Shown here: piece after piece, positions 1 to 64,000 of the stretch
How the letters are laid out: every line of letters starts with the position of its first letter
How positions within the stretch are numbered: position 1 is the first letter of the stretch
Assembly: GCF_016464705.1 (NCBI RefSeq)
Contig: NZ_JAEHOB010000007.1
Coordinates: 186,001 to 250,000, forward strand
DNA length: 64,000 nt
Direction of reading: 5' to 3'
Origin: Qaidamihabitans albus
GTDB lineage: Bacteria; Actinomycetota; Actinomycetes; Mycobacteriales; Pseudonocardiaceae
The notes under the pieces: generated by a model
The model's input: the letters and a program-made list of their open reading frames with translations, nothing else
Database searches by the model: none
Told to the model about the DNA's origin: nothing
Program-made: the position numbers and the translations under genes

Positions 1-19
1 TCGCGTGGCCACTCACGAG
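1..19. repeat. Family A palindrome, partial copy at window edge
   Basis: The first 19 bases match the right arm of the palindrome seen complete at 47201-47244 and 52987-53032, ending CACTCACGAG. The left arm lies outside the window. It sits just downstream of the minus-strand Lrp gene that ends at 37, the gene-end placement shared by the other copies. Confidence 0.75.
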
Positions 20-36
20 GTGACCAGGATGTTCGG

Positions 37-504
37 TCAGGTTCTCGCGGCGCGTTCCAGCAGCGGGCGCACGCGCTGCGGCACCGGCGTGGACAGGGCG
101 ATCGAGGTGGACGTCCTGCGCACGCCCGGCACACCGACCACCTCGTCGATCACGCGCTGCAAGTCGTCGTTGGAGCGCGCGACCATACGCACGAACAGAT
201 CCCCCTGGCCGGTGGTCGCGTGCACCTCGCACACCTCGTCGATCGCGGCCAGCGCCGCGGCCACCTCGGCACGGCGGCCCTGCGCGATCTCCAGCACGGC
301 GAACGCCGTGAGCCCGTAACCCATCGCCGCCAGGTCGAGCTCTGGGGGAAAGCCGGTGAGCACCCCGCGCTCGGTGAGCCGGTCGAGCCGGGCCTGCACG
401 GTGCCGCGCGCGACGCCGAGCCGCCGGGCGCATTCCAGCACGCCCAGCCGTGGTGCGTCGGTGAGCAGCAACAGCAGCCGGGCGTCCAGCGCGTCCAGAC
501 TCAC
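37..504 (-). CDS. Lrp/AsnC family transcriptional regulator
   Basis: A 155-residue protein of normal Lrp/AsnC length. The N-terminal winged helix-turn-helix covers about residues 5-50 (recognition helix near GVARGTVQARLDRL). An RAM/ACT-like ligand-binding and oligomerisation domain follows at about 62-140 (GYGLTAFAVLEI, then the GQGDLFVRMVA region). The GTG start has a strong AGGAGG-type ribosome binding site. The gene is divergent from hppD, and the gap between them holds repeated GATTC/GAATC half-sites, so it probably controls hppD in response to an aromatic amino acid or keto acid. The effector is inferred; the family call is firm. Confidence 0.93.
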   Translation of the reverse strand: MSLDALDARLLLLLTDAPRLGVLECARRLGVARGTVQARLDRLTERGVLTGFPPELDLAAMGYGLTAFAVLEIAQGRRAEVAAALAAIDEVCEVHATTGQGDLFVRMVARSNDDLQRVIDEVVGVPGVRRTSTSIALSTPVPQRVRPLLERAART

Positions 505-530
505 CGCACCCCCTCCTGCGCAAACTGCCT

Positions 531-1810
<1,280 letters not shown>

Positions 1811-1814
1811 CGCC

Positions 1815-1866
1815 GCGCGCCGGCCACGGTGTTTCCCGGCCGTTGCCACCAGTACGACCGGCGCGC
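1815..1866. terminator. Possible hairpin between convergent hppD and ilvA
   Basis: GCGCGCCGG at 1815-1823 can pair perfectly with CCGGCGCGC at 1858-1866 around a 34-base loop in the short convergent gap. There is no U-tract, and the large loop makes this a weak terminator candidate. Confidence 0.3.
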
Positions 1867-1881
1867 CGGTGAGCCCGGCGA

Positions 1882-3087
1882 TCAGTGCATGACGGTGAAG
1901 CCCGCGCGCTGGAGCTCGCCGGCCACGTCCGCGCAGTGTTCGGGGCCGCGCGTCTCCAGCGTCAGCGCGATCTCCACCTCGCCGATCGCGAGCCTGCCCG
2001 CGATCCGCGAGTGCTCCACGTCGAGCACGTTCGCGCCGAGCTCGCTCACCCGCGAGAGCACGCCCACCAGCGAGCCAGGCCGGTCGGGCACGCGTAACCG
2101 GAGCTTGAGGTAGCGCCCGCCTGCCGTCATGCCGTGCTGGATGATCTGGAGCAGCAACAGCGGGTCGACGTTGCCACCGGAGAGGACGGCCACGATCGGC
2201 GGCTCGAACGCACCGGGGTGCTCCATCAGCGCGGTCACCGCCGCGGCACCCGCGGGCTCGACGACCAGCTTGCGCCGTTCCAGGCACAGCAGCACCGCGC
2301 CCGACAGCGACTCCTCCCTGACGGTCACGACGTCGTCCACCATCGACGAGACGTGTGCGTAGGTGACCGGCCCCGGCTGGCCGACCGCGATCCCGTCGGC
2401 CATCGTCTGCAGCCCGGTGCGGCGAACCGGGTGGCCGGCCGCCAGCGAGGCCGGCCACGCGGCCGCCGCCTCCGCCTGCACGCCCACGATCCGCACGCCG
2501 GGTGCCACCGCCCGCACCGCGGACGCGACACCCGCCACCAGGCCGCCGCCACCGGTCGGCACGAGCACGGTCGCCGCCTCGGGCACCTGTTCCAGGATCT
2601 CCAGCCCCACGGTCCCCTGGCCCGCGATGATGTCGGCGTGGTCGAACGGGTGGATGAAGACCGCACCCGTCCGCTCGGCGAACGCGATCGCCTCGGCCAG
2701 CGTCTCCTCCAGCTCCGAACCGCTGAGGTGGACATCGGCGCCGTATCCCCGCGTGGCGGCCAGCTTCGGCAGCGGCGCCCGCTCGGGCATGAACACCGTG
2801 GCCTTGGTGCCGAGCAGTGCGGCCGCAAGCGCCACACCCTGCGCGTGGTTGCCCGCACTCGCCGCGACGACGCCACCGGCACGTTCGGCGTCGCTCAGCC
2901 CGTGGATCCGCGTGTAGGCGCCGCGGACCTTGAACGAGCCGGTGCGCTGCAGGTTCTCGCACTTCAGGTGCACGGGACCGCCGTGGGCCGGCTCCAGATC
3001 GCGCGCGTGCTCCACCGGGGTCCTGCGCACCACCGTCTCGAGCAGCTGCCGGGCGGCACGTATCCGGTCCACGTCGACGAGTTCCAT
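1882..3087 (-). CDS. ilvA: Threonine ammonia-lyase (threonine dehydratase) with ACT domain
   Basis: This PLP enzyme deaminates threonine to 2-oxobutyrate, the first step of isoleucine synthesis. The 401-residue protein has the fold type II catalytic domain at about residues 15-320, with the PLP lysine Lys53 in TGSFKVRGA, the substrate loop SAGNHAQG and the phosphate-binding GGGG loop. A single ACT domain follows at about 325-400 (RLRVPDRPGSLVGVLSRV), as in the short ~400-residue IlvA form. An alternative ATG lies six codons upstream at 3105; neither start has a convincing ribosome binding site. It is convergent with hppD and divergent from the small secreted protein at 3187. Confidence 0.95.
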   Translation of the reverse strand: MELVDVDRIRAARQLLETVVRRTPVEHARDLEPAHGGPVHLKCENLQRTGSFKVRGAYTRIHGLSDAERAGGVVAASAGNHAQGVALAAALLGTKATVFMPERAPLPKLAATRGYGADVHLSGSELEETLAEAIAFAERTGAVFIHPFDHADIIAGQGTVGLEILEQVPEAATVLVPTGGGGLVAGVASAVRAVAPGVRIVGVQAEAAAAWPASLAAGHPVRRTGLQTMADGIAVGQPGPVTYAHVSSMVDDVVTVREESLSGAVLLCLERRKLVVEPAGAAAVTALMEHPGAFEPPIVAVLSGGNVDPLLLLQIIQHGMTAGGRYLKLRLRVPDRPGSLVGVLSRVSELGANVLDVEHSRIAGRLAIGEVEIALTLETRGPEHCADVAGELQRAGFTVMH

Positions 3088-3186
3088 AAGTGCAGATGAT
3101 CCCATCCCGCCGGACACGTACGGCCCGAGCGAACGCAACCGGGTACTCTGGTCCCCGGTACCGGCATCGAGCAGGGAGACACCAGC

Positions 3187-3456
3187 ATGGCACGGGCTAC
3201 CACGTCGGGCGCATCCCGCTTCGCCGGCGTCGGTTCGCTTGTCGCCGGTGTCGCGTCGGCGCTGGCACTCACCGGCGCCGCCTTCTACACCGTCGAGCAG
3301 GCGACGTGCGCCGACCCGGGCCAGTACGTCCGGCACGACAACCACGTCGAGCTCGTCGGCGGCTGCTTCGACGGCGCCGACCTGCCGCAGACCACCACGG
3401 GCAAGCAGGGCGAGGACATGATCCGCTCCGTCCCGCCGAACAACCTGCGTCCGTAG
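3187..3456 (+). CDS. Small exported or membrane-anchored protein, function unknown
   Basis: The 89-residue product begins with a short basic, Ser/Thr-rich N-terminus, then a hydrophobic helix at about residues 13-37 (VGSLVAGVASALALTGAAF) and a polar tail of about 50 residues with two cysteines (ATCAD and GGCFDG) that could form a disulfide outside the membrane. It has a good GGGAGA ribosome binding site. I do not recognise a named family. It is convergent with metB, with only six bases between the stop codons. Confidence 0.75.
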   Translation: MARATTSGASRFAGVGSLVAGVASALALTGAAFYTVEQATCADPGQYVRHDNHVELVGGCFDGADLPQTTTGKQGEDMIRSVPPNNLRP

Positions 3457-3462
3457 TCTGCC

Positions 3463-4620
3463 CTAGCCGAGCGCCTGGTTCAGGTCCGCAAGCAGGTCCC
3501 TCGGGTCCTCGATCCCGACCGACAGCCGCACCAGCTCGGCGGGCACCTGCAACATCGAGCCCGCAACGCTGGCGTGCGTCATCCGCCCCGGGTGCTCGAC
3601 GAGCGACTCGATGCCACCCAGCGACTCGGCGAGGATGAACAGCCTCGCCCGCGCGGCCGTGTCGAGCGCAGCCTGCTCACCGTCGGCGTGGTCGAACGAC
3701 ACCATGCCGCCGAAGCGGCGCATCTGCTTCGCCGCCAGGTCGTGACCCGGATGGTCGGCGAGGCCGGGGTAGTACACCTTGCTCACCTTCGGGTGCGCCG
3801 CGAGCGCATCGGCGACCAGTTCCGCGTTGTCGCAGTGGCGTTCCATCCGTACGGCGAGGGTCTTCAGCCCGCGCAGGGTGAGCCACGCGTCGAACGCTCC
3901 GGGAACGGCGCCGGAGGAGTTGCGGAGGAAGAACAGCTGCTCGCGCAGCTCCGCGGAGTTGGTCACCACGGCGCCACCGACCACATCGGAATGGCCGCCG
4001 AGGTACTTGGTCGTCGAGTGCACCACGATGTCGGCGCCCAGATCCAGGGGCGTCTGCAGGTACGGCGTGGCGAACGTGTTGTCCACGACCAGCCTTGCCC
4101 CGCCGACGTGAGCCACCTCGGCGAGCGCCGCGATGTCGGAGATGCCCAGCAGCGGGTTGGTCGGCGACTCGCACCACACGAGCTTCGTCTCCGGCCGGAC
4201 AGCGGCGCGGACCTGGTCCAGATCGGACAGATGCGCGACGCTGTAGTCGATGCCCCAGTGCGTGAGCACCTTGTCGATCAGGCGGAACGTGCCGCCGTAC
4301 GCGTCGTCGCCGAGCACGAGGTGGTCACCGGGCCGCAGCGCCGCGCGGAGCACGGCGTCGCTCGCGGCCATGCCCGAGGCGAAGGCGAGCGCGTGCCGGG
4401 CGCCCTCCAGCGCGGCGAGCGCCTGTTCGAGCGCCGTCCGGGTGGGGTTGGCGGTGCGCGAGTACTCGTAGTCGCCCTCGCGGGTGCCGCCGACGCCGTC
4501 CTGGGCGTAGGTCGAGGTCTGGTAGATCGGCACGATCACCGCACCGGTCCGTGGATCAGGTTCCTGACCGGCATGGATGGCGCGGGTCTCGAAACCGAAG
4601 TTGGCGGGGTCGTGAACCAT
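3463..4620 (-). CDS. metB: Cystathionine gamma-synthase / gamma-lyase family PLP enzyme
   Basis: A 385-residue Cys/Met-metabolism PLP enzyme. The PLP lysine is Lys205 in HSTTKYLGGHSD; other family signatures are YSRTANPT, SGMAA and WCESPTNP. In MetB this makes cystathionine from O-acyl-homoserine and cysteine; the sister gamma-lyases run the reverse direction, and sequence reading alone does not separate them. Together with cbs at 6842 it gives both halves of transsulfuration in one locus, the same pairing as cbs and metB in M. tuberculosis. The gene starts 20 bases after the 4641-5126 membrane gene and is probably cotranscribed with it. Confidence 0.94.
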   Translation of the reverse strand: MVHDPANFGFETRAIHAGQEPDPRTGAVIVPIYQTSTYAQDGVGGTREGDYEYSRTANPTRTALEQALAALEGARHALAFASGMAASDAVLRAALRPGDHLVLGDDAYGGTFRLIDKVLTHWGIDYSVAHLSDLDQVRAAVRPETKLVWCESPTNPLLGISDIAALAEVAHVGGARLVVDNTFATPYLQTPLDLGADIVVHSTTKYLGGHSDVVGGAVVTNSAELREQLFFLRNSSGAVPGAFDAWLTLRGLKTLAVRMERHCDNAELVADALAAHPKVSKVYYPGLADHPGHDLAAKQMRRFGGMVSFDHADGEQAALDTAARARLFILAESLGGIESLVEHPGRMTHASVAGSMLQVPAELVRLSVGIEDPRDLLADLNQALG

Positions 4621-4640
4621 GCCCCCAGCCTACGACTCGG

Positions 4641-5126
4641 CTACCCGGCCTGCCGTTGCCGGACCCACCGGAACGTCGAGGGCAGCAACGCGAGCACCAG
4701 CGTCAGCGGGCCGAGCACCAGGCCGGCCGCCCGGGAGAGGGCGTCCATCCCGTCCAGCTCCGCGATCTCCTGGAAGTAGAAGCGGTACTCACCGTGGAGC
4801 ACCATCGCCGGTTCGAGCCCGACCGCGGCCGCCGCGAGCACTGCGCCGAGAACGAGCAGGTGGACGCCCGCGACCACCCTTGCGGTCGTCAGCAGCGCCC
4901 CGAACAGCAGCAGCGCCGCCGCCGCGGCGTACCCGGCGAACAGCCCAGCCGCGGAGGTCTCCAGCCGGTCCAGGCCCACGTCGACGAAGGTGGTCACCGG
5001 CACGTAGCCGATCAACCCGCTCAGGCCGAGAGCGAGGACCGCGGCGCCGATCGCGGTCACGCCGAGGGGTTTTCGCAGCGCGCGGTCGCCGTCAGGTCCG
5101 GACACGGCGATCACCTTAGCCGCCAC
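4641..5126 (-). CDS. Four-helix integral membrane protein, function unknown
   Basis: The 161-residue protein has four likely transmembrane segments, at about 22-42 (VTAIGAAVLALGLSGLIGYV), 62-80, 83-102 and 133-150, joined by short loops. The loop after helix 3 carries an aromatic/acidic stretch (HGEYRFYFQEI). I recognise no named family. It lies immediately upstream of metB on the same strand and downstream of a strong terminator. The GTG start at 5126 has a weak ribosome binding site; an in-frame GTG four codons later is possible. Confidence 0.72.
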   Translation of the reverse strand: MAAKVIAVSGPDGDRALRKPLGVTAIGAAVLALGLSGLIGYVPVTTFVDVGLDRLETSAAGLFAGYAAAAALLLFGALLTTARVVAGVHLLVLGAVLAAAAVGLEPAMVLHGEYRFYFQEIAELDGMDALSRAAGLVLGPLTLVLALLPSTFRWVRQRQAG

Positions 5127-5145
5127 GCGCCGTTCACGGCACGAA

Positions 5146-5181
5146 GAAAGATGCCCCCGGCGGCTGCCGGGGGCATCTTTC
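5146..5181 (-). terminator. Strong intrinsic-type hairpin after the Gln/Gly/Pro-rich gene
   Basis: A perfect 16-bp stem (5146-5161 with 5166-5181) closes a four-base GGCT loop. On the minus strand the stem ends in ATCTTTCTTC, giving a short U-rich tail. It lies 22 bases after the stop of the 5204-6721 gene. Confidence 0.85.
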
Positions 5182-5203
5182 GCTGACCTGCGCGATCAGG
5201 CCG

Positions 5204-6721
5204 TCACCACTGCTGCGGCGGCTGACCGGGTTGCTGCTGGCCGGGCTGTCCGTAGCCACCTGGCTGACCGGGCTGACCGGGTGGCGGACCGCCGAAACCA
5301 CCCGGCTGCTGCGGCGGCTGGCCGGGCTGGCCGAAGCCGCCGGGCTGACCAGGCTGGCCGGGCTGTCCAGGTTGGCCATAGCCACCTGGCTGACCGGGTG
5401 GCGGGCCACCGGGCTGTCCCGGCTGCGGGAACCCACCGCTGCCCGGGTTGGGCCCGCCGGGCTGGCCGTAGCCGGGCTGCTGGAAACCACCGGGCTGGCT
5501 CGGCGGGCCGTAACCACCCTGCGGCGGCGGGAAGCCGCCGCCCGGCGGGCCGAAGCCACCGGGACCACCGAAGCCACCGGGAGCACCCTGGCCACCGCCG
5601 AGACCCACGAACTGCGCGGTGGCCGGGATCAGCCCGAGCACCCCGACCGCGAGGGCGAGGATGCCGATGATCAGGTACAGCACGGGTGTGCCCGGACCGC
5701 TGAAGTCGTCCGCCGCGGCCCCGAGTTGCTGCCGCGCATCGGAGGAGATGGTGGTACCCACCATGATCAGGATGGCGAACAGCACGAGCAGGAACCCGCC
5801 CGCGGCCGCCAGGATCGGCACGACCTTCTTGAAGACCGCACCCAGCTTGCTCACCATGGCGAGCAGGACACCGCTCGCCAGCACCATGATCGCACCCAGC
5901 AGGACCATGATGATGTAGAACCGCAGGGTGCCGAGCGAGGCGAAGCCCAGTTGCTCGAAGGCCCTGTCGATGTCTTCCTGGCTGATGTTGGCCTGACCCT
6001 CGGTGAGGTCCCCGGTCATGTCGGTGACGTCGATGATCGCGAAGATCGCGGCGACGAGACCGAGCAGCGCCAGTACACCGCCGGCGACCCAGCCGAACAG
6101 CTGGTTGTTGCCGCCGCCCGCGCCTTGCGGCGGCGGGCCGAACCCTGGTGGCGGGCCGCCGTACGGGCCGGGATATCCCTGCTGCGGAGGTGCGCCGAAG
6201 CCACCCTGCCCCTGCGCCGGGTCGAACCCGCCCGGCTGGCCGAAGGCACCGGGCTGCCCCGGCGGCGGGCCGCCGTATCCGGGCGGCGGGCCGTAGCCCC
6301 CCGGCTGCTGCTGGCCGAAACCGCCCTGCTGTTCCTGGCCGAAGCCGCCCGGCTGCTGGCCGAAGCCGCCCTGGGGGTTCATCGCGGCGGGGTTGTCGGC
6401 CGCACTCGGCGGTGGCGCGTACGGAATCGAGGGCGGAGGCTGCGAACCCGGCGGTACGAGCTGGGTGGAATCCGCACCGGGGCCCTCCCCCTGCTGGCCC
6501 CCGGTGTCCTGCTCACCACCGGGCTGCGGCGGCTGTACCACCTGGGTCGGTTCCGGGCTGTCGCCGAACTGCTGTTCCCCCTGCGGCTGCTGTGGCTGGA
6601 CGACGTGCGTCGGTTCCGGGGATCCGAACGGGCTGTCCTGCTCAGGCTGGGAACCACTCGGAGGGCCCTGCGGCGGCTGCCCACCGCCCCAGGGCTGATT
6701 CGGTGGCTGCGGAGCACTCAT
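5204..6721 (-). CDS. Gln/Gly/Pro-rich membrane protein with four-helix core (DUF5336-like)
   Basis: The 505-residue protein has three parts. Residues 1-205 are a disordered Q/G/P-rich region containing three [10 protein letters not shown]-like or related acidic units. Four transmembrane helices follow at about 209-232, 268-290, 300-322 and 347-370. The tail, 375-505, is built from [11 protein letters not shown]-type repeats. A four-helix core with a proline-rich tail resembles the mycobacterial 34 kDa antigen (Rv0954, DUF5336); that assignment is tentative. The ATG at 6721 was preferred to 6772 because AAGGGGG precedes it and the first 17 codons of the longer frame look non-protein-like. Its place between cbs and metB matches the M. 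tuberculosis proline-rich antigen gene pra (Rv1078), although the folds differ. Confidence 0.85.
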
Positions 6722-6841
6722 GTGGGTCTTGAACCCCCTTGACGAGGACCTAAATGAAATTGGCTCGCGCACACGCTAGCGGATCGGGGTACTGATCGCT
6801 CGTAACGCCCCGACCAGCCGTGGCGATGTCACATGATTCGG

Positions 6842-8218
6842 TCAGTGCCCGGAGACGAACGCGAGCAGGTCCTGCCGCGTGACCACCCCGGCCGGCTTCC
6901 CGCCGATCAACACGAGCGCACCGTCCGCCGAGGTCAGCGCCTTCATCGCGGACCCGACCTGCTCACCGGCCCCGATCGTCGGCAGCGGCGGCGACATATG
7001 CCGGTCGAGCCGGTCGGCCAGCGCGGCCTTGCCGGTGAACAGCGCCTCCAGCAGGTCCCGCTCGTTCACGGCACCGACCACCTCGGCAGCCATCACCGGC
7101 GGCTCGGCACTGACCACCGGCATCTGGCTGACCCCGAACTCGCGCAGGATCGCGACGGCCTCGGCCACCGTCTCGGTCGGGTGGCTGTGCACGAGTTCGG
7201 GCAGCGTGCCGTCCTTGCGGCGCAGCACGTCGCCCACCGTGGCACCGCTCGAATCGGGTGAGAGGAAGCCGTAGGACGACATCCACGCGTCGTTGAAGAC
7301 CTTGCCGAGGTACCCGCGGCCGCCGTCGGGCAGCAGCACCACGATCACGTCATCCGGGCCGCACCGCTCGGCGAGCCGCAGCGCGGCGGCCACCGCCATC
7401 CCGCACGAGCCGCCCACCAGCAACCCTTCCTCGCGGGCCAGCCTGCGGGTGAACGTGAACGAGTCGCCGTCGGAGATCGCGATGATCTCGTCGGCGACGT
7501 CGCGGTCGTAAGTCTCCGGCCAGAAGTCCTCGCCGACGCCCTCGACGAGGTAGGGGCGGCCGGTACCGCCCGAGTACACCGAACCCTCCGGATCGGCGCC
7601 GACGATCCGGACCCGGCCCTCCGAGACCTCCTTGAGGTAGCGCCCGGTGCCCGAGATGGTGCCGCCCGTGCCGACACCGGCCACGAAGTGCGTGATCCGG
7701 CCGTCGGTCTGCCGCCAGACCTCGGGGCCGGTGGAGCTGTAGTGGCTGGCCGGGTTCTCCTGGTTGGCGTACTGGTTCGGCTTCCACGCACCGTCGATCT
7801 CGCCGACGAGGCGGTCGGAGACCTTGTAGTAGGACTCGGGGTGGTCGGGCGGCACGGCGGTCGGGCAGACGACCACCTCGGCACCGTAGGCCTTGAGCGC
7901 GTTGCGCTTGTCCTCGCTGACCTTGTCCGGGCACACGAAGACGCAGCGGTAGCCCTTGCGCTGCGCGACGATGGCCAGCCCCACCCCGGTGTTGCCGGAG
8001 GTCGGCTCGACGATCGTGCCGCCGGGCCGCAGCTCGCCGGAGGCCTCGGCGGCCTCCACCATCCGGAGCGCGATGCGGTCCTTCACGCTGCCGCCGGGGT
8101 TGAGGAATTCCACCTTGGCGAGCACGAGCGGTTGCAGGCCCTCGGCCAGGGCGTTCAGCTTGACCAACGGGGTGTTGCCCACGAGGTCGATGACATGTTC
8201 GGCGTAGTCCACGGGCAC
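6842..8218 (-). CDS. cbs: Cystathionine beta-synthase with C-terminal CBS pair
   Basis: This enzyme condenses homocysteine with serine, or an activated serine, to cystathionine. Residues 1-320 form the PLP fold type II domain, with Lys46 in GGSVKDR, the substrate loop EPTSGNTG and the phosphate-binding GVGTGGT. Residues about 335-458 form two CBS domains (TVAEAVAILREFGVSQMPVV and VGSAMKALTSADGALVLIGG), a regulatory nucleotide-binding module. No N-terminal heme domain is present, as usual in bacteria. At 458 residues it has the actinobacterial length. It is divergent from the 5'-nucleotidase gene and shares a locus with metB. Confidence 0.96.
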   Translation of the reverse strand: MPVDYAEHVIDLVGNTPLVKLNALAEGLQPLVLAKVEFLNPGGSVKDRIALRMVEAAEASGELRPGGTIVEPTSGNTGVGLAIVAQRKGYRCVFVCPDKVSEDKRNALKAYGAEVVVCPTAVPPDHPESYYKVSDRLVGEIDGAWKPNQYANQENPASHYSSTGPEVWRQTDGRITHFVAGVGTGGTISGTGRYLKEVSEGRVRIVGADPEGSVYSGGTGRPYLVEGVGEDFWPETYDRDVADEIIAISDGDSFTFTRRLAREEGLLVGGSCGMAVAAALRLAERCGPDDVIVVLLPDGGRGYLGKVFNDAWMSSYGFLSPDSSGATVGDVLRRKDGTLPELVHSHPTETVAEAVAILREFGVSQMPVVSAEPPVMAAEVVGAVNERDLLEALFTGKAALADRLDRHMSPPLPTIGAGEQVGSAMKALTSADGALVLIGGKPAGVVTRQDLLAFVSGH

Positions 8219-8322
8219 AGCGTAAACAGTCGCCGCCGCGGCCGCGCCGCAGGATTGTCCGGCCCCCGGCGCTGTGCTTAGCTCGCCGGATCATCCTTCC
8301 GAGTGAGATTCGAGGAGTCCGC

Positions 8323-10170
8323 TTGAGATCCCTCCGCAAACACCCGCTGCGGGTCGCGGTCACCGCCGCGCTCGCCGGGGCACTGGCCGTCACCGCGAGC
8401 GGCGCACCCGCCGCGGCCGGAGCGCACCGGCACCCCGCCTTCACCCTCAGCGTGCACTTCACCAACGACATGGAGTCCGCGCTGCTCGGCGTCGCGGGCG
8501 ACGGTACGGACGAGGGCTCGATCACCGACGGCGGCGCCAACCCGTACGGCAGCGCGTCCCGCACCAAGACACTCGTCGACCAGCTGCGTAAGGAGGCGAC
8601 GACCGGCAAGCCGGCGCGCGGCCAGGCAGGCAGGCGTGGCGAGATCACCCTCTCCGGCGGCGACAACTTCCTCGCCGGTCCCGAGTTCTCCGCGAGCCTG
8701 GAGCGCGGCGTCCCGTTCTACGACGCCATCGCCGTCGACGAGATCGGCTACGACGCCAGCATCATCGGCAACCACGAGTTCGACTTCGGGCCCGAGGTGT
8801 TCGGGCAGTTCGTCGAGAGTTTCGGCGGCTCCCTCGACTTCGTCAGCGCGAACCTCGACTTCTCGGGCGAGCCGGTGCTCGACGCCTACGTCGACGACGG
8901 CACGATCGTCTCCAGCAAGGTGCTGCGGACCGCGGGCCAGCGGATCGGCGTCATCGGCCTGACCACCCCCGAACTGCCGGCGATCTCCAGCCCCCGCGAC
9001 GTGGCGGTCAGCGGCGACCTCGCCGGTATCGCCAACGGCCTGACGGAGGACTTGCAGCGGCGCGGCATCGACAAGGTGATCCTGGTCAGCCATCTCCAGG
9101 ACATCGACAACGAGCTCGCGCTGGTACCGCAACTGTCCGGTGTGGACGCCGTGGTGGGCGCGGGCGGCGGCGAGATCCTGGCCGGACCGGCCGACCGGCT
9201 GATTCCCGGGGACACCGCCGAGCGCGGCTTCCCGCTCTACGCCGACGACGCGACCGGCCGCTCGATCCCGGTGGTGACCACGACCGGGGACTACAAGTAC
9301 GTCGGCAGGCTGGTGCTCAACTTCGACCGGCGCGGCGACGTGATCGGCATCGACGAGCGGCGGACCGGCCCGGTCCGCGTCTCCGGGGTGGGCCCGGACG
9401 CCGTGGCGGGCGACCCGCGCGTGCGTGCCGAGGTCGAGAAGCCGGTGGCCGAGCACCTCGAAGAGCTCGCCGAGACGGTGGTGGCCGCCAGCGAGGTGCC
9501 GCTCGACGGCGTGCGCAACGAGGTCCGCAGCAGGGAGACCAATCTCGGCGACCTGGTCGCCGACAGCCTGCGCTGGGCCGGGCGGCAGCGCGCCGCCGAG
9601 TACGGGGTGACGCCGCCCCGGGTCGCCATCCAGAACGGCGGCGGCATCCGCAACGACTCGGTCCTGCCCGCCGGCGACATCACCGCGCTGAACACCTACG
9701 AGATCGCGCCGTTCTCGAACTTCGTCTCCGTGGTGCCCGAGGTGCCGAGGGCGACGTTGCGGCAGCTGCTCGAACGCGGTGTCGCGGCCTCACCGAACGC
9801 CGCAGGCGCGTTCATGCAGGTGTCCGGGCTGGAGTTCACCTACGACACCACCCGCACCGCGCAGGTCGTCGAGGAGGGCACCAGCACGATCGTCACGCCG
9901 GGCGAGCGGGTCCGCGACGTCGTGCTGGACGACGGCACGGTCGTCGTGTCCGAGGGGACGGTGGTCGAGGGCCCGCCGGTCTCGCTGGCCACGAACGACT
10001 TCTCCGCGCGGGGCGGCGACGGCTACCCCTTCGGGGACCTGCCGTTCACCCCCGTCGGGACGACGTACCAGCAGGCGCTGGAGGGCTACCTTGGTGAGGG
10101 GCTGTCCGGCACGGTCACCGCGGAGCGCTACCCCGTCGGCGGAACAGGCCGGATCACCGCGGTCGGCTGA
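8323..10170 (+). CDS. Secreted bifunctional metallophosphatase / 5'-nucleotidase
   Basis: The TTG start at 8323 is set by GAGGAG five bases upstream. The 615-residue product starts with a Sec/Tat-like signal peptide (RSLRKHPLRVAVTAALAGAL, likely cleaved near residue 32). The metallophosphoesterase domain follows with HFTNDMES, GGDNFLAGPEF and GNHEFDFG. The C-terminal 5'-nucleotidase domain spans about 385-580 and contains NLGDLVADSL, QNGGGIRNDS and the aromatic/Asn substrate pocket FSNFV. UshA-type enzymes outside the membrane hydrolyse nucleotides or UDP-sugars for salvage. The substrate cannot be read from the sequence. A terminator hairpin follows. Confidence 0.94.
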   Translation: MRSLRKHPLRVAVTAALAGALAVTASGAPAAAGAHRHPAFTLSVHFTNDMESALLGVAGDGTDEGSITDGGANPYGSASRTKTLVDQLRKEATTGKPARGQAGRRGEITLSGGDNFLAGPEFSASLERGVPFYDAIAVDEIGYDASIIGNHEFDFGPEVFGQFVESFGGSLDFVSANLDFSGEPVLDAYVDDGTIVSSKVLRTAGQRIGVIGLTTPELPAISSPRDVAVSGDLAGIANGLTEDLQRRGIDKVILVSHLQDIDNELALVPQLSGVDAVVGAGGGEILAGPADRLIPGDTAERGFPLYADDATGRSIPVVTTTGDYKYVGRLVLNFDRRGDVIGIDERRTGPVRVSGVGPDAVAGDPRVRAEVEKPVAEHLEELAETVVAASEVPLDGVRNEVRSRETNLGDLVADSLRWAGRQRAAEYGVTPPRVAIQNGGGIRNDSVLPAGDITALNTYEIAPFSNFVSVVPEVPRATLRQLLERGVAASPNAAGAFMQVSGLEFTYDTTRTAQVVEEGTSTIVTPGERVRDVVLDDGTVVVSEGTVVEGPPVSLATNDFSARGGDGYPFGDLPFTPVGTTYQQALEGYLGEGLSGTVTAERYPVGGTGRITAVG

Positions 10171-10179
10171 GCCGCCGCC

Positions 10180-10222
10180 ACCCGTAAGTACCGCCGGAAC
10201 GTGTCCGGCGGCACTTACGGGT
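10180..10222 (+). terminator. Hairpin terminator after the 5'-nucleotidase gene
   Basis: The 10180-10198 arm pairs with 10204-10222 through 18 of 19 positions (one A-C mismatch) around a five-base loop, ten bases after the stop codon. Only TT follows the stem, so it is a GC-rich actinobacterial-type terminator. Confidence 0.75.
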
Positions 10223-10255
10223 TGCCTCCCCGGCCGTAGCCGGGAGGATGGGGGA

Positions 10256-10269
10256 TAAGCAATCGCTTA
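10256..10269. promoter_or_regulatory. Palindrome upstream of thiolase, possible TetR-type operator
   Basis: TAAGC at 10256-10260 and GCTTA at 10265-10269 form an exact inverted repeat around AATC, 24 bases before the thiolase start. Short AT-tipped palindromes at this spot are typical of TetR-family control of beta-oxidation genes. No candidate regulator gene is adjacent. Confidence 0.45.
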
Positions 10270-10292
10270 GCTGACCCGAAGGAGCGTCCGCC

Positions 10293-11513
10293 ATGCCAGA
10301 AGCCGTCATCGTCGCCGCAGCTCGCTCGCCCATCGGACGGGCGGGCAAGGGATCGCTGGTGGACATGCGCCCCGACGATCTCGCCACCCAGATGGTCCGT
10401 GCGGCACTCGACAAGGTTCCCCAGCTCGACCCGGCCGACATCGACGACCTGATGCTCGGCTGCGGCCTGCCCGGCGGCGAGTCGGGTTTCAACATGGGCC
10501 GCGTCGTCGCCGTGGAGCTGGGCTACGACCACCTTCCCGGGTGCACGATCACCCGGTACTGCTCGTCGAGCCTGCAGACCACGCGGATGGCGCTGCACGC
10601 GATCAAGGCGGGCGAGGGTGACGTGTTCATCTCCGCCGGGGTCGAGGCCGTCTCGCGGTTCGCGAAGGGCAGCTCGGACTCCTGGCCGGACACCCACAAC
10701 CCGCTCTTCGCCGACGCCGAGGCCCGCACGGCCGCGACCGCGGAGCAGGGCGCCGACTCGTGGACCGATCCGCGGGAGAACGGCCGGCTGCCCGACGTCT
10801 ACATCGCGATGGGGCAGACCGCCGAGAACCTGGCCCGGGTGAAGAACATCTCCCGCGCGGAGATGGACGAGTACGGCGTGCGCTCACAGAACCTCGCCGA
10901 GAAGGCCATCGCGGACGGCTTCTGGGCCAAGGACATCACCCCGGTGACGCTGCCCGACGGCAGCACGGTGGAGAAGGACGACGGTCCGCGGGCCGGGGTC
11001 ACGCTGGAGGGCGTCTCCGGCCTCAAGCCGGTGTTCCGCCCCGACGGCCGCGTGACCGCCGCCAACGCGTGCCCGCTCAACGACGGCGCCGCGGCACTTG
11101 TCGTCATGAGTGACACGAAGGCCCGCGAGCTCGGCATCACGCCGCTCGCGCGGGTGGTGTCCACCGGCGTGTCCGGGCTCTCGCCGGAGATCATGGGCTA
11201 CGGACCGGTCGAGGCGTCGAAGCAGGCGCTGGAGCGGGCCGGGATGTCCATCGGCGACATCGACCTGGTCGAGATCAACGAGGCGTTCGCCGCGCAGGTC
11301 ATCCCGTCCTACCGGGACCTGGGCATCGACATCGAGAAGCTCAACGTCAACGGCGGGGCGATCGCCGTCGGCCACCCGTTCGGCATGACCGGCGCCCGGA
11401 TAACCTCGACGCTGCTGAACTCGCTGCAGCACCACGACAAGCAGTTCGGCCTGGAGACCATGTGCGTCGGCGGCGGCCAGGGCATGGCCATGGTGCTCGA
11501 ACGCCTCAGCTGA
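10293..11513 (+). CDS. Acetyl-CoA C-acyltransferase (thiolase)
   Basis: A 406-residue thiolase. The acyl-accepting Cys90 lies in TRYCSSSLQT, His361 in AVGHPFGMTG and the second catalytic Cys391 in ETMCVGGGQG; NEAFA is also present. The enzyme cleaves 3-ketoacyl-CoA with CoA, or condenses acetyl-CoA. A nearby FadA3 homologue (Rv1074c) occurs in the matching M. tuberculosis region, which favours a beta-oxidation role; chain-length preference is unknown. The AAGGAG ribosome binding site is at 10279-10284. A palindromic possible operator precedes it and a family A palindrome follows eight bases after the stop. Confidence 0.95.
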   Translation: MPEAVIVAAARSPIGRAGKGSLVDMRPDDLATQMVRAALDKVPQLDPADIDDLMLGCGLPGGESGFNMGRVVAVELGYDHLPGCTITRYCSSSLQTTRMALHAIKAGEGDVFISAGVEAVSRFAKGSSDSWPDTHNPLFADAEARTAATAEQGADSWTDPRENGRLPDVYIAMGQTAENLARVKNISRAEMDEYGVRSQNLAEKAIADGFWAKDITPVTLPDGSTVEKDDGPRAGVTLEGVSGLKPVFRPDGRVTAANACPLNDGAAALVVMSDTKARELGITPLARVVSTGVSGLSPEIMGYGPVEASKQALERAGMSIGDIDLVEINEAFAAQVIPSYRDLGIDIEKLNVNGGAIAVGHPFGMTGARITSTLLNSLQHHDKQFGLETMCVGGGQGMAMVLERLS

Positions 11514-11521
11514 GCACGCCC

Positions 11522-11567
11522 CTCGTGAGTGGCTACGCGAGTTAGAACTCGCGTAGCCACTCACGAG
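11522..11567. repeat. Family A palindrome, perfect copy
   Basis: Two 22-base arms (11522-11543 and 11546-11567) are exact reverse complements around AG. The outer part reads CTCGTGAGTG and the centre CGAGTTAGAACTCG. It lies between the convergent thiolase and the LppU-like gene ends and probably also terminates transcription. Confidence 0.93.
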
Positions 11568-11576
11568 CGTTGGGTA

Positions 11577-12341
11577 TCAGGCGACGCTGGGTTCCCTGGC
11601 GCAGAGGACGGTGGGCGGGTCGGAGTAGACGACCGGGAACGTCGCCTCGGTGTCGGCACACGCGGCTTCCGGGCTGGTCTGCCCCTCGACGACCTTGAGG
11701 AACTCGACCTCCGCGCCGGGATCGGTGCACGCCACCCGCGAGTACCCCGCCGTGGGGGAGCTGACGTCCGCGAAGCAGTCGCCCTCCCTGGCGTTGATCA
11801 TCAGGCAGAAGGTGTCCCCGCCCTCGTAGGAGATGTGGTCGTAGTCGCCCTCGGGGCAGTTGCCGTTCTCGCCGTCGACCTTGACCGCGACCTTGACGGT
11901 CGCGTCCTCGGCGTCACAGCTCACCTTGCTCGGCTGCTTGTCGGTGTCCGAGGAGAACTCCGGGACGTCGAGACAGTCGCCGACCTCGGCGTTCCACGCG
12001 GAGTTCTTGAACAGCTGCACGCCGGCGAGCGCGGCCGCGCCGACCACGAGGACGAGCAGCACGGGAAGGCCGATCTTCAGCCAGAGCAGCTTCTTCTTCG
12101 GCGGCTGCGGCCCGCCGGGCGGTGGCCCGAACCCGAGCTGGGGCTGGCCGTACGGCGGCTGCCCGTACGGTGGCGGCTGCTGCCCCGGTGGCGGCCCGTA
12201 CGGCGGCGGTCCCGGGGGCAGCTGCTGGCCTGGCGGCGGCCCGTACGGCGGCGGTCCTGCCGGTGGCGGCCCACCCGGCGGTGTCCCGTACGGGTTCGGC
12301 GAGCCGGGCTCGGGCTGACCGGGCGGGGGCGGAACCGACAC
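11577..12341 (-). CDS. Proline-rich single-pass membrane protein with extracytoplasmic Cys-rich domain (LppU-like)
   Basis: Of 254 residues, about 1-75 are a P/G/Q/Y-rich cytoplasmic segment built on PPYGPPPGQ units. KKKLLWLK then leads into one transmembrane helix at about 83-103. The remaining ~150 residues are outside and carry eight cysteines (GDCLDV, SCDAED, NCPEGDY, FCLMIN, DCFADV, ACTDPG, ACADTE, LCAREP). The domain resembles actinobacterial LppU/SCO-type secreted domains of unknown role. A GTG at 12341 (preceded by GAGG) was chosen over a GTG four codons upstream at 12353. A terminator and the Bax-inhibitor gene lie upstream. Confidence 0.78.
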   Translation of the reverse strand: MSVPPPPGQPEPGSPNPYGTPPGGPPPAGPPPYGPPPGQQLPPGPPPYGPPPGQQPPPYGQPPYGQPQLGFGPPPGGPQPPKKKLLWLKIGLPVLLVLVVGAAALAGVQLFKNSAWNAEVGDCLDVPEFSSDTDKQPSKVSCDAEDATVKVAVKVDGENGNCPEGDYDHISYEGGDTFCLMINAREGDCFADVSSPTAGYSRVACTDPGAEVEFLKVVEGQTSPEAACADTEATFPVVYSDPPTVLCAREPSVA

Positions 12342-12434
12342 CAGGAACCTCACACAGATCTCAGGCGAAAGGGACGCCCGCCATCTAACACGCCGTGATC
12401 ACACCGGCGTTCATTGACCCGTTCGGCCGAGCGC

Positions 12435-12464
12435 GAAAGGCGCCCGGCCGGCCGGGCGCCTTTC
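12435..12464 (-). terminator. Perfect palindromic terminator after the Bax-inhibitor-like gene
   Basis: A continuous 30-base palindrome (arms 12435-12449 and 12450-12464) begins GAAAGG and ends CCTTTC, 28 bases after the minus-strand stop at 12492. Its high GC and U-like ends are those of a strong terminator. Confidence 0.8.
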
Positions 12465-12491
12465 ACATCGTCGAACTACCTCAGGCCGACG

Positions 12492-13322
12492 CTACTCACT
12501 ATTCAGCGCGGCGAGCAGCCGGACCATCTCCAGGTACAGCCAGACCAGCGTGGTCATCAGGCCGAAGGCCGCGAACCAGGCCCACTTCGACGGCATGCCG
12601 TCGCGGATCATCCGGTCGGCCATGTCGAAGTCGAGCAGGAGCATGAACGCCGCGATACCGATGAACAGCAGGCTGATGCCGATCGCGAGCGGGCCCGTGC
12701 CGCGGATACCGATCCCCTCGCCGTTGAACATGCCGACGACGAGGTTCACCAGCATCAGCATGAACGCGCCCGCGGCGGCGCCGATGACCCACTTGGTCAG
12801 CTTCGGCGTCACCTTCACGGCACCGGTCTTGTAGACCACCAGCATCGCGATGAACACGAGGCCGGTCCCCAGGATCGCCTGCAGGGCGAGCGGCTGGCCG
12901 GGCGAGACGAAGCTCTGGAACACGCCGGTGAACGCACCGAGGAAGACACCCTCGGCTGCCGAGTAGGCAAGCGTGAGCGGACCGCTCGCCTTCTGCTTGA
13001 AGATGATGAACAGCGACAGGCCCAGCCCGACGAGCATGCCGATGATCAGCGCGCCGAAGACGGCGCCCATCGACCCCGCGGCCAGCTGTGACTGGGCCCA
13101 GATCGCGGTGGGCGCGCCGGTCAGCAGCGCGGTCCCGATGCACGCGCCGGTCTTCATGACGACGTCGTCGACCGTCATCGGCCGATCGGCCGCACCTGCC
13201 GGAGCCTGGGGCTTTCCGTACCCGGGCACACCGCCCTGCGGCTGGTTGAAGCCCGCGTACCCGCCGCCCGCCGCGGCGCCCCGCGGCAGGTTACGGAAAG
13301 CGGGGTTGCTAGAGGTTCGCAC
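12492..13322 (-). CDS. Bax inhibitor-1 / YccA family membrane protein
   Basis: The 276-residue protein has a Gly/Pro-rich N-terminus of about 45 residues, then seven likely transmembrane helices from about residue 58 to 272. The C-terminal pattern LLLDFDMADRMIRDGMPSKWAWFAAFGL matches the bacterial BI-1 family with its conserved acidic residues. Family members act as pH-sensitive calcium leak channels or protease-associated proteins in other bacteria; the role here is unknown. The GTG start is clear because AGGAGGATCAG precedes it directly. Confidence 0.92.
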   Translation of the reverse strand: MRTSSNPAFRNLPRGAAAGGGYAGFNQPQGGVPGYGKPQAPAGAADRPMTVDDVVMKTGACIGTALLTGAPTAIWAQSQLAAGSMGAVFGALIIGMLVGLGLSLFIIFKQKASGPLTLAYSAAEGVFLGAFTGVFQSFVSPGQPLALQAILGTGLVFIAMLVVYKTGAVKVTPKLTKWVIGAAAGAFMLMLVNLVVGMFNGEGIGIRGTGPLAIGISLLFIGIAAFMLLLDFDMADRMIRDGMPSKWAWFAAFGLMTTLVWLYLEMVRLLAALNSE

Positions 13323-13618
13323 CTGATCCTCCTGGATCTCCCTGGCACTTGCTGTGGGTACAACGACCGCTCATGCCGGCCGGTTCCCGTCCGTAAAGGC
13401 AACTTTACTCACACTGATCCCGGGCAGTGTGGACCCGCGTCAGGATGACACGCCGCGACCGCTCGTCCTACGTCCACCCACTGGCCTATTGCCCCGTTCA
13501 TACCGTTCGCGCGACTCTCACCAGGCGTATTCGGTTCGTCACCGAACGCGCGTCGGGGATCTCATCGTTCGTGTGCGGCCACGCCGCGCGCGGTTCCCCA
13601 CGGGAGGGAAAGGGACGC
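13323..13618. other. Divergent intergenic region, no gene seen
   Basis: These 296 bases separate the Bax-inhibitor-like gene from the 59-residue ORF and sortase. They should hold both promoters. I see no hairpin, tRNA or convincing small ORF with a ribosome binding site. Confidence 0.5.
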
Positions 13619-13798
13619 ATGGGGCGAACGACGCGGCTGGTCACGGCCTTGCGCCTGCCTGCGGTCTGCCTGCTCGGCGGCGAGCACGTGTTCTGTGTCT
13701 CCTTCGCGCTGCAGGCGCCGTACACCGGCGAGGTGTACGAACCGGGCGAGGAACTGCTCACCGGATGGGCCGCCCGGCGACGGCTCACCGGGCGGTGA
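13619..13798 (+). CDS. 59-residue protein coupled to sortase, function unknown
   Basis: An ATG at 13619 follows GGAGGGAAAGGG. It encodes 59 residues with a hydrophobic middle (VTALRLPAVCLLGGEHVFCVSFALQAP) containing two cysteines, and a tail rich in Glu and Arg. The stop lies two bases before the sortase ATG, which itself has little ribosome binding site, so translation is probably coupled. I recognise no family. It might be a small membrane partner of the sortase. Confidence 0.55.
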   Translation: MGRTTRLVTALRLPAVCLLGGEHVFCVSFALQAPYTGEVYEPGEELLTGWAARRRLTGR

Positions 13799-13800
13799 CG

Positions 13801-14538
13801 ATGCGGCCGGGGCGAGGCCGGGCGCGGGCCTACCTGCTGGGCGCGGCCGGCCTGCTCGTCGCCGAGCTGGCCGTGACCGGTGTACTGCTGCTCCCGCCGG
13901 CGACGGCACCGACCGTGGTGGCGGGTGTCGCCGAGCCCGCGCCGGTCGCCACGCAGCCGGGACGGCGGGTCGTCCCGCCGGCCCCGCCGCCGGAGCCCGC
14001 GGCCGAGCGGGCACCGGCGACGCGACGGTCACCCACCGGGACGGCCGCACCGGCCGACGCACCGGCGCCCGCCACGCTGCCTGGCGACGAATCACCGGGC
14101 CGCCCGCCGGGCACCATCCGGCTTCCCGACGGCGGCACCGCGAGGCTCGTGCGCGGGGAGGTCGGGCCGGACGCGGTGCTCCCGGTGCCGGACGATCTCG
14201 GAGAAGCCACCTGGTGGGGCGCCGGCGTCGGCGCGCCCGGCGGGGCGAGCGTGTTCGCCGGCCACGTCGACTGGAACGGGCGCACCGGGCCGTTCGCGGA
14301 GCTGTGGGCCGCCCGGATCGGCGAGCGGGTCACCGTCGTCGACGAGGCGGGCACGGCATGGAACTACGACATCACCCGGATCGTCACGCTGGCCAAGGAC
14401 GAGCTGCCCGCCAGGGCAGGTGAGCTGTTCGGCCAGAGCGGCCCGCACCGCATCGTGCTGGTCACCTGCGGCGGTCGCTGGCTCGGCGGCACCACCGGCT
14501 ACGCCGAGAACCGGGTCGTGCTCGCCGAGCCGGGGTGA
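13801..14538 (+). CDS. Class F sortase
   Basis: The 245-residue protein has an N-terminal membrane anchor (about 10-32), a Pro/Ala/Thr-rich linker to about residue 100, and a sortase domain. Catalytic residues are visible: His155 (FAGHVDW), Cys223 (LVTCGG) and Arg238 (NRVVL). Class F sortases are common in actinobacteria and their substrates are poorly known. The ATG at 13801 follows the 59-residue ORF by two bases. No LPXTG-type substrate gene lies within the window, so it may act on proteins encoded elsewhere. Confidence 0.93.
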   Translation: MRPGRGRARAYLLGAAGLLVAELAVTGVLLLPPATAPTVVAGVAEPAPVATQPGRRVVPPAPPPEPAAERAPATRRSPTGTAAPADAPAPATLPGDESPGRPPGTIRLPDGGTARLVRGEVGPDAVLPVPDDLGEATWWGAGVGAPGGASVFAGHVDWNGRTGPFAELWAARIGERVTVVDEAGTAWNYDITRIVTLAKDELPARAGELFGQSGPHRIVLVTCGGRWLGGTTGYAENRVVLAEPG

Positions 14539-14567
14539 GCATCGCCGAACACCGGCGCGGGGATTCG

Positions 14568-14593
14568 ACACGTGCGGCAGAATTGCCGCGTGT
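14568..14593. terminator. Imperfect hairpin after sortase
   Basis: ACACG-CGGCA (14568-14579, with a two-base TG bulge) pairs with TGCCGCGTGT at 14584-14593 around GAAT, 29 bases after the sortase stop and 38 before the next ATG. It could be a terminator or an operator for the downstream gene. Confidence 0.35.
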
Positions 14594-14631
14594 TGCTCTG
14601 TCTCGATCCACGGCGGTGAAGGGGTAAGCCA

Positions 14632-16626
14632 ATGGCCACCTATCTCGTGACCGGGGCGACCGGACTGATCGGACGTCATTTCACCCGGCTGCTGCTCGAA
14701 CGTGCGGACACCGAGCGGGTGACCCTGCTCGTCCGCGAACGCTCCCGGGAGCGCCTGGCCACGCTGGTGCAGGAGTGGCCGCATCCGGAGAAGGTCACGC
14801 TGGTGCCCGGCGACCTCGGCGAGGAGGCCCTCGGGGTCGACCCGCCCACCCGTGAGGAGCTGCGGGGACGGGTGGACCACGTCGTGCACCTCGCCGCGCT
14901 CTACGACCTGACCGCCGACGACGAGGTGAGCATCAGGGCCAACGTGGAGGGCACCCGGCACGTCATCGAGCTGGCCGCGGACCTCGGCGCCCGCTGCCTG
15001 CACCACGTGTCGTCGGTCGCGGTCGCCGGTGACTACGCGGGCATCTTCACCGAGGAGATGTTCGACGCGGGCCAGCGCCTGGTCACGCCGTACCACCGCA
15101 CGAAGTTCGAGGCGGAGCGGCTGGTCCGCGAGCAGCAGGAGGTGCCGTGGCGGGTGTACCGCCCCGCCGTCGTCGTCGGGCACTCGGAGACCGGCGAGAT
15201 GGACAAGATCGACGGCCCCTACTACCTCTTCAACGCGATCAGCCGCCTCGCGGCGCTGCCGAACGTGCCGGTCGTCGGACCGGACATCGGCGACACCAAC
15301 GTCGTACCGGTCGACTACGTCGCGAAGGCGATGCTCGAACTGGTGACAAGGGACGGTCTCGACGGCCGCGCGTTCCACCTGGTCAACCCGGAACCGCAGC
15401 CGGTGGCTGCGGTCTACAACGCGTTCGCCAGGGCGGCCGGCGCCCCGACGATCGACCTCGAACTCGGCGAGGGCATCTCCCGCCGCGTGGTGAACCTGGT
15501 GCGCCTGAGCGAGCACGTACCGGGTGTCACGATCGCGCGCGATGCCGTGTTCGAGCGGCTCGGCATTCCGCCGGTGCTGCTGGAGACGCTGACGTTTCCC
15601 GCCGTGTTCGCCTCCGCCGCGACCCGCAGGGAGCTGGCCGGGTCCGGAGTGGACGTGCCGCCGCTGGAGCGCTACGCCCCGGCGCTGTGGCGGTACTGGC
15701 GTGAGCACCTGGACCCCTTCCGCGCGCGCAAGCACGGCCCGCGGGGTGAGCTGGACGGCCGCCGGGTCGTGATCACCGGCGCCTCGTCGGGGATCGGGCG
15801 CTCGACCGCACTGCGGATCGCCGCCGAGGGCGCGGTGCCGCTGCTCGTCGCGCGCAGGCGGCACGAGCTGGAGGAGGTGCGCGACGAGATCATCGCCGCG
15901 GGCGGGCAGGCCTCGGTCTACCCTGCGGACCTCACCGACGAGGAGTCGGTGCGCAAGATCGTCGACGCCATGCTCGCCGACCACGGCAGGGTGGACATGC
16001 TGGTGAACAACGCAGGCCGCTCGATCCGCCGGTCGGTGAAGCTCTCCTTCGACCGCTTCCACGACTTCGAGCGGGCGATGGCGATCAACTACTTCGGCGC
16101 GGTGCGGCTGATCGTCGCGCTGCTGCCGCACATGACCGAGCGCAAGTACGGGCACATCGTGAACGTGTCCTCGATCGGCGTGCAGGGCATCGCGCCACGG
16201 TTCTCCGCGTACGTGGCCTCGAAGGCCGCGCTCGACTACTTCAGCAAGATCGTGGCCACCGAGACGCACGGCGACGGGATCACGTTCACAACGATCCACA
16301 TGCCACTCGTGCGCACCCCGATGATCCGGCCGACCAAGATCTACGACGCGTTCCCCACGAAGTCGCCGGAGCAGGCCGCCGACATGGTGGTCCGTGCGCT
16401 CAAGGACAAGCCGAAGCACATCGGCACCCCCGAGGGCTACCTGATCCAGGCCGCCTACGCGCTCGCGCCCGGCCTGGTGGACGCCATCGCCTACCAGGGG
16501 TATCGGGTCTTCCCCGACTCGGCGGCGGCGGGCGGCAGCGGCGGCCTCCGGATCGGCAAGGGAGACCGGCACCTGTCCAGGGCCGCGACCGCGCTCGTGA
16601 AGCTCACCCGGGGCTTCCACTGGTGA
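14632..16626 (+). CDS. Two-domain SDR protein, AcrA1-like (fatty acyl-CoA reductase type)
   Basis: The 664-residue protein is a fusion of two Rossmann enzymes. Residues 1-360 are an extended SDR/male-sterility-type domain (TGATGLIGRHF, HLAALYDL, catalytic YHRTK). Residues about 378-640 are a classical SDR (TGASSGIGRS, NNAGRS, SSIGVQGIAPRFSAYVASK). This layout and size match M. tuberculosis AcrA1 (Rv3391) and related acyl-CoA reductases, which reduce an acyl-CoA to aldehyde or alcohol with NADPH in lipid metabolism. Substrate is unknown. AAGGGG precedes the ATG. Neighbours do not define a pathway. Confidence 0.87.
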   Translation: MATYLVTGATGLIGRHFTRLLLERADTERVTLLVRERSRERLATLVQEWPHPEKVTLVPGDLGEEALGVDPPTREELRGRVDHVVHLAALYDLTADDEVSIRANVEGTRHVIELAADLGARCLHHVSSVAVAGDYAGIFTEEMFDAGQRLVTPYHRTKFEAERLVREQQEVPWRVYRPAVVVGHSETGEMDKIDGPYYLFNAISRLAALPNVPVVGPDIGDTNVVPVDYVAKAMLELVTRDGLDGRAFHLVNPEPQPVAAVYNAFARAAGAPTIDLELGEGISRRVVNLVRLSEHVPGVTIARDAVFERLGIPPVLLETLTFPAVFASAATRRELAGSGVDVPPLERYAPALWRYWREHLDPFRARKHGPRGELDGRRVVITGASSGIGRSTALRIAAEGAVPLLVARRRHELEEVRDEIIAAGGQASVYPADLTDEESVRKIVDAMLADHGRVDMLVNNAGRSIRRSVKLSFDRFHDFERAMAINYFGAVRLIVALLPHMTERKYGHIVNVSSIGVQGIAPRFSAYVASKAALDYFSKIVATETHGDGITFTTIHMPLVRTPMIRPTKIYDAFPTKSPEQAADMVVRALKDKPKHIGTPEGYLIQAAYALAPGLVDAIAYQGYRVFPDSAAAGGSGGLRIGKGDRHLSRAATALVKLTRGFHW

Positions 16627-16705
16627 CGAGAAAATCGTGAGCGAAGTCGGGCAAAGACCCCAGGCCTGGCGGCGATAACGCACCGTGCGCGGGTACGGTC
16701 ATGAC

Positions 16706-17647
16706 ATGGCTTCCGAGCGAGACAACGGTCTTCTGCCGCTGCGACGGGAATTCAGCCAGGCCTGGCACGGGTTCGACCGCAACCAGGTCCTGCAGTACGT
16801 CGACCACATCGAGACGCAGCTGCGGCGGCTCATGTCCGATCGCGACTCGGCGCGCGCCCAGATCAACACGGTGTCCCGGGAGCTGGACAACGCTCGCCGG
16901 GAGATCAACAAGCTGCACGACCGGATCGAGGAGCTGAAGAAGCCGCCGGAGCGGATCGAGGACCTCGACGAGCGGATGCAGCGCACCGTCCGGCTGGCGA
17001 ACGCGCGCGCGGAGGAGATCATCGCCCGCGCGCAGGAGGGCGCCGAGAAGCACTGGGCCGAGAGCAGCACGGTCTCGGACAAGCTGCACCAGCGGTACAT
17101 GAAGCTGCTGGAGACGCTCGACGGTCATGCCGACGCGTTGCAGCGCGAGCACGAGGAGGCGCTCGCCTCGACCAAGGCCGAGGTGGAGAAGATGACCACC
17201 GAGGCCGTGCGGCGGCGGGAACGGCTCGACAGCGAGGCGGAGAACAGGCGCCGCACGATCGAGCGTGAGTTCGACGCGAAGATGACCGCGGAGCGCAACG
17301 CCCTCGACAAGTACATCGCCGACCAGAAGACCGCGAGCAAGAACCAGGCCGAGCGGCGGATCTCGGAGGCCACGACGGAGGCCAAGCGGCTGGTCGACGA
17401 GGCCGGCGCGGAGGCCGAGCGCATCCTCGACGAGGCGAAGGCCGAGGCAGAGCGCCGCACTACCGAGGCGAACGACACGGTGGAGCGGCTGGCGCGGATC
17501 CGCGAGGAGGCGCGCGCCCGGCTCAAGGAGGCCGACAAGGTGCTGAAGGAGGGCGAGTCGGCGCTCGTGCCGGTGCAGGACGAGGACGCCGACATCGCCG
17601 ACCTGCCCGCCTCGCAGGAGCACGACGGGGTGCGGCTGCGCGCCTAG
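16706..17647 (+). CDS. DivIVA/Wag31-like coiled-coil protein
   Basis: Residues 14-45 (LRREFSQAWHGFDRNQVLQYVDHIETQL) look like the DivIVA N-terminal membrane-binding and dimer motif. Almost all of residues 30-290 are highly charged heptad-rich coiled coil (Ala/Glu/Arg), followed by an acidic tail. Such proteins mark poles or septa or organise envelope synthesis in actinobacteria; which of these applies is unknown. The ATG at 16706 has no ribosome binding site, but TACGGT lies at 16694-16699, six bases upstream, suggesting leaderless transcription. An ATG seven codons upstream is less likely. It is convergent with the amidase, with a hairpin between. Confidence 0.85.
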   Translation: MASERDNGLLPLRREFSQAWHGFDRNQVLQYVDHIETQLRRLMSDRDSARAQINTVSRELDNARREINKLHDRIEELKKPPERIEDLDERMQRTVRLANARAEEIIARAQEGAEKHWAESSTVSDKLHQRYMKLLETLDGHADALQREHEEALASTKAEVEKMTTEAVRRRERLDSEAENRRRTIEREFDAKMTAERNALDKYIADQKTASKNQAERRISEATTEAKRLVDEAGAEAERILDEAKAEAERRTTEANDTVERLARIREEARARLKEADKVLKEGESALVPVQDEDADIADLPASQEHDGVRLRA

Positions 17648-17662
17648 TTCGCGCCGACGTGC

Positions 17663-17700
17663 CCCGATGCGGCATTGGTCGCACCCGATGCCGCATTGGG
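17663..17700. repeat. Family B-like hairpin between convergent genes
   Basis: Arms 17663-17678 and 17685-17700 (16 bases) pair fully with two G-U wobbles around a six-base loop. The motif GCATTGGG resembles the ends of the perfect palindrome at 42347-42395. It lies between the DivIVA-like gene and the amidase, consistent with a two-way terminator. Confidence 0.7.
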
Positions 17701-17707
17701 ACCTGCG

Positions 17708-19027
17708 CTAGCCGTTTCCGAGCCGTTCCAGTTCCGCCGCGAGCCCGAGCAGGGTGCTCTCCCCGCCGCGGGCGGCCACGAGCTGCACGCCGATCGGCAG
17801 GCCGTCCGGGCGCCGGCCCGCGGGCACCGACATCGCCGGGAACCCGGCGAGGTTCCACAGCCCGGCGAACCCGGCGAGCCCGATGGAGGGCAGCGCGTTG
17901 GCGGCCCACGACCGCGCGTGCCAGCGAGCGGCCTTCGGCGGCAGGGTCGCCAGCATGGGGGTCACCAGGACGTCGTGCGTGGTGAAGAACTCCTCTGCCC
18001 TGCTGGTCCATTCCCGCGCCGTGCGCTCACGCACGAGCCCGGCCCGGCGGACGGCGTCACCCGCGCGCACGTGGGCGCGGGTCCGCGGCTGGAGCTTCGC
18101 CCTGTCGAAGGACTCGGCCTGCTCGGCCGGTCCGGCGACCCAGCGGGTCAGCAGTCCGGCCGGGGCGGCGGCACCGTAGCGTGGCGAGGCGGCGCTCACC
18201 CGGTGCCCGGCGCCCGCGAGCAGTTCACCGACCCGCTCGGCGGCCGCGCGCAGCGGCCTCGGCACGGGCGCGCGGGTGAGCGGCACCCGCGAGGACACCG
18301 CGATCCGCACCGGGCCGGGCGTGGCCGTGCCTGCGAGGTCCGGGCGGTCGGCGAGCACGGCGAGCAGGGACGCGGCATCGGCCGCCGTGGTGGCCAGCGC
18401 ACCGTGGGTGGACATCCCGAACCAGTGCGGCCCCGAGGTGTCGACGATCACGTCCCGGCCCGGCTTGATACCGAACAGGCCGCACATCGCGGCGGGCAGC
18501 CGGACGGAGCCGAGGCCGTCGGTACCGTGCGCCATCGGCACGAACCCGGCGGCGACGGCGGCCGCGCTGCCACCGGACGAGCCACCGGCCGTGTACGCAG
18601 GTTGCCGCGGGTTGCGCGTGATGCCGTCCGGTGTGTCGGTCATCGGCCACGCGCACAGCTCGGGCACCCGCGTGATTCCGACGATCACCGCGCCTGCCGC
18701 GCGCAGCCGCCGCACCACGTCGTGGTCGGCGGTGGCGGCCGGCGGGCCGGCCGCCCGCGAGCCCCACTCGACCGTCTCGCCCGCGACCTCCACCACGTCC
18801 TTCACCGCGACCGGCACGCCAGCCAGCGGCAACCGGTCGAGATCGGGCCGTCCGCGCAGCCCCTCGGCCTCGGCGAGCGCCTCGGGCCCGCGCACCCGCC
18901 GGAAGGCGCCGACGATGCCGTCGGCGGCGTCGATCCGCCGCAGCGCGTCCTCCGTGACGCGGACCGGGTCGAGTTCGCCGCGCCGGACGGCCGCCGCGAT
19001 CTCCGCGCCGGTGGGCGTGGCGCTCAT
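17708..19027 (-). CDS. Amidase signature family enzyme
   Basis: The 439-residue product carries the Ser-cisSer-Lys machinery of amidase signature enzymes: Lys in GVPVAVKDV (about 74), the GGSSGGSAAAVAAG loop with the cis-serine (about 150), and the nucleophile in DGLGSVRLPA (about 173). These enzymes hydrolyse C-N amide bonds, and the substrate cannot be read from sequence. It is not a GatA subunit by context (no gatB/gatC). Its ATG overlaps the stop of the upstream PP2C gene by four bases, making it the last gene of the stressosome operon. Confidence 0.92.
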   Translation of the reverse strand: MSATPTGAEIAAAVRRGELDPVRVTEDALRRIDAADGIVGAFRRVRGPEALAEAEGLRGRPDLDRLPLAGVPVAVKDVVEVAGETVEWGSRAAGPPAATADHDVVRRLRAAGAVIVGITRVPELCAWPMTDTPDGITRNPRQPAYTAGGSSGGSAAAVAAGFVPMAHGTDGLGSVRLPAAMCGLFGIKPGRDVIVDTSGPHWFGMSTHGALATTAADAASLLAVLADRPDLAGTATPGPVRIAVSSRVPLTRAPVPRPLRAAAERVGELLAGAGHRVSAASPRYGAAAPAGLLTRWVAGPAEQAESFDRAKLQPRTRAHVRAGDAVRRAGLVRERTAREWTSRAEEFFTTHDVLVTPMLATLPPKAARWHARSWAANALPSIGLAGFAGLWNLAGFPAMSVPAGRRPDGLPIGVQLVAARGGESTLLGLAAELERLGNG

Positions 19028-20397
19028 CGCGAGTCCCCGCGCCAGCGGCAGAGCAGCAGGCAGACGTCGTCATCGTGGTCGGCCGCGCCGAGCATGTCGC
19101 GCAGCACGTGCTCGGCACGCGCCTCGACGTGCTGGCCCGAAGCCGAGGTGAACGCCGCGGCCAGCCGCTCCAGGCCCGCGTCGATATCGCTGTTGCGGCG
19201 CTCGATGAGCCCGTCCGTGTAGAGGGCGATCGACGAGCCCGGCGAGAGCTGACGTTTGTGCTCGGGGATGCCGTGCTCGAAGTTGATGCCGAGCATCGGC
19301 GCGTGCTCGGCCTCCAGGAAGCGGACCTGGCCGTCACCGGCCTCCAGCAGAGGTGGCAGGTGCCCGGCGCTGGCCCAGCGCAGCATGCCGGTGGCCTTCT
19401 CCACCTCGACGACCACCGCCGTGGCGAAGAGCGTCGTCGGCCCCCCGCGGAGCAGCTCGTGCACCAGGCGCAGCGAGGTCGCCGGTCCGTGGCCCTCCAG
19501 CGCGTAGGCGTGCAGGGCGTTCTGCAGCTTCCCCATGACGACCGCGGCGTCCAGTCCGTGCCCGGTGACGTCACCGACGGTGAGCACCACCGTCCCGTCC
19601 GGCCGGGAGACGGCGTCGTACCAGTCGCCGCCGATGTGCACACCCCTGGTCGCGGAGCGGTACCGGGCGACGAGGTCGAGCTCTTCGTGCGGCGTCAGCC
19701 CGGGCAGCATCGCGTGCTGCAGCCGCTCGGCGAGCTCGTGCTCCCGCTCGTAGACGTTCGCGTTGCGCAACCCGACGGCCGCCCGGTCGGCGACGCCGCG
19801 GGCGAGCGCGACGTCCTCGTCACCGAACTCGGCGGCCCCGCGGTAGAGATCGAGCACGCCGAGTACGTGCGGGCCCGCCGTGAGCGGCACGCTCACACGA
19901 TGGTCACCGTCGCGGACCGTCTCCCGCGACCGGACCGCGGCGCGCGTTGTGGTGTCCGGCTCCCGCTCCGGGTCACCGGCCCCGAGCAGGCCGGTCTCGG
20001 TCATCGTCCAGACGTCGACGTGGTCGGCGAAGTCCTGCCTGCGCAGCAGGCGCGCGACCACACCGAGCACCTCGGCCGGGTCGAGTGAGGTCGCCGAGGC
20101 GCGGCTGACCTCGTCCAGGAAGGCGTTGCGCTGCCGCTGCCTGTCGATCTCGGTGTGCAGCGCCAGCAGCCCCGCGTTGGTCTGCTCCAGTTCGGACTGG
20201 TGCCAGCGCAGCTCCAGCTCCTGTTCCCGGGCGACGTCCACCAGCTCGCGCATGGCACCGGCGAGCGCGCCACCGGACTCGAACTCCGCGAGCAGCGGCT
20301 CCCAGGATTCGGCGGAGAGGCGTCTGCCGCGCAGCGCCTGCTCGAGCTCGGCGCGCAGCTCGGCAGCGCTGCGGGTGTCCCGCCTGCCTGCGTTCAC
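19024..20397 (-). CDS. GAF-SpoIIE PP2C phosphatase, RsbU-like
   Basis: The 457-residue protein has an N-terminal charged helical/coiled region (1-95), a GAF-like domain (about 100-215, RNAFLDEVSRASATSLDPAE onwards) and a SpoIIE-type PP2C domain (about 230-455) with GGDWYDAV, GDVTGHGLDAA and the metal-binding HDDDVCLL end. Such phosphatases dephosphorylate a STAS anti-anti-sigma protein. The N-terminal coil may be the site where RsbT binds, as in B. subtilis RsbU, but that is inference. It overlaps the genes on both sides by four bases. Its likely substrate is the divergent STAS protein at 23197. Confidence 0.92.
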   Translation of the reverse strand: MNAGRRDTRSAAELRAELEQALRGRRLSAESWEPLLAEFESGGALAGAMRELVDVAREQELELRWHQSELEQTNAGLLALHTEIDRQRQRNAFLDEVSRASATSLDPAEVLGVVARLLRRQDFADHVDVWTMTETGLLGAGDPEREPDTTTRAAVRSRETVRDGDHRVSVPLTAGPHVLGVLDLYRGAAEFGDEDVALARGVADRAAVGLRNANVYEREHELAERLQHAMLPGLTPHEELDLVARYRSATRGVHIGGDWYDAVSRPDGTVVLTVGDVTGHGLDAAVVMGKLQNALHAYALEGHGPATSLRLVHELLRGGPTTLFATAVVVEVEKATGMLRWASAGHLPPLLEAGDGQVRFLEAEHAPMLGINFEHGIPEHKRQLSPGSSIALYTDGLIERRNSDIDAGLERLAAAFTSASGQHVEARAEHVLRDMLGAADHDDDVCLLLCRWRGDSR

Positions 20398-21395
20398 GAC
20401 GTGTCACCTCCGGCGATCACCACCACGCATGCATCATCGCGTCGCCGGGCGTGCTGGCCAAGTAGCCAGCCCGCCACGGTCGCGGGATCGTGCCGGAGAA
20501 CACCTGGCCAGTCGGCCGGGTTCCACCGCCCCGCGATGCCGTCGGTGTGCAGCACCAGCATGCTGGTGGCCGACCAGGGCCGTACCAGCGGCTCGTGCCT
20601 GCGCATCTGCCGGGGCCGCTTGCCGACGATCCCGGGCATCGACACCAGCGTCTCGCCCATCGCGCCACCACCCCCGTAAAGCCGGGCGGCGATGTTGCCG
20701 ATGCCGCTGAACCGCAGCCGCTGCCGCGCGAGGTCGAACTGCGCCACAGCGACCGTCGCGCCGCGGGTACCGCCCATGTCCGCGTCCATCGCGGCGAGCA
20801 CCTGGTCCGGCGACCCGGCCGCGCCCGCGCAGACCTGTGCCATCGCGGCGGCGCTGGCGGCCGCGGCTCCCGGGCCGTGGCCGAGGCCGTCACTGATACC
20901 GAGGGTGGTGACGCCGCCGGTCTCGGCGACGGCCCACGCGTCGCCACTGACGGTCTCGCCCGGTGAGGTGTACTCGGCGGCGCCGAGCCGTACACCGAGC
21001 GGTTCGGGCTGCGCCACGTGCCAGCGGGCGAGCACCGTGGTGCCCTGCTGGAGCCGGGAGCAGATGTCGAACCGGTCGGCGAGGCGGCGGATCGCGCCGA
21101 GGCCCGTCCCCAGCGTGCCGGTGCTGGAGTAGCCGTCCCGGAGGCACTCGTCGACCCGCCTGATCCCGGGGCCGCGGTCGGTGGCCAGCAGGTCGAGCCC
21201 GGCAGGCTGCACCTCCGCGGAGAACAGCCCGTCGAGTGCGTACTTGACCAGGTTGCTGGCCAGTTCCGAGGCGGCGAGCGCGACCCGGTCGACGGACGGT
21301 CTCGGCAGGCCCACGGCACGAGCCGTCGACGTGGCCACGTTGCGAGCCCTGGCGATGTGCACCGGCTGCGTGACGGCGATCGTGGTGCCGCTCAT
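20394..21395 (-). CDS. RsbT-like kinase domain fused to RsbX/SpoIIE-type phosphatase
   Basis: The 333-residue fusion begins with a GHKL/RsbT-like ATPase domain (about 1-130; ASELASNLVKY, DRGPGI, GTGLGAIRRL). A compact PP2C domain follows (about 140-330; GDAWAV, ISDGLGHGPG, LHTDGIAGRW, DDACVVVI). In B. subtilis, RsbT phosphorylates RsbS/RsbR and RsbX removes the phosphates; here related kinase and phosphatase domains share one chain. It lies directly after rsbT with a four-base overlap. Both domains keep their nucleotide- or metal-binding signatures, so both may be active. Confidence 0.9.
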   Translation of the reverse strand: MSGTTIAVTQPVHIARARNVATSTARAVGLPRPSVDRVALAASELASNLVKYALDGLFSAEVQPAGLDLLATDRGPGIRRVDECLRDGYSSTGTLGTGLGAIRRLADRFDICSRLQQGTTVLARWHVAQPEPLGVRLGAAEYTSPGETVSGDAWAVAETGGVTTLGISDGLGHGPGAAAASAAAMAQVCAGAAGSPDQVLAAMDADMGGTRGATVAVAQFDLARQRLRFSGIGNIAARLYGGGGAMGETLVSMPGIVGKRPRQMRRHEPLVRPWSATSMLVLHTDGIAGRWNPADWPGVLRHDPATVAGWLLGQHARRRDDACVVVIAGGDTS

Positions 21396-21817
21396 CGGGC
21401 CGCCGGGCCGGCGGCCACGAACGTGACCGTCACCGTCGTGCCCTCGCCCCGGGCGGTCTCCAGATCGAACTCGTCGGCGAGCCTGCGGGCCCCGCTCAGG
21501 CCGAGTCCGAGGCCACCTGCACTGCTGTAGCCGTCCCGCAGGGCCAGCTCCACGTCACCGATGCCGGGACCCTTGTCGTGGAACCTCAGCCGCAGGGCGG
21601 TCGACCCGACCCGCTGTTCGAGCTCGATCTCCGCGACGCCGCCACCGCCGTGCTTGAGCGTGTTGCGGGCGAGCTCGCTCGCGGCGGTCACCAGCTTCGT
21701 CTGGTCGACGAGCGAGAACCCGACCGATACCGCCACCTCGCGAACGGCCTGCCGTACCTGAACGATGCCGATCTCGGCACGGATGGGCACCTCGCGCACG
21801 GTGGGAACGGTGGTCAT
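21392..21817 (-). CDS. rsbT: RsbT-type serine/threonine kinase (switch protein kinase)
   Basis: The 141-residue GHKL ATPase has the N box ASELARNTLKH (Asn52), the G1 box HDKGPGI (about 80-86) and the Gly-rich GLGLGLSGARRL (about 102-113). RsbT is held by the RsbR/RsbS stressosome; on stress it phosphorylates them, is released and activates a PP2C phosphatase. The size and the position between rsbS and the phosphatases match the classic module. Four-base overlaps on both sides indicate coupled translation. Confidence 0.93.
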   Translation of the reverse strand: MTTVPTVREVPIRAEIGIVQVRQAVREVAVSVGFSLVDQTKLVTAASELARNTLKHGGGGVAEIELEQRVGSTALRLRFHDKGPGIGDVELALRDGYSSAGGLGLGLSGARRLADEFDLETARGEGTTVTVTFVAAGPAAR

Positions 21818-22191
21818 GCCCCCTCCGCGCGCCGGGCGATGGAGGCACCGCCGAACATCGACAGGCCGTCGGACACCGAAAGCGCCGTCCGGAGCCCGTT
21901 CAGGGTCAGGCCGAGCTCCACGAGCGTGATGGCGACCTCGGGCCGCATGCCCACGACCACCGTCTCCGCGGCGAGCAGGGAGGTCACGCCCGCGATCTCG
22001 TGCAGGGTCCTGGCGAGGAAGGAGTCGACGATCTCCAGCGCCGAGATGTTGATGAGCACGCCCCGGGCACCACGCTCGGCGACCTGGGTGGTCAGGTCCT
22101 GCTGCAGCGCGATGGCGTCATGATCGGTCAGCTCACCTTGGATGGTGACGAGCAGGACACCGTCCAGCTCGATCACGGAGGTCGCGCTCAT
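21814..22191 (-). CDS. rsbS: RsbS, STAS-domain stressosome scaffold
   Basis: The 125-residue protein is a single STAS domain. Ser57 in EIVDSFLARTL corresponds to the phosphorylated Ser59 of B. subtilis RsbS, and the ARTL context is conserved. RsbS forms the stressosome core with RsbR and sequesters RsbT. The gene starts 12 bases after rsbR and overlaps rsbT by four bases. Confidence 0.93.
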   Translation of the reverse strand: MSATSVIELDGVLLVTIQGELTDHDAIALQQDLTTQVAERGARGVLINISALEIVDSFLARTLHEIAGVTSLLAAETVVVGMRPEVAITLVELGLTLNGLRTALSVSDGLSMFGGASIARRAEGA

Positions 22192-22203
22192 CAGTGTTCA
22201 CCC

Positions 22204-23046
22204 CTAACGGTGCTGGTCGGCCACTACGGCCATCCCGGTTTCGTGCAGGGCATATCCGAGTGCGTCGGCCAGGCTCGCCCGCGTGGCCAGCTCGCCGAGG
22301 TCGATGCCGAGTTGCACCATCGTCTGCGCGATCTGCGGGCGGATACCGCTGATGATGCACTCCGCCCCCATCAGCCGCGCCGCCATCGCGGTCTTCAGCA
22401 GGTGCTGGGCGACCATGGTGTCCACGGCGGGCACGCCGGTGATGTCCAGGATCGCCACCCGCGCCTGCTGCGCGACGATCTGCTCCAGCAGGTTCTCCGT
22501 CGCGGCCTGGCTGCGCATGCTGTCCAGCGTGCCGATCAGCGGGATCGCGAGCACGCCGTCCCACAGCTTTATCACCGGGGTCGACAGCTCGGTGAGCTGC
22601 TCCCGCTGCGACCGGATGGTTTCCGCGCTGGACTCCAGCTCCATCTCCAGCAGCAGCAGGCGCAGCGTGTCGACCACCGTGGACAGCGCCACGGCACCGT
22701 CCGCCGCCATGTCCGCCGGCTTGTCGTGCTCACTCCAGAGGCGGAGCAGGGGTGCCTTCAGGGCCGCCACGTCCGGGCGACCACCCTGGCCCGCGGCCAC
22801 ACCCGCGACCAGCGGACCGAACACCGACCGCGCCGCGGAGAAGCCCTCGTCGGCCGGATCGCCCTCGGCACCCTCACGGATCGCCTGCGCGACGCCGGTG
22901 AGCAGTTCGGCGCACTCGTCCTCGGTGTCGGCGGGATCGGCATGCCCGAAGACGGCGGCCGCCGACCACGCCCGCACGATGTCCTGCCACCGCGCCCGGA
23001 GGAATTCGGCGAGTTCCTCGCGTACCGGCTGGGCTGTCAGAGTCAT
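22204..23046 (-). CDS. rsbR: RsbR-type stressosome sensor protein
   Basis: The 280-residue protein has an N-terminal helical sensor domain (about 1-135), a linker helix, and a C-terminal STAS domain. Thr173 (PLIGTLD) and Thr210 (AVDTMVA) match the regulatory phosphothreonines 171 and 205 of B. subtilis RsbRA. The N-terminus shows no heme or flavin motif I can recognise, so the signal is unknown. The ATG at 23046 follows GGGAG; the longer frame to 23544 runs across the divergent STAS gene and is not coding. This is the first gene of the operon. Confidence 0.92.
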   Translation of the reverse strand: MTLTAQPVREELAEFLRARWQDIVRAWSAAAVFGHADPADTEDECAELLTGVAQAIREGAEGDPADEGFSAARSVFGPLVAGVAAGQGGRPDVAALKAPLLRLWSEHDKPADMAADGAVALSTVVDTLRLLLLEMELESSAETIRSQREQLTELSTPVIKLWDGVLAIPLIGTLDSMRSQAATENLLEQIVAQQARVAILDITGVPAVDTMVAQHLLKTAMAARLMGAECIISGIRPQIAQTMVQLGIDLGELATRASLADALGYALHETGMAVVADQHR

Positions 23047-23097
23047 ACTGAAGCTCCCGATCGAGATGCACGTGGCTGCGTACACACTCACAAGTTG

Positions 23098-23123
23098 GTT
23101 GCGTGCTGGCAAACTTAGGGTAC
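23098..23123 (+). promoter_or_regulatory. Possible general-stress sigma promoter of the STAS gene
   Basis: GTTG at 23098-23101 and GGGTAC at 23118-23123, spaced by 16 bases, resemble the GTTT-N14-16-GGGTA pattern of SigB/SigF/SigH-type promoters in Gram-positive bacteria. It lies 73 bases before the STAS start. Its direction suggests autoregulation by the sigma factor the module controls. Confidence 0.45.
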
Positions 23124-23196
23124 GACTTGGTATGCCTCCGGTTGGGGTAGCTGGCTGGTGCAGGCAACCACACACGGCGTCAGGAGAGCGCAAAAG

Positions 23197-23559
23197 ATGA
23201 CGGACGGCAACCGCGAACCGAATCCGGCGGCGGCCTCGACCGTGCACGCCGAGCTCATCAGCAGCGAAGGCCGGATCACCCTGACCGGCGAGATCGACCA
23301 CGGTGTGGCGCCGGAACTGGATGCCGCACTGGAACGGTTGCTCTCCGCCGGGGCGGACCGGCTCGTTGTCGACTTCGCGAAGCTGTCCTTCTTCGACTCG
23401 GCCTGCATCAGCGCGCTGGTGCGCGCGCACGCCACGGTGACCGACCGCGGTGGCACCGTCAAGATCGTCAACGTGGACCGCTTCGCGCACCGGGTCCTGC
23501 AGATCGCGGGCCTGCTTCCGCTGTTCGAGATCGTCCCCGCACAAGGAAACGGCGGCTGA
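23197..23559 (+). CDS. STAS anti-sigma factor antagonist, RsbV-like
   Basis: The 120-residue protein is a STAS domain with Ser68 in FFDSACISALV at the usual phosphorylation site of RsbV/SpoIIAA. In these systems the dephosphorylated form binds the anti-sigma kinase and frees the sigma factor. The start at 23197 is set by AGGAG at 23182-23186. It is divergent from rsbR and is the likely substrate of the operon's PP2C phosphatase. No RsbW-type anti-sigma or sigma gene adjoins it. Confidence 0.9.
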   Translation: MTDGNREPNPAAASTVHAELISSEGRITLTGEIDHGVAPELDAALERLLSAGADRLVVDFAKLSFFDSACISALVRAHATVTDRGGTVKIVNVDRFAHRVLQIAGLLPLFEIVPAQGNGG

Positions 23560-23783
23560 CTCCGGGCTCGCTTGCCTTGGTCGCTACCGCCACGGGCCTG
23601 CTCCGTGTATTGTCGAGTCGGCGCCGTCCTGCGCCGCACCCCCGTTACCGGTGCTCACGCCATCGGCTCGTGGGGGCAAAGGGGACCTCGAGTTCTCGGG
23701 ACGCCGGTGACATGCCCCATTCCGGCGGGGCCGACGGGAGCGTGAGTCCCGTGGTCGCGCCGTGTCGTATCAGGGAGCATGTG

Positions 23784-24461
23784 ATGACCAGGCAGAAGTC
23801 GTTCAAGACCCGCGTCCGGACCCGCGCGGACAAGACCGGCGAGAGCTACACCACCGCCCGGCGCCGGATTCTGGAGAAGTCGGACACCGCGCCACAGTCC
23901 GCGCCGCCTGTCGCCGTCCAGCCCCAGCGAGGGTCCGAGGCTGCTCTCCGCGAGCGCACCGGACGCGGCTGGGACGAGTGGTTCGCACTGCTCGACACGT
24001 GGAATGCCACCGAGCACACGCACACCGAGATCGCCCGCCACCTCGTCGAGGAACATGGGGTCGACGGCTGGTGGGCGCAGAGCGTCACGGTGGGATACGA
24101 GCAGGCTCGCGGGATGCGTGCACCCGGCCAGAAGAGCGACGGCTACTTCGGCATCAGCCGGAGCAAGACCGTCGCCGTGCCCGTCGAGCGGTTGTTCACG
24201 GCGTTCACCGATTCCCGGCTGCTCGAACGGTGGCTGCCCGGCGTCACGCTGAACGTCCGAACCGCCACGGCACCCAAGTCGTTCCGCGCGGACTGGGTGG
24301 ACGGCTCGACACGGATCGTGGTCGGCTTCATCCCGAAGGGTGACGCGAAGGCCGTGGTAGCGCTACAGCACGAGAAGCTGACCGACGCGCAGGAGGCCGC
24401 GCGGATGAAGACCTTCTGGGGCGAGCGGCTCGCCGCGCTCAAGGAGGCCCTGGAAGCCTGA
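23784..24461 (+). CDS. DUF4287 protein with C-terminal SRPBCC-like domain
   Basis: The 225-residue protein begins with a basic segment (RQKSFKTRVRTRADKTGESYTTARRRIL) typical of DUF4287, and a second DUF4287-like helical region at about 55-110 (RTGRGWDEWFALLDTW to GVDGWWAQSVTVGYE). Residues about 120-220 resemble an SRPBCC/START fold (ISRSKTVAVPVERLFTAFTD, then RWLPGV). SRPBCC domains bind hydrophobic ligands; function here is unknown. The ATG at 23784 follows AGGGAG, and the upstream open frame does not look coding. Confidence 0.85.
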   Translation: MTRQKSFKTRVRTRADKTGESYTTARRRILEKSDTAPQSAPPVAVQPQRGSEAALRERTGRGWDEWFALLDTWNATEHTHTEIARHLVEEHGVDGWWAQSVTVGYEQARGMRAPGQKSDGYFGISRSKTVAVPVERLFTAFTDSRLLERWLPGVTLNVRTATAPKSFRADWVDGSTRIVVGFIPKGDAKAVVALQHEKLTDAQEAARMKTFWGERLAALKEALEA

Positions 24462-24485
24462 TCCGGTACGGCCGCGGTGGTGCGG

Positions 24486-25679
24486 TCAGCGGCGGCTCCG
24501 CACCGCGCGCACCACCCGGCCCGCCCGGCGGCGGCCGACCCGGTAGAGCTGTGCCGCCAGGTCCCTGGCACCGGCCGGTGGCCGGGGGCCTTCGAGGTGC
24601 CCCTTCAACTCGCGGATCCGCTGGTGCTGCACGCTGCTGTGCCGCAGCAGGCCGGTCGCCGCGCGGATCGCGGCGGGCGCCAGCTCCGCCTCGGTCAGCC
24701 CGGTCGGAGATACGTAGCCGGATTCGGCGTTCTCAGCCGGCATGAGCTCCTCGAGGTCACCCTCGACGTGGTAGCCGGCTCGCTTCAGCTCGTCGATGAG
24801 ATCGCGCGAGCGCTGCCGCACCCAGTCGGCGCGCTCGGGCGGAAGGCTCAGGCCGGGTGACTGCCGCCCCAGGATGTTCTCCGCGAGCTGGATGCGGACG
24901 AGCTGGTCGTAGCTGTCGGCAGGCAGGTCGGCAACGTCGGCGTTGATCCGCCGCAGCAGCTCGGTCTCGGCCACTCCCATCGAGGAGTTGGACCGCGGGA
25001 CCGTGGTGTCGTATCCTTCCGGGTCCAGGCCGGTGACCTCGCAGAACCGCCGCCAGAGCGTGTCCCGGGGCGCTCCCTGCTGGGGCACCGTGACGATGTG
25101 GATGTTCTCCCGCGGGACGACCTCCGCCCAGTTCTGCAGTACGTAGGCGGCGTCGTGCAGACCCCAGAACATCTCGCCGAACGGCTCGGGTGCGTCGAAG
25201 CCCTTCTCGACGAGGTCGCCGACGAAGTCCTCGAGCGTCACCAGGTGCTTGTGCTTGATGTGCTCCTGCCAGTCGGAGACGAGCTGGCGCGCGAGATCCC
25301 GTGCCGAGAAGATGACGTGGACCTCGGCAGGCTGCACGCTGGCCAGTCCTGCCTTGATCCGCTCGACGGTCGCGCCACCGAGCAGCTCGTTGGAGACGAT
25401 CACCGTGGAGCCCGACCAGGCCCGGCAACGCTCGGCGACCCGGTCCCAGGTCCCGGCGTGCTCGCCGGGGCCACGCCCGGCCCAGCCGATCCCGCGGAAG
25501 TCGATCGTGGAGCGGAAGGAGTCTCCGTGCTCGTCGTAGGGGTACAGCACACCGTTGCCGGCCAGCGCTTTCCGGTTCTGCTGCAGCACGAGCTGGAGGT
25601 ACGTCGTCCCGGTCTTCGGTGCACCGACGTGGAAGTAGACATGTTTCCCATGCGGCTGCGCCGAGCCGGGCGTCTGCAC
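24486..25679 (-). CDS. Sulfotransferase-family protein
   Basis: The 397-residue product has the 5'-phosphosulfate-binding loop HVGAPKTGTTYLQ near residues 16-28 and a 3'-phosphate-binding strand/helix FSARDLARQLVSDW near 125-138, as in PAPS-dependent sulfotransferases. The second half (about 270-397) is helical and Arg-rich, with no signal peptide. The GTG at 25679 is chosen because GGGAGG lies nine bases upstream; the longer frame to 25751 starts without a ribosome binding site. The acceptor is unknown; related actinobacterial proteins act on lipids or polysaccharides. Confidence 0.82.
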   Translation of the reverse strand: MQTPGSAQPHGKHVYFHVGAPKTGTTYLQLVLQQNRKALAGNGVLYPYDEHGDSFRSTIDFRGIGWAGRGPGEHAGTWDRVAERCRAWSGSTVIVSNELLGGATVERIKAGLASVQPAEVHVIFSARDLARQLVSDWQEHIKHKHLVTLEDFVGDLVEKGFDAPEPFGEMFWGLHDAAYVLQNWAEVVPRENIHIVTVPQQGAPRDTLWRRFCEVTGLDPEGYDTTVPRSNSSMGVAETELLRRINADVADLPADSYDQLVRIQLAENILGRQSPGLSLPPERADWVRQRSRDLIDELKRAGYHVEGDLEELMPAENAESGYVSPTGLTEAELAPAAIRAATGLLRHSSVQHQRIRELKGHLEGPRPPAGARDLAAQLYRVGRRRAGRVVRAVRSRR

Positions 25680-25753
25680 GATGCTTCGCCTCCCAGAATT
25701 GCGTTTGCGCAATGGTAAGTGATGCGATATCGAGCGGGACGGCGGTGTCACAT

Positions 25754-25798
25754 CTCGTGAGTGCGCACGCGAGTTAGAACACTGTTACGCACTCACGA
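25754..25798. repeat. Family A palindrome, degenerate copy
   Basis: The left arm matches other copies (TCGTGAGTGCGCACGCGAG) and the outer right arm CGCACTCACGA is intact. The inner right arm reads AACACTGTTA in place of AACTCGCGTG, so the stem is broken near the loop. It lies between the start of the sulfotransferase gene and the end of the MmcQ/YjbR gene. Confidence 0.85.
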
Positions 25799-25850
25799 CC
25801 GGTGACGTGCGGAAACAGTGCGCCCTGGTCCGCTCCCGGCCGCGCGGGAG

Positions 25851-26387
25851 TCAGCGGAAGGACTTGCCCTGCCGCGCCAGCGCCTCGGCCAGGATGCGTA
25901 CCGCCTTCGGGCCGACACCGTGCAGTGCGAGCAACTCCTTCTCGGTACGGCTGGCGACCTCGTCGAGAGTGCCCAAGCCGGCTCCCAGCATGGCCTGCGT
26001 CGCGGGCCTGCCGATGGCGGCGGGCAGGTCGCCGTCCTGCTGCCCGACTCCCGCGTCGGCGGCGGCGAGCGTGGCCGCCAGCCGCTTCGGTGCGCGGCGG
26101 AACCATGCCGCGCGGACCAGGGCATTGAGATCCTTGCCGTTGATGTCGGCCAACTGAATGCGGAAGCCGATGGGAGTGCCCATCCGGACCAGGCGCTCCC
26201 CCGCCGGGTGCGCCGAGAGCGCGGCCTCGGCATCGTCGGGTGACAGCTGCAGCTGTACCTGGCCGTCCTTGGTCACCGAGGCGAAGCCCTTGCCGCGCAC
26301 CGAGAACGCGACCATGCCGAAGTGGGTGCCCTCCTCGACCTCCGGGAGGGCGAGCGCGGCCTTACGCAGATGCGACAACGTCGTCAT
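25851..26387 (-). CDS. MmcQ/YjbR family protein with C-terminal helix-hairpin-helix
   Basis: Of 178 residues, about 1-115 form an MmcQ/YjbR (CyaY-like) domain: ALALPEVEEGTHFGMVAFSV, then FASVTKDGQVQLQLSPDDAEA and the AWFRRAPKRL end. Residues about 135-172 (LGTLDEVASRTEKELLALHG VGPKAVRILAEAL, spacing added) are an HhH DNA-binding motif. The two together suggest a DNA-binding protein. No partner gene is obvious. It is divergent from the VOC gene. Confidence 0.85.
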   Translation of the reverse strand: MTTLSHLRKAALALPEVEEGTHFGMVAFSVRGKGFASVTKDGQVQLQLSPDDAEAALSAHPAGERLVRMGTPIGFRIQLADINGKDLNALVRAAWFRRAPKRLAATLAAADAGVGQQDGDLPAAIGRPATQAMLGAGLGTLDEVASRTEKELLALHGVGPKAVRILAEALARQGKSFR

Positions 26388-26503
26388 GGAACCCGATATT
26401 AGGCATCCGCACCGACATCGACCGGCGCGCGGCGGAACGCAGGCGAGGCGTTTTGTCGGACCCCTCCTCTACGTTCGATGAGCCGACGACGAAGGAGACA
26501 CAC

Positions 26504-27355
26504 ATGGCCGAAGTGCGCACCTACCCTGCCGGGGTGACGTCCTGGATCGACCTGGAGGTGAACGACGTCGAGGCCGTGAAGGCGTTCTACGGGGATCTGT
26601 TCGGATGGAGCTTCTCGGACGCCACGGCGCCGGGTGCGCCGTTCCGATACGTGATCGCGCGACTCGACGGTCAGGATGTCGCCGGCGTCGCAGGCCCGGC
26701 CGATCCGGCGGAACCGCGAACGTCAGCCGCTTCGTGGAACACCTACATCGCCGTTGACGATGCTCAGTCCACCGCCCGGTTGGTCGCGTACTCGGGCGGT
26801 CGCGTTGTCTCGCCGCCGGCGTCGGCAGGAGAGGGTGGGGTGTCGGCGGTGTGCGCCGACCCTGCCGGCGTCGAGTTCCGGCTGTGGCAGGCGAACAGGC
26901 GACCGGGAGCGCAGCTGACCAACGCCCCCGGCGCGTGGAACTTCAGTGACCTCCATGCGGCCGATCCCGCCGAGTCGAGTTCCTTTTACCGAAGGGTCTT
27001 CGGATGGGAGTTCGAAGACCTCGGCTACGCGACGATGATCCGCCGCCCGGGATACGGAGAACATCTCGCCGGCACGGTGGACCCGGACATCCACGAGCGG
27101 CAGGAAGGGTTCGCGCCACCCGGTTTCGCCGACGCGATCGGCTGGCTCGTTCCACTCGCAGCAACCGAGCGTTCGCACTGGCATGTCACGTTCACGGTGG
27201 CCGACCGCGACAAGACGGCCGCCATCGCGGAACGACTCGGCGGCACCGTGGTGACGACCTCCGACACCGAATGGACCAGGGCCGCCGTGCTCCGCGACCC
27301 GTGGGGTGCCGAGTTCACCGCCAGTCAGTTCACCCCGCCGCCGTCCGCGTCCTGA
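26504..27355 (+). CDS. Tandem VOC (glyoxalase/bleomycin resistance) family protein
   Basis: The 283-residue protein contains two VOC modules, about 8-130 (SWIDLEVNDVEAVKAFYGDL) and 148-275 (WNFSDLHAADPAESSSFYRR). Each has the beta-alpha-beta-beta-beta pattern seen in hydrolase-like VOC proteins of actinobacteria. Enzymatic activity cannot be assigned. GAAGGAGA precedes the ATG at 26504. The gene ends 46 bases before the AICE left attachment site. Confidence 0.87.
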   Translation: MAEVRTYPAGVTSWIDLEVNDVEAVKAFYGDLFGWSFSDATAPGAPFRYVIARLDGQDVAGVAGPADPAEPRTSAASWNTYIAVDDAQSTARLVAYSGGRVVSPPASAGEGGVSAVCADPAGVEFRLWQANRRPGAQLTNAPGAWNFSDLHAADPAESSSFYRRVFGWEFEDLGYATMIRRPGYGEHLAGTVDPDIHERQEGFAPPGFADAIGWLVPLAATERSHWHVTFTVADRDKTAAIAERLGGTVVTTSDTEWTRAAVLRDPWGAEFTASQFTPPPSAS

Positions 27356-27400
27356 CGCGGGAGCGCCCGACGATCACCCGGACCGCGGGATTACCTCACC

Positions 27401-27453
27401 GACCAGCGGGAACAGTGCCCCCGACGGGACTCGAACCCGCACTGCGTCGATTT
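27401..27453. repeat. attL, partial tRNA 3' end
   Basis: These 53 bases match 37523-37575 with one difference (A27414 against G37536); 27415-27453 is an exact 39-base match. They are the T-arm and acceptor 3' half of tRNA-Leu on the minus strand, ending at ATTT in the anticodon arm. Beyond that the sequence no longer folds as a tRNA. Confidence 0.92.
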
Positions 27454-27566
27454 CCGCGCGGCCAAGGTCACCGTTTCTCGTCGTCTGCCGATGCGCGCCC
27501 TCACCTGCTTAGTTCGCGACAGCAAACGGTGGCGGTCACTGAGCGTTGACCGTCTTCTTCCAGTCA

Positions 27567-27597
27567 TTGTGGGGCATAAGTGGGGCACTTGATCTTG
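27567..27597. repeat. Integrase arm-site candidate, left copy
   Basis: A 31-base sequence identical to 37469-37499 and in the same orientation. It contains two GTGGGGCA units separated by TAA, the kind of paired repeat bound by the N-terminal domain of tyrosine integrases. It lies 113 bases inside attL. Confidence 0.75.
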
Positions 27598-27638
27598 ATC
27601 TTGTCAACGGTGGAGGCAGAAGATGTCCAGTTGCATTG

Positions 27639-27666
27639 TGCCGCCGAGCTACCTGACTCGGCGGCA
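27639..27666 (-). terminator. Hairpin after the GvpU-like gene
   Basis: TGCCGCCGAG (27639-27648) and CTCGGCGGCA (27657-27666) form a perfect 10-bp stem with an eight-base loop, 30 bases downstream of the minus-strand stop at 27697. Confidence 0.7.
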
Positions 27667-27696
27667 CATCTGCTGTCGGAATGTTGAGACGCCCGG

Positions 27697-28149
27697 CTAC
27701 CCCACTGACATGTGGCCTGGATTCCAACCAGCAACATCCACTAAGCGTCCACGCCAGTGCGCACCCTCCTGCGGAGCCATTTGTGCGCCGACAAAGAACC
27801 GTGCATTACGGAGGTGAATGAACCCAGTCACTGGCTTATCTGTATCATCCTGCGAGTCATCATGTTGCGAGTCATCCTCACTTGGGGAGTCAGTTGAGTC
27901 AACGTCGTCGTATTGTCGTCTCACCTGATTGAAAAAATGCGCGAACGGAGCCTCTTCCTCACTGCCCGAAGCTTGCTGGAAGAGATCGGCTACCTCACTC
28001 ATCCAGAGGCGGCCCGGTATCAGCTGCCCTGTGACCATTCCTGAGGGCATGCTGAGTGTAATACCCATAGAGGCATCACTAGATTGAGCATTTATGATTT
28101 CGACGAGGTATCTCAGGACGTGATCGACGTCGTCGTCTAGGGTGTTCAA
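27697..28149 (-). CDS. GvpU-like protein (gas vesicle accessory family), AICE cargo
   Basis: The 150-residue protein matches the layout of Priestia megaterium GvpU. An N-terminal part (YLVEIINAQ through GITLSMPSGMVTGQLIPG) leads to an acidic low-complexity segment of about 25 residues (DDVDSTDSPSEDDSQHDD). The signature end follows: FIHLRNARFF, then HWRGRLVDVAGWNPG. GvpU is a gas-vesicle clustering protein, but no other gvp gene is in the window, so a gas-vesicle role is doubtful. The TTG start has a GAGAGGGG ribosome binding site. Lower GC than neighbours suggests separate acquisition. Confidence 0.72.
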   Translation of the reverse strand: MNTLDDDVDHVLRYLVEIINAQSSDASMGITLSMPSGMVTGQLIPGRLWMSEVADLFQQASGSEEEAPFAHFFNQVRRQYDDVDSTDSPSEDDSQHDDSQDDTDKPVTGFIHLRNARFFVGAQMAPQEGAHWRGRLVDVAGWNPGHMSVG

Positions 28150-28232
28150 GAGCTGATGCCCCTCTCGTAGTTGCGCTTACTTGCCCTCCCATCGATCCGT
28201 CGGAGGTTTTTGTTTCAAGACGCGACCCGCTT

Positions 28233-28376
28233 GCTGGTCATCCCGTCGCCTGATGGCGTCTCGATCACGCCGTGTCGGGGCCGCAACCGTGGCTGCCATC
28301 CGCCGGGCCGAACTTGCCAGGCTTGCGGTCCCGGCGCGGTGTGATAGCCATCAGGGCAGGCGACGGGATGACCAGC
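28233..28376. repeat. Long imperfect palindrome 1 in gene-poor AICE region
   Basis: Outer arms 28233-28257 and 28347-28375 are reverse complements apart from a four-base insertion. Inner arms 28265-28287 and 28323-28345 continue the stem with about four differences. The whole can fold into one ~140-base hairpin. The 28150-28656 interval has no credible gene. It may be a single-strand replication origin or a structured RNA. Confidence 0.7.
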
Positions 28377-28480
28377 TGGTGACCAGCCACTCCCCCGGTC
28401 CCGTAGCACTCGGCTCGCGCTTGGGCCCATCCCGGAGCCTGCCCGCCCGGCGAGGGCATCTGTTCACAGCTTCCCTGTTT

Positions 28481-28609
28481 GGCGGCCCCTCCGGCGGGTG
28501 GCCGCTGGCCGCCTCACGGCCGACGCCCGCGGAGGACCGGCGGCAGCCGCACGCCTCCGCTGGGGCGTCGGCCATGAGCACAGAGGCCAGCGGCCCCGGA
28601 GGGGCCGCC
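28481..28609. repeat. Long imperfect palindrome 2 in gene-poor AICE region
   Basis: Arms 28481-28510 and 28585-28609 pair with one five-base bulge (GGCGGCCCCTCC with GGAGGGGCCGCC). A nested stem follows, 28518-28534 with 28554-28573 (GGCCGACGCCC with GGGGCGTCGGCC). It stands about 100 bases after palindrome 1 and 48 bases before the stop of the 28657 gene. Confidence 0.7.
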
Positions 28610-28656
28610 TTGAACAAGTAAGGAAACTCTGAACACGGCAGGCTGTCGCCGGTCGA

Positions 28657-29043
28657 TCAGCAGTTCAGCAGCTCCGGCTTCTGATTGAGCACCTGGGCGC
28701 GGGCGGAGGTGAACTCGGCGTACTCCTTGGTGGCCGTGGGCTGGAACAGGCCGACCTTGCAGCAGTTCTGGAAGGCCAGCCGGGCGCCGAAGTGCTTCTC
28801 GACGGCTGAGCGCATGGAGTCGCTGGCGACCAGCCGGAAGAGCTGTCCCCATGCCTCTTCGGTCGGCGGGACCTCTTCGTTGACTGCGAACGGCTCGCCG
28901 TTGGACTGGAGATCCTTCGCCACGTTGGAGACGACAGACCACGCATAGGGCAGTGATTCCTGGATGCACCGGAGGAAGTCGGCGTCGTTGATGTCTCCTG
29001 CTTCGGCTTGCGCCTGAAGGGCAGCCGGAACGTTGAGCGACAC
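28657..29043 (-). CDS. SCO5389 family protein
   Basis: The 128-residue protein matches the actinobacterial SCO5389 family: SLNVPAALQAQAEAGDI at the start, SLPYAWSVV, GQLFRLVASDSMRSAVEKHF, LAFQNC, and the end RAQVLNQKPELLNC. Function is unknown. The family is usually a chromosomal core gene, so a copy on an AICE is notable. The GTG start is supported by AAGGAGAG directly upstream. It is transcribed towards the hairpin region. Confidence 0.8.
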   Translation of the reverse strand: MSLNVPAALQAQAEAGDINDADFLRCIQESLPYAWSVVSNVAKDLQSNGEPFAVNEEVPPTEEAWGQLFRLVASDSMRSAVEKHFGARLAFQNCCKVGLFQPTATKEYAEFTSARAQVLNQKPELLNC

Positions 29044-29177
29044 TTGCTCTCCTTAGTTGAAGACGGTTGTCATCTTCATTCTTCCCACACGGAGAGCCGC
29101 CGCGAAAGGCAAACAACCCGACCAGACGAGCAGTCCAGCCGGGTTGCTACCAACCGTGATTGACGAACGGGCAGCCT

Positions 29178-29945
29178 TCACTCCGCCGGGAGCGGGTCCA
29201 CCTTCGTGACGTACTCAAGCTTGTACTGGTGCGCGGCCAGCAGAATGTCCGCTGTCTCTAGCGGCCGGTCTTCGCGGTAGGCGATGCGCACGATCACTAC
29301 CACCGGGATACCTGGCCGCAAGTTGAGCTTCTCGGCCTCTGACGGCCGTGGCATCCGGGAGTGCAGTCGCTCGACAACGGTCGTCGGCCGGAGGCCGATC
29401 GAGGTGAACCGGTCGATGATGCCCGCCCCCATCAGCGGCCCTTCTTCTGGCTTCTCGATCGGGGTGCCTTGCGTGATCGCCAGCGGCTCGAACGAGGCCA
29501 CCGTCATCATCGGCTCGTCGTCGGCGTAGGACACGTAGTCCGTGCGCATCACCTCGTCCCCAACGCCGATCTTGAGCCTGTGGGCCGTCTCCAGCCCCGC
29601 GCGATCCGGCTTCGTCTCGTGGGTGTACCGCGGGACGCGCTCGGTGGCGATCGCCTCTTCCGCAAAGGGCGCTCCTGGATCCGAGCGGTAGTGCAGGGAT
29701 GCCCGTCGGATGAGCGGATCGTAGAGCCGGACTGTTGCCCGGCCGCCCTGCACCCGGTTGATCAACCCTTCCGCTTCAAGCAGGTCGAGGGCGCGGCGCA
29801 CGACGATCCGGGATGCCCCGAACGTCTCGCACAACTCCTCCTGCGTTGGCAACCGCTCCCCCGGCTCCAGCGTCCGCGCGAGGATCTGATCGCGAACAGC
29901 GGCCGCGATGCGCTCGTACATGTGCTCCGGCTCTGGGTCATTCAT
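29178..29945 (-). CDS. GntR family repressor, KorSA-like
   Basis: The 255-residue protein has a GntR winged helix at about 8-75 (YERIAAAVRDQILARTLEPG, TQEELCETFGASRIVVRRAL) and a UTRA domain at about 90-245. In pSAM2 the GntR protein KorSA represses pra and so keeps the element integrated. Here the gene is divergent from a Pra-like gene, with three copies of one operator between them. The ATG at 29945 is preferred over a GTG at 29954 because AAGGGG lies ten bases upstream. Confidence 0.9.
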   Translation of the reverse strand: MNDPEPEHMYERIAAAVRDQILARTLEPGERLPTQEELCETFGASRIVVRRALDLLEAEGLINRVQGGRATVRLYDPLIRRASLHYRSDPGAPFAEEAIATERVPRYTHETKPDRAGLETAHRLKIGVGDEVMRTDYVSYADDEPMMTVASFEPLAITQGTPIEKPEEGPLMGAGIIDRFTSIGLRPTTVVERLHSRMPRPSEAEKLNLRPGIPVVVIVRIAYREDRPLETADILLAAHQYKLEYVTKVDPLPAE

Positions 29946-29968
29946 GCTGGTCACACCCCTTCTTCAAT

Positions 29969-30046
29969 CTTGGTATGCCAAGTGCTTGCGTCGCCTTCTG
30001 TCGCTGCGCTACAGTCTTGGCATACCAACTCGGTTGGCATACCAAG
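29969..30046. promoter_or_regulatory. Three-copy operator and promoter of the AICE switch
   Basis: CTTGGTATGCCAAG at 29969-29982 is the reverse complement of the form CTTGGCATACCAA(C/G) at 30016-30029, and GTTGGCATACCAAG follows at 30033-30046. All are TTGG-N4-CCAA palindromes. Between them lie TTGCGT (29986-29991) and TACAGT (30010-30015), 18 bases apart, as a promoter for the Pra-like gene. Two operators cover its start point, so repression by the GntR protein is expected. Confidence 0.8.
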
Positions 30047-30063
30047 ACTACCAAGGAGCGCAC

Positions 30064-30417
30064 ATGCGGAACATCCCGATCAACCTCGGTGGCTACCGCC
30101 TTCAGGTGACGGAGGCACCGGAGATGAAGGTGCGAAAGGGCGACAACGGCAAGGACGAGGTGGTCACGGACGCGAACGGGGTGACCAAGTTCGTGGTGGG
30201 CCTGTTCGCGAAGAAGCGGCAGGAGTCGGGTGAGCGCCGCGAGAAGGGCGAGGAGATCCGCGTGACGCTGGACTCCGACCCCGGCCACGAGGTCAACGAC
30301 GGTGAGCTGGTGGAGCTGATCGACCCTCGGGTGACGCCGTACTCGATGAAGAACGAGCGCGGCGAGACGGTCTCCGGTGTGGCGTTCGCAGCCCGCGGGC
30401 TCAAGCCGGTCACCTAG
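30064..30417 (+). CDS. SCO3933/Pra-like AICE regulatory protein
   Basis: The 117-residue protein has the layout of SCO3933-family proteins and the pSAM2 activator Pra. It starts RNIPINLGGYRL, has a variable middle with EVVTDANGVTKFVVGLFAKK, and ends with a short beta-rich unit (LVELIDPRVTPYSM to GVAFAARGLKPV). Pra of pSAM2 turns on the repSA-xis-int operon. The AAGGAG ribosome binding site follows the last operator directly. Divergence from the KorSA-like gene supports the role; the family match is moderate. Confidence 0.72.
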   Translation: MRNIPINLGGYRLQVTEAPEMKVRKGDNGKDEVVTDANGVTKFVVGLFAKKRQESGERREKGEEIRVTLDSDPGHEVNDGELVELIDPRVTPYSMKNERGETVSGVAFAARGLKPVT

Positions 30418-30500
30418 CCCGCTTTCAGTCATTTCTGAATAGCCCTCCCTTTTCACGGTAAGTAGCCCGTTCGAGTCGGGCGAGGGCGCTCCTGTGTTCT

Positions 30501-30531
30501 TTGACAATTCCAGAGTGGGCCGAGCTATGTT
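30501..30531 (+). promoter_or_regulatory. Possible promoter of the small-gene/transfer operon
   Basis: TTGACA at 30501-30506 and TATGTT at 30526-30531 are separated by 19 bases, a near-consensus sigma-70 pair with slightly long spacing. It lies in the 225-base gap after the Pra-like gene and upstream of a run of plus-strand genes from 30643. Confidence 0.45.
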
Positions 30532-30642
30532 TAAATTCGCGCTTATTTGTGGTAGCGCGCCTTGATTCCCGGCGCATTCTTCCGGGGGTCTTGGGGTTCC
30601 ACCACAAAGTACCCGTCCGTAACCAGTTAGTGAGGTGAAACC

Positions 30643-30717
30643 GATGACGAGCCGTCTTCTGACCGGCGATGGCGTGTGCACGTTCGATCCGCACGGCGTG
30701 AAGCGGGGTGCGTGATG
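30643..30717 (+). CDS. 23-residue micro-ORF
   Basis: ATG to TGA encodes MTSRLLTGDGVCTFDPHGVK plus RGA. GAGGTGAAACCG precedes the ATG. Its stop overlaps the next start as TGATG. It could be a leader peptide or a small AICE protein. Confidence 0.4.
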
Positions 30718-30804
30718 AGCGGGCATGCGTGTTCAGCGAATTTCTGGCTGTCACCGTCACGAATTGCCACGTGCACGGTGTGCGGCCGTCAATGGCCGAT
30801 GTGA
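30715..30804 (+). CDS. 29-residue Cys-pair micro-protein
   Basis: Begins inside the stop of the previous micro-ORF (TGATG). The product carries GHAC near the start and TCTVCGRQW near the end, so Cys/His residues could bind zinc in a minimal ribbon. Similar tiny zinc-finger ORFs occur in AICE transfer regions. The stop is 16 bases before the next start. Confidence 0.45.
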   Translation: MSGHACSANFWLSPSRIATCTVCGRQWPM

Positions 30805-30820
30805 AAGGACACCGATTTCG

Positions 30821-30943
30821 ATGATCGTGAGTTTTCTGCCGTATGTGATCTGGCTGGCGCTGGTGGCGTGTCTGCTGGCCGCGATGCCGCTGGTTGGGTT
30901 GCTCGCCCTGGCCGGTGGCGCGGTCGTGGTGGCCCGCACCTGA
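30821..30943 (+). CDS. Small single-helix membrane protein (40 aa)
   Basis: From the ATG at 30821 (AAAGGA upstream at 30804-30809) the product is nearly all hydrophobic: IVSFLPYVIWLALVACLLAA, then PLVGLLALAGGAVVVA. It would form one or two membrane helices. Its size and place suggest a Spd-type spread protein, but there is no clear family match. Confidence 0.6.
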   Translation: MIVSFLPYVIWLALVACLLAAMPLVGLLALAGGAVVVART

Positions 30944-30992
30944 GTCCGCTGGAAACGGCACAACCACAACGTAGCGAGGAAGGACAGAGATT

Positions 30993-31262
30993 GTGCAGTC
31001 GCAGGTAGTGAACAACCACGCGCGTAAGCGGTATGCGGAGTTTGAGTCCGCGATCGGCACGGCCCGGCTGGCGCTGGACGAACTGATCAAGTTCTCGAAG
31101 ACCCTCTCGGACAAGTCGGACACCCGGTTTCAGGGCTGGCAGGTGCCGACCAAGGTCGAGATCGCCGCGGCGCTGCGCAAGGCCAGCAACGATCTGGACG
31201 CCCTGCGCAAGCACGCGACCGAGTACAAGGCCGAGCTGGTCTCTCGAAGCTGGCGGGTCTAA
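30993..31262 (+). CDS. 89-residue helical AICE protein, function unknown
   Basis: A GTG start follows AAGGACAGAG. The product is charged and largely helical (KRYAEFESAIGTARLALDEL, AAALRKASNDLDALRKHATE). It has no cysteine and no membrane segment. It belongs to a plus-strand run of small genes before traB. I recognise no named family. Confidence 0.65.
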   Translation: MQSQVVNNHARKRYAEFESAIGTARLALDELIKFSKTLSDKSDTRFQGWQVPTKVEIAAALRKASNDLDALRKHATEYKAELVSRSWRV

Positions 31263-31278
31263 CGGGAAGGCGGCACTG

Positions 31279-31467
31279 ATGGCCAAGAGAGACGAGGGCT
31301 ATACGCATGTGGTGGCGGAGCGCTCCCACTGGTCGGGTCGCGTGACCGCGCTGTGCGGGGACACCGCTGAGCCTGGTGAATACAACCCGTACTGGTTCCG
31401 CCCGCTGTTTGCGAACTGGTGCCCGACCTGCCGACGCCTAGAAAAGCGCGGTAAGGCGCACTCCTGA
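31279..31467 (+). CDS. 62-residue zinc-ribbon-like AICE protein
   Basis: The ATG follows GGGAAGGCGG. The protein contains His and Cys residues (YTHVV, TALCGDT) and a closing WCPTCRRLEKRGK, resembling a short zinc ribbon. Such proteins are common in actinobacterial mobile elements and are of unknown function. Confidence 0.65.
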   Translation: MAKRDEGYTHVVAERSHWSGRVTALCGDTAEPGEYNPYWFRPLFANWCPTCRRLEKRGKAHS

Positions 31468-31497
31468 GACCGCCACATTCATTGGAGAGAAAGGACG

Positions 31498-31716
31498 TTG
31501 ATCGTGAGTCGTTCGCATCAGTTGGATCGCCGGGTCGAGGACGTGGAGAAGGCGATGAAAGAGCTTCGCCGGACGATGCGCGCCACCCAGATTCGCACCG
31601 CGGGATTTAAGAAACACCACGACACCGCGGCCCGGTCGGTCGCCACCGTCCTCACCCGTCTTGAGGACGCCGCACCGCTGACCGAGAAAACCACCAAACG
31701 CCGCCGCACCCGCTGA
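31498..31716 (+). CDS. 72-residue basic coiled-coil protein
   Basis: A TTG start at 31498 has AAAGGA close upstream; a GTG two codons later (31504) is an alternative. The protein has heptad-like charged helices (LDRRVEDVEKAMKELRRTMR) and a very basic end (TEKTTKRRRTR), consistent with nucleic-acid binding. No named family is recognised. Confidence 0.6.
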   Translation: MIVSRSHQLDRRVEDVEKAMKELRRTMRATQIRTAGFKKHHDTAARSVATVLTRLEDAAPLTEKTTKRRRTR

Positions 31717-31774
31717 GCCGGAGCGCGCGTGCACCCACCACCGCACCACCCACAACAGCACACCAGGGACAGAA

Positions 31775-31821
31775 CAGGGCCGTAACCGCTGGCGATCAGG
31801 TGCCGGGGAGTTGCGGCCCTG
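31775..31821 (+). terminator. Hairpin upstream of traB
   Basis: CAGGGCCGTAAC (31775-31786) pairs with GTTGCGGCCCTG (31810-31821) with one G-U pair, followed by TTTG. It may end or attenuate transcription of the small genes before the transfer gene. Confidence 0.6.
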
Positions 31822-31869
31822 TTTGTGCCCGCCCGCCCCCAGTTTGATCGCGAGGAGCTGTAGGTACTG

Positions 31870-33291
31870 ATGGCAACCCAGACCAAGAAGACGCGAGGGA
31901 TCGAGGCCAAGGCCGCGCTGTGGCTGGCCCGGCACCCCGGCATGATCGCCACCCCCACCACCGTCACCACCGCCCTTACCCAGTTCGGGCCGGTGACCAC
32001 CGGAAGTGTCGCGGCAGGCGTCGTGGCCGCCGGGCTCGGCTGGTACCGCGCCGACCCGGACTCCTACTGCCGCATCGCCGCCCCGCGGCTGCGATCGGTG
32101 CGGCGGCGCTGGACCCGCTACCACGGGCACCTGTGGCGTAAAACCCTCGACGCGTGCGAACTCACCACCGATGACCGGCGCACCGGCGCTGTGCTGGTGC
32201 CGCGGGTGCTGCGGGTGTCCTCCCCCACCCCGTCGATCGACATCGTCCGGGTCAAGATCTGCCGCGGACAGAGCCTGCGGGTGTTCCAGGACCGCCGGGA
32301 TGAACTCTGCTCCGCCCTCGGCGCGGACGTGCTCGGGATCGAGAAGACCAAACCGCGGGTGCTGACGTTGACGCTGGTGCACGGCAATCCGTTCGACACC
32401 ACCGTGCCCGCCGTGGACATCCCCGACGAGACCAGCGACGTGGATCTCGGCGCGGTCGAGCTGGGCGACACCGAGTACGGCCGCCCCTGGACCGAGCCGC
32501 TGATCGGGCAACACTGGTTCGGCTGCGGCGCCACCGGCTCCGGCAAGTCCGGGTTCATCTGGAACGCGCTGCGCTCACTCGGACCGATGATCCGCGACCG
32601 GCAGGTCCGGGTATGGCTGATCGATCCCAAGGGCGGCATGGAAACCGAACGTGCCCGCCCCCTGTTCGAAGACCGCTACGCCACCTCCGCCCCCACCGGC
32701 GATGACGACGAGGACGACGGCGCGGACACCATGCTGGCACTGCTGGAACGCTTCCGCGACGAGATGAAAGCCCGGCAGGAGCACCTGCGCAGCCAGGGCA
32801 AACGCAAGTTCGCCGTCGGCCTGGACACCCCGCTCGACGTGCTCATCATCGATGAGCTGGCCATGCTCACCGCCTTGGCCGGCCGCGGCATGACCGCCCA
32901 GATGAACCGGGTCCTGGCCGAGATCCTGACCCAAGGCCGCGCATGCGGCTTCACCGTGTGCGCCTACGTGCAGGAACCCACCAAAGACGTCGTGCCGGTG
33001 CGGGATCTGTTCACCCGCCGCTTCTGCCTGCGCACCACGTCCGCGTCCTATGTCGACATGGTGCTCGGGGAAGACGCCCGCCTCCGCGGCGCGATGGCCG
33101 ACGAGATTCCCGAAACCGAGGACTACGCCGGAATCGGCTACCGCACCACCGAGAAGTCCCGCAACCCTATCCGCGTCCGCCTCGGTCACGTCACCGACGA
33201 GGACATCGACCAGCTCGTGCGCCTCTGCACTCCCGACACCACCGACGACGACACCGCCGGAGTGGTCCTGCGCTTCGCCGCCACCGCCTAA
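31870..33291 (+). CDS. FtsK/SpoIIIE-type DNA translocase, TraB/TraSA-like
   Basis: The 473-residue ATPase has an N-terminal membrane-associated part (about 30-65, TPTTVTTALTQFGPVTTGSV), Walker A GCGATGSGKSG near residues 217-227 and Walker B LDVLIIDELAML near 321-332, then an arginine-finger region (RDLFTRRFCLR). In actinomycete plasmids and AICEs this single protein moves double-stranded DNA between mycelial cells. A C-terminal winged helix that reads the clt repeats would be expected at about 400-473. GAGGAGC lies 12 bases before the ATG. Confidence 0.93.
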   Translation: MATQTKKTRGIEAKAALWLARHPGMIATPTTVTTALTQFGPVTTGSVAAGVVAAGLGWYRADPDSYCRIAAPRLRSVRRRWTRYHGHLWRKTLDACELTTDDRRTGAVLVPRVLRVSSPTPSIDIVRVKICRGQSLRVFQDRRDELCSALGADVLGIEKTKPRVLTLTLVHGNPFDTTVPAVDIPDETSDVDLGAVELGDTEYGRPWTEPLIGQHWFGCGATGSGKSGFIWNALRSLGPMIRDRQVRVWLIDPKGGMETERARPLFEDRYATSAPTGDDDEDDGADTMLALLERFRDEMKARQEHLRSQGKRKFAVGLDTPLDVLIIDELAMLTALAGRGMTAQMNRVLAEILTQGRACGFTVCAYVQEPTKDVVPVRDLFTRRFCLRTTSASYVDMVLGEDARLRGAMADEIPETEDYAGIGYRTTEKSRNPIRVRLGHVTDEDIDQLVRLCTPDTTDDDTAGVVLRFAATA

Positions 33292-33310
33292 CCCCCCGGA
33301 AAGGACCCCG

Positions 33311-33733
33311 ATGACCACCGCCATCACACCGCTGGGCAATGTCGCGAAACTCGCCCTCGTCGCCCGGCGCCACGTCACCACCACCCCGGCCCCGGAGCCC
33401 TGCACGGTCACGCTCTACCCGCACGATCAGACGATCAGCCTTCAACCCCGCGTTCGCTACGAACCGGTCGCGGTGCTCGGGGCGCTACTGATCTGGACCC
33501 ACCGCCTCACCGGCATCATCGGGCGCTGGTGGCACACCCCCGGCGGCGTCCTGCACATCACGCTGACCGGCCGCGGGCCGTACGGCACCCGCATCAAGGT
33601 TTACAGCGGCTTCCCCTACGAGCAGGCCAGCACGCACCTGCGACTCGAGCAGGGCCGCCGGGAGTCGGTCACCCCCGACGAGCTGTACCGCCTCGCCCTC
33701 ACCCTGCGCACCCGAGAAAGGGACACCCCATGA
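33311..33733 (+). CDS. 140-residue AICE protein, function unknown
   Basis: The ATG at 33311 follows AAAGGACC. The protein has a mixed N-terminal half, a region WTHRLTGIIGRWWHTPGG and a C-terminal helix ending TPDELYRLALTLRTRERDTP. There is no clear membrane helix. It overlaps the following gene by ATGA, so they are translated together. It is probably an accessory transfer gene. Confidence 0.7.
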   Translation: MTTAITPLGNVAKLALVARRHVTTTPAPEPCTVTLYPHDQTISLQPRVRYEPVAVLGALLIWTHRLTGIIGRWWHTPGGVLHITLTGRGPYGTRIKVYSGFPYEQASTHLRLEQGRRESVTPDELYRLALTLRTRERDTP

Positions 33734-33963
33734 TCACCCTCGCGTTCCTGGGCCGCTGGCTCAAACTGGCCGCCCTCACCGCCCTGGCCCTGGTGATCGA
33801 GTACGGCGTCACCACCACCGCCGGATGGTTCGCCCTCACCGCTGGTCTGACGCTGGCCGTGTTCGGACTGCTCACCGCCGCTCTGTTCACCGAGTGGCGG
33901 CATCAGCACCGCGGCGGCGGCGCCTACCACTACCAGATCATCCGCCACACCGACCACGAATAG
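33730..33963 (+). CDS. 77-residue two-helix membrane protein (Spd-like)
   Basis: It starts inside the previous stop (ATGA). Two hydrophobic segments at about 10-28 and 33-52 (LAALTALALVIEYGV, WFALTAGLTLAVFGLLTAAL) are followed by a polar His-rich tail. Small membrane proteins of this type, named Spd, help spread of actinomycete plasmids through mycelium. The assignment is by shape and place. Confidence 0.7.
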   Translation: MITLAFLGRWLKLAALTALALVIEYGVTTTAGWFALTAGLTLAVFGLLTAALFTEWRHQHRGGGAYHYQIIRHTDHE

Positions 33964-33981
33964 AGCAAAGGAGGTGTCTCA

Positions 33982-34668
33982 ATGTCCACGCCGGACAGTC
34001 CCGCCGAACGCCCGCACCGCGTGGCGGACGCTATCCGCATCCTGATCACCGTGATCCTCGGGGGCATCGGCGCGGCTGCCGGGTTCAAGCACACCCACGA
34101 CTGGGCCGTCGCCAACGGCCAAACCGGCTGGCTCGCCTGGGCCGACGCCGTCGTCATCGAGGGCATGGCCGTCGTCGCCGGGTTCGAAATCCAACGCGAC
34201 CACCAACATCAGACCCGCACCCGCCGGATCACCTTCCCCGTCGTAGTGCTGGTGGTCGCCTTCGGAATCCAGATGGCCGCCCAAGTCGCCCTCGCACCCC
34301 GCACGGTGGCCGGATGGCTCCTCGCAGCCATGCCCGCCCTCGGCTTCCTCGTCGTGGTCAAACTCCTCATGCGCCGCACACCGCCACCCACACCGGCAGG
34401 TGCGTCGGCCCCGACCCCGCCGTCGCAGCCAGCCACCACACCCACACGGCAGGACTCGTCACCGGCTCCCGCTGCCGGAACGGTGCTGGCGCGCTTGCCG
34501 GCCACCGCCCGCACAGCGATCACCGACGCCACCGCCACCGCTCATCAGCAAGGCCGCCCCGTCACCGCCGACGAGCTCACCGAACGGATCACTCTGCCGG
34601 ACGCGGTGCTCCCGGCGCTGGTGGACGAACTCAACGCCACCGTCAATCACCATCCGCTCACCGCCTGA
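33982..34668 (+). CDS. DUF2637 membrane protein (SpdB-like)
   Basis: Of 228 residues, about 18-130 are a four-helix DUF2637-type membrane domain (ADAIRILITVILGGIGAAAG, WADAVVIEGMAVVAGFEI, VVVLVVAFGIQM, TVAGWLLAAMPALGFLVVVK). A Pro/Thr/Ala-rich linker and a C-terminal helical domain (about 165-228) follow. DUF2637 proteins occur in AICEs and plasmids beside rep and tra genes. The AAAGGAGGTG ribosome binding site is strong. A terminator follows. Confidence 0.82.
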   Translation: MSTPDSPAERPHRVADAIRILITVILGGIGAAAGFKHTHDWAVANGQTGWLAWADAVVIEGMAVVAGFEIQRDHQHQTRTRRITFPVVVLVVAFGIQMAAQVALAPRTVAGWLLAAMPALGFLVVVKLLMRRTPPPTPAGASAPTPPSQPATTPTRQDSSPAPAAGTVLARLPATARTAITDATATAHQQGRPVTADELTERITLPDAVLPALVDELNATVNHHPLTA

Positions 34669-34704
34669 CGAACCATCCGCTTCGCTTCTCGCCTCCCGCA
34701 CACC

Positions 34705-34741
34705 CAGGGCAGGCCACGGCATCCCGCTGTGGCCTGCCCTG
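34705..34741 (+). terminator. Intrinsic terminator before the rep gene
   Basis: A perfect 13-bp stem (34705-34717 with 34729-34741) has an 11-base loop and is followed by CCGTTTT. It separates the transfer genes from the rep-xis-int operon. Confidence 0.85.
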
Positions 34742-34770
34742 CCGTTTTGCGCGCTGTGAATGGAGACCCG

Positions 34771-36129
34771 ATGTATCCCGAGCACGACCCCACATCGCTG
34801 GCCGACCGCGTACAGCAGCGACTTACCCATCCGCATTACCGGCGCTGGCGCACCCACGTGGAAGCCGTCGGCGGCTGCTCCAAGCCGGTGCACCTCACCG
34901 GGCACCGCACCATCACCGACGCTGCCACCGGCACTGTCCTCGACCGGCACAGCGGCACCGTGTTCACCCCCTGCGGCAACCGCCGCGAGAGTGTGTGCCC
35001 GGCCTGTTCCGACCGCTACGCCGCGGACGCCTTCCACCTGCTGCGTAGCGGCATGTCCGGCGGCAAAACCATCCCCGAGACGGTGGCCGACAAACCGCGG
35101 GTGTTCGTCACCGTCACCGCCCCCGGCTTCGGCCCCGTGCACACCCGGCGCACCACCACAGGCGGGAAGGTCATCCCCTGCCGCTGCGGCGAGCATCACA
35201 ACCCCGCCGACACTCGCCTCGGCACCGCCATCGATCCCGAGCGCTACGACTACCGCGGCGCGGTGCTGTGGCAATACCACGCCGGGGCACTCTGGCACCG
35301 GCTGATCATCACCATCCGCCGCACCCTCGCCGCGACCGCTGGGATCCGGGTCAAAGACCTCCCCCAGCACGTCCGGCTCTCCTACGCCAAGGTCGCCGAA
35401 TACCAGAAGCGCGGGCTGGTGCACTTCCACGCCGTGTTCCGCCTCGACGGCCCCGACGGACCACACGACTCCGCTCCCGCCTGGGCCGACTCCCGCACCC
35501 TGACCCGCGCGATCAACACCGCGGTGGCCGCTACCGAGCTACACCGCACGCTCACCCTCGACGGGCAACCCGAACGGCACACCTTCCGCTTCGGCACCCA
35601 GCTCGACACGCGCGCCATCCGCCCTGCCCATGCCCACCGGATCGAGGACGACGGCGGGGACATCACCGATCGCGCCCTGGCCGGATACATCGCCAAGTAC
35701 GCCATCAAAGGCACCTCAACCAGCGAAGTCCCCGACCGGCCGATCCGCTCGGAACGCCACATCGATCTCGTACCGGTGCACCCGCACCACAAACGCATGA
35801 TCACCACCGCATGGGAACTCGGCGGCAACGACGACGTGGGCCTGCTGCGCAAGTGGGCGCACATGTTCGGCTTCCGCGGTCACTTCCTCACCAAAAGCCA
35901 GCGCTACTCGCTGACCTTCCAGCACCTACGCGGCACCCGCCGGGCCTGGCAGCAGCACCAAGCCCTCGATGACCTCGGCGCCAGCGAAGACACCGTGCTC
36001 GTGATCAACCACTGGCGACACACCGGCAACGGCTACGCCAGCGAGGCCGAACGCGAACTCGCAGAAGCGATCTACCAGCGCAAACGCCAGCACCGCCAAC
36101 ACCGCCACGAACAGGAGAAGCACCCATGA
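34771..36129 (+). CDS. RepSA-type rolling-circle replication initiator
   Basis: The 452-residue protein has an N-terminal Cys-rich part (CGNRRESVCPACSDRYAADA), a GKVIPCRCGEHH unit, the HUH motif His218-Phe-His220 in GLVHFHAVFRL, and the tyrosine pair Tyr306/Tyr310 in GYIAKYAIKG. These match RepSA-type initiators that nick the element's origin for rolling-circle copying after excision. The ATG at 34771 follows TGGAGA. It overlaps xis by ATGA, so rep-xis-int form one operon as in pSAM2. Confidence 0.92.
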   Translation: MYPEHDPTSLADRVQQRLTHPHYRRWRTHVEAVGGCSKPVHLTGHRTITDAATGTVLDRHSGTVFTPCGNRRESVCPACSDRYAADAFHLLRSGMSGGKTIPETVADKPRVFVTVTAPGFGPVHTRRTTTGGKVIPCRCGEHHNPADTRLGTAIDPERYDYRGAVLWQYHAGALWHRLIITIRRTLAATAGIRVKDLPQHVRLSYAKVAEYQKRGLVHFHAVFRLDGPDGPHDSAPAWADSRTLTRAINTAVAATELHRTLTLDGQPERHTFRFGTQLDTRAIRPAHAHRIEDDGGDITDRALAGYIAKYAIKGTSTSEVPDRPIRSERHIDLVPVHPHHKRMITTAWELGGNDDVGLLRKWAHMFGFRGHFLTKSQRYSLTFQHLRGTRRAWQQHQALDDLGASEDTVLVINHWRHTGNGYASEAERELAEAIYQRKRQHRQHRHEQEKHP

Positions 36130-36302
36130 GCACCAAACTCTGGACCATCAACGACCTCGCCGACCACCTCGGCGTACCCGTCAACACCCTCTACCAATGG
36201 CGCACCAAAGGCTACGGCCCGACCGGCCGCCGCATCGGCAAGTACGTCCGCTACCGCCCCGAAGACGTCGACACCTGGATCGAACAACAGGGGGGAGCCT
36301 GA
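36126..36302 (+). CDS. xis: Excisionase, MerR-like helix-turn-helix (58 aa)
   Basis: The 58-residue product KLWTINDLADHLGVPVNTLY then QWRTKGYGPTGRRIG and YVRYRPEDVDTWIEQ is a classic excisionase-type DNA-binding fold. Its start overlaps the rep stop (ATGA) and its stop overlaps the integrase start (TGATG). Position and size match Xis of pSAM2-like elements, which directs the integrase to excise. Confidence 0.9.
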   Translation: MSTKLWTINDLADHLGVPVNTLYQWRTKGYGPTGRRIGKYVRYRPEDVDTWIEQQGGA

Positions 36303-37456
36303 TGGGCAGGCCACCGTTAGCCGTGGGGACTCACGGCGCGATTCGCTTCACGAAGCTCACGAAGGGCTACCGCGCGAAGGCACGTTTCCGCGGCTATGAC
36401 GGCGTGATCCGGGATATCAGCCGCTCAGGATCGAGCAAAGTCAAAGCTGAACGAGAACTCAAACTCGCGATCTCACAGGAGTTGCAGACCCCCGGCGGCG
36501 GTGACATCACCGCGAAGACCCGCTTCCGGGAGGTGGCTGAACACTGGCTCGCGTCACAAGAGCGGCGGGTAGCTGACGGCCAACGCGCTACGGGCACGCT
36601 CGACAATTACAGGAGCATGCTGAACAACCACGTTCTGCCTGCGCTCGGCGAACTGCGACTTCACGAGGTCACCGTGCCCCGGCTGGACAGGTTCTTCCCG
36701 GCCGTCCGGGTGAAGTCCAGCGCCGCTCACGCACGTACTGCTCGCGCGGTGGTCAGTGGCGTCCTGCGCTACGCCGCTCGGCATGGCGCGATTACGGCCA
36801 ACCCGGTCCGCGAGATCGAGCCGATCGAGGGTGGTACACGGAAGAAGTCACGGGCGCTGACCCCCGAAGAACGTCGCGCCTGGCTCGCCCAGTTGGAGCT
36901 CGACCCGAAGGCTGCTGGCAAAGACTTACCTGATTTGACCCGGTTCATGATGGCGACCGGCGTCCGGATCGGTGAAGCGCTGGCGCTGTACTGGGAAGAC
37001 GTGCACCTCGATGCAGGTACTGTCTTCGTAGGCTGGACGGTGGTGCGTGTACGCGGCGAAGGCTTGCGGCGCACTGACCCGAAGTCGGCATCTGGCGAAA
37101 GGCTGCTCACGCTGCCCAGCTGGGCACTGGACATGCTCCGGCAGCGTCGCAAAGTCGCGGAAGCCGAGAATCGGCCACCCGATAGCCCTGTCTTTCCCGA
37201 TACCTACGGCGGGCTCCGTGACCCATCCAACACGCGGCGTGCGCTTCGGGAGGCAAGGGGGAGCGACGGGTTCGCGTGGGTCACTTCACATGTGTTCCGT
37301 AAGACGGCCGCTACGATCCTGGATGAGGCGGGGCTGACGGCCAGGGTGATCGCTGATCAGCTCGGGCACTCGCGGCCGTCGCTGACACAGGATGTGTACA
37401 TGGGCCGCGGGGCCACCTCGCCGGACGCGGCGGCGGCCTTGGAGAGCGTCTTGTGA
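36302..37456 (+). CDS. int: Tyrosine site-specific integrase of the AICE
   Basis: The 384-residue tyrosine recombinase has an N-terminal arm-binding region (1-65), a core-binding SAM-like domain (about 80-170, FREVAEHWLASQERR) and a catalytic domain. Catalytic residues are Arg222 (TGVRIGEAL), His330 and Arg333 (HVFRKT), His356 (LGHSRP) and Tyr366 (DVYMGR). The set is complete, so the enzyme should be active. The ATG at 36302 is preferred to upstream codons because it overlaps the xis stop. It lies 66 bases from attR. Confidence 0.95.
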   Translation: MGRPPLAVGTHGAIRFTKLTKGYRAKARFRGYDGVIRDISRSGSSKVKAERELKLAISQELQTPGGGDITAKTRFREVAEHWLASQERRVADGQRATGTLDNYRSMLNNHVLPALGELRLHEVTVPRLDRFFPAVRVKSSAAHARTARAVVSGVLRYAARHGAITANPVREIEPIEGGTRKKSRALTPEERRAWLAQLELDPKAAGKDLPDLTRFMMATGVRIGEALALYWEDVHLDAGTVFVGWTVVRVRGEGLRRTDPKSASGERLLTLPSWALDMLRQRRKVAEAENRPPDSPVFPDTYGGLRDPSNTRRALREARGSDGFAWVTSHVFRKTAATILDEAGLTARVIADQLGHSRPSLTQDVYMGRGATSPDAAAALESVL

Positions 37457-37468
37457 GGGTTCGAGCGT

Positions 37469-37499
37469 TTGTGGGGCATAAGTGGGGCACTTGATCTTG
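37469..37499. repeat. Integrase arm-site candidate, right copy
   Basis: Identical over 31 bases to 27567-27597, with two GTGGGGCA units separated by TAA. It lies between the integrase stop and attR. Confidence 0.75.
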
Positions 37500-37522
37500 G
37501 TGCCTCACTTATGCAAGCCGCT

Positions 37523-37575
37523 GACCAGCGGGAACGGTGCCCCCGACGGGACTCGAACCCGCACTGCGTCGATTT
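37523..37575. repeat. attR, within the tRNA-Leu 3' half
   Basis: The right 53-base direct repeat, matching 27401-27453 with one difference. From 37538 it is the acceptor and T-arm of the intact tRNA, so integration leaves the tRNA whole. Confidence 0.92.
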
Positions 37576-37611
37576 TAAGTCGACTGCCTCTGCCGGTTGG
37601 GCTACGGGGGC
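37538..37611 (-). tRNA. tRNA-Leu(TAA), short variable region
   Basis: Read on the minus strand it folds as a 74-base cloverleaf: acceptor GCCCCCG/CGGGGGC with discriminator A, a 3-bp D stem, anticodon stem GTCGA/TCGAC with loop CTTAAAA (anticodon TAA), a five-base variable region GCAGT, and T arm GCGGG-TTCGAGT-CCCGT. CCA is not encoded. Leucine tRNAs normally have a long variable arm, and this one does not. The 3' half is the AICE attachment site. Confidence 0.88.
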
Positions 37612-37638
37612 ACCGAGCAGCTTATGCCCCCGGAGCTG

Positions 37639-38961
37639 CTACGACTTGGAAGCCCTGGCGAATTCTTCCTTCGGGTTGTTGATCTGCCCGAGCGAGACGA
37701 CCTCGCGACGGAACAGGCCGCCCAGCGCCCAGTCCAGCAGGATCCGGACCTTGCGGTTGAAGGTCGGCATCGCCTTGACGTGGTAGGCGCGGTGGAAGAG
37801 CCACGCCGGAAAGCCCTTGATCTTGAGCCTCATCGCGTCCGCGACGCCCTTGTGCAGGCCCAGGCTGGCCACCGCACCGAGGTTCTTGTGCACGTAGTCC
37901 TTCGGCGTGCCGCCACGCAGTACCCGGATGATGTTCTTCGCCAGGTGCCGGGCCTGCCGCACGGCGTGCTGCGCGTTGGGCGGGCAGGTCGCCGTCGGGT
38001 CCTCCTCCGTGCGGGAGAGGTCCGGCACGGCGGCGTTGTCCCCCGCGGTCCAGACGTCGGGGTGGCCGACGACCTGCAGGCCCGCCGTCGCCTGGAGCCT
38101 GCCGCGCTTGTCCACCGGCAGGTCGGAGTTGGCGAGCACCGGGTTGGCCTTCACGCCGGCGGTCCAGATGATCGTGTCGCTGTCGAACTCGGTGCCGTCG
38201 GAGAGCACGACGTGACCGTTCTCGAACGACTTGGCCGCCGTGGACAGGTACACCTCGATACCGCGCTTCTCGAGCTGCTCAGCCGTCCAGACACCCAGCG
38301 TCTCGCGGACCTCGGGCAGGATCCGCCCCGCGGCCTCGACGAGCACCCACCGGATGTCGTCGGCGTCGATGTTCTCGTAGTAGCGCGTGGCGAAGCGGGT
38401 CATGTCCTCCAGCTCGGCCAGCGCCTCGATCCCGGCAAAACCGCCTCCGACGACCGTGAAGGTCAGCAAACGTTTGCGCAGGTCAGGGTCGAGCGTGCTG
38501 GCGGCCTCGTCGAGCTTGGTCATCACGTGGTTGCGCAGGTAGATGGCCTCGCCGATGGTCTTGAAGGCGATGCCCTGCTCGGCCAGCCCGGGGATGGGCA
38601 GGATGCGCGCCACCGAGCCGAGCGCCACTACGAGCACGTCGTAGGAGAGCTGCTCGATGTGGCCGTCGGCGGCCTCGACCGTCACCGACTTGCGCTCGTG
38701 CTCGATCTTCGTCACCCGCGCGGTGAGGACGTGGCAGCGGCGGAGCGCACGACGCAGCGGCACCACGACATGCCGGGGCTCGATCGCCCCGGCCGCCGCC
38801 TCCGGGAGGAACGGCTGGTAGGTCATGTGCGGCTGTGGATCGACGACGGTCACGGACGCCTCGTTGGCGCGGAGCATCTTCTGGAGCCCCAGGGCCGTGT
38901 ACAACCCGACGTAACCGCCACCGAGGATCAGGATCCGCGTCGGTTCCGACTTCGCTGCCAT
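37639..38961 (-). CDS. ndh: Type II NADH:quinone oxidoreductase
   Basis: The 440-residue flavoprotein has two dinucleotide folds, FAD-binding ILILGGGYVGLYTALGL (about 9-25) and NADH-binding FTVVGGGFAGIEALAEL (about 167-183), plus the FAD site WTAGDNAAV (about 308). The C-terminal part (HRAYHVKAMPTFNRKVRILLDW) is the membrane-associating region of NDH-2. It passes electrons from NADH to menaquinone without pumping protons. It is a single gene after the tRNA, with no partner subunits, as expected. Confidence 0.94.
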   Translation of the reverse strand: MAAKSEPTRILILGGGYVGLYTALGLQKMLRANEASVTVVDPQPHMTYQPFLPEAAAGAIEPRHVVVPLRRALRRCHVLTARVTKIEHERKSVTVEAADGHIEQLSYDVLVVALGSVARILPIPGLAEQGIAFKTIGEAIYLRNHVMTKLDEAASTLDPDLRKRLLTFTVVGGGFAGIEALAELEDMTRFATRYYENIDADDIRWVLVEAAGRILPEVRETLGVWTAEQLEKRGIEVYLSTAAKSFENGHVVLSDGTEFDSDTIIWTAGVKANPVLANSDLPVDKRGRLQATAGLQVVGHPDVWTAGDNAAVPDLSRTEEDPTATCPPNAQHAVRQARHLAKNIIRVLRGGTPKDYVHKNLGAVASLGLHKGVADAMRLKIKGFPAWLFHRAYHVKAMPTFNRKVRILLDWALGGLFRREVVSLGQINNPKEEFARASKS

Positions 38962-39045
38962 GACCCCATAGTCGCACTACTTCACGCCGATGGCTCGTGG
39001 GGCCTACTCTGCTGTGACCAGCATCGCCGCTGTTACGAGAACGAT

Positions 39046-39753
39046 TCAGTCGAGTCCCGCGAGTGAAGCCGCGCTACCCAGCACATCGCGCAGCATGGCT
39101 GGGGTCAGCCTGCCGGTGAAGGTGTTCTGCTGGGACACGTGGTAGCAGCCGAGCAGATGCAGCTCGCCCGGCCCTTCGAGGGTCAGCCGGGCACCGTGGC
39201 CGAACTTCGGCCGGGGCCGGGGCACGTGCCAGCCCGCATCGCTGAGCACGGGCAGCAGCGCCTGCCAGCCGAAGCCGCCCAGCACGACGACCACGCGCAG
39301 CGTCGGCCGCAGCAGCTCCAGCTCCCGGGCGAGCCACGGCCGGCAGGTGTCGCGCTCGGCGGGGGTCGGCTTGTTCGCGGGAGGCGCGCAGTGCACCGGG
39401 GCCGTGATCCGGGTGCCCCGCAGTTCGAGCCCGTCCTCACGATGCGTCGCCGTGGGCTGCGAGGCAAGCCCGACGTCGTAGAGCGCCTGGTAGAGCACGT
39501 CGCCGGAGCGGTCACCGGTGAACATGCGGCCGGTGCGGTTGGCGCCGTGCGCGGCCGGGGCGAGCCCGACGATTGCGAGCGCGGCGTCGGCGGGGCCGAA
39601 CCCGGGGATGGGCCTGCCCCAGTAGGTCTCGCCGGCGAACGCGGCGCGCTTGGTGGCCGCCACGTGCTCCCGCCAGGCCACCAGCCGGGGACAGGCGCGG
39701 CATTCGCTCACCGCGGCGTCGAGTTCGGCGAGCGAACTCGCGGTAACTGTCAC
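39046..39753 (-). CDS. Type 5 uracil-DNA glycosylase (UdgB-like), iron-sulfur
   Basis: The 235-residue protein has iron-sulfur cysteines in SECRACPRL and in HCAPPANKPTPAERDTC. The family motifs are GLAPAAHGANRTGRMFTGD (about 63-81) and the closing CYHVSQQNTFTGRL. Type 5 UDGs remove uracil, and some also hypoxanthine or other deaminated bases, from double-stranded DNA; this suits a high-GC genome with much cytosine to deaminate. The GTG at 39753 is chosen; a TTG six codons upstream is possible. It is divergent from the S10 peptidase gene. Confidence 0.92.
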   Translation of the reverse strand: MTVTASSLAELDAAVSECRACPRLVAWREHVAATKRAAFAGETYWGRPIPGFGPADAALAIVGLAPAAHGANRTGRMFTGDRSGDVLYQALYDVGLASQPTATHREDGLELRGTRITAPVHCAPPANKPTPAERDTCRPWLARELELLRPTLRVVVVLGGFGWQALLPVLSDAGWHVPRPRPKFGHGARLTLEGPGELHLLGCYHVSQQNTFTGRLTPAMLRDVLGSAASLAGLD

Positions 39754-39784
39754 ACCATCATTGTCCCTCAACTACGTTGGGCCC

Positions 39785-41278
39785 ATGCCGGACACCTCCA
39801 TCGACGAGAACGCCGAGCCGACAGCCAAGGCGGAGGCGACCAAGATCAGCGAACCAGCCGACGAGCTGGTCACCACCCAGCACACCCTGACGATCAAGCG
39901 GCGCAAGCTCGCCTACACCGCCCGGACCGGGCGTGTCGTGCTGCGCAAGGAGGTGCTCACCGACGGGAAGTTCGACGGGCACAAGCCGAAGGCCGAGGTG
40001 TTCCTCACCGCCTACACCCTCGACGGCGCCGATCCGGCCACGAGGCCGGTGACCTTCGCGTTCAACGGCGGGCCCGGCTCGTCGAGCATCTGGCTGCACC
40101 TGGGGGTGCTCGGCCCGCGCCGGGTCGTCTCGGGCGACGTCGACGCTCCGGAGCCCCCGCCCTACGGGCTCGCCGACAACCCCGAGACGCTGCTCGCGCA
40201 CAGCGACCTGGTGTTCATCGATCCGGTGTCCACCGGCTACTCCCGCGCGGCGGAAGGCGAGAAGCCGAAGGAGTACCACGGTTTCACCCCGGACATCGAG
40301 GCCGTCGGCGAGATCATCCGCCTGTGGACCTCGCGCAACGAACGGTGGCTTTCGCCGAAGTTCGTGGCAGGCGAGTCCTACGGGACCCTGCGCGCGGCCG
40401 CGCTCGCGGCACACCTGCAGGAGCGGCGCGGGCTGTTCCTCAACGGGCTGCTGCTGATCTCCTCCGTCCTCGACATGGGCACGATCGCGTTCCACGAGGG
40501 CAACGACCTGCCACATTCGCTGTACGTACCGACGTACGCGGCGATCGCGCACTATCACGGCAAGCACGGCGACCGGCCGCTGGCGGACGTACTCGCCGAG
40601 GCCGAGGAGTTCGCCTCGCGGGATCTGCCGTGGGCGCTCGAACGCGGCGCACGGCTCACCGAGTCGCAGCGCGCCGACGTGGTGTCCCGGCTGGCCGCGC
40701 TCACCGGCCTGGCCGAGTCGTACGTAGACCGCGTGAACATGCGGATCGAGCACGTCCGCTTCTTCACCGAGCTGCTGCGTGACCGTGGACTGACGACGGG
40801 ACGGATGGACGGCAGGTTCACCACGTGGGAGCCGGACGGCGGGCGCGAGCACATGAGCGACGACGCCTCCATCTCGCGGATCATCGGCGCCTACTCGGCC
40901 GGTTTCAACCACTACGTGCGCGCCGAGCTCGGCTACGCCAACGATCTGCCGTACGAGATCCTGTCGATGGACGTCAACCGGGACTGGTCCTACTCGGACT
41001 TCGAGGGCCGCCATGTGTCCGTTGTGGATAATCTCAGCTCGGCGATGCGGGCCAACCCCCATCTCAGGGTGCACGTGGCGCTCGGCCACTACGACGGCGC
41101 CACACCGTACTACGCCGCCGAGCACGTGCTTGCCCGGCTCCAGATCCCGGAAGAACTCCGGTCCAATGTGGAGACCGCATACTACCCGGCGGGCCACATG
41201 ATGTACGTGCACGAGCCGTCCCGCGTTCAGCAGGCCAAGGACCTCGCGGCCTTCGTCCGCACCGCCTCCAACCGGTAG
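39785..41278 (+). CDS. Serine carboxypeptidase family (S10) protein
   Basis: The 497-residue alpha/beta hydrolase has the S10 oxyanion strand FNGGPGSSSIWLHLG, Ser198 in GESYG, Asp437 in HYDGATPY and His471 in AGHMMYV. S10 peptidases cut C-terminal residues and are less usual in bacteria. There is no signal peptide, so it is probably cytoplasmic. The ATG at 39785 has no ribosome binding site but lies six bases after TACGTT (39773-39778), suggesting a leaderless transcript. It ends three bases before the convergent AbiEi/DUF559-like gene. Confidence 0.9.
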   Translation: MPDTSIDENAEPTAKAEATKISEPADELVTTQHTLTIKRRKLAYTARTGRVVLRKEVLTDGKFDGHKPKAEVFLTAYTLDGADPATRPVTFAFNGGPGSSSIWLHLGVLGPRRVVSGDVDAPEPPPYGLADNPETLLAHSDLVFIDPVSTGYSRAAEGEKPKEYHGFTPDIEAVGEIIRLWTSRNERWLSPKFVAGESYGTLRAAALAAHLQERRGLFLNGLLLISSVLDMGTIAFHEGNDLPHSLYVPTYAAIAHYHGKHGDRPLADVLAEAEEFASRDLPWALERGARLTESQRADVVSRLAALTGLAESYVDRVNMRIEHVRFFTELLRDRGLTTGRMDGRFTTWEPDGGREHMSDDASISRIIGAYSAGFNHYVRAELGYANDLPYEILSMDVNRDWSYSDFEGRHVSVVDNLSSAMRANPHLRVHVALGHYDGATPYYAAEHVLARLQIPEELRSNVETAYYPAGHMMYVHEPSRVQQAKDLAAFVRTASNR

Positions 41279-41281
41279 CGG

Positions 41282-42232
41282 TCATCGGACGTACACCGGG
41301 GGCCGTGGCCGGTTCCTCGCCGCCCCGTAGGCGGCGCGGAGCTCGCGGATCACGGCCCCCGGTTCGCGTCGAAGCCGGGCAGGCAACGTGGTGAGCACGA
41401 CGATGCCCGCTGCCGCGTACCGCGCGTTGCGGGACAGGGTCCTGGCGTACCCGTCGACGTCGAAGTGGAACTCCTTCGAGTCGATCTCCCATGCGAAGGC
41501 GACATCGTCGCACCACGCGTCCGGCGTGGCGATGTGTGCGCCCGACGCGTCGTGCACAGCGACGTTCCAGTCACAGCTCGGCAGGCCCGTTCGCTTCCAC
41601 AGTCGCGACGCGTCGAGCTCCGCGACCGACCTCGCACCCCCGTCGAGCTCGGCCAGCACGCGCCGGGGCAGGGCCGAACCCCGTTGACTGCCCTCCTCGA
41701 GTTCCCGGTGCAGCACGTCGAGCGCACACCGATCGCGTTGTACCGCCTCGGCGAGCATGCCCCGAATCGCGTCGAAGTCCTCGATGCGCCGGGCGGCGTC
41801 GAGCAGTGCCCGGTGCACGGGCGCGAGTGGCAGTCCGTCGCACCGCACCGGCGCCGGCAGTCGCGTAGTACGTTCGACGAGCACAAAGCCCGCACTGGTG
41901 ATCTCGCGCACCGCGGGCACGAGTACGTGTACCTCGTCCGGTTCCGGCGTGCGCTTGAGGCCGTGGCAACGAAGCGCCCACAGACCGCTGACCAGGGAGC
42001 GGGAGCCACCGCGCAGCAACGCCGCTTCCAACTTCTGCCGTGCGGTGAGCTTCGCGTTGTCGAGCTTGACGATTCCCGGCAGCAGCCGGCGCCACGGGCC
42101 ACCGGGCAGGCAGCGCCGATAGACGGCGCTCCGGGACATGCCGAGACCTTCCAGCACGCGGACCCGCACGACCCTGGGACTCTTCTTGTCCCCCACCACA
42201 AGCGGGTGCCGGGACCAGTCTCCTCGTCTCAT
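41282..42232 (-). CDS. AbiEi/DUF559-like protein with C-terminal nuclease-like domain
   Basis: The 316-residue protein has an N-terminal helix-turn-helix/AbiEi-like part (SRSAVYRRCLPGGPWRRLLP), a middle region (LWALRCHGL, DEVHVLVP), and a C-terminal domain with DUF559/PD-(D/E)XK-like WEIDSKEFHFDVDGY and the helix/strand SRNARYAAAGIVVLTTLP. Proteins of this layout are common in actinobacteria and mostly uncharacterised; a toxin-antitoxin or DNA-processing role is only inferred. A relative lies at 53135-54128. It has no partner gene. Confidence 0.75.
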   Translation of the reverse strand: MRRGDWSRHPLVVGDKKSPRVVRVRVLEGLGMSRSAVYRRCLPGGPWRRLLPGIVKLDNAKLTARQKLEAALLRGGSRSLVSGLWALRCHGLKRTPEPDEVHVLVPAVREITSAGFVLVERTTRLPAPVRCDGLPLAPVHRALLDAARRIEDFDAIRGMLAEAVQRDRCALDVLHRELEEGSQRGSALPRRVLAELDGGARSVAELDASRLWKRTGLPSCDWNVAVHDASGAHIATPDAWCDDVAFAWEIDSKEFHFDVDGYARTLSRNARYAAAGIVVLTTLPARLRREPGAVIRELRAAYGAARNRPRPPVYVR

Positions 42233-42346
42233 AGTGCCCGCAGGGTGCGCGGCGCCCCCGACGAAAACGGTGTGCCGTCAGAGGCGAACGGCGCTCTCAC
42301 GCCGCCTACACCCGAACGGAGCAGCCACGTTCGAGCGCCACGGTGC

Positions 42347-42395
42347 CCCCAATGTGGCGTTAGGTGCGTTGAACGCACCTAACGCCACATTGGGG
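42347..42395. repeat. Family B palindrome, perfect
   Basis: Arms 42347-42370 and 42372-42395 (24 bases each) are exact reverse complements around one G. The outer part reads CCCCAATGTGGCGTT and the centre GTGCGTTGAACGCAC. It lies 15 bases after the subtilase stop on the minus strand and probably acts as its terminator. Confidence 0.92.
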
Positions 42396-42410
42396 AGCTT
42401 CGGACGCCGG

Positions 42411-44150
42411 CTAGGGGCGGAGGTGGCCGGCGCCGTGGCGGACGGCGGCGTAGGCGTCGACGGCTCCGTGGCCGTAGAAGCCGTTGAACTCCGGGGTGCC
42501 CGTGCAGGTCGCGGTGTAGGACTCGTCGCGGCCCTCGTCGAGGTAGTCCACGGTGTTCGGCACCGGGCACGGGATCTCCGCCGCGGTGCCCTCCAGCACC
42601 CGCTGGGTGGCGTCCGGGTTCAGCCCGAAGCCACCACGGCCGGGCCTGCCGTACTCCGACACGATCAGCGCAGCCACACCGGACGCGTGTGGCGCGGCCA
42701 TCGACGTCCCCTGCAGGTACTGGTAGTAGCCGAACGTCCCGTCGCCGAACTCGGCCCGCTGCACGCCCAGCTCCGCACCGAGCGGCGTGATCTCGCCGGC
42801 CTCGTCGACGGTTCCCTCCGCGACTGCGATGTCGCGCGGGTACGCGGAGAGGATCAGGTTCTCGTTGGTACGGAACCACTCCGAACCGAAGTAGTCCCGG
42901 TAGTACCCGCCCGGCGCGGAGACCGAGATCTGCTCCGTGCCGTAGTTCGAGAAGTCCGCCTTCGCCTGCGAGGGACCGAATGCCGACACCGCGATCGTGT
43001 GCGGGCCCTCGGTCGGCATCGAAAGGCAGGTCGCGTTGTCGATCTCGCGGTCGTGGCTGCCGCCCTCAGGAAAGTTCGGGCTGCTCGAGTCCGGCTGCGG
43101 CGCACCGAGGTCGGAGTGCTGGTTGCCGAGCGCGACCACCTGCGTCACACCCTTGCGGTGCGCGTACGCCAGCGCGCGGCTGACCGCCTCGACCGTGGTC
43201 CGCTGCGCCTGCTGCTGTTCCGGCGAGTCGGCGGGGTTGGCCGCGCAGTTGTAGAGCCACGGGTCGATGTAGAAGGACATGTTGATGACATCGATCCCGG
43301 CGTCACCGGCGTAGGTGATCGCGTCCACCGCCGCCTGCAGGAAGAAGTAGCCGGAGTCCTGACCGGCGCGGAGGTTCGCCAGGCGCACGTTCGGTGCGAC
43401 GCCGGAGATACCCGCGCCGTTCGCGGCCGCGGCGATGGTGCCCGCGACGTGCGTACCGTGGCCGTGACCGTCGTGGTCCACCGGATCGACGCAGCCACGG
43501 AACTCACACGGGCCGTCCACCTCGTTGCCGTTCGCGTCGGCCGGAACGTCGCGCACGAAGTTGCGGGACGCCGCCCGGTCGAAGTTCGGCGCGATGTCCG
43601 GATGCGTGCCGTCGACACCGGTGTCGATCACGCCGACCCTGACGCGCTTGTCTCCGGGCTGGACGGTGCGCGCGAGATCGGAGCGGACGGACTTCAGGCC
43701 CCAAAGCTTCTCGTCCAGCGGATCGGTGCCGACCGGCTCCGGCGCGCGGGCACGGCCGCCAGGGGCCGACTTCGCGCCGGAACGCTGGTGCTCCTTCTCC
43801 ACCCGGTCCGGTGCGGGACCGCTACCCCGTTCCGGCGCGTGCCCGATCGGCCGGGCCTCCGCCGCACCGAACACGGCACGATCGGCCGACACCCGCTCCG
43901 CGAAGCCGCTCGCCGGCGCGCTGGCGGTGATCAGGCCGACCGCCCGGTTCGTCCGCAGCACCGTACCGCCGGCCTCCCGGACAGCCGTGGCGGCCGCCGC
44001 GACGCTCCGGCCGTCCGCGGCCAGGACGGTGAACTCCGTCGCCGGGCCGGAAGGCTGTGGCTGCGCGGTGGCCACCGGGGCGGCGACACCGGCGAGCCCG
44101 CCGATCAGCGGTGCGGTCAGCACCGCCACCAGAAGCTTGGGTTTCCTCAC
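42411..44150 (-). CDS. Secreted subtilisin-like S8 serine protease
   Basis: The 579-residue protein starts with a signal peptide (RKPKLLVAVLTAPLIGGLAG, likely cut after ATA near 29), followed by an I9-like propeptide (about 38-100) and a Pro/Arg-rich linker. The S8 catalytic domain has Asp176 (GVIDTGVD), His231 (GHGHGTHVAG) and Ser483 (GTSMAAPH). It is probably secreted, processed and used to degrade extracellular protein. AAGGAGG precedes the GTG. The family B palindrome follows its stop. Confidence 0.95.
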   Translation of the reverse strand: MRKPKLLVAVLTAPLIGGLAGVAAPVATAQPQPSGPATEFTVLAADGRSVAAAATAVREAGGTVLRTNRAVGLITASAPASGFAERVSADRAVFGAAEARPIGHAPERGSGPAPDRVEKEHQRSGAKSAPGGRARAPEPVGTDPLDEKLWGLKSVRSDLARTVQPGDKRVRVGVIDTGVDGTHPDIAPNFDRAASRNFVRDVPADANGNEVDGPCEFRGCVDPVDHDGHGHGTHVAGTIAAAANGAGISGVAPNVRLANLRAGQDSGYFFLQAAVDAITYAGDAGIDVINMSFYIDPWLYNCAANPADSPEQQQAQRTTVEAVSRALAYAHRKGVTQVVALGNQHSDLGAPQPDSSSPNFPEGGSHDREIDNATCLSMPTEGPHTIAVSAFGPSQAKADFSNYGTEQISVSAPGGYYRDYFGSEWFRTNENLILSAYPRDIAVAEGTVDEAGEITPLGAELGVQRAEFGDGTFGYYQYLQGTSMAAPHASGVAALIVSEYGRPGRGGFGLNPDATQRVLEGTAAEIPCPVPNTVDYLDEGRDESYTATCTGTPEFNGFYGHGAVDAYAAVRHGAGHLRP

Positions 44151-44243
44151 GCGGTTCCTCCTTGGACACAGGTGGGAAGAACGTACCGACCGAACGGAGC
44201 GGCGCGAGGGAAATCCCTACGAAAGTTGGACGGGCGGTGCGCG

Positions 44244-45197
44244 CTACGCGAGCGACAGTGCGATGCCGTCGAGGATGTCGTGCTCGCTCACGACCAGGTC
44301 CGCGGGCCCGCCGCGCGCCGCCAGTTGCTCCGCCAGCACCTGCACGATCAGCGCGCCACCTCCGATGACGTCCACCCTTCCGGGATGGATCACGGGATTC
44401 GCCGCGCGGGTGGCGTGGTCCACCGTCAGCAGCTGCCGGGCGGTGCGGTCGATGTCGGCGGGGGTGAGCCGGAAGAGGTGGGTCCGGTCGGAATCATACT
44501 CGGGCAGCTCCTGCGCGATCGCGGAGAGCGTGGTGACCGTGCCGGCGACCCCTATCCACGTGTTCGCCTTGGCGACGTCCACCGCGTCGAACGCCTCGGC
44601 GAGTACCTCGGCGGCGAGTTCCCGCGCCGCGCTCACGTCGGCGGGAGCAGGCGGATCGGTGCGCAGGGTGCGCTCGGTGATGCGGACGCAGCCGATGTCG
44701 ACGGAACGGGCGGCGAGCACCTCGGCGTCGCGCCCGTCCCACGTCCCGAGCACCAGTTCGGTGGAGCCGCCGCCGACGTCCACGACGAGGAACGGGCCGT
44801 CGTCCGGGTCCTGCTCGCCGACGGCCCCGATGAACGACAGCCTGGCCTCCTCGTCGCCGGTGATCACCTCCGCCTCGACGCCGAGCACCTCGCGGGTCAT
44901 GGCGAAGAACTCGTCGCGGTTGCTCGCGTCGCGGGTGGCCGACGTCGCGACCATGCGGACCTTCTCGGCCCCCTTGCGCCGCGCCGCGACCGTGTAGTCG
45001 ACCAGGGCCGCCCGCGTGCGCTCGAGAGCTTCCGGGGCCAGCCTGCCGGTGGCGTCGACACCCTGGCCGAGCCGCACGACGCGCATCTCCCGATGCAGGT
45101 CGCGCAGGTCGACCGTACCGTCGTGCCGGTACGTCAGCTCGGCGGCGAGCAGGCGGATGGAGTTGGTTCCACAGTCGATCGCGGCTACCCGGGGCAT
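44244..45197 (-). CDS. ppx: Ppx/GppA family exopolyphosphatase
   Basis: The 317-residue sugar-kinase/actin-fold enzyme has the phosphate loop AIDCGTNSIRLL at the start, TSATRDASNRDEF (about 87-99), and a second loop VDVGGGSTELVLG (about 140-152). Family members hydrolyse polyphosphate or pppGpp. It matches Rv1026 by position beside the DUF501 and ftsB genes, though a lytic transglycosylase gene intervenes here. Confidence 0.93.
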   Translation of the reverse strand: MPRVAAIDCGTNSIRLLAAELTYRHDGTVDLRDLHREMRVVRLGQGVDATGRLAPEALERTRAALVDYTVAARRKGAEKVRMVATSATRDASNRDEFFAMTREVLGVEAEVITGDEEARLSFIGAVGEQDPDDGPFLVVDVGGGSTELVLGTWDGRDAEVLAARSVDIGCVRITERTLRTDPPAPADVSAARELAAEVLAEAFDAVDVAKANTWIGVAGTVTTLSAIAQELPEYDSDRTHLFRLTPADIDRTARQLLTVDHATRAANPVIHPGRVDVIGGGALIVQVLAEQLAARGGPADLVVSEHDILDGIALSLA

Positions 45198-45213
45198 GGC
45201 GCCACCCTAGCCG

Positions 45214-46455
45214 TCACGTCGTCGACGACTGGCTCGACTCCGGATCGGCCGACTCGGTGCCGCTCTCGTCCCCCGACTCCTCGCAGTCCGGCTCCGTGGG
45301 CGTGGGAGTCGGCGTGGGAGAGGTGGAGTCCGGCGGCTCGCACGTCTCACCGGGCTCGCTCGGGTCCGTCGGGTCGGTGGGCTCGGTCGGCTCCGTGGGT
45401 TCCTCCGGCTCGTCCGGCTTCGTCGGCGTGGTGGGGTTCGTCGTGTCCGGCGGGATCGACGGGCCCGAGTTGTCCGGAGGCAGCTGAGAGCCGGATGTGG
45501 CCGGGGGCGCCGAGGTGGCCGCCGACCGGCCGCGGGGCGTGGCGCTGGCCGAGGGCGGGTCGACGGGTGACGGCGCCTCCCTGGTGGTCACCTTCGGCAC
45601 GGCCAGCGGCACATCGCTGTCCGGCAGCGTCGCCACGCCGTTGCGGTACGCCTTCGCCCACCTGATCACGGTCTCGACGTAGGTGTCGGAGTTGTTGTAC
45701 CGGTAGAGCGCTGCCCGCAGCTGGTCGTCCTTCGACAGATCGAGACCGCCGGAGCAGAGGTAGCGAGCGGTGGCCACGGTGGCGTCGTAGATGTTGTTCG
45801 GGTCCTGCACGCCGTCGTCGTTGCCGTCGGCGCCGTAGCGGGCCCACGTTCCGGGAATGAACTGGGTCGGCCCCACCGCCCGGTCCCACACGGCGTCGCC
45901 GTCGTGGCGGCCCTGGTCGGTGTCCGGGATCGCGGCCACCGGCCCGACACCGTTGAGCACGGGCCCGAGGATCGGCTCCAGCGTGTCTCCGTTCACGTCG
46001 ACGTAGCCGCCGCGCGCGTGGTTGGACTCGATGCGGCCGATGCTGGCGACGAGCGCCCAGTCGATATTGCAGTCCGGCTGCTCCCGGCCCACCAGCTGTG
46101 CCGCGTTGCGGTACGCGGCGAGGGCCGTGCCGGGAATGCCAAGCGGACCGGGCGCGGGCAGCTCGTAGACGGTCAGGTTCTCCGGGTCGGGCGGCTCGGG
46201 CAGGCTGCCGTCCACCGAGATCGTTCTCGTTCCGGGGGGCGACCCGCCCTCCAGCGCGAGGTCACCGCTGTACTCGGTGCCGCCGGTGTGGTCGGTGCTC
46301 GCCGCGGCGTTCAGCCAGCCGACCGCGCCGTTGCTGGCGGCGACCGCGGGCAGCACGGCCAGCGACCCTCCGAGGAGAGCGGCCAGCGTCCTGTGCCGAA
46401 GCCCGAACCTCCGGGTCGCGCCACCGATGGCGGCGGGTATCCGGGTCGCACGCAC
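45214..46455 (-). CDS. Secreted lytic transglycosylase with Pro/Thr/Glu tail
   Basis: The 413-residue protein has an N-terminal membrane/signal segment (RHRTLAALLGGSLAVLPAVA). A transglycosylase SLT domain follows at about 105-270, with the catalytic Glu in IGRIESNHARGG, AVGPTQFIPGTW and a calcium-like DGNDDGVQDPNN loop. The long low-complexity tail is rich in PTEPTEPTDP units. It probably cleaves peptidoglycan outside the cell. The GTG at 46455 is set by GGAGG seven bases upstream; the longer frame to 46572 lacks such a site. A relative lies at 50179. Confidence 0.9.
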   Translation of the reverse strand: MRATRIPAAIGGATRRFGLRHRTLAALLGGSLAVLPAVAASNGAVGWLNAAASTDHTGGTEYSGDLALEGGSPPGTRTISVDGSLPEPPDPENLTVYELPAPGPLGIPGTALAAYRNAAQLVGREQPDCNIDWALVASIGRIESNHARGGYVDVNGDTLEPILGPVLNGVGPVAAIPDTDQGRHDGDAVWDRAVGPTQFIPGTWARYGADGNDDGVQDPNNIYDATVATARYLCSGGLDLSKDDQLRAALYRYNNSDTYVETVIRWAKAYRNGVATLPDSDVPLAVPKVTTREAPSPVDPPSASATPRGRSAATSAPPATSGSQLPPDNSGPSIPPDTTNPTTPTKPDEPEEPTEPTEPTDPTDPSEPGETCEPPDSTSPTPTPTPTEPDCEESGDESGTESADPESSQSSTT

Positions 46456-46524
46456 GCTCGAACCTCCGACCTCACCTGTGGTAAGCCTGTGCTCCCCCAC
46501 CGTCCGGGAACATGATTCTGCCAG

Positions 46525-46545
46525 CCTGCCTAATCGCGAGGCAGG
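46525..46545 (-). terminator. Small hairpin after the DUF501 gene
   Basis: CCTGCCT (46525-46531) pairs with AGGCAGG (46539-46545) around a seven-base loop. It lies in the 180-base gap between the DUF501 gene and the transglycosylase; there is no U-tract on the minus strand. I looked for a c-di-AMP riboswitch here and did not find one. Confidence 0.35.
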
Positions 46546-46635
46546 TTTCATCCCCTCCAGGCCAATTGGCACCTGGATTAGTCCACTTGCAGTAAGATCA
46601 TCGTCGCGGCGTGACCGTTACGGCGGATTGACAGT

Positions 46636-47157
46636 CTACTGTGGATTGTCCTGGGCGCAGTCGCCCGCAGGCCAGCCCTCGGCCCGGACCAGTCGCAGCG
46701 TCTCGTCTCCGAAGGGGTTCGCCCCGGGGCCGCAGGCCAGCGTGTGCGCCAGGTGCACGTGCAGGCACTTGACCCGGCCGGGCATGCCACCGGCACTCAC
46801 CTGGTGTCCGAGCGGTTCGATGGCGTCCCGCTGGGCCAGGTACGACTTGTGTGCCCGCTGGTACGCCGCCGCCAGCTCGGCGTCCTCGGCCAGCCGCTCG
46901 GTCATCTCGCGCATGACGCCCTCGGCCTCGAGCTTGCCCACGATGGCGCTCAGCCGGGGGCAGGTCAGGTAGTACAGCGTCGGGAACGGGGTGCCGTCCT
47001 CGAGACGGGGGCTGGTCTGCACCACCGCGGGGTGGCCACCGGGGCAGCGGGCCGCGATCGCCCGTAGCGCGCGAGGCGGCCTGCCGAGCTGCTCCGCGAC
47101 GATCTCCCGATCGGCATCGGTCACGGGCTCGAACTGGGGCGACTCGGTTTCGTTCAC
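46636..47157 (-). CDS. DUF501 domain protein
   Basis: The 173-residue protein matches the DUF501 family found in actinobacteria beside ppx and ftsB (Rv1025). It carries VAEQLGRPPRAL, ARCPGGHPAVVQT, FPTLYYLTCP, and the end with VKCLHVHLAHTLACGPGANP. Conserved Cys/His residues suggest metal binding, but the function is not known. Confidence 0.92.
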   Translation of the reverse strand: MNETESPQFEPVTDADREIVAEQLGRPPRALRAIAARCPGGHPAVVQTSPRLEDGTPFPTLYYLTCPRLSAIVGKLEAEGVMREMTERLAEDAELAAAYQRAHKSYLAQRDAIEPLGHQVSAGGMPGRVKCLHVHLAHTLACGPGANPFGDETLRLVRAEGWPAGDCAQDNPQ

Positions 47158-47200
47158 AGCAGCAGGGTAGCCAGGCCGCCGACGTCACCGGCCGCCGTGG

Positions 47201-47244
47201 TCGTGAGTGGCCACGCGAGTTCTAACTCGCGTGGCCACTCACGA
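47201..47244. repeat. Family A palindrome, perfect copy with CT centre
   Basis: Arms 47201-47221 and 47224-47244 (21 bases) are exact reverse complements around CT, so this copy is in the opposite orientation to those with AG. The middle of the arms reads GGCCA/TGGCC. It lies between the ftsB end and the DUF501 start. Confidence 0.93.
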
Positions 47245-47247
47245 GGG

Positions 47248-47769
47248 CTAGCCGGACGCGCTCTCCCACAGGCGCTCGTACCAGGGCCCCTGCGGGTGCC
47301 GGTACTCGCCGGGGCGCGGTCGTTCCGCGGCCGCCTCGTCCTCCGGCAACTGCACGATGTACGGCGTCTCGCCCGGCATGACGTACCGCAGCCTGCGCCG
47401 GGCCTCGGCCTCGACCTGCGCGGGGTCGCTCAGCTCCGCCTCACGCGCCTCCAGCTCGGCGACCTGCCTGCGCAGCTCGGCCTGCCGCTGCTCCTGCTGG
47501 GTCACCTCCGCCTTCTGGGAGAGGTAGGTGCGCAGCGGAACGGCGATCGTGAACGCGAGCGCGCACACCACGATCGCGACCACGGCGGCGCGCCGGGTGG
47601 TGGACATCCCGAGCACCTTGGCCGCACTGGAGGCCCGCGTGGCGCTCAGCCCGCGCCGGAGACGAGCCCTGCGCCCGTCCCGCCGGGCGCGTTCCGGGCG
47701 GCGCGGGGACGAGCGCTGGGCCCGCCCTCCGCTCCGCCGGCTTCGCGGCCTCCCACGTTCGGCGGCCAC
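47248..47769 (-). CDS. ftsB: FtsB/DivIC septum formation initiator
   Basis: The 173-residue protein has a very basic N-terminus (RRSGGRAQRSSPRRPERARR), one membrane helix at about 62-80 (VVAIVVCALAFTIAVPL), a coiled coil at about 84-115 (QKAEVTQQEQRQAELRRQVA) and the DivIC-type end RRLRYVMPGETPYIV. It links divisome proteins FtsQ/FtsL at the septum. It starts seven bases after the eno stop, matching Rv1024-Rv1023 order. Confidence 0.9.
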   Translation of the reverse strand: MAAERGRPRSRRSGGRAQRSSPRRPERARRDGRRARLRRGLSATRASSAAKVLGMSTTRRAAVVAIVVCALAFTIAVPLRTYLSQKAEVTQQEQRQAELRRQVAELEAREAELSDPAQVEAEARRRLRYVMPGETPYIVQLPEDEAAAERPRPGEYRHPQGPWYERLWESASG

Positions 47770-47775
47770 CGCTGA

Positions 47776-49071
<1,296 letters not shown>

Positions 49072-49152
49072 TCACCCGGTTGTGCCAGCGACGACGGCAC
49101 CCAGCGTAGCCGCATGCCCGGATCACCCGGTGGAGGCACGCAGGCCGCCCCG

Positions 49153-49611
49153 TCAGTGTTCTCCGGGACGGATCTCCTGCCAGCCCGCGGGAAGATCGAC
49201 GACGTCGGAGGTCTGCTGCCAGAAGGTCCAGCTGTTGCCGCCGATGTCCTGCACGGTGAACAACCGCGCGCCGTAGGGCTGGTCCTGCGGCCGGGAGACC
49301 TCGACGGTGTCGCCGACCGCGGCGCACACCTGCTCGAAATGGGTGTCCACGTCGTCCACGTACACGACGTTGAGCTGGCCGACCGGACCGTCGACGCCCT
49401 TGGCCTCCCAGTAGTCGGCACCGACCGCGGTGAGCTGGATCTCCGCGTCGCCGGCCAGCACCGTGGCCTGGAACACATCGCCCGCCGCGTCCACGATGCG
49501 CAGCTTCTCCTTGAACCCGAAAACGCGGGTCAGCCACTCCACCGCCTCGGTGGCGTCGGTGTAGTACAGGTACGGCGCGAGGCCGAGGTACCTCGGGTCT
49601 TCGTCGCTCAT
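49153..49611 (-). CDS. VOC (glyoxalase-like) family protein
   Basis: About 152 residues forming a VOC fold: YLGLAPYLYYTDATEAVEWL, FGFKEKLRI, VYVDDVDTHFEQVC and LFTVQDIGGNSWTFWQQ. The start is uncertain: ATG at 49611 gives the family-like N-terminus SDEDPRYLG, while 49626 and 49689 are in frame upstream. No activity can be assigned. It lies between eno and a small TPR gene and may share a promoter region with the latter. Confidence 0.85.
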   Translation of the reverse strand: MSDEDPRYLGLAPYLYYTDATEAVEWLTRVFGFKEKLRIVDAAGDVFQATVLAGDAEIQLTAVGADYWEAKGVDGPVGQLNVVYVDDVDTHFEQVCAAVGDTVEVSRPQDQPYGARLFTVQDIGGNSWTFWQQTSDVVDLPAGWQEIRPGEH

Positions 49612-49752
49612 GGCGGGAGAGTCCATCACATCGCCGTCCGGCGCGGCGCAGTCACCCCGGCCCCGCAACGCTTCCGCGACCGCCGTCACATGCGCTCCCG
49701 ATCATTCGGAGGATCGAGAATCGGCCGTGGCGCAGGTAATGTCGGAAGAATC

Positions 49753-50154
49753 ATGATGGAGCAGGAGCCAGTTCCGGAGCATTCGGCGGAGGCCCGGTTC
49801 CAGGCGTTTCGCCGGGCCGAGGCCCTGGTGCGGCGGCGTCCGCTCGACGCGCTGAAGGTGCTGGAGCCCGTGCTCGACGCCGACGCCGACAAGCCCAGCG
49901 TGCAACTGCTCGCCGGGCGTGCCTACTTTCACTCCGCGCAGCTGCGCCGGGCCGAACGGGCGCTGACCAGGGTCGTCGAGATGGATCCCGCCGACCACTA
50001 CGCCCGCTTCGTACTGGGCCGGACCCTGCAACGGCTCGGCCGGTTCGTGGAGGCCCTGGGGCAGTTGCGGATGGCGTCCGCGATGAACCCGGTACCCGAG
50101 TACCAGGAGGCCATCACGGAGGTCCGCGCCCGGATCGCGCTCAGCGGCGACTAG
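49753..50154 (+). CDS. Small tetratricopeptide-repeat protein
   Basis: The 133-residue protein contains TPR-like helix pairs (AEALVRRRPLDALKVLEPVL, AGRAYFHSAQLRRAERALTR, YARFVLGRTLQRLGRFVEAL). Such proteins serve as interaction scaffolds. GGAAGA precedes the ATG at 49753. It ends 24 bases before the convergent transglycosylase gene. Confidence 0.87.
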   Translation: MMEQEPVPEHSAEARFQAFRRAEALVRRRPLDALKVLEPVLDADADKPSVQLLAGRAYFHSAQLRRAERALTRVVEMDPADHYARFVLGRTLQRLGRFVEALGQLRMASAMNPVPEYQEAITEVRARIALSGD

Positions 50155-50178
50155 GAGCTGACTGCGCCGACTGCCCGG

Positions 50179-50970
50179 TCACGGGGTCGCCGAGGCGGCG
50201 TAGGCATCGGCGCCGCTGAAGACGTTCCGCCCGTACTCGACGGATCGGTTGTAGGCCAGCACGGCGTCCCACCAGCCATGGGCCGTGCGCAGGTCACGCT
50301 CGCCGGAGCAGAGGAAGCGGGCGGCGGCGAGCGCGGCGTCGTCGATGTTCTGCGGGTCGGGCGGCTTGCCGTCACGGACGGCGCGGGCGCCCCAGCGCTG
50401 CCACGTCTCCGGCAGGAACTGCAGCGGGCCCACCGCGCGGTCCCACGCGGTGTCGCCGTCGAGCCGCCCGCCGTCGGTGTCGCGGATCTCCCGGACGCCT
50501 GGCGAACCGTCGAGCGGGACGCCGATGATCGGCCGGGTCGCCGTGCCGTCGGCGCCGATCCGGGCGCCGCCGAAACCGCCGTGCCGCGACTCGACGCGGC
50601 CGATCCCGGCGAGCGTGCCCCAGGACAGGTGACAGTCCGGATGTTCGGCGCGCATCCACATCTCGGCGCGCCCGTACGCGGCGAGTGCCCGTGCGGGTAC
50701 GTCCGTCACCGCGGAGACCTGCTCGGACCACTGGTCGAGCTCGGCCTGATCGGAGACGTCCGGCCGGTCGACCGGCGCGGCCACCGGGGTGCGGGGTGTG
50801 CTCGCGTGCGGCCGCGGGCGCTGATCGGGGACGGTGAACGACGTGTCCGGTTCGTCCTTGGTGATCCCGATCGTGAGGATCAACGCGAGGCCCGTGACCA
50901 CGAGGGCCCCGGCGAGCACCAGCCTGCCGACGTAGCGGCGCGGCAACGGCGGTGGGGCGGGATCGACCAC
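50179..50970 (-). CDS. Membrane-anchored lytic transglycosylase, LpqU-like
   Basis: The 263-residue protein has an N-terminal anchor (VGRLVLAGALVVTGLALILTI). A transglycosylase domain at about 95-255 carries the catalytic Glu in IGRVESRHGG, then AVGPLQFLPETWQRW and ARFLCSGERDL. Between eno and mazG it matches LpqU (Rv1022), although no lipobox is seen. It shares fold and motifs with the protein at 45214 but lacks its tail. Confidence 0.9.
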   Translation of the reverse strand: MVDPAPPPLPRRYVGRLVLAGALVVTGLALILTIGITKDEPDTSFTVPDQRPRPHASTPRTPVAAPVDRPDVSDQAELDQWSEQVSAVTDVPARALAAYGRAEMWMRAEHPDCHLSWGTLAGIGRVESRHGGFGGARIGADGTATRPIIGVPLDGSPGVREIRDTDGGRLDGDTAWDRAVGPLQFLPETWQRWGARAVRDGKPPDPQNIDDAALAAARFLCSGERDLRTAHGWWDAVLAYNRSVEYGRNVFSGADAYAASATP

Positions 50971-51023
50971 CCGAACAGGTTACGCGGTGAGCACGGTGAG
51001 CCGGAGGGGAACACCACGATGCG

Positions 51024-51989
51024 TCAAGAGGTCCCGGCCGGCCAGAAGCGGCGCCAGGCGTCCGGGTCGAGGGCGGCCGGGTCGAAGCCGGCCCGCCGGG
51101 CCGCGCGTTCGGCGGCCTGCACGTTGCCCGCGAAGGTCTTCGCCGCGGCGCGCAGGGCGCCTTCCGGGTCGACACCCGCCCGCCGTGCCGCCGCGGCGAT
51201 CCGGAACAGCTTCGATCCCTCGTCGTTGCCCACCGGGAACAGGTCGAACGGCAGGCCCGCACGGCCGGTCCGCTGGCCGAGCTTGCCGGCGAGCGCGACG
51301 GCGGGCTGACCGAGCGCCACGCCGTCCACAATGGACTCCCGGCGTTTCTCCGCCTGTTTGAGTTCCTCCCAGCGAACCTGCTGGTGTTCGGCGGTGCGCA
51401 CCTGCTCGGCCCCGGTGAACACGTGCGGGTGCCTGCCGACCAGCTTCGCGACGAGCTCCTCCGCCACGTCGTCGATGTCGAACGGGTCGGCAGCGTCCTC
51501 CGCGGCGACGCGGGCGTGGAAGAGCACCTGCAGCAGTACGTCGCCGAGTTCTTCCCGCATCGCCGCGCGATCACCCTCCTCGATCGCGTCCAGCAGCTCG
51601 TAGGTCTCCTCGACCAGGTACTGCAACAGCGACTCGTGGGTCTGCACGGCGTCCCACGGACAGCCGCCCGGCGAGCGCAGCCGGTCCATCACCTCGGCGG
51701 CCCGCACCAGCGGCGGCACCGGCGTGCCGAGCACGGTCGCGCCCGCGGCGACGAGCGCAGCGGCCCCGGGATCGGTCGTCCCCGCGGCGACCAGCACAAC
51801 GCCGGGCTGCCGGGTGAGGGTGGCCGGATCGGGCGCGGTCTTGGCGTCGAGCGCCGCCCGCGTCGCTTCGGGCAGGTCGCCCGCGGCGTAGACGGCCTCC
51901 GCCGCCCGCAGCGCCGGCCAGGCGGCCGCCGGAAGCACCGCCGGCAGTGCGGGTGAGACGAGCACCACCGTGGCGGGAAACGACGTCAT
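51024..51989 (-). CDS. mazG: Nucleoside triphosphate pyrophosphohydrolase MazG
   Basis: The 321-residue protein has an Ala/Val-rich N-terminal domain (1-95) and a MazG domain with CPWDAVQTHESLLQYLVEET, YELLDAIEEGD and EELGDVLLQVLFHA metal-binding motifs. It removes pyrophosphate from non-canonical NTPs. The N-terminal extension is seen in actinobacterial MazG. The ATG overlaps the stop of the upstream SurA-like gene (ATGA), so the two are coupled. Confidence 0.94.
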   Translation of the reverse strand: MTSFPATVVLVSPALPAVLPAAAWPALRAAEAVYAAGDLPEATRAALDAKTAPDPATLTRQPGVVLVAAGTTDPGAAALVAAGATVLGTPVPPLVRAAEVMDRLRSPGGCPWDAVQTHESLLQYLVEETYELLDAIEEGDRAAMREELGDVLLQVLFHARVAAEDAADPFDIDDVAEELVAKLVGRHPHVFTGAEQVRTAEHQQVRWEELKQAEKRRESIVDGVALGQPAVALAGKLGQRTGRAGLPFDLFPVGNDEGSKLFRIAAAARRAGVDPEGALRAAAKTFAGNVQAAERAARRAGFDPAALDPDAWRRFWPAGTS

Positions 51990-52936
51990 GACTGCACGGT
52001 ACGGGACCTCAGCTGGTAACCGGTCACCTCGTCCTCGCTGGCGGCCGGCGCCATCTCGGTCTCGTCCCACACGCCGTAGCGCGGGTTGAGCCGCACGCCG
52101 AGCTCGTCGGCGATCGGCTGCAACTGGCGGATGCCGGCCCAGTAGAGCACCTGCGGATCCGCCTGCTGCGCGGCCTGCTCACCGCTGCCGGCACCGACCT
52201 GACGGTCGCGGACGAGCCCGACGAGCCAGCCCGTCTGCTCGCGGCTCGGCTGGATCACCAGCACGGTGCCCTCCTGCGCGCCGAACACCGCGCTGATCGC
52301 CAGCTCCGGCTGGTTCTGCAGCGTCTCGGCCAGCGTCAGCTCCTGGTCGATCAGCTGGTGGCCGCCGTCGCGAATCACCTGCTCGGCGGCACCCGGGTCC
52401 GCGGCGAGCTTCCGGCCGAGGTCGAGTGCCTGCTCCTTCGCGGTGGCCTCCGCGTTCTCGGTGACGATCGTGGTGCCGACGAGCTGGACCGACACCCGGT
52501 CCGCGTAGCGCTGCGCCAGTTGCTGCAGCAGGATCTGGTCGGCCGCGACGTCACGCACCCGCTCCGGCTCGATGCCGATCGAGGCGGCGACCGACTCGGC
52601 TCCCCCGCTGCTCTCGATGAGCTCGGTGATCCGGGCCGGGTCCGCGCGCAGCCCCTCACGCCTGGCGGCGACCGTCACGAGGTGGTGGATGATCCTGCTC
52701 CGCACGATCTCGCGGGCCTGGACCTCGAAGTTGTTCTGCTCGTGCGCCTGTTGCGCCTCCGGCACGTTGTCCAGCACCCAGCGGATCTCCTGCTGGACGT
52801 CGTCGAGTGAGATCGCGTGGTCGCCGATGATCGCGGCGGAGGTGACCTGGCTCGGACCGGAACCACAACCGGCCAGCACGAGCGAGGCGATCAGGGCGAT
52901 GAGCAGCGCGGCGGGGCGGCGGATGGTCCGGGTCAC
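51986..52936 (-). CDS. SurA-N-domain lipoprotein
   Basis: The 316-residue protein has a lipoprotein signal with lipobox LVLAGCGSG (Cys about 22) and a SurA-like N-terminal helical domain (DDVQQEIRWVLDNVPEAQQA to RSRIIHHLVTVAARR). A C-terminal half follows with no clear PPIase signature. It may be a foldase or chaperone outside the membrane. The GTG at 52936 follows GAGAAGG. Position between mazG and mfd is usual in this family of bacteria. Confidence 0.87.
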   Translation of the reverse strand: MTRTIRRPAALLIALIASLVLAGCGSGPSQVTSAAIIGDHAISLDDVQQEIRWVLDNVPEAQQAHEQNNFEVQAREIVRSRIIHHLVTVAARREGLRADPARITELIESSGGAESVAASIGIEPERVRDVAADQILLQQLAQRYADRVSVQLVGTTIVTENAEATAKEQALDLGRKLAADPGAAEQVIRDGGHQLIDQELTLAETLQNQPELAISAVFGAQEGTVLVIQPSREQTGWLVGLVRDRQVGAGSGEQAAQQADPQVLYWAGIRQLQPIADELGVRLNPRYGVWDETEMAPAASEDEVTGYQLRSRTVQS

Positions 52937-52986
52937 ACGCCGTACCTTCTCACAGCACACCTCCACGAATGCAAGCCACCGCACGC

Positions 52987-53032
52987 CTCGTGAGTGCGCA
53001 CGCGAGTTAGAACTCGCGTGCGCACTCACGAG
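52987..53032. repeat. Family A palindrome, perfect copy
   Basis: Arms 52987-53008 and 53011-53032 (22 bases) pair exactly around AG. The middle reads GCGCA/TGCGC, while the 11522 copy has GGCTA/TAGCC; both arms change together. It lies upstream of the SurA-like gene and of the AbiEi/DUF559-like gene at 53135. Confidence 0.93.
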
Positions 53033-53134
53033 CGGCCACGGCGGGCGGTTCGGGTTGTCCACATCGATGGGGTTGTCCACAACCTGAGCAAGTGGAGATC
53101 CCCCGGCGGGCGATCATCGCGCATGGTCGAGTGC

Positions 53135-54128
53135 ATGCCCCTTCACCGAAGATGGTCCGCCGAGGCCATCCCCCCCCCCGGACCGCCTGCAGAGCTGGCG
53201 GACCCTGCTCGACGACCAGACCGGCATCGTCAGCCACGCGCAGTTGCGCATGCACGGGCACAGTGACGGCGACATCGCCGCGAACCTGGTGGCCGGCCGC
53301 TGGCATCGCGTGCTGCCCAGGGTCTACGCGACGTTCACCGGCGAACCGTCCCGCACCGCGCGGCTGCGCGCCGCGCTGTTGTACGGCGGGCCGTATGCCA
53401 CGCTGTCCCACCACACGGCCGCCGAGGAGTGGGGCATGCTGCCGGTCGCCGACCGCCCCGTCGAGATCACCGTGCCCTACTCGTGCTCGGCGGTCTCCCA
53501 GCCCCCGCTCGTGCGGGTGCACCGGTCGCGGGCGCTGCGCCACTCCGTCGCCGAGGCCACCCTGCCGCGCACGCGGCGCACCGACACGATCGTCGACCTC
53601 GCGGTCGCGCAGGAGACCGCCCGGCAGGCGCTGTACCTGGTCGTCGATCTCGTCAGCTCGGCACCGGTGTCGATGACCGACATGCTCGGCTGCGTGCAGA
53701 GCCGGCCGCCGTGGCGCTACCGCACGGCGATCAAGCGGGCGCTCGAACTGGTCGCCGGCGGGCTCATGTCGGCGCTGGAGGTCGAGTACGCCGAACGCGT
53801 CGAGCGTGAGCAAGGCATTCCCGGGGGCAGGCGTCAGGCACCGATGAGCGTGGACGGCCGCACGCTGTGGGAGGACGTCACGTACGACCCGCTCGGCGTG
53901 CCGCTCACCGTGCGGCTGGACGGCCGTGCCACCCATGCGACGGCCGGTGTCGCCTTCCGCGATCGGCGGCGCGACAACGCCGCCGAACTCGCGAGGCGGT
54001 CACGGCTCGTCTACGGCTGGCACGACGTGCACGACGGCCCGTGCGCCGTCGCGGCCGAGGTGCGCCGGGTGCTGCACCGGCACGGCTGGCAGCCGACGGT
54101 GAACCCCTGCCGCTGCTCAGGCTCGTGA
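53135..54128 (+). CDS. AbiEi/DUF559-like protein, apparent frameshift in C10 tract
   Basis: From about 53181 the frame encodes a typical protein: DRLQSWRTLLDDQTGIVSHA, RWHRVLPRVYATF, a middle with EWGMLPV, and a nuclease-like end VRLDGRATHATAGVAFRDRR with YGWHDV. The likely start, ATG at 53135 (MPLHRRWSAEAIPPP), is in another frame. Ten Cs at 53170-53179 separate them; nine would join the two. So this is a frameshifted gene, a slippery phase-variable tract, or a sequencing error. Without the fix translation could begin at TTG 53244 or ATG 53250. The stop lies inside the next palindrome. Confidence 0.7.
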
Positions 54129-54168
54129 GTGCGGAGACGAGTTAGAACTCGCGTGCGCACTCACGAGC
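54121..54168. repeat. Family A palindrome holding both convergent stop codons
   Basis: GCTCGTGAGTGCG...CGCACTCACGAGC, with mismatches in the inner left arm (GAGACG for CACGCG). TGA at 54126-54128 ends the AbiEi/DUF559-like gene, and TCA at 54161-54163 is the minus-strand stop of mfd. The repeat therefore supplies both stop codons. Confidence 0.9.
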
Positions 54169-57100
54169 CGACGGCGGCGGGCTGCTTGGTCAGCGAGGTC
54201 AGCAGCTGCGTACACCAGTCGAGCAGGGCCTCGTCCCGCAACGGCGGCGCGCCGATCCGCCCGCCCGCGGGGCCCTCCGTGGGCCTCGGCACCGAAACCG
54301 TGTCCGTCACCGCCTTGAACACCGCCTTCGGGTAGAGCCGCTTCAGGCGGACCAGCTGGGAGTCGGCCAGCGGCAGCGGCGCGAACCGGACCGTGTTGCC
54401 CTGCATCGTCACCTCGGTCACTCCCGCGGCCCGGCACGACTGCCGGAAGGACGCGACCTTCAGCAGCCTCCGCACCGGAGCCGGCGGCTGGCCGTACCGG
54501 TCGGTGAGCTCGTCGAGCACCGCGTCGAGACCGGCGTCGTCCGGGGCGGCGGCGATCTTGCGGTAGGCCTCCAGCCGCAGCCGCTCGCCGGGCACGTAGT
54601 CGTGCGGAATGTGCGCGTCGACCGGCAGGTCCACCCGCACCTCCGCGGGCGCGGGCTCCTCGGCCGGCTCGGCACCCGCGTGCCTGCGGAACGCGTCCAC
54701 CGCCTCGCCGACGAGCCGCACGTAGAGATCGAACCCGACGCCCGCGATGTGCCCGGACTGCTCCGCGCCGAGGATGTTGCCCGCGCCGCGGATCTCCAGG
54801 TCCTTCATCGCGACCGCCATCCCGGAGCCGAGCTCGGTGTTCTGCGCGATCGTGGCCAGCCGGTCGTGCGCGGTCTCGGTGAGCGGCTGCTCGCCCGGGT
54901 ACAGGAAGTACGCGTACCCGCGCTCTCGGCCGCGGCCGACCCGGCCGCGCAACTGGTGCAGCTGCGCCAGGCCGAGCATGTCGCCCCGCTCGACGATCAG
55001 CGTGTTGGCGTTGGAGATGTCCAGCCCGGTCTCCACGATCGTCGTGCACACCAGCACGTCGTACTCGCGCTCCCAGAAGCCCTGGATGACCTGTTCGAGC
55101 TTGTGCTCGTTCATCTGCCCGTGCGCGGTGACGATGCGCGCGTCGGGCACCAGCTCCCGCAGCCGCCGGGCTGACTTCTCGATCGTCGAGACGCGGTTGT
55201 GCACGTAGAAGACCTGGCCGTCGCGCAGCAGCTCGCGCCGGATCGCGGCCCCCACCTGCTTGTCGTCGTAGGCGCCGACGTAGGTGAGGATCGGGTGCCG
55301 GTCCTCGGGCGGCGTCAGGATCGTCGACATCTCCCGGATGCCCGCCATGCTCATCTCCAGCGTGCGCGGGATGGGCGTCGCCGACATCGTCAGCACGTCC
55401 ACGTGGGTGCGCAGCGCCTTGATGTGCTCCTTGTGCTCCACCCCGAAGCGCTGCTCCTCGTCGACGATGACCAGGCCGAGGTCCTTGTAGCGGATGCCGG
55501 TCTGCAGCAGGCGGTGCGTGCCGATGACGATGTCCACCTCACCGTCGGCCAGCCCGGCGATGGTCTGCTCCGCCTCGTGCGGGTCGGTGAACCTGGACAG
55601 GCCCTTGATGTTCACCGGGAACGACTGCATCCGCTCGGTGAAGGTGTTGAGGTGCTGCTGCGCCAGCAGCGTCGTGGGCACGAGCACCACGACCTGCTTG
55701 CCGTCCTGCACGGCCTTGAACGCCGCCCGCACCGAGATCTCGGTCTTGCCGTAACCGACGTCCCCGCAGATCACGCGGTCCATCGGGACGCTGCGCTCCA
55801 TATCGGCCTTGACCTCGTCGATCGCCGCGAGCTGGTCACCGGTCTCGACGAACGGGAACGCGTCCTCCAGCTCCGCCTGCCACGGCGAGTCGGCGCCGAA
55901 CGCGTGCCCCGGCGCGGCCTGCCGGGCAGCGTATAGCTGCACGAGCTCGGCGGCGATCTCCTTGACCGCCTTGCGCGCCTTCGCCTTGGTGTTCTTCCAG
56001 TCCGAGCCGCCCAGCTTGTTCAGCGTCGGCAGTTCCCCGCCAACGTAGCGGGAGACCTCGTCGAGCTGGTCGGTCGGCACGAACAGGCGGTCGCCCGGGT
56101 GGCCGCGCTTGGACGGCGCGTACTCCAGCAGCAGGTACTCCCGCGTCGCGCCGCCGACGGTGCGCTGCACCATCTCGACGAACCGGCCGATGCCGTGCTG
56201 GTCGTGCACCACGTAGTCGCCGGCCTTCAATGCGATCGGGTCCACGGAGTTGCGCCGCCGGGACGGCATCTTCGTGTTGAGGTCGCGGGTCGACCGCCCG
56301 GCGGTGGCACCCCTGCCGGTGATGTCGGACTCGCTGAGCACCACGAGCGCCGAGGACGGCGCGACGAAGCCGTCGGCGATCCCGCCGCAGGTCACGGTGA
56401 CCACTCCCGCGCGCGGCGGTTCGGGGAGGCCCTCGGCGGCGAGCGTGGCGGGCACCTCGGCGGCGGAGAGCTGCTCCACCGCGCGGGCGGCCGTGCCCGC
56501 GCCGGGCACCACCACGACGGCTGCGCCGCCGGTGGCGGTGTGGGCGCGCAGGTCCGCGCTCGCCCGCTCCAGCTCACCGCGGTAGCCGGGTGCGCTGTCG
56601 ATCTCCAGCCGGTAGACGTCGTCCTCGCTGGTCAGCTGTGAAAGCGTCCACCACGCGCGACCGGTCTGTCCCGCGTGCGCGGCCACGTCGGCGAGGCCGC
56701 GATAGGCGGAGGCGCCGAGGTCGATGGGCGCGTTGCCCCCGCCCGCGGCGGTCATCCAGGACGCCTCGAGGAACTCCTGCCCGGTGCGCACCAGGTCCGC
56801 CGCCCTGGCCCTGATCTTCTCCGGATCGGCGAGCACCACATGGGTGCCCTCCGGCATGGCGTCGGTGAGCAGCTCGAGTTCGCCTTCGCAGAGCACGGGA
56901 ATGAGCGCCTCCATGCCCTCGCACGGGATGCCGTCGGCGAGCTTGGTCAGCATCTCGGCCAGCTGCGCGTCGGCGGCGTGCGCCTCGGCGAGCTCCGTCG
57001 CCCTGGCCTTGACGTCGGCGGTGAGCAGCAGCTCCCGGCACGGCGGCGCGACGACCTCGGCGATCTCACCGGCCAGCGAGCGCTGGTCGGAGACTGCGAA

Positions 57101-57754
57101 GGCACGGATCTCGCTGACCTCGTCGCCCCAGAATTCGACACGGTGCGGATGCTCGGCGGTGGGCCCGAAGACGTCGAGGATGCCGCCGCGCACGGCGAAC
57201 TCGCCGCGCTTCTCGACCATGTCCACTCGCGTGTAGGCGAGCTCGACCAGCCTTTCCAGTACCGCTTCGAACTCGTTCTCCTCCCCGACGCGCAGCTCGA
57301 CCGGAGCCAGCTCGCCGAGCCCGGGCGCCATCGGCTGGATGAGGCTGCGCACGGTGGCGACCACCACCCGCAGCCCGCCGTGGCCGGGCTGGGCGAGCCG
57401 GTGCAGGATGTCCAGCCGCCTGCCCACCGTGTCGGCGCGCGGCGACAGCCGCTCGTGCGGCAGCGTCTCCCACGACGGGAAGTCGGCCACCACCTCGGCT
57501 CCGAGCAGGCTGCGCAGCGCGACGGTCAGCTCGTCGGCCTCCCTGCCGGTGGCGGTGACGGCCAGCACCGGCCGGTTCGCACCCTGTTCCGCGGCGAGCG
57601 CGGCGACCACGAGCTGCCTGCTCGCGGGTGCACCTTCCAGCTCGAGCAACGGCGCCCCGGCACGTTCGACGACGCCCCGCAGCGCGGGATCGGGCAGGAC
57701 CGCGGACAACAGCCCGGAGAGCAGAGCGGTGCTCGACGTGTTCGGCTCGGCCAC
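54161..57754 (-). CDS. mfd: Transcription-repair coupling factor
   Basis: The 1197-residue translocase removes stalled RNA polymerase and recruits UvrA. It has a UvrB-like N-terminal region, the RNA polymerase-interaction domain ([15 protein letters not shown]), and helicase motifs [10 protein letters not shown] (Walker A, about 661) and [10 protein letters not shown] (about 765). The translocation region ([21 protein letters not shown]) and the TRCF C-terminal domain (about 1050-1170) follow. The GTG at 57754 follows GAGGGG by eight bases; the preceding TTG is less likely. The gene is full length and its stop lies in a family A palindrome. Confidence 0.97.
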
Positions 57755-57890
57755 CAAAGATTCCCCTCACATGAGGACACACCCCTGCCCAGGAGGAGAC
57801 GCGGCAGGGGCTCTCGGATTCCAGGGTACGGCGACCGTACGACACGCCGCACACGGCGGCGTTACCGCGGTCCAGGGCACACTGGGGCGC

Positions 57891-59102
57891 ATGCGTGCAC
57901 GAAAGATCGGAATCGCCGGGTTCGCCCTGCTCGCGATACTCGCCGCGGCCTGCTCACCGGACACCGAGGACCAGCCCGCCGAGGCGGTCCCCACCTCGGC
58001 GCCGACCGGGGAGCCAGGGACCGATCTGCAGATCCAGGAGGTCGCCTCCGGGCTCGAGCACGGCTGGGACGTGGGCTTCCTGCCGGACGGGCAGATCCTG
58101 CTCACCCAGCGCCCTGCCCGGCTCACGCTCGTCTCCGGAACCGGTCCGGACGCCACGGTGACCGACGTGGCGGCCGATCTGGACGACGTGTACGTCCAGG
58201 GCGAGGGTGGGCTGATGGGCATGGTCGTGCACCCCGACTTCGCCGAGTCCCGCGAGTTCACGATGTGCCAGACATACCAGGAGAACGGCGAGGCCGTGGA
58301 CATTCGCCTGGTCACCTGGACGCTGTCGCCGGACGGGCGCAGCGCCACCCGGCAGCGGGACCTGCTCACCGGACTGCCGATCAACTCCAGCGGCAGGCAT
58401 TCCGGCTGCCGGCCCACGATCGGCCCCGACGGCGCGCTGTACGTCGGCACCGGCGACACCGCCGAGGACCCCACGATCCCGCAGGACCGCACCAGCCTCG
58501 GCGGCAAGGTGCTGCGGATCGACCTGGACACCGGCGAGGCTCTGCCGGACAACCCGTTCGCCTCGTCGGCGAACGAGAACGAGCAGCGCGTCTACACCTA
58601 CGGGCACCGCAACGTGCAGGGCGTCGCGTTGCGTCCCGGCACGGACCAGGTGTTCACCTCGGAACACGGGCCGACGGGCCTGGACGAGGTGAACCGCCTG
58701 CGCGCCGGTGGGAACTACGGCTGGGACCCGTCCCAGGGCGGCACCGTGGACCACTACGACGAGGACGTCCCGATGACCGATCTGGAACGGTTCCCGGACG
58801 CCGTGCCTCCACTGTGGACGACCGGCGAGCAGACCGAGGCGCCGAGCGGCGCTGCGTTCGTCGACGGTGAGCAGTGGGGCGAGCTCGACGGGACGCTCGC
58901 GGTGTGCGCGCTGCGCGGGCAGAAGCTGCTGCTGTTCGGCATCGACGAGGCGGGCGAGCAGGTGACGGAGGTCGTCGTGCCCCCCGCGTTCAACGACGAC
59001 TTCGGCAGGCTGCGCGCGGTCCGCTCCGGGCCGGACGGTGCGCTCTACGTCACCACCTCCGGTGGCGACGACGACCAGCTCCTGCGCGTCACGCCGGGCT
59101 GA
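57891..59102 (+). CDS. PQQ-dependent sugar dehydrogenase-like lipoprotein
   Basis: The 403-residue protein has a lipoprotein signal (LLAILAAACSPD, Cys about 21) and a beta-propeller of the GSDH/soluble glucose dehydrogenase family (GLEHGWDVGFLPDGQILLTQ, LMGMVVHPDF, HSGCRPTIGPDGALYVGTGD, GGKVLRIDLDTG, HGPTGLDEVNRLRAGGNYGW). It would oxidise sugars outside the membrane; whether PQQ is available in this organism is not shown. It is divergent from mfd and is followed by a family A palindrome. Confidence 0.9.
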   Translation: MRARKIGIAGFALLAILAAACSPDTEDQPAEAVPTSAPTGEPGTDLQIQEVASGLEHGWDVGFLPDGQILLTQRPARLTLVSGTGPDATVTDVAADLDDVYVQGEGGLMGMVVHPDFAESREFTMCQTYQENGEAVDIRLVTWTLSPDGRSATRQRDLLTGLPINSSGRHSGCRPTIGPDGALYVGTGDTAEDPTIPQDRTSLGGKVLRIDLDTGEALPDNPFASSANENEQRVYTYGHRNVQGVALRPGTDQVFTSEHGPTGLDEVNRLRAGGNYGWDPSQGGTVDHYDEDVPMTDLERFPDAVPPLWTTGEQTEAPSGAAFVDGEQWGELDGTLAVCALRGQKLLLFGIDEAGEQVTEVVVPPAFNDDFGRLRAVRSGPDGALYVTTSGGDDDQLLRVTPG

Positions 59103-59132
59103 CCACCGGGAACGCGCGGCCGGCGAGGTGGC

Positions 59133-59180
59133 GGTCGTGAGTGCCTACGCGAGTTAGAACTCGTCTGCGCACTCACGACC
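59133..59180. repeat. Family A palindrome, imperfect copy
   Basis: Outer arms GGTCGTGAGTG and CACTCACGACC pair exactly and the centre CGAGTTAGAACTCG is intact; the middle (CCTACG against TCTGCG) no longer matches. It lies 30 bases after the sugar dehydrogenase stop. Confidence 0.87.
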
Positions 59181-59294
59181 GGTCCCTCGCGTTTGGTTCG
59201 GTAGACGTCATGGGTCCGTAATGTGCCTGGCCGTCTTCTTCCCGGCCGCGATGGCGCAGGATGTCCGGCAGAGGCAAATCAACGGAGGTCGACC

Positions 59295-59909
59295 ATGTTC
59301 GTTCGCGCCAGGCCGTTCGGCGCACTACTGGTCTCGATCGCCGCCGCGGCGCTGGTCGCCGGCTGCGGCTCGGAGGGCTCGGAGCAGGAACCGCGCGGCG
59401 ACGCGACACCGGCCGCCCAGTCGCCGTCCGCGTCGTCCACGTCGTCCACGTCCTCCGGCAGCCCCGTGGCCGGCGGAGAACCCGCGGCCGAGCCGGATCC
59501 GCCCGCGGAGCTGAACTTCACCGCGCGGACACTGGAGGGCGAGGAGTTCTCCGGCGCCAGTCTGGCCGGGAAGGCCGCCGTGCTGTGGTTCTGGGCGCCG
59601 TGGTGCCCGAACTGCCGCGCCGAGGCGCCGACGCTGGCGGACACGGCGGCGGCGAACGAGGGCGACGTGGCCTTCGTCGGGGTCGCCTCCCAGTCCGACA
59701 CCGGTGCCATGCGGGACTTCGTGCGGGACTACGGCGTGGACGGCTTCCGCCACCTCGACGACAGCGGCGGCGAGATCTGGCAGCGGTTCGGTGTCACCTA
59801 CCAGCCCGCGTACGCGTTCGTGAGCCCGGACGGCACCGTGGAGGTCGTCAAGCAGCAGCTCTCCGAAACCGAGCTCGCCGAGCGCGTCGGCAATCTGGCA
59901 GCCGGCTGA
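59295..59909 (+). CDS. TlpA/ResA-like thioredoxin lipoprotein
   Basis: The 204-residue protein has a lipobox (LVAGCGSEG), a Ser/Thr-rich linker and a thioredoxin-like domain with WAPWCPNCRAEAP (CPNC active site), SGGEIWQRFGVTYQPAYAFV including the cis-Pro, and the usual fold. It would reduce or exchange disulfides outside the membrane, with electrons from the adjacent CcdA. The GGAGGTC ribosome binding site is strong. It is followed after two bases by ccdA. Confidence 0.93.
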   Translation: MFVRARPFGALLVSIAAAALVAGCGSEGSEQEPRGDATPAAQSPSASSTSSTSSGSPVAGGEPAAEPDPPAELNFTARTLEGEEFSGASLAGKAAVLWFWAPWCPNCRAEAPTLADTAAANEGDVAFVGVASQSDTGAMRDFVRDYGVDGFRHLDDSGGEIWQRFGVTYQPAYAFVSPDGTVEVVKQQLSETELAERVGNLAAG

Positions 59910-59911
59910 AC

Positions 59912-60772
59912 GTGGACCTCGACACCCTCGGTTTCGCACTCGCCGCCGGGATGGTGGCCACCGTGAACCCGTGCGGCTTCGCGATGCTGCCCGCCTACCT
60001 GGCACTGGTCGTGGCCGGCGAGGGCGCGCACCAGCACGGCAGGCTCGCCGCGACGGGCCGGGCACTCGTGGCGACCGCGGCGATGGCCGTCGGCTTCGTC
60101 ACGGTGTTCGGCGCGTTCGGGCTCGTGATCGCGCCGCTCGCGTCGTCGGTGCAGGAGTACCTGCCGGTGGTGACCGTCGTGACCGGTGCCGTGATGGTCG
60201 CGCTCGGCGGGTGGCTGCTGGCGGGCAGGGAGCTCACACTCCTGCTTCCCAAGCCCGCGAGGGGCGCGCCGAACGCGCGGATCGGCTCCATGCTCGGTTA
60301 CGGCTTCGCCTACGCCGTCGCCTCCCTCTCCTGCACCATCGCACCGTTCCTCGCGGTGACGGCGACGACGTTCAGCAGCGGCTCGATCGTCGAGGGCGTG
60401 GGCGCCTACCTCGCCTACGGCCTCGGCATGACACTCGTCGTCGGGGTGCTGGCGGTCGCGGTGGCCTTGGCCAGCTCGGCGGTCACCGGCGGCATGCGGC
60501 GCATCCTGCCGCACGTGAACCGCATCGGTGGCGGCCTGCTCGTACTGGCCGGCCTCTACATCGGCTACTACGGCAGCTACGAGCTGCGACTCTTCCACGC
60601 CGGCGGCTCGGCGGCCGATCCGATCGTGGACGCCGCCGGCTCCGTGCAGGCGCTGCTCGCCGAGTGGGTCGACCGGATCGGCCCGGTACCGCTGCTCGGG
60701 ATCCTCGCCGTGCTGGTTGCGCTGGCCGCAACGCTCACCCTCACGCGTACCCGTACTCGCCGGCCACGCTGA
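59912..60772 (+). CDS. CcdA-type membrane thiol-redox protein
   Basis: The 286-residue protein has six or more membrane helices and the conserved cysteine pair in ATVNPCGFAMLPAYLA (helix 1) and SLSCTIAPFLAVT (helix 4). CcdA/DsbD family proteins pass electrons from cytoplasmic thioredoxin to extracytoplasmic thiol proteins such as the upstream TlpA-like lipoprotein. The GTG start lies two bases after that gene's stop, implying coupling. Confidence 0.92.
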   Translation: MDLDTLGFALAAGMVATVNPCGFAMLPAYLALVVAGEGAHQHGRLAATGRALVATAAMAVGFVTVFGAFGLVIAPLASSVQEYLPVVTVVTGAVMVALGGWLLAGRELTLLLPKPARGAPNARIGSMLGYGFAYAVASLSCTIAPFLAVTATTFSSGSIVEGVGAYLAYGLGMTLVVGVLAVAVALASSAVTGGMRRILPHVNRIGGGLLVLAGLYIGYYGSYELRLFHAGGSAADPIVDAAGSVQALLAEWVDRIGPVPLLGILAVLVALAATLTLTRTRTRRPR

Positions 60773-60779
60773 GCGGGAG

Positions 60780-61445
60780 CTACTGCAGCCGCAGCTTGGG
60801 CTTGTGTTCCAGGTGGGACAGGCCGTTCCAGGCCAGGTTCACCAGGTGGGCCGCGACCTCGTCGCGCTTGGGCTTGCGCGCGTCCAGCCACCACTGCCCG
60901 GTCAGCGCGACCATGCCGACGAGCGCCTGCGCGTAGAGCGCGGCGAGCTTCTCGTCGTAGCCGCGCGCGGAGAACTGCTGGCCGAGGATGTGCTCGACCT
61001 GGCTGGCGATGTCGTTGAGCACCGTGGAGAACGTGCCGGTGGAGCTGGCGACCGGCGAGTCCCTGACCAGGATCCGGAACCCGTCGTGGGACTCCTCCAC
61101 GTACCCGAGCAGCGCACCCGCCGCCTGTTCCAGCATCGCGCGCGGGTGCCCGCCGTGCAGCGTGGAGATCATGCGATCGAGAAGCAGCTGGGTCTCCCGG
61201 TCGACGACGACCGCGTAGATCCCTTCCTTGCCACCGAAATGTTCGTACACGACCGGTTTCGACACGTTCGCCCGATGCGCGATCTCCTCGATCGAAGCGC
61301 CGTCGAAACCCTTTTCGGCGAAGAGTTCGCGCGCCACGTTCAGCAGTTGCTGCCTGCGCTCGGTACCGGTCATGCGGACCCGGGCCACCGGGGCGCCAGG
61401 TCGCACCCCGGTGGCCGGATCACGTTTCGCCCGCCTTCTCGCCAC
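60780..61445 (-). CDS. TetR family transcriptional regulator
   Basis: The 221-residue protein has an Arg-rich N-terminus of about 24 residues, then a TetR helix-turn-helix (ERRQQLLNVARELFAEKGFD, IEEIAHRANVSKPVVYEHFG) and a ligand-binding C-terminal domain. It lies 22 bases after the desaturase gene on the same strand, so it may be cotranscribed and bind the palindromes in front of that gene. The GTG at 61445 is uncertain; ATG at 61373 is the alternative. Confidence 0.92.
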   Translation of the reverse strand: MARRRAKRDPATGVRPGAPVARVRMTGTERRQQLLNVARELFAEKGFDGASIEEIAHRANVSKPVVYEHFGGKEGIYAVVVDRETQLLLDRMISTLHGGHPRAMLEQAAGALLGYVEESHDGFRILVRDSPVASSTGTFSTVLNDIASQVEHILGQQFSARGYDEKLAALYAQALVGMVALTGQWWLDARKPKRDEVAAHLVNLAWNGLSHLEHKPKLRLQ

Positions 61446-61467
61446 TCCGGCAGACTACCGGCCGGGT

Positions 61468-62430
61468 CTAGCGGGATTCGGCCGCCAACCTGGACAGACG
61501 TCCCGGCGTCGGCCACCGGACGTTGTAGGCCCAGCCGAGCTTCTCGAACATCCAGATCAGCCGTGCGGAGATGTCGATCTGGCCGCGTCCGACGCCGTGC
61601 CGTGCGGACGTGGGGTCGGCGTGGTGCAGGTTGTGCCACGACTCGCCGAAGGAGAAGATGGCCAGCGGCCAGAAGTTGGCGGAGCGGTCGCGGGCGGTGA
61701 ACGGGCGCTCGCCGATCATGTGGCAGATCGAGTTCACCGACCACGTCACGTGGTGCAGGAAGCAGACCCGCACGAGCCCGGCCCAGAAGAATCCGGTCAC
61801 CGCACCCCACAGCGACCAGGTGACCAGGCCGCCGATCAGCGCCGGGGCGAGCAGCGTCAGCGCCGTCCACAGCGGGAAGAGCCGGTCGACCTTCCTGAGC
61901 GCGGGGTCCTTGAGCAGGTCGGGCGCGAACCGCTCGACGTTGCTCTGGTCGCGCTCGAAGAGCCACCCCATGTGCGCGTGCCAGAAGCCCTTCGCCAGCG
62001 CGGCCGGCGAGGTCCCGAACAGCCACGGGGAGTGCGGGTCGCCCTCGCGGTCGGAGAACGCGTGGTGCCTCCGGTGATCGGCCACCCACGTGATGAGCGG
62101 TCCCTGCACGGCCATGCTGCCCGCGATCGCCATCGTCACGCGCAGCCACCGCTTCGCCTTGAACGAGCCGTGGGTGAAGTGACGATGGAACGCCACGGTG
62201 ATGCCGAGGCCGCTGATGACGTAGAACACCGCGAAAAGCGCGACGTCCACCCAGGTCAGGCCCCAGCCCCAGGCGAAGGGAACGGCCGCGACCAGCGCGG
62301 CCAGCGGAGCGAGGACGCCGAAGTACACGGAGAGTTGCACACCGAGGGAGCGTTTCCCGTCCAGGATCGGTTTAGGGCCTTTGGCGGCGGGCGCCGCGGA
62401 ACCTTCGAGGGTCGCCGTCATGCACTTCAC
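61468..62430 (-). CDS. Acyl-CoA / fatty acid desaturase
   Basis: The 320-residue membrane di-iron desaturase has the three histidine boxes HRHFTH (about 81-86), HRRHH (about 118-122) and HNLHH (about 263-267), with four membrane helices between. It introduces a double bond into acyl chains (DesA3-type, delta-9, is likely). The GTG at 62430 has GAGG six bases upstream; ATG at 62421 (MTATLEG) is the alternative. Two palindromes precede it and a TetR gene follows, suggesting lipid-responsive control. Confidence 0.93.
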   Translation of the reverse strand: MKCMTATLEGSAAPAAKGPKPILDGKRSLGVQLSVYFGVLAPLAALVAAVPFAWGWGLTWVDVALFAVFYVISGLGITVAFHRHFTHGSFKAKRWLRVTMAIAGSMAVQGPLITWVADHRRHHAFSDREGDPHSPWLFGTSPAALAKGFWHAHMGWLFERDQSNVERFAPDLLKDPALRKVDRLFPLWTALTLLAPALIGGLVTWSLWGAVTGFFWAGLVRVCFLHHVTWSVNSICHMIGERPFTARDRSANFWPLAIFSFGESWHNLHHADPTSARHGVGRGQIDISARLIWMFEKLGWAYNVRWPTPGRLSRLAAESR

Positions 62431-62449
62431 TTCTTTCCTCGAACAGACC

Positions 62450-62485
62450 TAAGGGTCACCTTACCTACGTTTCCGTAAGTTACGG
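62450..62485. promoter_or_regulatory. Double palindrome upstream of the desaturase gene
   Basis: TAAGG-GTCA-CCTTA at 62450-62463 and CCGTAA-G-TTACGG at 62473-62485 are both exact palindromes, 20-55 bases upstream of the start. On the minus strand TAAGGT could be a -10 element. They look like paired operator sites for a TetR-family repressor, plausibly the adjacent gene product. Confidence 0.6.
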
Positions 62486-62580
62486 TACAGGAGGTCGCAC
62501 CCCCTGGGGAGACCCGACGGCGCGGGGTCAACCCCACAGCGAGTACCCAATCTCCAAGTGGCTATCCTGACCAGGCGCGA

Positions 62581-62652
62581 TCCGCCGTAGTGTAATTGGC
62601 AGCACTTCAGATTTTGGTTCTGACAGTTCAGGTTCGAATCCTGGCGGCGGAG
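62581..62652 (+). tRNA. tRNA-Gln(TTG)
   Basis: The cloverleaf has acceptor TCCGCCG/CGGCGGA, anticodon stem TCAGA/TCTGA with loop TTTTGGT (anticodon TTG), T arm CAGG-TTCGAAT-CCTG and discriminator G, followed by CA. Confidence 0.95.
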
Positions 62653-62682
62653 CACGGCAGCTCCGACAAGCCGGTAGGGGGT

Positions 62683-64000
62683 GTGTGGCGGCTGCACAGC
62701 GAGGGTCTCGACACGGCGGATCCCAGGCGCCCGGCCTTGGGCGACATGTCCGACGCCTGGCTGGTCGGTCGCGCCCGCGAACTCATCGCCACGGTCCAGC
62801 GCAGCGAACGGCCCGAGCAGCTCAGGGTCATCGAGACCCTGGACGGGCTGCTCGAGGAGACCCAGCGCCGGGGCGAGCCGATACTGGTCGCCCAGATGCT
62901 GCGCGCGACAGCGCTCGCCCGGCTCGTCACCCGCGGCCTCGCCCACGAGGCGGAGTCGCTGCTCGACGAGATGCTCGCGCACACCAAGCGGCACGGCCTC
63001 GCCCTCCTGCGCGCGAACGCGCACGCGCTGCGCGGCAGGCGGCTCGTGCTGTCCGCGCAGGAGGACGCGGCGCTCACCGAGATCGCCAGGGCGCTCGCCA
63101 TCCTCGACGACTCACCGAACCCGGACGTCCAGCTCGGCAGGCGTGCCTGGGACCGCCTGCTGTCCTCCGCACTGATCGACTGCTGGATCGTGCTCAACCA
63201 GCTGGGCGTGTACGAGGCGGCGGAGGAGGTCATCGCCAGGGCCCACCAGGCCGTCCGGGACAGCGCGGGCCCGCACGAGATCACCCTCCAGCTGATGAAC
63301 CGCGTGAAGATGCTGCTCGGCTGGGGCCTGCGCCTGGAGCGGGTGGGACGTTACGACGAGGCCGGTGAGAAGTTCCGCACGGCCGCGTCGATGGCGATCG
63401 CCGTCGAGGCGCCCTTCGCCGAATCGCTGTTCCCTCGCCGCACCGGCGTACCGGCCGTGGAGCAGGTCGGCGTGCTGGCCGCCTCGCTCGCGTTCGCCGC
63501 CCCCAGCCCCGCCCACGTCGAGCGCCTGCGGCGGCTGCACGGCGAGCAGGGCTACCCGCACGAGCACGTCATCGTCACGATCGCGCTCGCCCGCTGCCTC
63601 GACGCCGACGACCGCCGGGACGAAGCGCTGGACGTGCTGCGAACCGCGCGGCACACGCAGGCCGAGGACAACTCACAGCCGTCGATGCGGCTGAACCTGG
63701 TGCGCGAGCTGGCCAGGCTCGGTGTGGACGAATTCGGCGAGTCGGTTGAGCCCGAGACGAAACCGAGCAGCCCGCTGTCCGAGTACGCGGCCGCGCTGGA
63801 GGCCGAGCTGTGGTCGCTGCGCGAGTCGCAGATCGCGGCGCTCAACGCCCGGCGTGAGCACGAGCGGCTCTACGCCGAGCACGGCGCGATCACCCAGCAG
63901 GCACTGCAGGATCCACTGACCGGCCTGCCCAACCGGCGGGCCCTCGACGAGCGGCTGCGCGCCCTCTCCTCCTCGGCGGCCAGCCAGCCGCTCGCCGTCG
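62683..64000 (+). CDS. GGDEF diguanylate cyclase with TPR-like N-terminus, cut by window end
   Basis: The open frame runs to the window edge without a stop (439 codons seen). About 400 residues are helical, TPR-like repeats (DEMLAHTKRHGLALLRANAH, LIDCWIVLNQLGVYEAAEEV), then a coiled linker (LEAELWSLRESQIAALNARR) and the start of a GGDEF domain (QDPLTGLPNRRALDERLRAL). It would make cyclic di-GMP; the active-site motif itself is outside the window. The GTG at 62683 is likely but its ribosome binding site is close; ATG at 62746 is in frame. Confidence 0.82.
   Translation, partial: MWRLHSEGLDTADPRRPALGDMSDAWLVGRARELIATVQRSERPEQLRVIETLDGLLEETQRRGEPILVAQMLRATALARLVTRGLAHEAESLLDEMLAHTKRHGLALLRANAHALRGRRLVLSAQEDAALTEIARALAILDDSPNPDVQLGRRAWDRLLSSALIDCWIVLNQLGVYEAAEEVIARAHQAVRDSAGPHEITLQLMNRVKMLLGWGLRLERVGRYDEAGEKFRTAASMAIAVEAPFAESLFPRRTGVPAVEQVGVLAASLAFAAPSPAHVERLRRLHGEQGYPHEHVIVTIALARCLDADDRRDEALDVLRTARHTQAEDNSQPSMRLNLVRELARLGVDEFGESVEPETKPSSPLSEYAAALEAELWSLRESQIAALNARREHERLYAEHGAITQQALQDPLTGLPNRRALDERLRALSSSAASQPLAV

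Follow-up and report, generated by a model that had tools for sequence, protein, structure and literature searches.

The window analysed here is a stretch of 64,000 nucleotides, part of contig C61 of a 6.5-Mb genome. It carries seven copies of a short palindrome, family A, including the copy at 52987-53032. A preliminary description had listed these seven, and direct reading of the DNA located each of them as given, the first being truncated by the window edge:

1-19, no strand assigned: family A, incomplete at the start of the window; read directly.
11522-11567, plus strand: family A, perfect palindrome with arms GCTACGCGA; convergent spacer, 9-10 bp to both stop codons; RNA fold -42.5 kcal/mol.
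25754-25798, plus strand: family A with mosaic arms CGCACGCGA / ACTGTTACG and an unpaired inner stem; right flank matching the longer A-long unit; fold -20.4 kcal/mol.
47201-47244, minus strand: family A, perfect palindrome with arms GCCACGCGA; stop codon 3 bp away.
52987-53032, plus strand: family A, perfect palindrome with arms CGCACGCGA; divergent spacer; the syntenic place in P. shujinwangii has a palindrome whose arms differ.
54121-54168, plus strand: family A with imperfect arms; two convergent genes both take their stop codon from its TCGTGA ends; a palindrome is also present at the syntenic place in P. shujinwangii.
59133-59180, plus strand: family A with imperfect arms; lies about 32 bp downstream of a stop codon.

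According to a home-made gene caller, the gene starts on the two sides of the copy at 52987-53032 are 51 and 218 bp away. The placement at gene ends that had been described for most copies holds for the five other complete copies but not for this one, the sole complete copy of the window that lies elsewhere. Three of the six complete copies are indeed perfect palindromes; the window is nevertheless atypical in this respect, with only 8 of 96 copies perfect in the 978 kb of the window genome that were examined. The centre at 47201, first read as inverted, merely reflects the opposite orientation of a nearly symmetric element. There is no copy between 25800 and 47200 (about 21 kb), an interval in which the AICE of the preliminary description presumably lies; at one copy per approximately 10 kb, a gap of 21 kb is by itself not significant.

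Layout and copy number

Family A has a fixed order: C or G followed by TCGTGAGTG, a 9-nt arm, GTTAGAAC, the complementary arm, and CACTCACGA followed by G or C. The ends and the centre are near-invariant and the middles of the arms vary; all 20 fixed bases were intact in 82 of 97 copies (978 kb, window genome). The span from TCGTGAGTG to CACTCACGA was 44 bp in 257 cases, with each other length seen once, and since the next outward base in the window genome is always C or G, the unit is 46 bp long. The skeleton GTGAGTG-N9-GTTNNAAC-N9-CACTCAC, with at most 2 mismatches, gave about 490 matches in the window genome and 165 in its congener P. shujinwangii CGMCC 4.7125, which served as the comparison genome; the reversed pattern gave none in either. 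A half-site pattern likewise matched the window genome 321 times, versus 0 for its reverse, and the reversed control pattern had no match even at 5 mismatches in 1.66 Mb scanned from the two genomes. The family is therefore not rare in the genome. Being extragenic, palindromic and present in more than 100 copies, it falls within a loose definition of REPs.

Related repeats occur nearby. About 25 of 96 window-genome copies sit inside a longer, MITE-like unit of approximately 150 bp with GGTCACC/GGTGACC beside the core, ends like CTGTCCTTGATC and CTGCCTTCGAAC, and the mosaic right arm ACTGTTACG. It is found in the window at 25754-25850, at C1 426467, 408163 and 180180, at C61 309360 and at about 20 more sites. 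At two places in P. shujinwangii (C2 near 365575 and C11 near 134114), variants of 95-96 bp have the same ends and a common GC-rich insert in place of one arm. Four genomes of one genus (G470, G512, G546 and G569) have palindromes that combine GTGAGTG/CACTCAC ends and complementary arms with other centres, GGCTATAGCC and GTCNNGAC.

Distribution and arm types

With at most 2 mismatches, the skeleton was present in 118 of 327 sampled Pseudonocardiaceae genomes, belonging to 17 of 46 genera, some of them with one match only. A stricter form was found in 17 of 399 genomes sampled across the order; apart from one single-copy match with one mismatch, all were Pseudonocardiaceae. Carriers among the matches listed were Amycolatopsis, Kibdelosporangium, Haloechinothrix, Prauserella, Actinophytocola, Pseudonocardia asaccharolytica and Rhodococcus rhodnii. 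Named genomes contain at least 113 stretches with the skeleton and no match to the window-genome consensus, because the arms are species-specific: the common type is CGCACGCGA in the window genome, AGAAACGTG in P. shujinwangii, GTAAGGACG in A. decaplanina, GTAATGACG in A. orientalis and TTTTGGCCG in Rhodococcus rhodnii. The last of these carries, outside the Pseudonocardiaceae, several copies with its own arm type (L175, L184, L196, L200 and L230), possibly acquired by horizontal spread. The exact skeleton, used as a probe for carriage by phages, had no match in IMG/VR. We found no prior description of the family in the open-access literature, most subscription journals lying outside the search.

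Position relative to genes and RNA folding

We classified the positions of 96 window-genome copies with the home-made gene caller. None lay within a gene; 52 were between convergent genes, 37 in tandem spacers and 7 in divergent spacers. Convergent spacers make up 15% of intergenic bases, and the excess of copies there is highly significant (binomial p 3e-19), as is the under-use of divergent spacers (p 1e-6). In tandem spacers, 32 of the 37 copies were nearer to the upstream stop than to the downstream start, with no bias in the orientation of the centre (20 to 14). Among 136 stop codons near copies, 67 were at a distance of 0-30 bp and 50 were inside the element; in 34 of the latter cases the codon is the TGA within the element's terminal TCGTGA. 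Genes that take their stop codon from the element usually encode final residues unlike those of the P. shujinwangii protein, as expected for insertion at the 3' end of a gene.

As RNA, the window copies fold into hairpins of -20 to -44 kcal/mol. No copy was called as a U-tract terminator in the region 46.5-60.5 kb, and the flanks of the window-genome copies have no T/A runs; an Rfam 15 scan of the window returned only two tRNAs above the gathering score and left family A unmatched. Position and symmetry make it plausible that the element acts as a two-way 3'-end structure, in termination or in mRNA protection. A simpler proposal would be that the copies are ordinary bidirectional terminators, that is, immobile hairpins selected at convergent gene ends and kept alike by occasional conversion. 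Their placement behind stop codons and their very stable folds agree with this, as does the finding that strong hairpins of other kinds likewise cluster between convergent genes. However, a terminator has no need of an exact 44-bp span or of a centre and ends that do not vary, the U-tract is absent, most copy-free convergent spacers have no strong hairpin, and several of the syntenic spacers in P. shujinwangii are hairpin-free and only 10-17 bp long. We consider this explanation unlikely.

Pairing of the arms

In the window genome, 565 of 864 arm positions were paired (65%) versus 518 +/- 10 after shuffling (60%), and the excess was confined to the outer positions of the arms. Since the arms pair poorly there, the hairpin is not strictly kept in this genome. 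Other species gave a different picture: in 130 copies, 85% of arm positions were paired, versus 44% when shuffled overall and 65% when shuffled within species. An alignment of 48 copies contained both-sided changes in all nine arm pairs, with ends and centre hardly varying, and 96.2% of its cells paired, versus 76.9% after shuffling and 30-41% with slid partners; these copies were hand-picked, few per species and many of them perfect, so that the 96% is biased and the 130-copy count is the fairer measure. Arm pairing is thus not at chance level, and the paired arm changes first noticed among the window copies are strongly borne out once other species are included. The proposal that they reflect selection for the hairpin fares less evenly: the cross-species pairing supports it, but the window genome pairs weakly and the three perfect window copies alone do not demonstrate selection.

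Arms at syntenic places and turnover of copies

Both flanks of 31 window-genome copies could be located in P. shujinwangii, and at 8 of these places a palindrome was present there too; about 3 would be expected by chance, as estimated from copy densities. At the 8 places the arms agreed at 2-5 of 18 positions, compared with 4.4 for random pairs between the genomes and 11.1 within the window genome, and the fixed positions agreed at 21-26 of 26. Similarly, A. orientalis has a copy at 5 of 13 places syntenic to A. decaplanina copies, and in 4 of the 5 each species has its own arm type. Elsewhere in these comparisons the spacer was short, or was taken up by unrelated sequence or by a palindrome of another family. 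For the pair A. decaplanina 56561 / A. orientalis 52149 the flanks match on both sides, and opposite orientations of the centre occur at places common to the two species. Such differences at shared places reflect either in-place rewriting of the arms or insertions that hit the same small targets more than once. At two loci the coding sequence continues into the palindrome at the same point in both the window genome and P. shujinwangii, and these shared reading-frame junctions favour old shared copies, at least there.

The presence of copies also differs between species whose flanks are 90-98% identical, and these comparisons show fast gain and loss between close species. In close Amycolatopsis species the same spacers mostly contain unrelated sequence or palindromes of a different kind, with one exception, a short spacer of 7 bp. 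No clean insertion junction or target duplication was seen among the species comparisons, most places differing by their whole spacer content rather than by a simple insert; between the window genome and P. shujinwangii the spacers are too diverged for junctions to be read. Further palindrome families (ATGAAGGGGCCTTTCAT..., CGCATTTAGTCCTCTGGATGCG, GTGAAGGCCTCCTT..., GTTGCGAAAGTGGCTTTCGCAAC) occupy the same spacers at Amycolatopsis loci L270-L275 and L287-L306, and a repeat of about 180 bp at L214:7122-7303, from the Amycolatopsis comparison, matches dozens of places. Copying of whole palindromes, the other possibility raised in the preliminary description, is supported: each genome has homogeneous arms, a given place changes its arms wholesale from one genome to another, and copies are both gained and lost.

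Near-invariant ends, centre and spacing could also mark the duplex binding site of a protein that organises the chromosome or acts as a regulator and recognises the arms in a species-specific way, and the window-genome arms do resemble a degenerate motif with free positions. Across species, however, almost any arm sequence is found provided that it is paired, which points to the folded strand; moreover, the occupied places turn over fast and the copies are not at promoters. A duplex binding site is, in our view, rather improbable.

Search for a mobilising enzyme

The Y1 domain PF01797 of RAYT/IS200 transposases was absent from 16 of 18 carriers, including the window genome, and control genomes were positive; carriers without it have up to 400 copies. 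We therefore rejected mobilisation by RAYT/IS200 enzymes for the window genome and most carriers. The GTAG tag was present in 1 of 192 window-genome flanks and 0 of 264 flanks in other species, and the CGTC tag in 5 of 192 and 5 of 264, respectively. The family might still have been moved by a RAYT that has since been lost or that acts from outside the sampled genomes, given its likeness to REPs in size class, copy number and 3' placement (PMC3733652) and the fact that REPtrons can be lost. Against this stand the missing PF01797 in high-copy carriers, the near-absence of GTAG, and an active-looking turnover that requires a present enzyme, and we regard a departed RAYT as very improbable.

Hardly credible, finally, is purely mutational pairing, in which template switching copies arm onto arm with neither selection nor an enzyme: the process does homogenise arms and invert spacers (PMC8604942), and it would fit the shared places with opposite centres and the palindromes that extend into unrelated flanks (14 bp in two cases, 10 bp in one), but it acts within one copy and leaves both the arm sequence shared by hundreds of loci and the invariant ends and centre unexplained.

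Interpretation

Taken together, these results lead us to think that family A probably consists of REP-like miniature mobile palindromes without a RAYT, homogenised by lineage and tolerated, or used, as two-way 3'-end hairpins. Because template switching cannot spread arm sequence between loci, we propose a trans-acting enzyme other than a RAYT, whose targets would be the invariant ends and centre, probably in a folded strand, and which would spread or re-copy the element; template switching between the arms may help to maintain their complementarity. Copies would survive mainly behind stop codons, where the element supplies its own stops and a strong symmetric hairpin, and the hairpin may there serve in termination or mRNA protection. 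A bolder version, which we put forward tentatively, is that these are RAYT-independent palindromic replicators whose enzyme reads the ends and centre and rewrites the arms genome-wide in concert, so that inherited copies show the arm dialect of their present host.

If the mobile-palindrome reading is true, family A would be a sizeable and apparently undescribed group of small mobile hairpins in actinobacteria that produce antibiotics. Since the usual REP transposase is missing, the standing question of what moves and homogenises RAYT-less palindromes becomes testable, and the species-specific arms at shared places would be a natural record of palindrome movement or homogenisation.

Comparison with known systems

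The paired uptake sequences of Neisseria and Haemophilus, inverted pairs of short words at convergent gene ends, act as terminators. Family A is likewise an inverted short-word pair at convergent gene ends; unlike an uptake sequence, however, its word TCGTGAGTG is in little or no excess outside the palindromes, and we rejected an uptake-sequence reading on this ground. With the MITEs of insertion sequences family A has in common that it is non-autonomous and of high copy number, and that about a quarter of the copies examined lie in the longer unit with terminal-repeat-like ends; it differs in that the 46-bp unit is entirely palindrome, with no target duplication and no related transposase gene found (PF01797 search). 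The CGTC-tagged REPs are also extragenic palindromes with no known mobiliser, but their stems measure 8-9 bp (PMC3733652), whereas that of family A is about 20 bp with a fixed-variable-fixed design, and CGTC is rare in its flanks. REPs of the GTAG superfamily are associated with RAYT transposases (PMC2817692, PMC3733652). Family A departs from them in having no GTAG tag and, in most carriers, no Y1 transposase, in its symmetric 46-bp form with fixed ends and centre around a variable stem, and in its host phylum, the actinobacteria, which is not named in these two surveys. Like GTAG REPs, it consists of short extragenic palindromes, tens to hundreds per genome and mostly downstream of genes, that form subfamilies with alternative complementary stems.
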